Below are positions 1 to 33,077 of a stretch of DNA of 33,077 nt, one piece after another (the stretch's first letter is position 1; the number at the start of each line of letters is the position of its first letter). The DNA is taken from positions 1 to 33,077 of the forward strand of contig JAJDAE010000272.1 of NCBI GenBank assembly GCA_029262035.1, written 5' to 3'. The notes under the pieces were generated by a model. The model did no database searches. It saw nothing but the letters and a program-made list of their open reading frames with translations, and had not been told where the DNA came from. The DNA is from Candidatus Zhuqueibacterota bacterium. Lineage in GTDB: Bacteria; Zhuqueibacterota; Zhuqueibacteria; Oceanimicrobiales; Oceanimicrobiaceae. A program made the position numbers and the translations under genes.

Positions 1-1
1 A

Positions 2-76
2 GGATATTGGCTGCTTAAGCTGCCTTTGTTTGATTTACCCGATCGATTTTTCACCAAAGCTTTCTTTTTAATATAG
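2..76 (+). CDS. possible C-terminal tail of an unidentified protein (partial)
   Basis: One frame is open from the window edge to a TAG at 74-76. It reads as a protein-like hydrophobic/aromatic tail (…LPLFDLPDRFFTKAFFLI). It is too short to assign to a family, and an open frame of 24 codons can occur by chance. The composition looks more like protein than the other two frames, which is the only support. If real, the gene ends 25 bp before the hairpin at 101-132. Confidence 0.27.
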   Translation, partial: GYWLLKLPLFDLPDRFFTKAFFLI

Positions 77-100
77 CCCCCAAAAGCTTGTATTTAACGC

Positions 101-132
101 AACCGTACTTTACATTTAGATAAAGTACGGTT
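101..132. repeat. 12-bp perfect inverted repeat (hairpin) before the ATPase remnant
   Basis: AACCGTACTTTA (101-112) is perfectly complementary to TAAAGTACGGTT (121-132), with an 8-nt loop. It ends 5 bp before the ATG at 138, so it could be an operator, a transcript hairpin, or the end of a mobile cassette carrying the ATPase. There is no T-tract suited to termination on the plus strand. I did not see a second copy in the window. Confidence 0.7.
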
Positions 133-137
133 TCACT

Positions 138-516
138 ATGATGCTTCGTCCCTTTTGGATAGATAAAATTACTCAGGCCTGGCTCAAGCGACCTATCGTT
201 TGGCTTTCCGGTGTACGCAGGGTTGGGAAAACCACGCTTTCAAAGATGTTCCCTGAGGCCGTGTTCTTAAACTGCGATTTACCTTCCGTAGCTCAAACAC
301 TGGCAGCCCCGGATTCGTTTTACGACGGTCTTGGCAACAACGCCACTATCATCTTCGATGAAGTTCACAGAATAGAGGCGCCAAGCCAGTTACTCAAAAT
401 TACCGCAGACGAGTATTCTCACCTAAAAATATTGGAGACCGGCTCTATCAACATTGGCGGCAACACGTAAATTTTTATTCTCTCAATCATCCTCTGGGAA
501 CCAATTTGTTTTCTAA
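138..516 (+). pseudogene. AAA_14/DUF4143-type ATPase, truncated and frameshifted remnant
   Basis: This is the N-terminal part of a P-loop ATPase of the AAA_14 / DUF4143 type, a family of several hundred residues often carried in accessory DNA. Visible motifs are a Walker A (GVRRVGKTT, about residues 25-33) and a Walker B (TIIFDEVHR). The open frame stops at 468-470 after 110 residues. Removing one base, the A at 447, changes the reading from GSINIGGNT-stop to GSSTLAATRKF. This is the arrangement expected after the conserved LATGSS stretch (here LETGSS). The restored frame runs only to a TAA at 514-516 and soon stops resembling the family, so the C-terminal half is gone. The gene is almost certainly inactive. 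The family assignment is from motif recognition. Confidence 0.8.
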
Positions 517-660
517 AATTTAGGAACAACAACTTCTCTTTTTTTCTTAGCTGCATTTATTTCATTATATAATTAGCTCTCCACTTCTCTCCCCAATAGC
601 CATTCATGTTTAATGTATTTTTGTCGATGTATTAGAAAAATAGGAGTCTTATTCGACAAT

Positions 661-903
661 ATGAAAATCAAAAATACCATGTGGTTTAGCAGCTCAGACG
701 TGACCAGTAAACTCCATATAAGTTTACGGCAATTATACTATTGGGAGCTGAAAGGAATCGTTACTCCCAGAATGGTAGCAATGGGATCGCGGGAGTTTAA
801 GCGTTATTCAAACCGCGATTTTGAAACCCTTCGCCAAATTAAAGATTTTCTGGATGAGGGGTACACATTAAATAGCGCTGTTCACAGAGTACAGATCGAT
901 TAG
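661..903 (+). CDS. small MerR-like DNA-binding protein
   Basis: This 80-residue protein resembles a stand-alone MerR-type winged-helix DNA-binding domain. A helix-turn-helix (residues about 8-30, SSDVTSKLHISLRQLYYWE) is followed by the wing and a second helix pair (YSNRDFETLRQIKDFLDEGYTLNSAVHRV). There is no effector or dimerisation domain, so it is shorter than classical MerR regulators. The ATG at 661 is chosen because AGGAG lies at 642-646 and homology-like sequence begins here. The frame stays open upstream to an ATG at 613, but that extension looks non-coding. It lies 21 bp before the prepilin peptidase on the same strand, so it may regulate or be co-transcribed with the pilus locus. Its target is unknown. 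Confidence 0.75.
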   Translation: MKIKNTMWFSSSDVTSKLHISLRQLYYWELKGIVTPRMVAMGSREFKRYSNRDFETLRQIKDFLDEGYTLNSAVHRVQID

Positions 904-924
904 TAACGACTAACGGAGCCGAAA

Positions 925-1692
925 GTGTTTTATTTTCAATTGAGCGCTATCTTCGTGATGGGCGCTGTTTTTGGCAGCTTCCTGAATGTATGTATTTACC
1001 GCCTGCCTCGGGGCGAATCCATTCTCTGGCCACGCTCTTACTGTCCGGGGTGCAAGCATACAATTTCTGCATTGGAAAATATTCCTGTATTGAGCTTTCT
1101 CTTTTTACGAGGTAAATGCCGCCGATGTAAGCATGAGATTCCATTGCGTTATCCGCTGGTGGAAGTTTTAACCGGCTTTCTATTATTGTTAGTCTGGCAT
1201 TTTTTTGGGTGGAGCTTATCTGCCATTCATTATGGTGTGCTCATTTTATTTCTATTACCAATTAGCTTCATCGATATCAACACGAGATTGATCCTGAATG
1301 TATTAACCTTCCCCGGTATTTTGGCAGGATTACTTCTGGCTGCTTTTGTTGAGGATGTAACTATCTGGCAATCCGTGATAGGGCTTTTGCTGGGTGGTGG
1401 ATTTTTATGGGGAATCGGTTTGCTGGGTGAGTTCATGTTTAAGCAAGAAAGCATGGGCGGGGGCGATGTAAAGTTGGGAGCAATGATAGGTGCCTTCTTG
1501 GGCGCTGAAGTTATTATTGCGCTATTCCTGGCCTTTTTCCTGGCGCTTCCTGTCATCGCCCTGGGCTTAAGCACAAAAAAACTACAGTTGGGCAGTAAGT
1601 TGCCTTTCGGCCCGTTTATAGCCTTAGCTGCGACGATAATTGTTTTCTGGGGTGATACTTTTTACGACTTCTATTTTTCTTTTTTCATCTGA
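925..1692 (+). CDS. pilD: prepilin peptidase / N-methyltransferase (A24 family)
   Basis: This 255-residue polytopic inner-membrane aspartic protease cleaves class III leader peptides after Gly and normally methylates the new N-terminus of pilins and pseudopilins. The N-terminal FGSFLNVCIYRLPRGES stretch is typical of the family. It is followed by the cytoplasmic zinc-type cysteines C40, C43, C65 and C68 and hydrophobic segments. The catalytic aspartates are D117 (FIDINTR) and D181 (GGGDVK). The start is GTG, supported by GGAG at 915-918 with 6-nt spacing. The four (pseudo)pilins in the window, with G|FTLIEL cleavage sites, are the obvious substrates. It could equally be called GspO; the locus does not settle pilus versus type II secretion. 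Confidence 0.95.
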   Translation: MFYFQLSAIFVMGAVFGSFLNVCIYRLPRGESILWPRSYCPGCKHTISALENIPVLSFLFLRGKCRRCKHEIPLRYPLVEVLTGFLLLLVWHFFGWSLSAIHYGVLILFLLPISFIDINTRLILNVLTFPGILAGLLLAAFVEDVTIWQSVIGLLLGGGFLWGIGLLGEFMFKQESMGGGDVKLGAMIGAFLGAEVIIALFLAFFLALPVIALGLSTKKLQLGSKLPFGPFIALAATIIVFWGDTFYDFYFSFFI

Positions 1693-1715
1693 TTTTTTAC
1701 TATGGGGCGCTTAAA

Positions 1716-3236
1716 TTGAATTTAACTTTTGGCAAAAAAGAATCTATCGCACTGCAATTGACCATTTCCGGAGCTGAAAGTCTTTTCTCTATGCTACGGA
1801 ATGGAATTCGGGAAACCACAGCTGATAGTTTGTGTGTTGGAACCTTTTACTTTCAATCAGACACGCTTTGGGTTTCATCCAGACAACGGCTTTCTGAGCA
1901 ATTGCTAAAGGCTGTTGAGGCAAAGGTCCAATTTGAATTAAAAAAAAATAAACAGGTTCTTGCGCCGGGTGAATTGCAAATAAGACTGAATGATAAGATA
2001 AAGGAAAAAAATAAACTCAAGTCGAAAGAGGTTTCTTTTTTTCAAGAAAAAATCTTTCCCATTTCTGTTGAAAACAATAAGATTGGATTGGTTTATCTGG
2101 GCTCTCTAAGTGCCGAAATAGATCTGAATGATAAACGATTTACCAATTTATTCAAAAAAGATTTTTTCAAAATTTTAAACAGCTTAAGTGAAGCAAATCA
2201 AAAAGAAAAGAATAAATTTGAGGCGCTTTCCACTTCTGTTATAGATGGCATTATTCTATGCGATTCAGATATGAAAATCCGGTTTATAAATAATGCTGCT
2301 TTGAGAATACTTGAGATTTCCAGTCACAAAAAATGTCTTGGGGAGCCGTTAAGTTTTCTGAAAGCAAGCTACCTGACAGAATTTCTGGAAGAAGCGCTTA
2401 GCAATGGTTTACATGAAATAAATAAAGTGATTAACTCCCCCGATAAACGTACGAAGCTTATTGGGATACATACCGAATTGATTAAAACCAAGAGCAACGG
2501 CAAAGTTGGGTGGATGATCGCTTTGCGCGATGTGACCATGAATTGGCAAAATGATCAGATGCGTTCGGCACTTAGCATTGCAGGCCATGAAATTAAAACA
2601 CCACTCAGCTCCATGAATGGCGCGATTGAGCTGATGATTGACAGAGATTTAGGCGACCTAAACAGCAAACAAGAACAATGCCTTAGTGTGATTAAAGATG
2701 ATATTACCCGGCTGAACCGTTTGCTGACAGATATTCTGGATCTGTCCCGGTTTGAAGAAGGGGTTAAGTTCATTGATCGTCGAAAAGAGATTGCTCTTAA
2801 TTTTTTATCGAATAAGGTCATTTATTCATTTCAGGCTTTTGCTAAAACCAAGAATATCAAAATCATAAATAAAGTGGCGAAGTCCATCCCTACATTTCGG
2901 GGCGACCGTGATCGTTTGCAGCAGGTTATGGCCAATCTGATTGAAAACAGCATTAAATATTCCCTGCCCGATGGCGTGGTAGAGGTTGCGGCAAACTTGC
3001 AGAATTCTATTCTTAATTTCAGCATTAAGGATTCCGGCGTTGGGATACCTGAAAGTGAGAAGGAGGCTGTTTTTGAACGTTTTAAACAATTGGATAATTA
3101 TCCGGATGAAGGCGAACGCGGTTACGGCCTGGGTCTCAGCATCGCCAAGCAAATTGTTGAGGGTGCAGGCGGTAAAATTTGGTTAGAAAGTGAGGTTGAT
3201 GTAGGTACGACTTTTTACTTTACGATTCCGGTATAA
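1716..3236 (+). CDS. soluble PAS-domain sensor histidine kinase
   Basis: This is a 506-residue two-component sensor kinase. The N-terminal region (about 1-160) is soluble and GAF-like in pattern but not assigned. A PAS domain follows (about 165-275, SVIDGIILCDSDMKIRFINNAAL). Next comes a HisKA domain with phospho-acceptor H291 in GHEIKTPLSS. The HATPase_c domain has its N box near 400-412 (ANLIENSIKYS), a DSGVGIP loop and GYGLGLSIAKQI near 469-480. No transmembrane segment is visible, so it senses an internal signal or is recruited to membrane partners. The start is taken as TTG at 1716, because an ATG at 1701 is out of frame. It overlaps the next gene by one base, indicating a coupled pair. 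A PilS-like role is inferred from context only. Confidence 0.9.
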   Translation: MNLTFGKKESIALQLTISGAESLFSMLRNGIRETTADSLCVGTFYFQSDTLWVSSRQRLSEQLLKAVEAKVQFELKKNKQVLAPGELQIRLNDKIKEKNKLKSKEVSFFQEKIFPISVENNKIGLVYLGSLSAEIDLNDKRFTNLFKKDFFKILNSLSEANQKEKNKFEALSTSVIDGIILCDSDMKIRFINNAALRILEISSHKKCLGEPLSFLKASYLTEFLEEALSNGLHEINKVINSPDKRTKLIGIHTELIKTKSNGKVGWMIALRDVTMNWQNDQMRSALSIAGHEIKTPLSSMNGAIELMIDRDLGDLNSKQEQCLSVIKDDITRLNRLLTDILDLSRFEEGVKFIDRRKEIALNFLSNKVIYSFQAFAKTKNIKIINKVAKSIPTFRGDRDRLQQVMANLIENSIKYSLPDGVVEVAANLQNSILNFSIKDSGVGIPESEKEAVFERFKQLDNYPDEGERGYGLGLSIAKQIVEGAGGKIWLESEVDVGTTFYFTIPV

Positions 3237-3613
3237 TGGCCAAGAAAATCCTAATTGTTGAAGACTATGTGAATATCGTTGAAATTCTTAAAATGCGTCT
3301 CGAAAGCATGGGGTTTGATGTTGTTTGTGCTACAGATGGCCAGTCGGGACTTACCCTTGCGCGTAAGGAAATGCCGGACCTTATAATTTTGGATGTTTTG
3401 CTGCCCAAAATGAATGGTTATAAAGTGTGTCGACTGCTCAAGTTTGATGTAAAATATAAGAGCATACCAATTATCATGCTCACATCACGGGAGACCAAAA
3501 GGCATGAGCAGCTTGGCCTCGAAACCGGTGCCGATGCTTACGTTTTTAAGTCGGATCAAACCGGAGCTTTGCTGAAGCTTATCAATAAATATTTAAAACC
3601 TGTGGTCAGTTAG
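3236..3613 (+). CDS. single-domain response regulator (CheY-like receiver)
   Basis: This 125-residue receiver domain has no output domain. The acidic pocket (E9, D10) and phospho-acceptor D53 (LIILDVLLPKMNG) are present, with MLTS for the conserved Thr/Ser. The conserved Lys appears in YVFKSD rather than the usual K-P. Its ATG shares one base with the stop codon of the histidine kinase gene, so the two are probably translationally coupled cognate partners. Without a DNA-binding output it may act by protein contact (for example on the pilus motor) or as a phosphorelay intermediate; both are inference. Confidence 0.93.
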   Translation: MAKKILIVEDYVNIVEILKMRLESMGFDVVCATDGQSGLTLARKEMPDLIILDVLLPKMNGYKVCRLLKFDVKYKSIPIIMLTSRETKRHEQLGLETGADAYVFKSDQTGALLKLINKYLKPVVS

Positions 3614-3614
3614 A

Positions 3615-3824
3615 GTGCAATATTTAAAAAAAACTGATTGGGGTGATCATTGGGCAACTAATGAAAATATCAATAAGTCGCAGTTGATAAAGCGTTCGTT
3701 TGAAATTTTATCTAAAAGCAGTATCCGATTATTCAGCGATAAAAACCGTGATAATGTTATAGATTACTTGTTCCCGTCTGAGAATAAAAAACCTTGCGAA
3801 GGTTTTAAACCTTCGCAAGGTTAA
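3615..3824 (+). CDS. small hypothetical protein whose C-terminus is encoded by a palindromic repeat
   Basis: The ORF has 69 codons and a GTG start one base after the response-regulator stop. I do not recognise it. The sequence is hydrophilic with no membrane segment or signal peptide, and it contains a helical-looking stretch (NKSQLIKRSFEILSKSSIRLFSDKNRDNVIDYLF). The last ten codons (PCEGFKPSQG) are encoded by the 33-bp palindrome at 3790-3822, so the original C-terminus may have been altered by a repeat insertion. Its tight spacing between the regulator and PilB supports translation, but it could also be a decayed gene. Confidence 0.5.
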   Translation: MQYLKKTDWGDHWATNENINKSQLIKRSFEILSKSSIRLFSDKNRDNVIDYLFPSENKKPCEGFKPSQG

Positions 3825-3828
3825 TAAA
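3783..3828. repeat. 33-bp perfect palindromic repeat with flanking AATAAA direct repeats
   Basis: AACCTTGCGAAGGTTT (3790-3805) and AAACCTTCGCAAGGTT (3807-3822) are perfect complements around a single central T. Each arm is itself a small palindrome (AACCTT-GCG-AAGGTT; AACCTT-CGC-AAGGTT), so two small hairpins or one long one can form. AATAAA occurs at 3783-3788 and 3823-3828, which could be a target-site duplication or chance in AT-rich DNA. There is no clean T-run, so intrinsic termination is unlikely. It resembles dispersed REP-like palindromes. It overlaps the end of the small ORF ending at 3824. Confidence 0.8.
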
Positions 3829-3843
3829 GACTGATGAAAAAAA

Positions 3844-5547
3844 TTGATATCGACAGAAGACAGAAAATTTGGCAAGCTTTTAGTTGATAGGGAAATCGTA
3901 AGTCCTGCCCAGTTAGTTGAAATTTTCAAACAAAAAAAACATCAGGAAGATGAACTTGCTTCAATTTTAATCAACAAAGGTATTGCCGATAGCAAAGACG
4001 TTTATACCTGCCTTGCCGAACATTTAAATATTCCCTTTATCGAATTACAAGATTATACCATTGATGCCTCAGTCGTCACCCTTGTTCCTCATGAATTAGC
4101 TCTAAAACATAAAGTGATGCCTGTTTTTAAGATTGAAAACAGCCTCACTATTACCATGATAAATCCAGGCGATGTCCATGTTATTGATATTCTGCATCGG
4201 GAAACGGGATTTGATATAGAGCCTGCTGTAAGCCTGGAGGAGCAAATTGTTAAAGCCATTGACACGCATTATGGCACCTGCGGCGTTAATCTGGATTCTT
4301 CGTTTGACGAGGTTATTCAGAATATTGAAAGTCAAAAACCCAAAAAGGATGAAAAAACTTCATCCGAGAAACTCAAGCAACTCAGTGCAGAAACTCCAGT
4401 TGTAAAGCTCGTCGACTTGTTCATTGCGCAGGCAATTATGGATGGCGCAAGTGATATACACATTGAACCTGAAGAAAAAAGTCTGCAAGTACGTTTTCGG
4501 GTTGATGGCATTTTGCGTGAAAATTTGAACCCTCCCAAACATTTGCAAGCTGCAATTATTTCAAGAATTAAAATTTTGTCGGAGATGGATATTGCTGAGA
4601 GCCGCATTCCCCAGGACGGACGTTTCCAGGTTACAATAAGCGGCCGCGAAATTGATTTGCGCGTTTCAACCTTGCCAACAGTTTACGGGGAAAATGTCGT
4701 CATGCGTATTCTCGATAAAGCTGCATTAATGTTGGACCTCAATGTCCTCGACTTTGAACCGAGTGTTTTTGAACAATTTCAGGAGATGCTCTCCAGCTCT
4801 TATGGCGTAATATTAGTGTGTGGACCAACAGGTAGCGGAAAAACCACGACGCTTTATTCGGCTCTCAACTCCATCAATGTACCGGAGAAAAAAATTGTTA
4901 CAATCGAAGATCCGGTTGAATATCGTTTAAGTCGAATCAGGCAATGCCAGGTGAATGTAAAGGCAGGTTTGACCTTTGCGGCGGGTCTCAGATCCATTTT
5001 ACGCCAGGATCCCGATATAATTATGCTGGGTGAAATACGTGATAAAGAAACCGCTAAAATCGCTGTAGAATCCGCCCTGACCGGGCATTTGGTGCTATCA
5101 ACCATCCACACAAATGATGCGCCGGGCGGCATAACCCGTTTGACCGAAATGGGAATTGAACCGTTTTTGACTGCCTCTGCCACAGTGGGTGTAATGGCAC
5201 AACGCCTGGTTCGCCGGCTCTGTGGAGAGTGCCGGGAGAAATATACACCACCGTTCACAGTGTTGAAAAATATTGGATACTCTGAAAATGATAAACCTGA
5301 GTTTTACCGGGCTACAGGGTGTTTTCACTGTAAAAATTCCGGCTATAAAGGCCGGCTCGGTATTTACGAAATCATGTTGGTCAATGAAGATATTCGGGAA
5401 TTAATTCTAAAACGAGACTCAACTGCAAAAGTAAAAAAACGTGCTTGTGAAACAGGAATGAAGACCTTACGCCAGGATGCCTTGCGACGTGCACGAAAGG
5501 GTCAAACCTCCCTGGAGGAGGTCTTTCGGGTAACGAATCCCGATTGA
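3844..5547 (+). CDS. pilB: type IV pilus / type II secretion assembly ATPase (PilB/GspE)
   Basis: This 567-residue hexameric AAA-like secretion ATPase powers pilin or pseudopilin polymerisation from the cytoplasmic face of the inner membrane. An N-terminal MshEN/T2SSE_N-like domain (about 1-150, KFGKLLVDREIVSPAQL) precedes the ATPase domain. Visible there are Walker A GPTGSGKTTT (327-336), the acidic EDPVEYRL region, Walker B DIIMLGEIRD (from about 391) and the TGHLVLSTIHTNDA segment. A tetracysteine zinc site follows (C460, C463, C493, C496). The start is TTG at 3844, because an in-frame TGA lies at 3835-3837 and the ATG at 3834 is in another frame. The Shine-Dalgarno sequence is weak. The locus does not decide between PilB and GspE; no pilT-like retraction ATPase lies in the window. 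Confidence 0.95.
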   Translation: MISTEDRKFGKLLVDREIVSPAQLVEIFKQKKHQEDELASILINKGIADSKDVYTCLAEHLNIPFIELQDYTIDASVVTLVPHELALKHKVMPVFKIENSLTITMINPGDVHVIDILHRETGFDIEPAVSLEEQIVKAIDTHYGTCGVNLDSSFDEVIQNIESQKPKKDEKTSSEKLKQLSAETPVVKLVDLFIAQAIMDGASDIHIEPEEKSLQVRFRVDGILRENLNPPKHLQAAIISRIKILSEMDIAESRIPQDGRFQVTISGREIDLRVSTLPTVYGENVVMRILDKAALMLDLNVLDFEPSVFEQFQEMLSSSYGVILVCGPTGSGKTTTLYSALNSINVPEKKIVTIEDPVEYRLSRIRQCQVNVKAGLTFAAGLRSILRQDPDIIMLGEIRDKETAKIAVESALTGHLVLSTIHTNDAPGGITRLTEMGIEPFLTASATVGVMAQRLVRRLCGECREKYTPPFTVLKNIGYSENDKPEFYRATGCFHCKNSGYKGRLGIYEIMLVNEDIRELILKRDSTAKVKKRACETGMKTLRQDALRRARKGQTSLEEVFRVTNPD

Positions 5548-5735
5548 AGTTCCTAAAATCAATTCTTTCAAATTCAAAATCTCTTCGTGTTAAGCTTAAA
5601 CTACCAATAAATCCGTTCTGTTTCGATTGTTTGAATCGGGAATTAAATAAATTAAGATTTTGACTCAAAAAAAGTTAAAGAGCGGACGATAACCCATATA
5701 GCGGATGAAACATGTCAAGATAAAGGATTATGATT

Positions 5736-7136
5736 ATGCTGGCAAAAAAGCCCTCAATAATTGCAGTGGATGATGAAAACGATTTTTTGCAAACTGCAAA
5801 TGAGATATTGAAGAGATTAGATTATAATGTTTTCACCTCTTCCTCGGGTTATGAAGCATTACAGGTTTTAAGTATTCAGAATTTCGATTTGGTTATCCTT
5901 GACCTCAACATGCCATTAATAAGTGGCATTGATACACTGAAGCGCATTCAAAGAATTGACCCGGGCTTGCCGATAATTATTCTTACCGCAGATAGCCGCG
6001 TAGGTACTGTTGTTGAGGCCATGAAGCTTGGCGCTTACGATTTTTTTTCAAAACCAATTGATTGGGGTAAACTTGAGATAGCCATTAAAAACGCTTTGGT
6101 TACACGGGAGTTGCGTTCTGAAGTCAACCGGCTGCAGGGACAGCTAAAAGGTAAAACCGGCTTCGAACAAATAGTTGGTAAAAGCGCCCGGATGATGGAA
6201 GTTTTTAAAGCCATGGAAAGAGTAGCTGACTCTGATGTGACCGTCTCAATTCGTGGTGAGAGTGGCACCGGAAAAGAGTTGCTTGCCCGCGCAATCCATT
6301 TTGATAGCGACCGCAAGAACAAGCCTTTCGTAGCAGTGAACTGTGCCGCGATTCCGGAAAATCTACTTGAGAGCGAACTTTTTGGTCATGAAAAGGGCGC
6401 TTTTACCGGTGCGCACTTACGACGTATTGGCAAGTTTGAGCAAGCCGATGGTGGCTCACTTTTTCTTGATGAGATTGGTGACATGCCTCTGTCTACACAG
6501 GTGAAAATTCTACGTGTTTTACAAGAACGGCAGTTTCATCGTGTAGGCGGTGTTGAAACCGTAAAGGTAGATGTTCGTTTGATTTCGGCCACCAATAAAA
6601 AGTTGGAAGAAGAAATGAAGAAGGGAACCTTCAGAGAAGATCTTTACTACAGGATTTCGGTTTATCCGATTCAGGTCCCGCCTTTACGAGATCGTAAAGA
6701 TGATATTCCCTTTCTATCTGCATTCTTCATGAATAAATTCAATAAGGAGTATCGCCGCAAAATAAAAGCGATTTTACCACAAACCATGAATTATTTGCTC
6801 AATTACGATTGGCCGGGCAATGTTCGTGAACTTGAAAATGTGCTGGAGCGGTCATTTTTAAATACTTCTGAAGGTGTTTTAACGCCGGAACATTTGCCAA
6901 TCACCCTCACTTCGTATAAGGAAGATTTCAACAACAGTGATACTTTTATTGATCTTAAAAAAGTTGTTACACTCACCAATACGATTACACCGCTAAAAGA
7001 GCTTGAAAAGGAAATTTTGCAGCAGGCGCTGCGTTTGACCAATTACAATATGTCAAATGCTGCATTGGAGCTTGGTATCGGCAGAACGACGCTTTACCGT
7101 AAATTACAAAAGTACCGTATTACTCTCCGCAGATAA
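5736..7136 (+). CDS. NtrC-family sigma-54-dependent response regulator
   Basis: This 466-residue enhancer-binding protein has a receiver domain with phospho-acceptor D56 (VILDLNMP). The central sigma-54 activation AAA+ domain carries Walker A GESGTGKE (174-181) and the sigma-54 contact loop GAFTGA (221-226), plus LFLDEIGDMPL. A C-terminal Fis-type HTH follows (about 435-462, MSNAALELGIGRTTLYRKL). It should open -24/-12 promoters from upstream dyad sites. Exactly such an arrangement occurs 1.5 kb downstream before the major pilin, making this a probable PilR-like activator. ATG 5736 is preferred because AAAGGA at 5722-5727 gives about 8-nt spacing; the in-frame ATG at 5730 is too close. No kinase is adjacent; the PAS kinase upstream is the local candidate. 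Confidence 0.93.
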   Translation: MLAKKPSIIAVDDENDFLQTANEILKRLDYNVFTSSSGYEALQVLSIQNFDLVILDLNMPLISGIDTLKRIQRIDPGLPIIILTADSRVGTVVEAMKLGAYDFFSKPIDWGKLEIAIKNALVTRELRSEVNRLQGQLKGKTGFEQIVGKSARMMEVFKAMERVADSDVTVSIRGESGTGKELLARAIHFDSDRKNKPFVAVNCAAIPENLLESELFGHEKGAFTGAHLRRIGKFEQADGGSLFLDEIGDMPLSTQVKILRVLQERQFHRVGGVETVKVDVRLISATNKKLEEEMKKGTFREDLYYRISVYPIQVPPLRDRKDDIPFLSAFFMNKFNKEYRRKIKAILPQTMNYLLNYDWPGNVRELENVLERSFLNTSEGVLTPEHLPITLTSYKEDFNNSDTFIDLKKVVTLTNTITPLKELEKEILQQALRLTNYNMSNAALELGIGRTTLYRKLQKYRITLRR

Positions 7137-7215
7137 TTGGACTTGGGACATAGCACGGAGCGCTGAATTTTGTCTTCTCTTATTCTGAAATTCGTGAAAA
7201 CTCAGGTTACGGAAT

Positions 7216-8424
7216 ATGCCTGTTTTTAGCTATAAGGCCATCAGCGACGACGGTGAAGAAATCACCGATGTTATGGAGGCAGATGACGAGACTATCGTTG
7301 CAGAACGGCTTGACAAGCTGGGTTACTTACCTGTCAAAATCAATAAAAAATCCAAAGTTGGCGAAATACAGCTTTTTTCAAAAAAGAAAAAAATAAAAGA
7401 AGGTGAAATTATTCACTTCACCAAGCAGCTTGTTACCTTGCTTAAAGCTGGCGTACCATTGCTTGGCTGCCTGGAGGCAATGGTGGAGCAAAGCACAAAT
7501 GAAGATATGAAGGATGTTATTCAGGGCATTTATGTGGACATTGAGAGTGGATTAAGTTTTTCTGATGCACTGCAAAATAATCCCGACGTATTTTCAGAGT
7601 TGTACATTTGCAGCATAAGAGCCGGAGAGATTGGCGGCGCGTTGGATAATGTTATGAATCGCCTTTCCGTTTTAATGGAAAAGGATGCCGAAATTAGAGC
7701 GAGGATAAAGGCCGCAACAAGATATCCAATAATTGTGGTTGTTTCACTCGTGCTTGCATTTGTTGCTCTAATGTTGCTGGTTGTGCCGAACTTTATTGAG
7801 TTGTTCAGTCAGTTCAATTTAGAGTTGCCAATTGCCACCCGTTTGTTAATTGGCATGTACAACGGGTTAACCAACTATTGGTATCTTATGCTGGGACTCT
7901 TGGGTGCCGCATTTTTCGGTTTTAAGAAATATATTAAAACCGAAAATGGAGCCTTACGTTGGGATAATTTTAAACTCCGAACCCCTGTTTTTGGCGATCT
8001 AAATTTAAAAACCGCCATGTCGAGATTTACCCGTATGTTCGAAACGTTGAACAGCAGCGGGTTGCCGATTTTACAAACTCTTGAAATTACCTCTAAAACA
8101 GTTGGGAATTTAATTGTCGGCAAAGAGATCGACAAAATATCTGTCGGTGTTTTGCAGGGTGAGGGAATTGCAGTTCCATTAACCAAAGGCAATATATTCC
8201 CACCGATGGTGGTTCAAATGATTGCCATCGGAGAAAAATCCGGTTCGCTTGATGAAATGCTGTTGAATATTTCCGATCATTACGATACGGAAGTTGAGTA
8301 CGCCGTTAAAAATATGACTTCCATGATTGAGCCGGTTCTCACAGTTGCTGTTGGCGGTATTGTGTTGTTTTTGGCAATTGCAATTTTCCTGCCCATGTGG
8401 GATTTAACCAAGATTGCCCAGTGA
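7216..8424 (+). CDS. pilC: type IV pilus / type II secretion platform protein (PilC/GspF)
   Basis: This 402-residue inner-membrane platform protein couples the PilB ATPase to the growing pilus or pseudopilus. It begins with the typical MPVFSYKAISDDGE strand. Two homologous T2SSF domains follow (about 68-190 and 270-392), each with the helical bundle pattern (FTKQLVTLLKAGVPLLGCLEAM; FTRMFETLNSSGLPILQTLEI). The membrane segments include VVSLVLAFVALMLLVVPNF and the C-terminal VLTVAVGGIVLFLAIAIFLPMW. The ATG at 7216 is the family-typical start. It lies 79 bp after the sigma-54 regulator, and the first predicted activator site begins 1 bp after its stop codon. Confidence 0.95.
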   Translation: MPVFSYKAISDDGEEITDVMEADDETIVAERLDKLGYLPVKINKKSKVGEIQLFSKKKKIKEGEIIHFTKQLVTLLKAGVPLLGCLEAMVEQSTNEDMKDVIQGIYVDIESGLSFSDALQNNPDVFSELYICSIRAGEIGGALDNVMNRLSVLMEKDAEIRARIKAATRYPIIVVVSLVLAFVALMLLVVPNFIELFSQFNLELPIATRLLIGMYNGLTNYWYLMLGLLGAAFFGFKKYIKTENGALRWDNFKLRTPVFGDLNLKTAMSRFTRMFETLNSSGLPILQTLEITSKTVGNLIVGKEIDKISVGVLQGEGIAVPLTKGNIFPPMVVQMIAIGEKSGSLDEMLLNISDHYDTEVEYAVKNMTSMIEPVLTVAVGGIVLFLAIAIFLPMWDLTKIAQ

Positions 8425-8425
8425 C

Positions 8426-8440
8426 TTCCATTTTGGAACA
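8426..8440. promoter_or_regulatory. predicted activator-binding dyad 1 (UAS)
   Basis: TTCC-N5-GGAACA is one of three copies of TYCC-N5-GGRACA between the pilC stop codon and the pilin promoter. The centre is about 242 bp upstream of the -24 element at 8675. NtrC-type activators bind such dyads at comparable distances. Assignment to the regulator at 5736 is inferred. Confidence 0.5.
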
Positions 8441-8478
8441 CCTGTCCCCCTTTCAATTTCCTATCTAAAAAAGCATGA

Positions 8479-8493
8479 TCCCGAATTGGGACA
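8479..8493. promoter_or_regulatory. predicted activator-binding dyad 2 (UAS)
   Basis: TCCC-N5-GGGACA. Both half-sites change together relative to copies 1 and 3 (TTCC/GGAA to TCCC/GGGA), so the symmetry is preserved. That is stronger evidence for a dimer-binding site than simple similarity would be. A degenerate fourth copy (TTTC-AAATT-GACA) follows at 8497-8509. Confidence 0.55.
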
Positions 8494-8569
8494 TTGTTTC
8501 AAATTGACAGTCTGCTTTATAAAAATCAATAGTTTAACTCAGTTTTATAGGAATACCGGTTTGGTTGTT

Positions 8570-8584
8570 TTCCAAATTGGAACA
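8570..8584. promoter_or_regulatory. predicted activator-binding dyad 3 (UAS)
   Basis: TTCC-AAATT-GGAACA is the most symmetrical copy; the core TTCCAAATTGGAA is a near-complete palindrome. Its centre is about 100 bp upstream of the -24 element, within the usual range for DNA-looping enhancer sites. Confidence 0.55.
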
Positions 8585-8673
8585 TTTTTGAGAGAAATTG
8601 TTGCTAAAATATAATTAATCTTTTATGGGGCTAAGTCGATGTAAAATAAGAGTTAATTTCTATAAAAAATTAA

Positions 8674-8688
8674 TGGCATGCAGCTTGC
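8674..8688 (+). promoter_or_regulatory. sigma-54 (-24/-12) promoter of the major pilin gene
   Basis: TGGCATGCAGCTTGC matches the sigma-54 consensus TGGCAC-N5-TTGC at all but one position. The GG and GC pairs have the obligatory 10-bp separation. Transcription should start near 8700, giving an untranslated leader of roughly 60 nt before the pilin ATG at 8759. Three activator-type dyads lie upstream and a sigma-54 activator gene is in the same locus. Confidence 0.8.
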
Positions 8689-8758
8689 TTATAACCAGAA
8701 CAGATTGCGCAGCTGCAAACGTTTATTCAAATTTTTAACAGTTTAAGTGGAGGTTTTA

Positions 8759-9097
8759 ATGAAAGGTCAAAGTGGTTTCACACTCATCGAGCTTATTATG
8801 GTCATTGTAATTATCGGTATTTTGGCAGCTATTGCTGTTCCACAGTTTGTCGATCTCAGTGACACGGCTCAAGCTTCAAATTGTAAATCTAACCAGGCAG
8901 CAGTAGAAGCAGCTGTTTCTATTACTTATGCTCAGAATGCCGCAGCAGGCAGCGCTACTTTTCCAACTGCTTTGGCGGATAGTATGTTTAAGAGCGTAAT
9001 TCCTGTCTGCCCTGCTACCAGTGGCAATATTGCATACGATAACTCGGACGGAACGGCTTCATGCCCAACCAGTATTGCAGCTCATGCAAGATTCTAA
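8759..9097 (+). CDS. major type IV pilin / GspG-like pilin
   Basis: This is a 112-residue pilin with a short six-residue leader (MKGQSG) cut before F7, followed by FTLIEL with E11 as the conserved Glu+5. The hydrophobic assembly helix (IMVIVIIGILAAIAVPQFVDL) comes next. The C-terminal part has C84 and C102 spaced as the disulfide loop common in short pilins (CPATSGNIAYDNSDGTASC); a third Cys is at 42. ATG 8759 is chosen because GGAGG lies at 8749-8753 and the leader is then canonical; an in-frame GTG at 8747 overlaps that ribosome-binding site. It has its own sigma-54 promoter and its own terminator, as expected for the abundant major subunit. Confidence 0.92.
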   Translation: MKGQSGFTLIELIMVIVIIGILAAIAVPQFVDLSDTAQASNCKSNQAAVEAAVSITYAQNAAAGSATFPTALADSMFKSVIPVCPATSGNIAYDNSDGTASCPTSIAAHARF

Positions 9098-9127
9098 CAT
9101 CAACTTAGTATTGGTTTTGTGATATAG

Positions 9128-9166
9128 AGGGAAGTCTAGCCGTTTTAGACTTCCCTTTTATTTTTT
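9128..9166 (+). terminator. intrinsic terminator after the major pilin
   Basis: A 10-bp perfect stem GGGAAGTCTA (9129-9138) / TAGACTTCCC (9146-9155) with a 7-nt loop is followed by TTTTATTTTTT. It separates the major pilin from the pseudopilins starting at 9181, so these are probably made at a lower level by readthrough. Confidence 0.9.
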
Positions 9167-9180
9167 GAAATGAGTATGAG

Positions 9181-9678
9181 ATGAGTCCCAAAGAAGAAAA
9201 TAATCAAGGTTTCACGCTGATTGAGTTAGTTATTGTAATCGTGATTATAGGAGTAATGAGCTATTTAGGAGTTGCCAGATTTGTTGATAAAGAAGGCTCA
9301 TTACAGTCCGCCAGTTTGATTAAAAAAATTACTGCTGATGTGCGGTATGCGCGGGAATTGGCTGCGTCGAGCACTTTAGGGATATATTTTTATATTGATG
9401 TTTCGAACAATAAATATTATGTAAAATGGGCGGATGGCACTTATGTGAAAAAAGCTATTGGCAGTGACAATTTGGTTGTTCAGTTGGGTGCGGGACATTT
9501 TAGTTCCGTTGGTGTAACCAGCACGGCCTTCACAAATGGGCGACTGGATTTCGATACATCGGGACTCCCTGCAAATTCAGGGAATTCATATTCAGGTGAA
9601 TTAAATCTAATAACTTTGAGCGGTGGTGAAAAGATAGATATCATGGCAAACACCGGAATGATTAAAGTATCCTACTAA
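9181..9678 (+). CDS. GspH/FimT-like minor pseudopilin
   Basis: This 165-residue minor pilin has a ten-residue leader (MSPKEENNQG) cut before FTLIELVIVIVIIGVMSYLGVARF, with the Glu+5 present. The rest is a beta-rich globular domain with an early helix (LIKKITADVRYARELAAS). That layout fits GspH/FimT tip or priming pseudopilins. It starts 15 bp after the pilin terminator T-run and 5 bp before the next pseudopilin, so it probably depends on terminator readthrough or a weak promoter. The exact subunit identity is inferred from helix pattern and gene order. Confidence 0.82.
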   Translation: MSPKEENNQGFTLIELVIVIVIIGVMSYLGVARFVDKEGSLQSASLIKKITADVRYARELAASSTLGIYFYIDVSNNKYYVKWADGTYVKKAIGSDNLVVQLGAGHFSSVGVTSTAFTNGRLDFDTSGLPANSGNSYSGELNLITLSGGEKIDIMANTGMIKVSY

Positions 9679-9683
9679 AAATT

Positions 9684-10181
9684 ATGAAAAATATTATCCG
9701 CCAAAATATATCGGGATTCACACTTATTGAGCTGGTAACGTCTATTGTGATAGTTGGCGTGCTTTCATTGTTTGTCTCAAGTTTCATATTTTATGAAGTA
9801 AATAATTTTGTTTTTTCTAACTCCAGACAGCAAACAGTGCAAGATTCACGCTGGGCATTACAGTTGATTTCGAAGGACTTGCGGCAAATTGTGACACCGG
9901 ATAGTATTCTTTACGCGTCCGGGGATTCTCTTAGTTTTTATAATGTTGATACGGATGTTGTGGTTTACACATATTCAGGCAATCAGATTTTACGAAATGG
10001 TGATTTACTTTTATCATCTGTGGACTCTTGTGGATTTAGATTTTACAATAACGAGGGCGATGTAATATCGAGTCCGGTTGAAGATGTTATTGATATCTAT
10101 TTGTTGTCGATTAGGTTTATAACTTCAAGTAATAATAATGCAACTAAGTTTTCCTCGAAGGTTGTACCGAGGAATTTTTAA
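9684..10181 (+). CDS. GspJ/PilW-like minor pseudopilin
   Basis: This is a 165-residue class III signal protein. The leader MKNIIRQNISG is cut before FTLIELVTSIVIVGVLSLFVSSFIFY with the Glu+5 present. After the helix comes a GspJ/PilW-type segment (QQTVQDSRWALQLISKDLRQIVTPDSILY) and a beta-rich remainder. It is only 5 bp after the GspH-like gene, so both are surely co-transcribed. In T2SS/T4P systems GspH, I, J and K homologues form the filament tip; here the I- and K-like genes lie 2.3 kb further on. Confidence 0.8.
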   Translation: MKNIIRQNISGFTLIELVTSIVIVGVLSLFVSSFIFYEVNNFVFSNSRQQTVQDSRWALQLISKDLRQIVTPDSILYASGDSLSFYNVDTDVVVYTYSGNQILRNGDLLLSSVDSCGFRFYNNEGDVISSPVEDVIDIYLLSIRFITSSNNNATKFSSKVVPRNF

Positions 10182-10213
10182 GATGAGAGATAGTTTTTTA
10201 CACGGAGGTTTTG

Positions 10214-10414
10214 ATGTTACTTTTTTGGGGTCTTGGCTTTTTCTTTCTTTGCTTTAGTGGGTTATTTTTCTTTGCACCTAATTTGATCATTAAAATCAGT
10301 GAAATTGGAAATAAGTTAGTTTTTACCGATGAAAAAACAGTTTCCCATCGTTATTGGACTGCTGCATTGTTGTTATTTATGAGCATTGTTATGTTTTATT
10401 TGGGGGCGATGTAA
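10214..10414 (+). CDS. small two-helix membrane protein of unknown function
   Basis: This 66-residue protein has two predicted transmembrane helices (about 2-27, LLFWGLGFFFLCFSGLFFFAPNLII; about 48-64, WTAALLLFMSIVMFYLG). They are joined by a short loop (KISEIGNKLVFTDEKTVSHRY). ATG 10214 has a strong GGAGG at 10204-10208 with 5-nt spacing; an in-frame TTG at 10211 is disfavoured. It follows the GspJ-like gene by 32 bp on the same strand and is probably co-transcribed. No family is recognised. A structural or accessory role in the pilus inner-membrane complex is possible but not shown. Confidence 0.7.
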   Translation: MLLFWGLGFFFLCFSGLFFFAPNLIIKISEIGNKLVFTDEKTVSHRYWTAALLLFMSIVMFYLGAM

Positions 10415-10441
10415 AGTAAGTAATAGTTGCAGTACATAGGT

Positions 10442-10463
10442 CCCCACGTTACCGGGGTTTTAT
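10442..10463 (+). terminator. weak candidate terminator after the pseudopilin sub-operon
   Basis: CCCC (10442-10445) can pair with GGGG (10454-10457) around an 8-nt loop, followed by TTTTATT. The stem is short, so function is uncertain. The remainder of the gap to 10596 shows nothing else recognisable. Confidence 0.3.
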
Positions 10464-10596
10464 TAGTCTGGTGCCATGTTGAAGTTCGTTTATAAAAACC
10501 AAAAGAGTAAATACTTATTCTTTGTTTATTCATCCGTGCCTCCAATAAATACACACCTTAATATTCATATTAAGATTCTTTTTATACAAACTGAGG

Positions 10597-12261
10597 TTAT
10601 TTTACGAGCAACATTTTTCTGGATTCCATAAAGTTCCCCGCCTGCAAAACATAGTAATAAAAACCACTTGAATAGTTACTTGCATCGAACACTGCTTCAT
10701 GTCGTGTGCCTGCCGCAAGCTGTTTCTGCAACAGTGTCAAGATTTCTTCACCCTTAATGTTGTAAACTTTTAGAGTTGTAAGCCCCGAGGTTGGAATTGA
10801 AAAAGTAATCGTAGTTTGCGGATTAAAAGGATTGGGGTAATTTTGATTCAGGCTAAACTCTTTTGGTACATTGTTGAAAGTTACTTCAATAGGGCCAAAG
10901 TATTCGAAGGTGCCATCGGTGTCAATCTGCTTAAGCCGGTATTGAATGAAGCTATGTGCACCTGGTTTGATAGTATCGAAATGTTCGTAATTTTTGGGTA
11001 CCTGAGTAGTACCGTTTCCAGGTACAAAGGCAATTTTCTCCCACACTTGTTCTGAAGCCGGCTTACGTTCAATTTCGAAACCGAAATTATTTTCTTCAGT
11101 GAAGGTTGTCCATTGAATCTGAATTTGGTTTGCAACCACGTTCGCATTAAATGTTACTAATTCGATGGGAACGCTGCCGCCTTCATCCCATAAACCGATT
11201 TTTTGTGAGGTTTTAGCACCAGCAGTTGTAAAACTACCCCCGGAGTAAACAGCAGTTGAAATTGACGAAAGGGCAAATACCAAGCCGCCGTCAATACCGC
11301 TGCCCATCGCTGACCATGAACTTCCATTCCATTTTGCAATCTTGGATGCGCTGCCCCCTCCTGCGGTGGTAAAATTACCAGCCACATATAAATCGGTGCC
11401 AACAGTTGTAAGTGCATTAATGTCGCCACCGGTTATACCATCTCCCAGCGCAGACCAGTTACTGCCATTCCATTTAGCGACTTTTTTAGCACTGTTACCA
11501 TCGGCAGTGGAAAATAATCCGCCGGCATAAAGGTCTGTTCCAAGCATGAGCAGGGCATTTATATCGCCAAGCCCCATACCTGTACCTAAAGTTGACCAAG
11601 TACTATTTGAAGTATTCCAGACTGCAATTTTGTTTGCAGTTGCTCCACCGGCCGAAGTTAAACTGCCGCCGACATATACCAAGTTTGAGTTATGAGCCAG
11701 AGCCAAAACTGTACTATTTGCACCTGACCCTAAAGCCGTCCAATTGCTGCCATCCCATTTGGCAATATTGCTGGCGCTTTGCCCGCCAGCCGTAGTGAAA
11801 AGCCCGCCAACATAAATTTCATTTGATGCCTTTATTAGAATTGCGCGTACATCGCCATTAAGGCCTGTCCCCAATGTCGACCAATTGCTGCCATCCCATT
11901 TAGCAATATTGCTTACCGTAACACCGCCGGCCGAGGTGAACCCTCCGCCCACATAGATGTTTGAGCCATCGATGGCGATGGCGTAAACCGTACCGTTGGT
12001 GCCACTTCCTAGTACTGACCAGCTAACGCCATTCCATTTTGCAATATTGTTTGCGCTTGTAGCGCCCACTGCTGTAAAACTACCGCCGGCATACAAGTCC
12101 GAACCCGTAGACCCCAGTGAGAGAAGTGTGCCGGTAATGCCCAAAGTATTAAATCGCGCATCCCAGTTTTCATTTTGTGCTGATACCTTATTTGTGGTAA
12201 AAATTGAAAATACAATAAGTGCGATGATTAGGGAAAACTTTTTTAGAAGTGGCCGACTCAT
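10597..12261 (-). CDS. exported seven-repeat propeller-like protein with T9SS sorting domain
   Basis: This is a 554-residue secreted protein. A Sec signal peptide (MSRPLLKKFSLIIALIVFSIF…VSAQ) is followed by seven repeats of about 47 residues, the last partial. The repeat pattern is YVGGxFTxAGGxxxxxIAKWDGSNWSxLGxG…VxAL, suggesting a seven-bladed beta-propeller. A linker and a C-terminal type IX secretion sorting domain follow (about 475-554, NQNYPNPFNPQTTITFSI…GxYYYVLxAG…RKMLLVK). The product should therefore be exported across the outer membrane and probably surface-attached. ATG 12261 is preferred over 12273 because GGAG (12271-12268 on the minus strand) gives 6-nt spacing and a normal signal-peptide n-region. 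It is convergent with the upstream pseudopilins and divergent from the gene at 12457. Confidence 0.88.
   Translation of the reverse strand: MSRPLLKKFSLIIALIVFSIFTTNKVSAQNENWDARFNTLGITGTLLSLGSTGSDLYAGGSFTAVGATSANNIAKWNGVSWSVLGSGTNGTVYAIAIDGSNIYVGGGFTSAGGVTVSNIAKWDGSNWSTLGTGLNGDVRAILIKASNEIYVGGLFTTAGGQSASNIAKWDGSNWTALGSGANSTVLALAHNSNLVYVGGSLTSAGGATANKIAVWNTSNSTWSTLGTGMGLGDINALLMLGTDLYAGGLFSTADGNSAKKVAKWNGSNWSALGDGITGGDINALTTVGTDLYVAGNFTTAGGGSASKIAKWNGSSWSAMGSGIDGGLVFALSSISTAVYSGGSFTTAGAKTSQKIGLWDEGGSVPIELVTFNANVVANQIQIQWTTFTEENNFGFEIERKPASEQVWEKIAFVPGNGTTQVPKNYEHFDTIKPGAHSFIQYRLKQIDTDGTFEYFGPIEVTFNNVPKEFSLNQNYPNPFNPQTTITFSIPTSGLTTLKVYNIKGEEILTLLQKQLAAGTRHEAVFDASNYSSGFYYYVLQAGNFMESRKMLLVK
11740..11914. 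repeat. near-identical 141-bp-spaced repeat copies inside the propeller gene
   Basis: CCAATTGCTGCCATCCCATTT occurs at 11740-11760 and again at 11881-11901. Each copy is followed by the same GCAATATTGCT after a single variable base. The 141-bp period equals one 47-residue blade. Such high nucleotide identity between adjacent blades indicates recent tandem duplication or ongoing gene conversion. Confidence 0.8.
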
Positions 12262-12456
12262 ATTTAACTCCATTATAAGGTTTTTCGATGGTTAACTACG
12301 GGTTTGTTTTCTTATTATAACCTGTTTGTTTTTGGTATGGATATGCAAATTATAGATAGGTTATGATAGTATTTTCGGAAACTTTAGCTGAAATCTTAAG
12401 GATTTAATATATGTGACGATAATGTAAACAGATAGTCATCATCTGAATTACCTACC

Positions 12457-12882
12457 ATGAAATCGATAAAAAATAGCTTCTTTAAATTTTTAAAAGTACA
12501 GAGTGCAGATACCAATGGCTTCACGTTAATTGAATTGGTCATGACGATTGTTATTCTATCCGTGGCTGTTGTATCGATGATGAATTTAAGTTCTACTGTC
12601 CTGATAAAAAGCAGTCAGTCTTCCGCATTATCTCAGGCGGTTTTATATGCCGAGGAAAAGATGGAAGAAATTAGGGCAGACAAAAATAATCCTGGCAGAG
12701 GGTTTGATTGGATAACTACGGCGGGCAATTATTCAACGGAAAATCTGGCCAACGGTTTTACTCGCAGCGTGATTGTTGCTGATGGCAGCCACAATGGTAT
12801 TTCTTACGCTTTAATTGAAGTGGTTGTGCACCATGGTGAATTGTCCGGTTACCAATTGACCACCTGGTTAGCTGATTACTAA
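12457..12882 (+). CDS. GspI/PilV-like minor pseudopilin
   Basis: This 141-residue protein has a long 21-residue leader (MKSIKNSFFKFLKVQSADTNG) cut before FTLIELVMTIVILSVAVVSMM, with the Glu+5 present. The segment QAVLYAEEKMEEIRADK is the typical GspI/PilV signature (A..A..KMEEIR). It restarts the plus-strand pilus genes after the minus-strand propeller gene and is followed 25 bp later by the PilX/GspK-like gene. The 195 bp upstream, shared with the divergent gene, must hold its promoter, but no convincing -24/-12 or sigma-70 element is seen. Confidence 0.85.
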   Translation: MKSIKNSFFKFLKVQSADTNGFTLIELVMTIVILSVAVVSMMNLSSTVLIKSSQSSALSQAVLYAEEKMEEIRADKNNPGRGFDWITTAGNYSTENLANGFTRSVIVADGSHNGISYALIEVVVHHGELSGYQLTTWLADY

Positions 12883-12907
12883 ACGTTACATTAAAATTGA
12901 GTTAATT

Positions 12908-13849
12908 ATGAAACCAGAGCTGATTTTTAAATTTATAAGATTTCGCAGAAGTCAGGATGGTTCTGTTGCTATTGCCTTTGTTGCTTTTATGCTCGTTGTG
13001 TTCTCGACTTTGGGTTATGTAAGTTACTCGGTCATGACTTCGGACACACAATTATCTATCCGAACGATGCAAACATCTCAGGCTCGTTATTTAGCCGAAG
13101 CCGGTGTTGAATATGCTATAAAAACCTTGATGTCGGGAGATAGCTTGTCATCAAGTGAAACGGTCAATATCGAGGACGGAACCTTTACTATTTTGAAAAA
13201 TCAATTAGAAGATGGCTTAGAAATAACTTCAACTGGTAATATGGGTAATGCATCGAAATCATTACAAATTAGTACGAATTATCGTCCGCCAATATCCAGC
13301 TTTGCGATTTATTCAACAGATGAGATTGACGATGTTGACGCATTGGACGAAGCTGGCGATCCTGATCCGACCCTTATGGTTGAACATGCAGTTAGCTTGC
13401 CAACTATTGATAACCAGGCTTTAATTGATACCGCCACCGCACAAGGCCATATTCAGACCGCTTCCACTTTTGAACCCAGTAGCGGCTATCCTAATTACAA
13501 TTTTTATTATAACGGAACCGAACCAAACGTTACTTATGTGACCGGTAATTTAAAAGTAAACGGCGGGCGAACGATTTATGGCATTTTTGTTGTGATGGGT
13601 AATATTACGCTCAATGGATCTTCAAGAGTAGAAGGTGTGCTGTATATGTTAACACCACATGAAGTTGTCATTCACGGCGGTGGTAACCCCTCTGAAAGCT
13701 CTGTTACTGGTGGAATTGTAGCGGCTGGCGAGGTGGATGGCCACGGTAACCATATTACCGTTCATTATAAAGCGGAATATATGAGTTTGTTCGGTGCATA
13801 CGAAGATAGAACCAGCTCAATAATGTCTATGAGATGGCGCGAACTTTAG
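12908..13849 (+). CDS. PilX/GspK-like pilus assembly protein
   Basis: This is a 313-residue protein. The N-terminus (RRSQDGSVAIAFVAFMLVVFSTLGYVSYSVM) has a Gly before a hydrophobic helix but no Glu+5, as in GspK/PilX. It is followed by the conserved TSQARYLAEAGVEYAIKTLM stretch typical of PilX N-terminal proteins. The C-terminal half (about 210-300) is Gly/Val-rich with short repeats resembling a stacked beta structure (VTGNLKVNGGRTIYGIFVVMGNITLNGSSRVEG, abbreviated pattern). GspK-type subunits cap the I-J-K tip complex. In related lineages such proteins are often fused to filament-like folds; that reading of the C-terminus is inference. Confidence 0.8.
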   Translation: MKPELIFKFIRFRRSQDGSVAIAFVAFMLVVFSTLGYVSYSVMTSDTQLSIRTMQTSQARYLAEAGVEYAIKTLMSGDSLSSSETVNIEDGTFTILKNQLEDGLEITSTGNMGNASKSLQISTNYRPPISSFAIYSTDEIDDVDALDEAGDPDPTLMVEHAVSLPTIDNQALIDTATAQGHIQTASTFEPSSGYPNYNFYYNGTEPNVTYVTGNLKVNGGRTIYGIFVVMGNITLNGSSRVEGVLYMLTPHEVVIHGGGNPSESSVTGGIVAAGEVDGHGNHITVHYKAEYMSLFGAYEDRTSSIMSMRWREL

Positions 13850-13859
13850 ATTTTATATA

Positions 13860-13918
13860 AATTTCATTTAAATCCTGACGATAATCTTGAAGGATACTAA
13901 TATTTTTGAAATGAAATT
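13860..13918. repeat. 10-bp AT-rich inverted repeat between pilX-like and Ig-like genes
   Basis: AATTTCATTT (13860-13869) is complementary to AAATGAAATT (13909-13918) across a 39-nt loop that also contains ATCC/GGAT. The repeat ends 8 bp before the ATG at 13927. It could shape the leader of the next gene, but an AT-rich match of this size may be chance. Confidence 0.35.
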
Positions 13919-13926
13919 GGTTTAAA

Positions 13927-16701
13927 ATGCAGGGAAGCGCTTCGATTAAAATACGGCCCGTCATATTTTTTGTTTTATGTTCAATAACATGCTTGCTTTT
14001 TTGGTTCTGCTCCGCAAACCCACCGCTCGATCCATCCGAGAACAATCAACAGGAATTTGATCTTTTAGTTGGATTGGCAAGCAGCCCGGAAATTGTGCCT
14101 CTTGGCGGCAGTTCAATAATTACGGCTTTTGTACTCGATGAAGAGAGTAACCCGGTTGCCGGCCAGCAAATCCAATTTTCTGTGAATGTTGGTACGATTT
14201 TGCCTGAAACTGTTACCACTGATGATTCAGGCCGGGCTACCGCTATTTTCACAGCGCCGCAGCAAGCAACAGATGCCTTGATCACGGCGCGGCAAAATGA
14301 GAGTAGTGTTCAAACAGTTGCCGTGCAGGTACTCAACAGCACACCACAGTCGATTTCAATTGCCGCAGAAGAACCGGCAATTCTGGCAAATGGATTAAGT
14401 ACCACAAGAATTACCACAGTTTGGCGCAATGATGCAGGTGAGCCACTGAAGGGCATTCCTGTCAGTTTTGAAGCAAATGTCGGCCTAATTACCGCCTTGA
14501 CCCCTACAGATTCTTTTGGTGTGGCCATAGTTGATTTCCAATCGGTTGCTTCCAGAACAGATGTTGTGGCACAGATAACGGCTACCGGCAATGGCATTCA
14601 GGCTGTAACGCAGGTTTGGCTTCGCGGTATAAATTTTAGTGTAAATATAACCCCCACCAGCCTGATTGCTGATGGCCGTAACCAGGCCGCTGTACAAGTT
14701 ATTCTCAAAGAAATAACCAGTTCGGTCGCCATTTCAGATGGCGCCGTGACGTTTGGCGCAACCTTGGGGACGATTACGAATTCCGGATTTACCGGATCGA
14801 ATGGCGTGTTGGAGACATTTTTAACCAGCGCCAACGACACAGGCGTTTCTGTAATAACCGTGACTTACGGCCGCACTATAACCGAAACCATGCAGGTTGT
14901 TTTTGGACAGTCCGTTCCATCTAACCTAAATGTTACTGCCCAACCGGGAGAAATTTTAGCAGACAATCAAAGCAGTTCAACCATCACTGCCGTTGTTTCC
15001 GATCAGGGGAATAACCCGGTCTCTGATGGCACGCCTGTTCGTTTTGAAATAGTATCCGGTTCGGGCACGATTGAAAGCAACAAAGTTACCACCGATGGCG
15101 TGGCCACCAGTAGATTAACCAGCAGCACAACTCCGGATACCGTTCAAATTGCAGTTCTGGTCGCCCAGCTTACCGACACTGTTAACGTCCGGTATGTTAT
15201 TGGACCTGCAGCAGTTATCTCAGTAGTTTCGGATTCTTCATCATTGCGTGCCGATGGTTCGAGTTCTACACGAATTGTAGTGTTTGTTAACGACGGCGCA
15301 GGTAATCCGGTTCAGGATGGCACCAAGGTTGATTTTACAACTACAATCGGAGATATTTCGTCTTCAGCTTTAACCAGCGGTGGAGTTGCTGTTGCACAAT
15401 TTTCAAGCACTTTGACCGGGAATGCCATAATTAGCGCAAGCGTCGGTGGCGTTTCAGACCAGGTCACAGTACTGTTGCGGCCAGGCCCGCCTAATAGTAT
15501 TTTGCTCGTGTTTACACCCAAAGTTCTGGGCGTACAATTTTCGGCCATTCCAACAACTTCCTTAATTAATGCAGAGGTTCGGGACAGTGAAGCGAATGTA
15601 GTTGTGGATGGCACTTATGTCCTGTTTTCGATTGTCTCCGGACCAGGCGGTGGCGAGTCGTTAAGTACGGATCAACCCGTTCCAACATTAAATGGAAGGG
15701 CACAGATTTCTTTTAATACCGGCGTTCGTTCCGGTACCGCCAAGATACAAGCTTTGATTACAGATGAAACCGGAACACCGATCATACTTAATGGCACAAC
15801 CGTTCGCGCTTCTTCAACAGAAATTTTAATTTATGGTGGACCACCTTATATAGAAGATGTTAACGCCAGAAGTACCAGTCATCTATCAGTTGGTGTTGGA
15901 CCACAAAATATTTTTGGGTGGAATATTGTGGAAAGAGATGCAGCGACCGTAATCGCTGTAGTCGGTGACCGGTTCAATAATCCTGTGCCACCGGGAACTG
16001 TGGTGCATTTCACAACGACCGCCGGCAATATTTCAACCGTTGCCGAAACGGATGAACATGGCGTTGCAACCGTTACGTTTAAAGCAGCACAGCCTTATCC
16101 TACAATTGACAGGTATTACGGGCGCCTGCCCTCAGGAGATCAAGATCCGAATTTTGTAGATCCGAATTTAAATCATCCAAACTACTTTGGTTTTGATCCA
16201 ATTATTCCAGGTCCCATTCCCGACTTCGATGGTAGTGAGGTGGTTAACTCACTGGGCGACATGGTTGAAAATGACGGTGTGGCTCGCATATTGGCCTGGA
16301 CCGAAGGAGTAACCAATGACAGCAGTTCAGCCCGGGTTTGGAGCGTAACAAACCTGGTGATGTCCGGCATTGTAAGCACGTTTACGGTAGAGGTTGAAGA
16401 GGATACTTTAGCTGTAGACGAGTCAACTGCAATCAATGTAACGATTTACGATGACCGCGGTAACCCGATTGTTGCAGAATCAAATATTGCCATTAGAACA
16501 GATGCCGGTCAGCTTTCAACTGAATTAATTGTGCAAAGCGAACCGGCAGGTTCCTCCACGGATACTCACTATACGATTTTTTTGATAAATAATCTTGAGC
16601 CCAAGGATTTGCCTGCAAGCACAAGAGTTACGTTCGAGATTGTCAATAGCCCTAACTCAACTATGGTCGTATCCTCCGAGCTTATTAATCTAACTTTTTA
16701 A
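13927..16701 (+). CDS. large surface protein of stacked bacterial Ig-like (Big_1/invasin-type) domains
   Basis: This is a 924-residue exported protein. The signal region (KIRPVIFFVLCSITCLLFWFCSANPP) suggests a lipoprotein processed at C28, but the residues before it (FWF) are a poor lipobox. It is followed by about eight Ig-like repeats of 85-110 residues. Most show the Big_1/invasin pattern: ADGxSSTxIxVxVxDxxGNPVxDGTxVxFxxxxGxIxxxxxTxxxGxAxxxFxS. Examples begin near residues 137, 236, 335, 430 and 655. No transmembrane barrel is present in the same chain. It sits directly after the minor pseudopilins and 6 bp before a predicted barrel gene. An adhesin or surface stalk displayed with the pilus, or exported by it, is plausible but unproven. 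Confidence 0.8.
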   Translation: MQGSASIKIRPVIFFVLCSITCLLFWFCSANPPLDPSENNQQEFDLLVGLASSPEIVPLGGSSIITAFVLDEESNPVAGQQIQFSVNVGTILPETVTTDDSGRATAIFTAPQQATDALITARQNESSVQTVAVQVLNSTPQSISIAAEEPAILANGLSTTRITTVWRNDAGEPLKGIPVSFEANVGLITALTPTDSFGVAIVDFQSVASRTDVVAQITATGNGIQAVTQVWLRGINFSVNITPTSLIADGRNQAAVQVILKEITSSVAISDGAVTFGATLGTITNSGFTGSNGVLETFLTSANDTGVSVITVTYGRTITETMQVVFGQSVPSNLNVTAQPGEILADNQSSSTITAVVSDQGNNPVSDGTPVRFEIVSGSGTIESNKVTTDGVATSRLTSSTTPDTVQIAVLVAQLTDTVNVRYVIGPAAVISVVSDSSSLRADGSSSTRIVVFVNDGAGNPVQDGTKVDFTTTIGDISSSALTSGGVAVAQFSSTLTGNAIISASVGGVSDQVTVLLRPGPPNSILLVFTPKVLGVQFSAIPTTSLINAEVRDSEANVVVDGTYVLFSIVSGPGGGESLSTDQPVPTLNGRAQISFNTGVRSGTAKIQALITDETGTPIILNGTTVRASSTEILIYGGPPYIEDVNARSTSHLSVGVGPQNIFGWNIVERDAATVIAVVGDRFNNPVPPGTVVHFTTTAGNISTVAETDEHGVATVTFKAAQPYPTIDRYYGRLPSGDQDPNFVDPNLNHPNYFGFDPIIPGPIPDFDGSEVVNSLGDMVENDGVARILAWTEGVTNDSSSARVWSVTNLVMSGIVSTFTVEVEEDTLAVDESTAINVTIYDDRGNPIVAESNIAIRTDAGQLSTELIVQSEPAGSSTDTHYTIFLINNLEPKDLPASTRVTFEIVNSPNSTMVVSSELINLTF

Positions 16702-16707
16702 ACTATC

Positions 16708-17481
16708 GTGAAGATTATAAAAAAAATATTTTTGGTTGGTTTTTCGCTTTTTATTTTTTGGGCGAATTTAGTATCTGCACAACCCGCAGGTGCGCCCATT
16801 CTATCCAATAGCGATAATGAGTTTACTTTGTCAGCCATAGGCGGCTACACTACCAAAACTATATTCGGTGTGCAAAACACCTATCGTTCGTATTGGCTCA
16901 AAACATTTTATGGTTTGTCCAGCCGTTTTGATATTTTTGGCCAGCTTGGGGTCCTGAAATTGAAACTGGATTCCGGTGATGGCCTCGAACTTAGGGACAA
17001 CCGGCGGCGGGTAGCTTACGGCGGCGGATTGACGTGGAAAGTGCTTAGCCTGCAAACGGCAAGAATAGGATTACTCGCAAGCGGGCAGGTCATTCGTTTT
17101 AAATCAACACCGGGCTTTGAGGAGCTTATCCCTGTTTCCGGCTCAGAATTATTTCAAGTAACAGAGTTAGAGTATGACTGGCGTGAATTGAATTTTAACT
17201 TTGGGTTGTCAAAAGAATTTGAAATGGCACATTTTTATGCCGGCGCCAATTTGAAATTTATAGTAAGAGACGAGTTCCGGGAAAACAGGCTCCTGCTCAA
17301 TAATTCCAGTGTTTCATTTTCACGGACTTTTTCAAAGTATCGCAGTGGCGCTGTCTGGCAACCCATGCTTGGCCTTGAGGTAAATCTGCCATCACGGATC
17401 AAATTAAATTTCGAATTTATGGGAACGCGTGAACAAGATTTTATGTTCTACTTTGGAGTTAGCCAAACGGGAAGCCCTTAA
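16708..17481 (+). CDS. predicted outer-membrane beta-barrel protein
   Basis: This 257-residue protein has a clear Sec signal peptide (MKIIKKIFLVGFSLFIFWANLVSAQ). Alternating amphipathic strands follow (YRSYWLKTFYGLSSRFDIFGQLGVLKLKL; ARIGLLASGQVIRFK; HFYAGANLKFIVRDEF; KLNFEFMGTREQDFMFYFGV), typical of a small barrel. The start is GTG at 16708, 6 bp after the Ig-like gene stop, so the two are coupled. No specific family is recognised. It could anchor or accompany the 924-residue Ig-like protein; that pairing rests on spacing only. Confidence 0.72.
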   Translation: MKIIKKIFLVGFSLFIFWANLVSAQPAGAPILSNSDNEFTLSAIGGYTTKTIFGVQNTYRSYWLKTFYGLSSRFDIFGQLGVLKLKLDSGDGLELRDNRRRVAYGGGLTWKVLSLQTARIGLLASGQVIRFKSTPGFEELIPVSGSELFQVTELEYDWRELNFNFGLSKEFEMAHFYAGANLKFIVRDEFRENRLLLNNSSVSFSRTFSKYRSGAVWQPMLGLEVNLPSRIKLNFEFMGTREQDFMFYFGVSQTGSP

Positions 17482-17599
17482 TAAATGTATCAGAATGGAT
17501 CACATTTTTTGCTGAATAAAAGTTGTCTTTTTAATAGACCCTTCGTTTAATTGCTGAAAAACAGGACTTTAGGATATTGTCGAATTTGTGTTGAAAAGT

Positions 17600-17614
17600 T
17601 GGAACAGAATTTGC
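17600..17614 (+). promoter_or_regulatory. candidate sigma-54 (-24/-12) promoter upstream of the M23 peptidase
   Basis: TGGAACAGAATTTGC has GG and GC separated by exactly 10 bp and retains TGG-AC-TTGC of the consensus. Initiation would be near 17626, leaving a leader of about 130 nt before ATG 17758. No clear upstream dyad accompanies it, so confidence is lower than for the pilin promoter. The rest of the 276-bp gap (17482-17757) is AT-rich with no other recognisable element. Confidence 0.4.
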
Positions 17615-17757
17615 GAGTGTTAAGTAATCATAATCTTCAAAAATTTATGTTGTTTTTATAAAAGTAATTTCTATTTTGCGTGGTTATAAGTCTACTTTTT
17701 TAAGGACGAGGCGTTAAAAGATTAAAAGGATTTATTAATTTAAGGTGAAGTTTTAAA

Positions 17758-18693
17758 ATGTTCAAAAAACCGATGAGACTGGATAAAATTAGACTTATCT
17801 TTTTTTCTAATGGAGAAACTGACTTCAGGCAGTTTGAGTTTAATCTGAAAAGGATGTTGTGGATCCTCTTGGTGGTAGTCATGATTTCCTCAAGTCTTTT
17901 TCTTGGCTCTACTGCTATCAGCAATAGTTTATATCAGGACACTACAAATAGTACTCTTTCGAAAACTAATATCTATCTAAAGAAGAAAATTAAAACTTTG
18001 CACAGTTCAGTAGATAAGCTGAATGAAAAGATTAATGTGCTTGAAAAGGATACTGAAGATTTAGAAGTCTTGGTTGGGTTAACCAGCGAAGAAGCTGATA
18101 GCCAGATGGTAATGAAAAGTTTGTTAAGCAACAAAGATTTGGTTATGGCCTCAATGCCTGTTGATTACGAATACCGTGCTGAGCAAATGTCTGGTTACCT
18201 CGATGTATTGGAAGCCAGAATAAATAGAGCAACAACTCTGCAAAGTGTCATCGAAGATAAATTTTTGCAAACTCAAAAAGAAATTAAATATATTCCTTCT
18301 ATTAAACCTGTAATGGGCGCTCGAATTACCGACAAGTTTGGGATTCGTAAAGACCCTTTTGTTGAACGGGTAAAACATCACAATGGTATTGATTTATCTG
18401 CACGCTACGGCACAAAAATTTATGCTGCTGCATCTGGCAAGGTAGAGTTTGTACGAAAAAAATATCGACTTAATAAAGGATATGGCAAAGTTGTAATCGT
18501 AAACCATGGATATGGTTATAAAACTTTATATGGGCATCTTTCAAAAATATTGGTTAAGCCCGGCGATAAAGTTGACCGCTGGCAAATGATTGGTCGCTCC
18601 GGCGATACGGGTCGAGCAACCGGACCGCATTTGCATTATGAAGTTTGGCACAAAGGTAAGGCACAAAATCCTGAAGATTTCATTCTGGATTAA
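17758..18693 (+). CDS. membrane-anchored M23 family peptidase (LytM/peptidoglycan endopeptidase)
   Basis: This 311-residue protein has a cytoplasmic N-terminus, one transmembrane helix (about 37-58, WILLVVVMISSSLFLGS) and a periplasmic coiled coil (about 70-105, YLKKKIKTLHSSVDKLNEKINVLEKD). A C-terminal LytM domain follows (about 185-305). Zinc ligands are visible as HHNGID (HxxxD) and HLHYE (HxH), with the intervening GYGKVVIVNHGYGYKTLYGHLS, so it should be catalytically active on peptide cross-links of peptidoglycan. ATG 17758 is preceded by AAGGTGA. It forms a single-gene unit ending in a strong terminator. A role in cell-wall remodelling is established for the family; any link to pilus passage through the wall is inference. 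Confidence 0.92.
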   Translation: MFKKPMRLDKIRLIFFSNGETDFRQFEFNLKRMLWILLVVVMISSSLFLGSTAISNSLYQDTTNSTLSKTNIYLKKKIKTLHSSVDKLNEKINVLEKDTEDLEVLVGLTSEEADSQMVMKSLLSNKDLVMASMPVDYEYRAEQMSGYLDVLEARINRATTLQSVIEDKFLQTQKEIKYIPSIKPVMGARITDKFGIRKDPFVERVKHHNGIDLSARYGTKIYAAASGKVEFVRKKYRLNKGYGKVVIVNHGYGYKTLYGHLSKILVKPGDKVDRWQMIGRSGDTGRATGPHLHYEVWHKGKAQNPEDFILD

Positions 18694-18718
18694 TATAAAA
18701 ATTGCGTTATAAATCGTA

Positions 18719-18753
18719 AAGGCTGTCAGTTAATAAAATGACAGCCTTTTTTT
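18719..18753 (+). terminator. intrinsic terminator after the M23 peptidase
   Basis: GGCTGTCA (18721-18728) and TGACAGCC (18739-18746) form a perfect 8-bp stem, extended to 10 by the flanking A-T pairs. A T-run begins at 18747. Confidence 0.92.
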
Positions 18754-18874
18754 ATGGCGCCAACCATATTTTAATTGCTTATTTTGAAAATAATTTGTAA
18801 ATCACCGCTGGTAAAATTACCCCTTTAAGTTCATTCTGAGAAGTGAGCAAGGGTTCCTTGAAATATAATCTGAT

Positions 18875-18907
18875 GCCTTCATACTTTTATTCGTTGAGGG
18901 CTTTTTT
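18875..18907 (+). promoter_or_regulatory. attenuator-like hairpin and U-tract overlapping the pyrR ribosome-binding site
   Basis: GCCTTCA (18875-18881) pairs with TGAGGGC (18895-18901), including one G-U, and is followed at once by six T residues and the GTG start of pyrR. The 3' arm contains the GAGGG Shine-Dalgarno sequence. The hairpin could therefore terminate transcription or mask translation initiation. PyrR proteins commonly autoregulate by binding leader RNA. The upstream 18833-18848 stretch (TCTGAGAAGTG) only loosely resembles a PyrR-binding loop. Confidence 0.38.
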
Positions 18908-19471
18908 GTGGAATCTTCAATGGTCAAAAATGAAATAGAAATAATGGATGCGAAGGGCTTGGATCGCACGATCGCTCGTCTGGCTCACGAAATTGTTGAA
19001 AATAATCACGGAATTGAAAATTTGGTTCTTCTTGGGTTGCGAACAAGAGGTCTGCCAATTGCTGAAAGATTGAATGATAAAATCGAAAAAATAGAAGGCC
19101 AAAAACTTCCGCTTGGTGTGCTGGATGCAACCATGTACCGCGATGATGTTTTTAAAAAAATTAAATTGCCGAAGGTGCAGACCACCGAAATTAAATTTAC
19201 AATCGATGGTAAAAAAGTGATAATTGCAGATGATGTTTTGTACACAGGTCGAACATCGCGGGCAGCTTTAGACGCAGTAACTGATTTCGGCAGACCTACA
19301 GAAATTCAGTTGGCTGTACTCGTAGATCGCGGTCACCGGCAAATGCCGATTCGGGCCGATTACATCGGAAAAAATATTCCCACTGCCGATGGCGAAGAAA
19401 TAAGAGTCAGACTCAAAGAAATAGATAATGAGGATGGCGTGTATTTAGTGAAAACTTCAGAGGTTGAATAG
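18908..19471 (+). CDS. pyrR: bifunctional pyr operon regulator / uracil phosphoribosyltransferase PyrR
   Basis: This 187-residue type I phosphoribosyltransferase converts uracil plus PRPP to UMP and, in many bacteria, controls pyr genes by RNA binding. The PRPP-binding loop is VIIADDVLYTGRTSRAAL. The N-terminal LVLLGLRTRGLPIAERL and DATMYRDDV segments are typical of PyrR rather than Upp. GTG 18908 is supported by TTGAGGG at 18894-18900; an alternative is ATG 18920. It is immediately followed (no gap) by pyrB. The leader contains a hairpin with a U-tract, consistent with self-regulation of the operon. Confidence 0.93.
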   Translation: MESSMVKNEIEIMDAKGLDRTIARLAHEIVENNHGIENLVLLGLRTRGLPIAERLNDKIEKIEGQKLPLGVLDATMYRDDVFKKIKLPKVQTTEIKFTIDGKKVIIADDVLYTGRTSRAALDAVTDFGRPTEIQLAVLVDRGHRQMPIRADYIGKNIPTADGEEIRVRLKEIDNEDGVYLVKTSEVE

Positions 19472-20407
19472 TTGACGTTTAATAGAAGACACTTACTTGG
19501 TTTGGAAGGTCTTACTAAAGAAGAAATTAGTTATATATTAGATACTGCTGAGTCATTTAAAGAAGTCCTTTCCCGCCCGATTCCCAAAGTCCCTACTTTG
19601 CGTGGCAAAACAATTGTAAATCTTTTTTTTGAAGATTCAACTCGTACCAGAATATCTTTCGAGCTGGCCCAAAAGCGCCTCTCTGCTGATACGGTGAATT
19701 TCTCAGCGTCAACCTCCTCCGTGAAAAAGGGAGAGACCTTGCGCGATACTGCCCGTAATATTGAAGCCATGAAAATTGATATGGTTGTGATGCGTCATGC
19801 TTCCGCAGGTGCGCCATATTTTCTAACACAGTGTGTAGAAGCATCGATCATCAATGCGGGCGATGGGCAGCATGAGCACCCAACGCAAGCTCTTCTGGAT
19901 TTAATGACTCTTCGCGACAAGTTCAAAGATTTGAGCGGGCTCAAGGTGGTAATTGTGGGAGATATTGCACACAGCCGCGTGGCGCGTTCTAATATTTATG
20001 GATTGCAGGCTATGGGCGCAAAAGTGGGGCTATGCGGCCCGGCCACTTTTATGCCGTATGAAGCAGAGCAGTGGGGCACAGAAATCTTTTATAATCTGGA
20101 TGAAGCAATTGAATGGGCCGATGTTTTGAATGTTTTGAGAATACAGTTAGAGCGCCAACAAAAAAGTCTGTTTTCAACACTACGGGAATACCACAATTTA
20201 TTTGGTGTAACCCGGGAGCGCCTGGAGCGAGCAAAAAAAGAGATTACGATTCTGCACCCCGGTCCCATAAACAGGGGAGTTGAAATAGAAAGTGAGCTGG
20301 CTGACAGTGATTCCGCTCTTATTCTTGCTCAGGTTACAAACGGAGTTGCCGCACGAATGGCAGTGATGTATTTGTTGAGTGGTTTCAAAACAACTGAGAA
20401 TTTTTAA
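19472..20407 (+). CDS. pyrB: aspartate carbamoyltransferase catalytic subunit
   Basis: This 311-residue enzyme condenses carbamoyl phosphate and aspartate to N-carbamoyl-aspartate, the committed pyrimidine step. The carbamoyl-phosphate loop EDSTRTRISFE and the HPTQALLDL motif are intact, with KKGETLRDTARN between them. C-terminal LHPGPINRGVEI is also typical. The start is TTG at 19472, directly after the pyrR stop, with GAGG about 8 nt upstream inside pyrR. The length and motifs fit the class without a need for PyrI; no pyrI is adjacent. It is translationally coupled to pyrR and followed by pyrC. Confidence 0.96.
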   Translation: MTFNRRHLLGLEGLTKEEISYILDTAESFKEVLSRPIPKVPTLRGKTIVNLFFEDSTRTRISFELAQKRLSADTVNFSASTSSVKKGETLRDTARNIEAMKIDMVVMRHASAGAPYFLTQCVEASIINAGDGQHEHPTQALLDLMTLRDKFKDLSGLKVVIVGDIAHSRVARSNIYGLQAMGAKVGLCGPATFMPYEAEQWGTEIFYNLDEAIEWADVLNVLRIQLERQQKSLFSTLREYHNLFGVTRERLERAKKEITILHPGPINRGVEIESELADSDSALILAQVTNGVAARMAVMYLLSGFKTTENF

Positions 20408-20426
20408 AAATATATTGGAAGAAATA

Positions 20427-21731
20427 ATGAATGTTCCACGACTAGAAAAATCCAAAAAGATTTTATTTGCTAACGCAGTCGTTCTTGACCCCGAAAAGTT
20501 AACTCAGAAAAAAGCAGACGTTTTGGTTGAAAATGGAAAGTTAGTCGATATTGGAAAAATAGATTCAGCGGGTTTCAGCGGCAAAGTATTTGATGTCGCG
20601 GGTAAAGTTCTGTGCCCGGGCATGATCGATATGCACGTGCATTTACGCCAACCCGGCCGGGAAGATGAAGAGACGGTGGAATCGGGTGCTGAGGCTGCTA
20701 TGGCCGGCGGTTTTACAGCCGTTTGCCCAATGCCAAATACTGACCCAACTGCTGATACTGCTGAAGTTATAGACTTCCTGAAAAAAAAATCGGAAAACTT
20801 ATTGGTGGATGTTTTGCCGATAGCAGCGGTTACAAAAGGTCGGGCCGGGGAAAGTTTAACTGAAATGGGCGCTTTGGTTGAAGCCGGCGCTGTAGCTTTT
20901 TCTGATGATGGTGACCCAATTGCCACAGCGGAATTGGTTCGGCGGGCAATGGAATATGCAACGATGTTTGATGTGCCAATTATAGAGCACTGTGAGGATA
21001 AATCACTGTCAAAAAACGGTGGGATGAATGAAAGCGCCGTATCAACGCGTTTGGGACTGGCGGGCATTCCCGGTATTTCCGAAGACGTCTGCGTCGCACG
21101 CGATATTCAGGTTGCACGGCTTACCGGCGCCAAGCTTCACATCGCTCATATTTCAACCGCTGAGTCGGTGGATTTAGTACGGCAGGCAAAAAAACAAGGC
21201 GTGAATGTGACCTGTGAAGTCATGCCGCACCATTTCACATTAATCGATGAGGCAATTTCGTCTTACGATTCAAATTTTAAAATGAACCCGCCGCTGAGAA
21301 CACAGCGTGATGTGGATGCGATGATCGAAGGTTTGCAAGATGGCACGATTGATGTTATTGCCACTGACCATGCCCCGCATTCAATCGAAGAAAAGCAGGT
21401 TGAATTTGATCTGGCGCCGTTTGGGATAGTCGGGCTTGAAACGGCTCTGGGCCTTGTTATTGAATTTTTGGTTAAAAAGAAAATCCTGACTTTACCACAG
21501 GCCATCGCAAAAATGACAAAAGAACCCGCTGATGTTTTAAATATCAAACGTGGCGTGTTTAGAAAAAATGAACCGGCATGTTTTTCAATTTTCGATCCCG
21601 AGGTTCAGTGGAAAGTTGATAAAGAGCAATTTAAATCAAAATCAAAAAATACTCCTTTTGATGGCTGGAATTTAACCGGAAAATGTTTTGCCCTTTATAA
21701 CAAGGGGTTGTTATGGAAAAATGAAAGTTGA
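20427..21731 (+). CDS. pyrC: dihydroorotase
   Basis: This 434-residue amidohydrolase cyclises carbamoyl-aspartate to dihydroorotate. Zinc-binding DMHVHLRQPG (H70, H72) and the bacterial multifunctional-type markers AFSDDGDPI, IIEHCED, HIAHIST and VIATDHAPH are all intact, so it should be active. ATG 20427 is chosen over an upstream in-frame ATG at 20379, which lies inside pyrB. GGAAG at 20417-20421 gives suitable spacing and the protein then starts at a family-like position. It ends the pyrR-pyrB-pyrC unit; a MITE-like element follows. Confidence 0.95.
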   Translation: MNVPRLEKSKKILFANAVVLDPEKLTQKKADVLVENGKLVDIGKIDSAGFSGKVFDVAGKVLCPGMIDMHVHLRQPGREDEETVESGAEAAMAGGFTAVCPMPNTDPTADTAEVIDFLKKKSENLLVDVLPIAAVTKGRAGESLTEMGALVEAGAVAFSDDGDPIATAELVRRAMEYATMFDVPIIEHCEDKSLSKNGGMNESAVSTRLGLAGIPGISEDVCVARDIQVARLTGAKLHIAHISTAESVDLVRQAKKQGVNVTCEVMPHHFTLIDEAISSYDSNFKMNPPLRTQRDVDAMIEGLQDGTIDVIATDHAPHSIEEKQVEFDLAPFGIVGLETALGLVIEFLVKKKILTLPQAIAKMTKEPADVLNIKRGVFRKNEPACFSIFDPEVQWKVDKEQFKSKSKNTPFDGWNLTGKCFALYNKGLLWKNES

Positions 21732-21732
21732 A

Positions 21733-21882
21733 TTTAATAGTAACTATTCAGCTAATCACTTATAGGTATTGAACTTAACGTTCGTAGTCAGAGCTTGCTC
21801 TGAAAAAGCACACAGGCAGGCAGACTGAGCTCTGACTACGAACATGATTAACTTTTGATTGGGCTAAATAGTTACGTTTAAT
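21733..21882. mobile_element. MITE-like inverted-repeat element with possible TTTAAT target duplication
   Basis: The ends GTAACTATT (21740-21748) and AATAGTTAC (21867-21875) are inverted. Weaker complementarity continues inward (AGC…AATCA). It ends in a 16-bp perfect inverted repeat, GTTCGTAGTCAGAGCT (21780-21795) versus AGCTCTGACTACGAAC (21828-21843). The left arm also folds on itself (TCAGAGC-TT-GCTCTGA). TTTAAT occurs directly repeated just outside, at 21733-21738 and 21877-21882. The roughly 136-bp element has no ORF, so it would be a non-autonomous element. It lies between pyrC and the arginine decarboxylase gene, ending 14 bp before that gene's ATG. Confidence 0.65.
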
Positions 21883-21896
21883 GTGAAGATGTTTGA

Positions 21897-22436
21897 ATGT
21901 TTGTTCCAAAAGAGATGTTTCTGACCAAAGGGGTGGGTAGACATAAAGAACAGTTAACAAGTTTTGAGTTAGCCCTGAGAAACGCCGGCATTGCTGAATA
22001 TAATCTTGTCACCGTATCAAGTATTTTCCCTCCTGAGTGTAAAATAATCTCAAAAACTGCCGGGTTAAAAAAAATGCAGGCCGGTCAAATTGCATTTACG
22101 GTTTTAAGTAAGCTGCAATCTAATGAGGCACACAGGTTAATGGCTGCTTCAGTTGGCGTTGCAATTCCTAAAGATCGCAGTCGATATGGTTATTTGGCCG
22201 AACATCATCAATTTGGGCAAACAGATGATATTGCCGGCGATTATGCTGAAGATCTCGCCGCTTCAATGTTGGCAACAATTCTGGGTGTGGAGTTTGACCC
22301 TGATCTTTCCCGGGATAAAAAAAAGGAGTTGTGGCGAATTAGTGGAGAAATTGTACACACACGCCACATAACTCAATCTGCGATAGGAAAAAATGGTTTG
22401 TGGACTACGGTTTTAACGGCTGCCGTTCTTTTGTGA
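21897..22436 (+). CDS. pdaD: pyruvoyl-dependent arginine decarboxylase
   Basis: This 179-residue proenzyme self-cleaves to alpha and beta chains; the new Ser N-terminus becomes the pyruvoyl cofactor that decarboxylates arginine to agmatine for polyamine synthesis. The start MFVPKEMFLTKGVGRHKE and the cleavage motif VSSIFPPECK are characteristic; cleavage is predicted between S41 and S42. The DxxAGDYAEDLAASM stretch is also typical of the family. It is separated from pyrC by the MITE-like element and followed 97 bp later by the ribosomal protein operon, so it is probably its own transcription unit. A biosynthetic role is more likely than acid resistance, since no antiporter is adjacent. Confidence 0.93.
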   Translation: MFVPKEMFLTKGVGRHKEQLTSFELALRNAGIAEYNLVTVSSIFPPECKIISKTAGLKKMQAGQIAFTVLSKLQSNEAHRLMAASVGVAIPKDRSRYGYLAEHHQFGQTDDIAGDYAEDLAASMLATILGVEFDPDLSRDKKKELWRISGEIVHTRHITQSAIGKNGLWTTVLTAAVLL

Positions 22437-22467
22437 ACAAAGACTATTAGGATAGTGTAGAAAAAAC

Positions 22468-22496
22468 TTGACTATTAAGTGATATTTTTATATTTT
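22468..22496 (+). promoter_or_regulatory. candidate sigma-70-type promoter for the rplM operon
   Basis: TTGACT (22468-22473), a 17-bp spacer and TATTTT (22491-22496) fit a housekeeping promoter about 40 bp upstream of the rplM TTG start. The match is good but not unique in such AT-rich sequence. Confidence 0.4.
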
Positions 22497-22533
22497 CATA
22501 ATTGCTTTTTAGAGAATATTTAGGAGAAACAGG

Positions 22534-22974
22534 TTGAAGACGTATATAGCGAAACCAGATGAAGTCGAGCACAAGTGGTTAATTGTTGATGCCGAGGACA
22601 AGGTTCTTGGAAGGTTGGCCACCCAGGTTGCGACAATTTTAAGGGGAAAACATAAGCCAATTTATTCTCCGCATATGGATGTTGGCGATCATGTCATCAT
22701 TATTAATGCTGAAAAAATTCGTGTAACCGGTAAAAAGGCAGCAACAAAAAAATACTACAGGCATACCGGATATCCCGGCGGTTTGCGCTCAGAATCTTAT
22801 GAAGATTTGATAATTAGTGATCCGGGTAAAATTTTAGAAAAAGCTATTTGGGGAATGATGCCTCGTAATAAGCTAGGAAAAAAGATGTTCAAAAAACTGC
22901 AAATTTATGCAGGCGTTGAACATCCGCATTCAGCGCAGCAACCTGAAAAACTTGAAATAAAACCAATAATCTAA
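22534..22974 (+). CDS. rplM: large-subunit ribosomal protein L13 (uL13)
   Basis: This 146-residue protein is of normal length for bacterial L13, an early-assembling 50S protein. Conserved segments include [47 protein letters not shown] and [22 protein letters not shown]. The start is TTG with AGGAGA at 22522-22527, 7-nt spacing. It opens the conserved block rplM-rpsI-rpsB-tsf-pyrH-frr and lies 12 bp before rpsI. Confidence 0.97.
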
Positions 22975-22986
22975 TAGAGGAATTTG

Positions 22987-23379
22987 ATGAAGAATCAGGC
23001 ATTCCATGCAATAGGCAGAAGAAAAGAAGCCGTAGCCAGGGTTAGAATGATCCCGGGGGATGGAAAATTTATTGTAAATAAAAAGCCTTTGCTCGATTTT
23101 TTCAAGCGTGAGATTTTACAGATGATAATTGAGCAGCCTTTGAATCTTACGGAAACATTAGGGAAATATGATATTCACGTTAATGTTAATGGCGGCGGTT
23201 TATCTGGCCAGGCGGGCGCGGTACGTTTGGGTGTTTCGAGAACGCTTCTAAAAATCGACGAAGAATTTCGCCCAAAGCTTAAAGCTGCAGGACTGCTGAC
23301 ACGTGATCCTCGCATGGTTGAGAGGAAAAAATACGGACAACCTGGAGCTCGTAAAAGATTTCAATTTTCAAAACGTTAA
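22987..23379 (+). CDS. rpsI: small-subunit ribosomal protein S9 (uS9)
   Basis: This 130-residue protein is the usual partner of L13. It shows [15 protein letters not shown] at the N-terminus, [18 protein letters not shown] centrally and the invariant basic tail [11 protein letters not shown], whose terminal Lys-Arg reaches the ribosomal P-site region. ATG 22987 is preferred over an in-frame TTG at 22984 because AGAGG at 22976-22980 gives 6-nt spacing. It is followed by a 94-bp structured gap before rpsB. Confidence 0.97.
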
Positions 23380-23400
23380 TTTTTATTTACTAAATACGCA

Positions 23401-23449
23401 CACTAGTCCGTTTGGGTGCCTTTAGCAAAAAGGTGATTTGAGACTAGTG
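23401..23449 (+). promoter_or_regulatory. candidate structured mRNA leader of rpsB
   Basis: CACTAGTC (23401-23408) pairs perfectly with GACTAGTG (23442-23449), enclosing a second short stem CCTTT / AAAGG. It is followed by two GGAGGTTT copies, of which the second (23465-23471) serves rpsB. Several bacterial phyla have S2-binding autoregulatory leaders upstream of rpsB; identity to a known family cannot be judged here. No U-tract follows, so termination is unlikely. Confidence 0.45.
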
Positions 23450-23473
23450 GAGGTTTAACCCAATGGAGGTTTT

Positions 23474-24313
23474 ATGAATGTATCCCTGCAAGACCTGTTG
23501 ATAGCAGGTTCCCATTTCGGCCATCTTACCCGAAGATGGAATCCAAAAATGAAAAAATATATTTTTATGGAGCGAAATGGTATTTATGTAATCGATCTAA
23601 AAAAGTCTCTTGCTGCTTTAACTGCGGCCTGTGAGGAAATAGTAAACATAACACGTTCCGGTGGGAAAATTCTTTTCGTGGGAACAAAAAAACAGGCTAA
23701 AGACATTATAAAAAGTGAAGCTGAAAGAAGTGATTCATTTTTTATTAATGAACGTTGGTTAGGTGGTACACTTACCAATTTTACAACCATCAAAAAAAGT
23801 ATTCGTCGCCTTAAGCACATAGAGAAGATGGCTACAGATGGTACCTATGATAAACTGCTCAAAAAAGAAATTTTAAGAATGGAGCGCGAAAGAGAAAAAT
23901 TAGAGATGGTACTTGGTGGTGTTCGAGATATGAATACTTTGCCAGGTGCGATTTTTATTGTTGATACAAAAAAGGAAAGTATTGCAGTTCTTGAAGCCCG
24001 GAAACTGAATATTCCTCTTTTTGCTATAGTTGATACAAATTGTGACCCGGATGTTATTGATTATCCGATTCCGGCCAACGACGATGCTTTCAAATCGATT
24101 AATTTGATAACTCATGCTATCGCTGATGCTGCTATTGAGGGAATGAGTGTTGCAAAAGCGCATTCAGAAAAAGAGGGTGATGCTGCTCAAGTTGCTCAGC
24201 AACGGAAAGAAACCAAGGATGAAGTAATCGTAAGTGACAATGTGGATGAAATGAAAGCTGTTGCGGACTTGGTCATCAAGGAAGAAGAGCCGGCAGAAGA
24301 GAAAAAAGAATAA
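23474..24313 (+). CDS. rpsB: small-subunit ribosomal protein S2 (uS2)
   Basis: This 279-residue 30S protein has diagnostic segments [46 protein letters not shown] and [21 protein letters not shown]. The C-terminus carries an acidic, Glu/Lys-rich extension (about 230-279) beyond the core fold, making it longer than the roughly 240-residue E. coli protein; such tails are common in the FCB group. GGAGG at 23465-23469 precedes ATG 23474. The TTATGA junction also ends a four-codon ORF starting at 23463, which is probably incidental. It is followed 36 bp later by tsf, the universal partner. Confidence 0.97.
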
Positions 24314-24349
24314 CTTTGATTTTGAAATTTAAGGAGGCAATTTAGAGAA

Positions 24350-24943
24350 ATGGCTGTCACTTCTGAAAATGTAAAAGCCCTGCGAGAGAAAACTGGTGTT
24401 GGCATTATGGAATGCAAGAGTGCCTTGGTTGAAACTGATGGGGATTTGGATAAAGCAGTGGACTTGCTGCGAAAAAAAGGCGTGGCTACTGCTGAAAAGA
24501 GATCCGGCCGCGAGACAAAAGAGGGTATTATTGAGTCGTATATTCACCCTGGCAACCGACTGGGTGTTTTGGTTGAAATAAATTGTGAAACTGATTTTGT
24601 GGCGAAAACAGATGATTTTAAAGCATTTGCTAAAGATGTTGCTATGCAGGTTGCTGCCACCAGTGCTGTTGTGGTTTCGCGCGAAGCCTACCCACAGGAA
24701 GACATTGACAAAGAGTTAGAAATTTATACAACTCAAGCTAAGAATGAAGGCAAACCTGAAAATATTATTGAGCGGTATGTTCAAGGAAAGCTCGATAAAC
24801 ATTTAAAGGAATCGGTTCTGCTGGAACAAGGATATATTAAAGATCCGAATAAGTCCATAAGAGATTTGCTGACTGAAGTAATTGCTAAGACCGGTGAGAA
24901 TATTCAAATCAAAAGATTTGTACGTTATCAGCTTGGAGAATAG
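24350..24943 (+). CDS. tsf: translation elongation factor Ts
   Basis: This 197-residue guanine-nucleotide exchange factor for EF-Tu has an N-terminal UBA-like domain (VKALREKTGVGIMECKSALVETDGDLDKAVDLLRKKG). The core carries GVLVEINCETDFVAKTDDFKAFAKDVAMQVAA, which includes the TDFV contact motif. It is the short form of the protein, lacking much of the second core repeat found in E. coli (about 280 residues), as known from several other bacteria. AAGGAGG at 24331-24337 is a good Shine-Dalgarno sequence. It lies between rpsB and pyrH in the conserved operon. Confidence 0.97.
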   Translation: MAVTSENVKALREKTGVGIMECKSALVETDGDLDKAVDLLRKKGVATAEKRSGRETKEGIIESYIHPGNRLGVLVEINCETDFVAKTDDFKAFAKDVAMQVAATSAVVVSREAYPQEDIDKELEIYTTQAKNEGKPENIIERYVQGKLDKHLKESVLLEQGYIKDPNKSIRDLLTEVIAKTGENIQIKRFVRYQLGE

Positions 24944-24986
24944 AATTATAGCCAAACGCATCATTTTCCCGCAGGCTAAGAGTTAA

Positions 24987-25706
24987 ATGGCAACACCTGT
25001 TTTTGGTCGCATCTTGTTAAAATTGAGCGGTGAAGCTCTGATGGGACAACAGGGCTTGGGTATTGATCCTCAGACTGTTGATAGTATTGCAATGGACATT
25101 AAAGAGATCCGAAGCCTGGGTGTAGAGATTGGTATAGTCATCGGCGGCGGAAATATTTTTCGTGGACTGTCGGCAAGTGCTCGCGGTATGGACAGAGTTT
25201 CCGCTGACTATATGGGAATGCTTGCAACCGTAATCAATGCAATGGCTCTGCAGGACTACCTTGAACGACACGGAATTTACACACGGGTTCTTACCGCTAT
25301 AAAAATGGAAGAGGTAGCCGAGCCCTTTATTCGCAGAAGAGCCATGCGCCATCTTGAAAAAGGTAGAGTTGTAATTTTTGCTGCCGGAACCGGTAATCCA
25401 TATTTTACCACAGATACTGCTGCTGCACTTCGCGCTGTTGAAATTGAAGCCGATGTTATCTTGAAGGCGACAAAGGTAGATGGTGTATACGATTGCGATC
25501 CTATGGAAAATGAAAACGCCGTAAAGTATGAAACCTTAGATTATATGGATGTTGTAAAACAAGGCCTTAAGGTTATGGACACTACAGCGGTAACGTTGTG
25601 CATGGATAATAAGCTTCCAATAATTGTCTATAATTTGACTGAAAAGGGTAGTTTAAAAGCAATCATGATGGGTGAATCCGTAGGAACAAAAATAGCAGGT
25701 GCTTAA
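24987..25706 (+). CDS. pyrH: UMP kinase
   Basis: This 239-residue amino-acid-kinase-fold enzyme phosphorylates UMP to UDP, linking to the pyr genes upstream. Motifs are [11 protein letters not shown] at the N-terminus, [13 protein letters not shown] for phosphate binding, [18 protein letters not shown], and [22 protein letters not shown]. The length is normal. ATG 24987 is preceded by a weak purine-rich region. The gene ends directly against frr (the stop is followed immediately by its ATG), a near-universal pairing. Confidence 0.97.
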
Positions 25707-26267
25707 ATGGAAACTAAAGCAATTGTAAATGATTTAGATAGTCGCATGCAAAAAGCTGTAGAAAATACCCGGGTTGAATTTACTAGAATTCGTACCGGTA
25801 AAGCATCCCCGGCTTTGCTGGATACAGTTAGAGTTGAGTATTACGGAAATACAGTACCTCTTAATCAAGTCGGCACAATCAATACTCCGGAACCCAGACT
25901 TATCACAGTGCAACCTTGGGAAAAGCAACTCATCCCCGAAATTGAACAAGCAATACTCAAAGCAGATCTGGGACTTAATCCTGTTAATGATGGTACAATT
26001 ATTAGATTGCCCATTCCACAATTAACCGAAGAGCGCCGAAAGGATTTTGCGCGTTTGTGCCACAAGTTGGCAGAAGAGGGCCGTATTGCAATCAGGAATG
26101 TCAGGCGGGACGCAAATGATAAATTAAAAAAGATAGAAAAAGAACATGATATTTCCGAAGATCAGTTGCACACCGCCATGGATGATATTCAAAAAACTAC
26201 TGACACATATATCAAAAACATAGATGAGCTTTTAAAGCATAAAGAGTCTGAGATAATGGAAGTCTGA
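25707..26267 (+). CDS. frr: ribosome recycling factor
   Basis: This 186-residue protein splits post-termination ribosomes together with EF-G. Signature segments are RIRTGKASPALLDTVRVEYYGNTVPLNQVG, NPVNDGTIIRLPIPQLTEERRKDF and IAIRNVRRDANDKLKK, within the usual two-domain helix-bundle length. ATG directly follows the pyrH stop codon, implying translational coupling. It is the last gene of the operon, with a strong terminator 35 bp downstream. Confidence 0.97.
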   Translation: METKAIVNDLDSRMQKAVENTRVEFTRIRTGKASPALLDTVRVEYYGNTVPLNQVGTINTPEPRLITVQPWEKQLIPEIEQAILKADLGLNPVNDGTIIRLPIPQLTEERRKDFARLCHKLAEEGRIAIRNVRRDANDKLKKIEKEHDISEDQLHTAMDDIQKTTDTYIKNIDELLKHKESEIMEV

Positions 26268-26301
26268 TTTCTTTTAAAGCCAGCTATATGTAGAATATTT
26301 C

Positions 26302-26342
26302 AGCCGTTTCTTGACTTTTAAGGAACGGCTTTTTATTTTTTT
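26302..26342 (+). terminator. intrinsic terminator of the rplM-frr operon
   Basis: AGCCGTTTC (26302-26310) and GGAACGGCT (26322-26330) form a 9-bp stem with one G-U pair, followed by TTTTATTTTTTT. Confidence 0.92.
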
Positions 26343-26370
26343 AAGCGAACGCTCATTTTAGAACGAAGTT

Positions 26371-27300
26371 ATGATTCGAACCCAGGCAATCATTTTTTCT
26401 GTATTATATTTATTCATATCCCCATTTATTTTGTTTGCACAAACTGATGTTCCTTACATTGCTAAATTCATTTTTGAGTTTGGGAATGACGAGGATGGTG
26501 AATACCAATTTGCGCTTCCCATAGCGCTTGCAATTGATCTAAATGGCAGTATTTTCGTTGTGGACAGTGACAATAATCGCCTTATTAAGGTTGATAAAAA
26601 TGGCAGCTTTCTGGATACTGTTGGTGGCTTTGGCTGGCAGCCGGAACAATTTGACCTGCCTTCCGATATTTCTGTTTCATCAATTTTAGATGTATTTGTA
26701 GCCGATTATAACAATCAGCGAGTTGAGCGGTACGATAAAGACCTAAACTATATTTCTTCTTTAACCCGCAAGGAAAATGATGTTTATGAGTTGGATCTTG
26801 GGTTTCCGTCAAGTGTGGCGCTTTCAAAGCACGGGGAATTATTTATTGCGGATACTGAAAACGATCGAATTTTAAAATTAGACTCATTTGGAGAGCCTTT
26901 GTTGGTGTTTGGAGATTATAGTTGGGGAGAAGGTAAGTTAAACAAACCCCGGAAACTTGAAATAACAGATAATGATTTGATCTATGTTTCAGACTACATC
27001 GCAAATGATATCGTTGTATTTGATTACTATGGGAACTTTGTACACAGATTTGGCGAAAGTTATTTGAACAAACCGGATGGTCTTGCGTGGTGGCAAAAAT
27101 CTTTGATAATTGCTGATTCTGGAAATCATCAGATTGTTATGGTGGGTGAGCAAAAGACGGTTGAATTTGCCTGGGGTACCAAAGGTGATAAGTATGGCGC
27201 CTTCGATCGCCCGGTAGATGTGGGTGTTTATGAAGATAAAATTTATGTGCTTGACTCTAATAATAATCGGGTGCAGGTTTTTGAATTGGTGAAAAATTAA
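26371..27300 (+). CDS. exported NHL-repeat beta-propeller protein
   Basis: This 309-residue protein has a signal peptide (MIRTQAIIFSVLYLFISPFILFAQ). About six NHL-type repeats follow (patterns such as LAIDLNGSIFVVDSDNNRLIKVDKNG; VALSKHGELFIADTENDRILKLDSFG; VGVYEDKIYVLDSNNNRVQVFE), predicting a six-bladed beta-propeller. NHL propellers bind proteins, RNA or ligands; no catalytic residues are recognised. Unlike the propeller at 10597 it has no sorting domain, so it is probably periplasmic or follows another export route. It lies 64 bp upstream of the giant outer-membrane protein gene and may be co-expressed with it. Confidence 0.85.
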   Translation: MIRTQAIIFSVLYLFISPFILFAQTDVPYIAKFIFEFGNDEDGEYQFALPIALAIDLNGSIFVVDSDNNRLIKVDKNGSFLDTVGGFGWQPEQFDLPSDISVSSILDVFVADYNNQRVERYDKDLNYISSLTRKENDVYELDLGFPSSVALSKHGELFIADTENDRILKLDSFGEPLLVFGDYSWGEGKLNKPRKLEITDNDLIYVSDYIANDIVVFDYYGNFVHRFGESYLNKPDGLAWWQKSLIIADSGNHQIVMVGEQKTVEFAWGTKGDKYGAFDRPVDVGVYEDKIYVLDSNNNRVQVFELVKN

Positions 27301-27364
27301 ACAGGAGGGACAATCGCGCATTTTTGTTACCAACAAGTAAATAACTGATTAGATTTGGTTCGAT

Positions 27365-30300
27365 ATGTTTAAACCCCTTTCGGGATGGAAAATACTCCAC
27401 TTAGTGTTTACGGTTTCCAGTAAGTTACTGATTCCGTTTTTTTTAATCGTAATTACTCTCCCGACTCTCCTTTTTCCCCAGGAGAAGCTAAAAGAGATTT
27501 CCCTTTATCCAAAAGAAACGATAGTGACACTAGACAGCCTTCTTTTTACTTATACGCTCCCCGATAGTTTTTTAATCGAAGGATCAGAAAAAGTTAGGCT
27601 TGATTCTCTTCTTTTAAAAGCCGGACAAGATTATTCTGTTGACGCTATCCACGGTTCTATAACCTTTAAAAATAAACCCTCCCACGGGGGCAGGCTAAGA
27701 ATTTCGTACAGGGTTTTGCCGTTAACTTTAAAGAGTTCATATAAGCGGCGTTCGCCAAAAATATTAACCCCACATACGTTTTCTTCTTCGGATGATTCAA
27801 GTTCTGCAAAAAATACACACCTTCCAAAACCTGTAAGACGAGAAGTTTTACCAGGTGCAAAACTTAGAAAGAGTGGGAGCATTATTCGTGGCGTAGCGGT
27901 CGGTTCGAACCAATCTTTACAGGTCGATTCAGGGTTACGTATGCAGGTATCCGGGCAGCTGACGCCGAATGTTGAAATTATTGCTTCTCTCACCGATCAA
28001 GACACGCCAATTCAACCCGAAGGTAACACGCAAACATTAAATGAAATCGATAAGGTTTTTGTTCAAATAAAAGGTCCCAATTTACAGGCCACGTTAGGCG
28101 ACATCAATCTCACACTTGGACAAAGTGAGTTTATGAATTACAACCGTAAACTCGAAGGAATTATTACCCAGGGAGATTTCGAGAAATTTTCATTTAAAGC
28201 TTCAGCGGCTGTTTCCCGGGGACAGTTTGTTACCAACGAGTTTACCGGACAAGAGGGTAACCAGGGGCCTTATCAATTAAGCGGTGAAAACGGGAATATT
28301 GACATTCTGATTATTGCCGGTACCGAAAAAGTCTGGATTGATGGCGAACCGATGAAACGTGGTGAAAATAATGACTACATAATTGAATACGGTAACGGTC
28401 AGATTTCATTTACTCGTAATCGTTTGATTACCGCTGATTCAAGAATTGTAATAGATTTTCAGTTTTCCGATGAAAGTTTTCAAAAAAATTATTTCGCGCT
28501 GCAAGGTAGAACCAAGTTGTGGAATGATAGAATACAATTCGGGACAACTTTTATTCGGGAGAGTGATGACAAAAATGATCCTCTCGGACTTGTATTAAAT
28601 ACTGATGTTCTGGACGCGTTGGATAATGTTGGCGACAGTCTGGCACTCGTTCCCGGTGATACACTGGTTGGCGAGGGAAAAGGGGCGTATATTAAAGATG
28701 CCACCGGAACCTTTGTCTATCTTGGTCCTGGCGAAGGGAATTACAATGTGCGTTTTTCCTTTTTTGGTGCAGGTCAGGGTGATTACCGAAATATTGGCTT
28801 TGGAAGGTTTGAATTTGCAGGGGAAAATAACGGCGATTATCAACCTTTTATTATCCTGCCTAGAGCCCAAAAACACGATGTTGTCGGATTCAATCTTAAC
28901 TTCAACCCGACACGTTCAGTGACCTTACGGAGCGAAATGGTCTTCAGTCAATTTGACCAAAATTTATATTCTTCACTTAATGATGATGATAATAATGGCA
29001 ATGCGTATTCCGTCAGACTTAATTTTTCTCCGGAGAAAATTAGATTCCGCGATTTGCAACTTGGCACCCTTTCTTTTACTGGAAATGTCAGAAAAAAATC
29101 TGAAAACTACCGTGATATCGACAGAAGCACCATCGCTGAATTTAACCGCCGCTGGAATTTATCCAACACCAATTCAAACTCTGAAGAGAATATCCTTGAG
29201 GTCGGTGGAACCTATATTCCGGTAACCGGATTGTCAATTCGAACCGGTCTTGGCAAGCTATCGAAGTCTTCACTTTTTCAATCTAACAGATTAGAATTGC
29301 AAACCAGTTTAACCCGTGGCAAGCTACCGCAATTGGATTATTTTGTTGAAGTGATAGATAGAAATGACAAACGTGTAGACGAGCAAAGTAATTGGCTGCG
29401 GCAAAGAGGCCGGTCTGAGGTACGTTGGAAATCCGTCCGTCCGTTTGCTGAGTATGAGGGTGAAATTCGAAAGGACACGGATCCGGATTCAGGAAAAGTC
29501 GGGTTTAAATTTGATTCTTACACCGGTGGCTTATTTTTGAGTCCAGGTAAAAAAATGTCCCTTTCTGCCCGCTATAATGTCCGGGATGATAAAGACCGGG
29601 TGAACGGAAACTTTGTTGATAAATCCATCGCAAAAACGCAGGTTTACAATTGGAGCTTCCAAAACTTAAAGGGAATCAGTCTTGCCGCTTCTTATACCCA
29701 CAGAAATCGAAGTTTTAGTGACCCTGTCATACAGGATTCAAGGACAGATTTGGCTGACTTGCGGTTGGCCTACAAAACAGGTAGTGGCTGGTTAAATAGC
29801 AATTTTTATTATCAAATCTCCAATGCTCAGGTGGCCAGTCAGGAACAGGTTTATATTGAGGTAGGGGAGGGAGAAGGGAATTTTAGTTTCAATTCAGATT
29901 TAAATGAATTTGAACCGGATCAATTTGGAAATTTTGTGTTACGTCTTTTTGCTTCAAATAATTTTGAACCTGTTGTGGATCTTCGACTTCAGGGCGATAT
30001 TCGATTAAAACCGGCAAATTTTTTTAAGGGTGGTAAAACAACTGAAAGCGGTTTTCTACAAAAGTGGTTAACGCCGATAAGCACGGAAACATTTATCCGG
30101 ATTGAAGAAAAAAGTCAGGAAGAGGATGTAAAAAAAATCTATCTACTTAATTTTGACTCGTTTCAAGATGATTCGACCACTATCTTTGGCAGATTTGAAA
30201 TCCGGCAAGACGTGCATTTGTGGGAGAATAAAAAGGACTTCTCCTTACGGTATCGGTTGCGACGACGCGATGAACTGAATAACCGGTTTGTTGATGGCCG

Positions 30301-30838
30301 GCAAGATCGGCTTCTCCTTGAAAATAATTTCCGTTTACGTTACCAATTTTCAAATCAGTTGAATACTCAAATTGAGCTTTCAAACGTAAAGGAAAATCGG
30401 TTATTTGGTAGTCTTGCGAGAGAAGATCGAAAAATTCGTTCCAATGAATTGGAAATGGACTTTCTTTACCGTCCCGTGCGCAAGTGGGAAATAGGTCTGA
30501 AAAGTGGCTTTCGTTTGAGCCGGGATATTATTCAAGAGCCTGTGACCAAGGCCACGATTTACGATTTTACCCCGAGAGTAAACTACGCAATTAGCAACAA
30601 GGGGAGACTGCGCATGGAGTTTACCTGGACAAAAGTTGACCTCTCACCAAAAAATAAATTAATCCCTTTTGAATTGACGGATGGCAATGCAGGCGGGTTA
30701 ACCTACCGCTGGAATCTAGGATTTGATTACCGGGTTTCACGAAATATACAGGCTTCAATGACATATTTGGGTAGACGCGAGCCGGATCGACCTGAAATGC
30801 AGCACATTGCCCGGGCGGAAATGCGAGCGTTTTTTTAA
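27365..30838 (+). CDS. very large outer-membrane protein of unknown function
   Basis: This is a 1157-residue exported protein. The signal peptide is long (about 1-39, ending …ITLPTLLFPQ). Near residues 60-105 and 330-375 there are two copies of a small module: EKVxxDxxxxxxGxDYxxxxxxGxIxFxxx…RIxIxFx. Residues about 165-260 contain a conserved-looking SGSIIRGVAVGSNQSLQVDSGLRMQ stretch, abbreviated here. The rest is dense amphipathic strands ending in RAEMRAFF; a C-terminal Phe is typical of barrels inserted by the Bam machinery. Gly-rich turns (GEGNY, GQGDY, NNGDY) recur near 440-490 and 835-860. The repeated module is reminiscent of segments in large translocon-type proteins such as SprA, but it is half that size. 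Function is unknown. Confidence 0.78.
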   Translation: MFKPLSGWKILHLVFTVSSKLLIPFFLIVITLPTLLFPQEKLKEISLYPKETIVTLDSLLFTYTLPDSFLIEGSEKVRLDSLLLKAGQDYSVDAIHGSITFKNKPSHGGRLRISYRVLPLTLKSSYKRRSPKILTPHTFSSSDDSSSAKNTHLPKPVRREVLPGAKLRKSGSIIRGVAVGSNQSLQVDSGLRMQVSGQLTPNVEIIASLTDQDTPIQPEGNTQTLNEIDKVFVQIKGPNLQATLGDINLTLGQSEFMNYNRKLEGIITQGDFEKFSFKASAAVSRGQFVTNEFTGQEGNQGPYQLSGENGNIDILIIAGTEKVWIDGEPMKRGENNDYIIEYGNGQISFTRNRLITADSRIVIDFQFSDESFQKNYFALQGRTKLWNDRIQFGTTFIRESDDKNDPLGLVLNTDVLDALDNVGDSLALVPGDTLVGEGKGAYIKDATGTFVYLGPGEGNYNVRFSFFGAGQGDYRNIGFGRFEFAGENNGDYQPFIILPRAQKHDVVGFNLNFNPTRSVTLRSEMVFSQFDQNLYSSLNDDDNNGNAYSVRLNFSPEKIRFRDLQLGTLSFTGNVRKKSENYRDIDRSTIAEFNRRWNLSNTNSNSEENILEVGGTYIPVTGLSIRTGLGKLSKSSLFQSNRLELQTSLTRGKLPQLDYFVEVIDRNDKRVDEQSNWLRQRGRSEVRWKSVRPFAEYEGEIRKDTDPDSGKVGFKFDSYTGGLFLSPGKKMSLSARYNVRDDKDRVNGNFVDKSIAKTQVYNWSFQNLKGISLAASYTHRNRSFSDPVIQDSRTDLADLRLAYKTGSGWLNSNFYYQISNAQVASQEQVYIEVGEGEGNFSFNSDLNEFEPDQFGNFVLRLFASNNFEPVVDLRLQGDIRLKPANFFKGGKTTESGFLQKWLTPISTETFIRIEEKSQEEDVKKIYLLNFDSFQDDSTTIFGRFEIRQDVHLWENKKDFSLRYRLRRRDELNNRFVDGRQDRLLLENNFRLRYQFSNQLNTQIELSNVKENRLFGSLAREDRKIRSNELEMDFLYRPVRKWEIGLKSGFRLSRDIIQEPVTKATIYDFTPRVNYAISNKGRLRMEFTWTKVDLSPKNKLIPFELTDGNAGGLTYRWNLGFDYRVSRNIQASMTYLGRREPDRPEMQHIARAEMRAFF

Positions 30839-30938
30839 AAAAGGCGGTTTAAAATGAAAACCATTAATTGCACAATTAGCAAGAATTAAGAAAGTAGATA
30901 GTTCGTGATTGACCCAAAAATATTTTTTTTGAATCATC

Positions 30939-31016
30939 GTCATGCCCGCATGTTTTTGGCGGGCATCCATATAAACTGGAGCTTATGGATTCCCGATTAA
31001 AGCATTCGGGAATGAC
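30939..31016. repeat. 78-bp triple-hairpin palindromic repeat
   Basis: The element is bounded by GTCAT (30939-30943) and ATGAC (31012-31016). Inside are three nested inverted repeats: ATGCCCGC/GCGGGCAT (30942-30949, 30959-30966), ATCCAT/ATGGAT (30965-30970, 30985-30990) and ATTCCCGA/TCGGGAAT (30989-30996, 31006-31013). This GTCATtCCCG…CGGGAATGAC architecture is a familiar type of dispersed intergenic repeat in many bacteria. The 276-bp gap (30839-31114) contains no gene besides it. Confidence 0.85.
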
Positions 31017-31114
31017 ATTTATAAAAAACGAATTTTCATTTCAGACACCAATTAAAGAAAATAGATTATTTGGATGAATCTGCATATTGAATTAGTGGTT
31101 AAAAAGTCTTAGAT

Positions 31115-32899
31115 ATGAATTTGAAAAATAGACAACCTCTCTTTTTTATACTGGTTGGTTTTTTATTAACTCAGCCCGTCGAATCTTTTTCTCAACCAAA
31201 AGAAAAAAGCCCACAGCTTAGTAAAGTTGAAATTATTGGTAACAAAAATTTCAGCAGTAGAAAAATAAAGGAATGGCTTGATTTAAAGAAAAAACAACCA
31301 ACCTCTCAAGAGATTGTTCAGGAGAGGTGCAAATCGTTGCTTGCAAAAATACAGTCAGAGGGATATTATTTTTCCAAAATTGATTCGATAAATTTTAATT
31401 ATAATACAGATTCGAGCCGTGTTGCGCTAATTTTATTTTTGCAAGAAGGCTCTGTGCCTAAGGTGAAAGATTTCATAATTCAGGGTCTTGAAGACCGGAA
31501 AATCATTTCTCGTTTAAGAACCAGGAAAGGCAGGGAGTTTTATTCCGATGTTCTGGAAATAGATATTGCTGAAATTATGGATTATTATGAGAATACTGGT
31601 TATCCTTTTTGCGAAGTAAAAATTACCAAATTTAAGATGAATGAAAATGCTGACTCAGCGGAACTCTCGCTAACCTTGGAAGTGAATTCCGGAAAAGAAA
31701 TTAGAATAGATGAAATTAAAATCCTGGGAAATGAAGAGACAAAGCCATACGTAATTTTGCGCGAATTACCGTTTGCCAGCGGTGAAATTTATGAGCAACG
31801 AAAAATGGATAAAATCCCAAGCATATTACTGAACACCGGTTTTTTTAAATGGGTCAATGAACCATACATTGAAGTTGAACAGACTACGAATCGAAACCGT
31901 TTAATCATCGAGCTGGCGGAAAAAAATCACAACCAGTTCGATGGCGTCGTGGGTTACAATCCCGGCTCGGCAAATACAAAAGGTTTTGTGACCGGCCTTC
32001 TTGATTTCCGTTTTGGTAATTTGTTCGGTACAGGGCGCCAAATTGATGCCTTTTGGGAGCGTCGGTCGCAAGATACACAAGAGCTGAAGTTTGGCTATAC
32101 TGAACCCTGGTTAGGTGGATTCCCTTTAAGTGTAGGTTTCGGATTTGAGCAAATTATTCAGGATACGAGTTACATACAGCGCGAAGTTGCGTTGGACTTG
32201 CGCTATGCAATAAACAGTAATGTCGCTATAACAACGGGTATTTCAAATCGTTCGATTTCCCCGGATTCTCTAGGAGCCTTACTTTTTAATGTTTCACGCA
32301 GCACGGCATTAAATTTAAGAGTAGGCGCTGCATTTAATACATTGTCTGATCCCATAAACCCGGAAAGCGGTGTGAGGTATTTTACTGGATTTGAGTGGAG
32401 CCGGAAAACCTTTGATGACACGTTGAGTGGGGCGAATTCATCCGGGTCTTTCAATTTGAAAAGGTTATCAGTAGACTTTGAAAACTATTTTTCTTTGTTT
32501 CGATGGCAAGTTCTGGCGTTGGGGTTGCACGGCAGGGAAGTAACGAGCGATGAAGCGGTAATTTCGATTACAGATATGTATCGCTTTGGGGGTACAAAAT
32601 CCTTGCGAGGTTACCGGGAAGAACAGTTCCGTGGCTCCCGAATTGCCTGGGGTAATCTGGAATATCGATATTTAATCGGCGGTCCTTCACGTTTATTTGC
32701 ATTTCTCGATTTCGGCTATTACTTTAGGGAAGAAATTCTCAATTCGAATAAATCAAAAACAGATGATTTCAAAATTGGCTATGGATTTGGAATGAGAATA
32801 GACACGAAGCTTGGTTATTTTGGTTTGGATTATGGCCTTGGAGAAGGCGATAGTTTTTCTAACGGTAAAATTCACATCAGGTTAGTTAATGAGTTTTAA
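31115..32899 (+). CDS. Omp85-family outer-membrane protein (BamA/TamA-like)
   Basis: This 594-residue protein has a signal peptide (MNLKNRQPLFFILVGFLLTQPVESFSQ), about three POTRA-like domains (about 35-110, 112-190, 195-270; e.g. SKVEIIGNKNFSSRKIKEWL and EIRIDEIKILGNEETKPYVILREL) and a 16-strand-type Omp85 barrel (about 275-594). The loop-6 motif LRGYREEQFRGSR is the family hallmark (VRGF/Y), and the chain ends in Phe. It is shorter than BamA (about 800 residues, five POTRA), so it may be a TamA-like or lineage-specific exporter or insertase rather than the essential BamA. The start of the next gene overlaps its last codons. Confidence 0.92.
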   Translation: MNLKNRQPLFFILVGFLLTQPVESFSQPKEKSPQLSKVEIIGNKNFSSRKIKEWLDLKKKQPTSQEIVQERCKSLLAKIQSEGYYFSKIDSINFNYNTDSSRVALILFLQEGSVPKVKDFIIQGLEDRKIISRLRTRKGREFYSDVLEIDIAEIMDYYENTGYPFCEVKITKFKMNENADSAELSLTLEVNSGKEIRIDEIKILGNEETKPYVILRELPFASGEIYEQRKMDKIPSILLNTGFFKWVNEPYIEVEQTTNRNRLIIELAEKNHNQFDGVVGYNPGSANTKGFVTGLLDFRFGNLFGTGRQIDAFWERRSQDTQELKFGYTEPWLGGFPLSVGFGFEQIIQDTSYIQREVALDLRYAINSNVAITTGISNRSISPDSLGALLFNVSRSTALNLRVGAAFNTLSDPINPESGVRYFTGFEWSRKTFDDTLSGANSSGSFNLKRLSVDFENYFSLFRWQVLALGLHGREVTSDEAVISITDMYRFGGTKSLRGYREEQFRGSRIAWGNLEYRYLIGGPSRLFAFLDFGYYFREEILNSNKSKTDDFKIGYGFGMRIDTKLGYFGLDYGLGEGDSFSNGKIHIRLVNEF

Positions 32900-33077
32900 A
32901 GTTAAATCATATTTTCGGATGACACGCCCTTTAAATCTCTTGCTGGGTTCACTCTCAGTGTTTTTTGGAGCATTTCTAGCTGGAATTCCCGGACATGAAA
33001 TGCGAGTTATTCTTGCTTGTTTTTCGGCTGTGATGATAATGGCCGCAGGGAACGTCATCAATGATTATTATGATGCT
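32889..33077 (+). CDS. UbiA-family prenyltransferase (partial, runs off the window)
   Basis: This is the first 63 codons of a polytopic prenyltransferase. YFRMTRPLNLLLGSLSVFFGAF is followed by a second helix and GNVINDYYDA. The last stretch contains the first Mg-prenyl diphosphate motif (NDxxD) of the UbiA superfamily. ATG 32889 is preferred, although it overlaps the Omp85 gene by 11 bp, because it restores the conserved region before TRPLN; the in-frame ATG at 32919 would cut it. The substrate cannot be told from the N-terminus. Candidates are menaquinone-type or geranylgeranylglycerol-phosphate-type enzymes. Confidence 0.88.
   Translation, partial: MSFKVKSYFRMTRPLNLLLGSLSVFFGAFLAGIPGHEMRVILACFSAVMIMAAGNVINDYYDA

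Follow-up and report, generated by a model that had tools for sequence, protein, structure and literature searches.

A conserved, PilR-like sigma-54 control region predicted upstream of the major pilin gene in Candidatus Zhuqueibacterota

The closest described systems are those in which PilR/PilS and sigma-54 control pilA in Pseudomonas aeruginosa, Geobacter and Myxococcus and which, in the portions of the literature available, comprise an NtrC-type regulator, a sigma-54 promoter of the major pilin gene and upstream sites. In Geobacter pilR is reported to lie next to pilA (PMC2725144, available in part), and the accessible text on P. aeruginosa gives a “NifA-like TGTN11AGA” as hallmark of the PilR site and six membrane segments for PilS (PMC6058289). 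Three further systems are relevant as far as the excerpts of their reports describe them. Control of pilE by Npa/Nps in commensal Neisseria likewise involves sigma-54, an NtrC-type activator, an upstream activator sequence and an IHF-dependent pilin transcription, with IHF located between activator site and promoter (PMC6528607). NmpR from Myxococcus xanthus is NtrC-like and has paired N5-spaced dyads (GCGCA-N5-TGCGC) upstream of sigma-54 promoters (PMC11841059). DVU2114 from Desulfovibrio vulgaris, which we liken to the present case by its description and not by motif letters, is a sigma-54-dependent response regulator mapped to pilin promoters with a motif conserved in relatives (PMC3333781).

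Here, we describe a region that we regard as a real and conserved PilR-like control region, found in a contig of a Candidatus Zhuqueibacterota bacterium (33,077 nucleotides, the whole stretch being called the window). Judged from its sequence it would mostly be an expected case of a known type of pilus control with a well supported predicted mechanism, apparently working like PilR control with no evident PilS beside the regulator. In contrast with PilR/PilS the regulator is encoded between pilB and pilC, and the kinase of the cluster is soluble, not located beside the regulator and adjoined by a stand-alone receiver. The operator motif has the same TGT-N11-A frame as the PilR hallmark in the accessible text, whereas the GA of the final AGA is not conserved here (PMC6058289). 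Two of its sites are 5 nt apart as reported for NmpR at the pilR promoter, but in the excerpted report NmpR differs by another half-site, a gap of 14–15 nt at five of seven promoters and an oxygen-use regulon (PMC11841059). The best-conserved IHF-like site is found between an operator doublet and a proximal dyad and not, as described in the available text for Npa/Nps, between activator site and promoter (PMC6528607). The literature on sigma-54 control of pilins in Proteobacteria and relatives, in the portions available, contains no description of such an array of doublet, IHF site and proximal dyad. The findings are of interest since they would extend a PilR-like sigma-54 pilin control and its defined operator consensus to several families within one phylum. 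Additionally, the geometry of the array lends itself to testing how an AAA+ activator may be assembled by a split enhancer together with a DNA bend, and the array could mark this type of pilin control in genomes from metagenomes.

The genes concerned are the following:

1716 to 3236, plus strand: soluble PAS histidine kinase, candidate signal source (domain match; maximum 19-residue hydropathy 0.95)
3236 to 3613, plus strand: stand-alone receiver protein of the same cluster (domain match)
3844 to 5547, plus strand: pilB-like ATPase (TIGR02538 with 641 bits, below the cut-off of 675.65)
5730 to 7136, plus strand: NtrC-family regulator, the proposed operator-binding protein (receiver, sigma-54 activator AAA+ domain with GAFTGA, Fis-type HTH)
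7216 to 8424, plus strand: pilC, the gene before the control region (T2SSF domain match)
8759 to 9097, plus strand: major pilin gene, type IV (N_methyl PF07963; start codon ATG, preceded by GGAGG)

The GAFTGA motif of the regulator that the original prediction had placed at 5736 is indeed present in the open reading frame 5730–7136, and the pilin start given as GTG 8747 in the list of reading frames compares with ATG 8759 here. The regulator is flanked by pilB and pilC with no PilS-type multi-membrane kinase beside it, the nearest kinase found being the soluble one. Among the 25 NCBIfam families listed for it (of 117) none reaches its cut-off. A pilT-family gene scoring over the cut-off is found elsewhere in the genome.

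A search with the regulator in 99 genomes (its own included) gave some match in 98, of which 20 were taken as orthologue-bearing at a cut set by us (E 5.4e-162 or better, 54–100% identity; the next best match has 1.2e-149). The orthologue occurs together with pilC in 19/19 relatives, as the immediately preceding gene in 16; in G019, G014 and G009 the two are separated by about 5 kb of genes within the pil cluster, some of which look CheR/CheB/CheY-like by eye. The pilin follows pilC in 15 of the 19; two further loci (G001, G042) reach the contig end, and in G074 and G076, with both regulator and pilC, the stretch read after pilC contains neither a pilin nor such a promoter. All eight upstream stretches that were read contain pilD, the kinase and the REC receiver in this order. 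In seven of them pilB comes next; G003 has it on the neighbouring stretch. Between pilB and regulator, G070, G068 and G012 have one more receiver and one more pilB-like gene. A wider scan of contigs with the regulator gave four loci, the two best of them without pil genes beside it.

The elements between pilC and the pilin gene are:

8426 to 8440, plus strand: putative distal operator dyad TTCCATTTTGGAACA (21.2 bits; core centred at 8432, which is 242 bp upstream of the -24 element)
8479 to 8493, plus strand: putative operator dyad TCCCGAATTGGGACA, first of the two doublet sites (15.4 bits; centred at 8485)
8495 to 8509, minus strand: putative reverse-oriented operator TGTTTCAAATTGACA, second of the two doublet sites (16.8 bits; centred at 8503, at a distance of 18 bp from 8485)
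8524 to 8536, plus strand: perfect match to the IHF consensus, AATCAATAGTTTA (centred 46 bp upstream of the proximal dyad)
8570 to 8584, plus strand: putative proximal operator dyad TTCCAAATTGGAACA (20.3 bits; centred at 8576, which is 98 bp upstream of the -24 element)
8674 to 8689, plus strand: predicted -24/-12 promoter TGGCATGCAGCTTGCT (near-consensus, standard spacing)

In the promoter the distance from GG to GC is 10 bp within TGGCATGCAGCTTGC (8674–8688), exactly as predicted. In the genome TGGCAYGNNNNTTGCW has five matches compared with none in a backwards-read control, and the strict pattern TGGCAYN5TTGCW 31 compared with one. Among 20 parsed loci all 16 complete pilC–pilin gaps keep TGGCAY-N5-TTG 70–119 bp upstream of the pilin match. 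The genome encodes rpoN (E 2.1e-60), and together with the conserved pilC–pilin gaps this supports the prediction of a sigma-54 promoter with upstream NtrC-type enhancer sites before the pilin gene.

Three exact copies of TYCCNNNNNGGRACA are found at 8426–8440, 8479–8493 and 8570–8584, in agreement with the dyads TYCC-N5-GGRACA listed before. In the whole genome (5.3 Mb) there are 21 exact matches, three of them in this 160-bp stretch, compared with 24 in the backwards-read control; with three exact dyads within 160 bp the cluster is thus far from chance, though the pattern alone is not enriched. A supposed degenerate copy at 8497 turned out to be a genuine site that is located on the opposite strand (TGTTTCAAATTGACA, 8495–8509) and scores 16.8 bits. 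The bit scores of the operators are from a matrix built without any site of the genome itself.

This matrix is based on a de novo motif search of 16 of the 20 parsed loci, leaving out G001 and G042, which reach the contig end, and G074 and G076, where pilC is not followed by a pilin. An EM search settled on base composition and was abandoned in favour of a Gibbs sampler that took the background from each sequence and allowed two sites per upstream region on either strand. This sampler returned TGT-(T/G)(C/T)C-R-WWWY-GG-N-A with scores of 406–410 (12 starts) compared with 240–253 for ten Markov-resampled sets (two starts each). Since the dyad was recovered de novo, and the promoter in 16/16 gaps, the conservation check proposed earlier came out in favour of the prediction. 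The consensus itself had to be revised: the symmetric TYCCNNNNNGGRACA is too narrow and wrongly symmetric, the symmetric core TNCC-N5-GRNA carries a conserved ACA/TGT on one side only and the predicted operator consensus is the asymmetric TGT-YCC-N5-GRNA. The matrix comprises 26 of the 32 Gibbs sites; those left out are both sites from G000 (the genome studied here), both from G002, a single one from G003 and a duplicate. Three loci with no site in it show three or four sites each (G000 15.4–21.2, G042 16.4–20.7 and G072 17.8–20.3 bits), of which G000 had been part of the Gibbs search and G042 belongs to the same genus as G021, which is in the matrix. Like G042 and G072, G007b and G004 were outside the Gibbs search; G007b has one site of 19.9 bits and G004 one weak site of 12.7 bits. 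In 132 kb of background no position reaches 16 bits and two reach 14.5 bits. With a best score of 9.8 bits there is no convincing operator in G002, where the promoter is present and the regulator 63% identical. At 12.5 bits the 20 loci contain 41 forward sites (one being a coding artefact) and ten reverse ones, an orientation bias that is unexpected given a symmetric dimer. Matches of TGCC[CG]ATGTGGAACA before the pilins of G070, G077, G078, G080 and G081 were rejected, being by eye the C-terminal codons of pilC (P-M-W-N).

The core centres in the window (8432, 8485, 8503 and 8576) are separated by 53, 18 and 73 bp. The original prediction contains neither the 18-bp doublet nor the IHF match. 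At 9 bits the 18-bp doublet is found in 11 of 20 loci from eight genera, as forward-forward, forward-reverse or reverse-forward pair, while 2000 random placements gave at most four genera at 18 bp and at most five at any distance. The interval from doublet to proximal site is 78–83 bp in 12 other loci (two of which, G007 and G019, are without a doublet at 9 bits) and 97–99 bp in G066 and G070; in G009 and G014 a pair is found at 19–20 bp with neither a proximal site nor an IHF-like match. Like the distal dyad 8426–8440, a site 53–54 bp upstream of the doublet occurs in G003 and G005. The IHF consensus used for matching is WATCAANNNNTTR. Ten of 16 loci match it with at most one mismatch at 45–46 bp upstream of the proximal dyad, and the match is perfect in the window, G005 and G042; in 600 shuffles a maximum of two loci shared any place. 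These 16 of 20 loci (without G002, G007b, G009 and G014) had their proximal dyad chosen by hand, and both the IHF and the 18-bp pattern were first seen and then tested on the same loci. The remaining six show two mismatches (G021), three mismatches (G068), a match 6 bp off (G004) or none (G012, G024, G019). As the distance from IHF site to proximal dyad is constant, the shorter interval in the window (73 bp, compared with 83 bp in G003 and G005 from the same family) is due to the part from doublet to IHF site, which measures 27 bp compared with 37 bp, a difference of one helical turn (10 bp). On the opposite strand another IHF-like match, 47–49 bp before the -24 element and with at most one mismatch, is present in six of 20 loci (G004, G007, G007b, G021, G012, G068) and absent from the window. 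Two HU/IHF-family genes occur in the genome, and their proteins match best to IHF models, below the curated IHF cut-offs.

Two readings without any protein bound to the dyads have to be weighed against operator function. The dyads could be RNA hairpins, either as terminator of pilC or as a leader structure, since they are inverted repeats, the first one is found just downstream of the pilC stop codon and copy 2 changes symmetrically. This last feature had been taken as covariation of the half-sites, and copy 2 is in fact altered on both sides; among 47 distinct sites from 20 loci, however, positions 2 and 12 are complementary in only 10 compared with 15.3 expected, so that the half-sites vary independently. 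Because of this lack of covariation the hairpin reading is disfavoured. The ACA conserved on one side, a spacing that holds across orientations, the absence of a long T-run after the dyads (by eye) as in a terminator and of any Rfam match at gathering thresholds in the control region also argue against it, and we consider it very improbable. Even less credible is a reading of the gap as plain intergenic sequence in which the dyads arose by chance and the -24/-12 element alone is functional. It would account for the lack of genome-wide enrichment of both the dyad pattern and the refined motif, but conflicts with the de novo recovery in relatives, the matches in loci outside the matrix and the fixed spacing.

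If the dyads are operators, the nearby NtrC-type regulator is, on present comparisons, the best candidate for binding them. It is favoured because the dyads co-occur with it, a co-occurrence that is confounded with phylogeny. All 20 orthologues share the HTH sequence (I/M)GRTT(L/F)YRK, and among the 18 orthologue-bearing genomes that have 600 bp of sequence upstream of the best pilin hit, 17 contain the promoter and 16 the motif. The motif count leaves out G074 (68 bp upstream), G046 (134 bp) and G001 (no pilin hit), and the loose match in G073 is not included among the promoters; the exceptions are G002 without motif and G076, whose pilin, located elsewhere in the genome, has neither promoter nor motif. 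Genomes in which no orthologue was found contain nine sigma-54-type pilin promoters, eight of them assessable (G046 has too little sequence). The motif is absent at six (G020, G022, G031, G043, G015 and one locus of G071) and present at two, namely G004 (one 12.7-bit site) and G072; these two contigs start so close to the pilin, at 0.5 and 1.1 kb, that they would not include a linked regulator. Both the association with pilC in 19/19 relatives and the absence at 6/8 promoters thus support the original prediction of this regulator as likely binder. Alternatively, promoter and operators may be real with another enhancer-binding protein on the dyads, e.g., the paralogue G000:C49 or one of the other approximately 30. 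The sigma-54 activator domain has 34 matches in the genome, 31 of them with at least 150 bits, and the recognition helix of the paralogue (GRATIYRK) is close to GRTTLYRK and could bind related sites. Against this, the GRATIYRK-type paralogue occurs in G015 and G020, and dyads are absent from the sigma-54-type pilin promoters of both; moreover, the GRTT-type regulator is constantly paired with pilC in the relatives having it; we regard such a substitution as improbable.

With the nearby regulator as predicted binder, 8426–8689 is probably the region through which sigma-54 controls the major pilin gene, involving an NtrC-type regulator on the dyads, a bend by IHF or HU and looping to the promoter. 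Sigma-54 RNA polymerase would sit at 8674–8689 as closed complex, and the phosphorylated regulator would bind as dimers to the four TGT-YCC-N5-GRNA sites (distal, 18-bp doublet and proximal). An IHF/HU-family protein may bend the DNA at 8524–8536, 46 bp before the proximal site, whereby the distal dimers could join the proximal dimer in an AAA+ assembly that would loop to the promoter and open it, with a transcription start expected near 8700. The soluble PAS kinase (1716–3236) is the presumed signal input. Clearly more tentative is the proposal that across several families of one phylum a fixed-geometry nucleoprotein machine is found, in which the bend within the enhancer joins two half-enhancers and not the enhancer to the promoter, and in which soluble PAS kinase and receiver relay replace PilS. 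A distance from doublet to bend that differs by 10 bp (27 compared with 37) is as phase-dependent assembly would predict.

The original prediction also saw here a PilR-type regulon, and a genome scan supports one further target and no large regulon. None of the 18 other exact TYCCN5GGRACA matches in the genome has a -24/-12-like site 40–320 bp downstream on the strand of the dyad, the single direction scanned, and the refined motif has seven matches compared with 11 in the control. As the dyad is not enriched genome-wide, the regulon looks small. Of the 31 strict promoters 30 were scanned (all except G000:C359), and at three of them the motif reaches 11 bits within 400 bp, i.e., those of the pilin, a 311-aa protein and a YdjM-like protein. 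The gene of the 311-aa secreted protein (G000:C342:7691-8623, without Pfam match) occurs in 8/8 genomes of the family, in four of which (G000, G003, G007, G001) the motif is followed 123–149 bp downstream by a promoter-like element; in G007 and G001 this element, TGGATCGGTAATTGC, was found only with a loose GG-N10-GC pattern. Upstream of the gene neither motif nor promoter is present in G005, G002 and G006, and G004, where part of the upstream sequence is N, shows no motif and a loose GG-N10-GC unlike the consensus.

Some minor observations concern other genes. The -24/-12 element of the YdjM-like membrane protein gene is located at G000:C207:8105-8120, with one putative 16-bit operator approximately 98 bp upstream. 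Strict -24/-12 elements at G000:C2:32484-32499, G000:C2:35553-35568 and G000:C304:527-542 are found 76–94 bp before reading frames that are by eye of the DnaK, DnaJ and Hsp20 type, which suggests a sigma-54 control of chaperones in this genome. Elsewhere in the window, Rfam matches a t44 RNA at 23379–23459 on the plus strand (44.2 compared with a gathering score of 44), before the reading frame at 23474 that reads as ribosomal protein S2.
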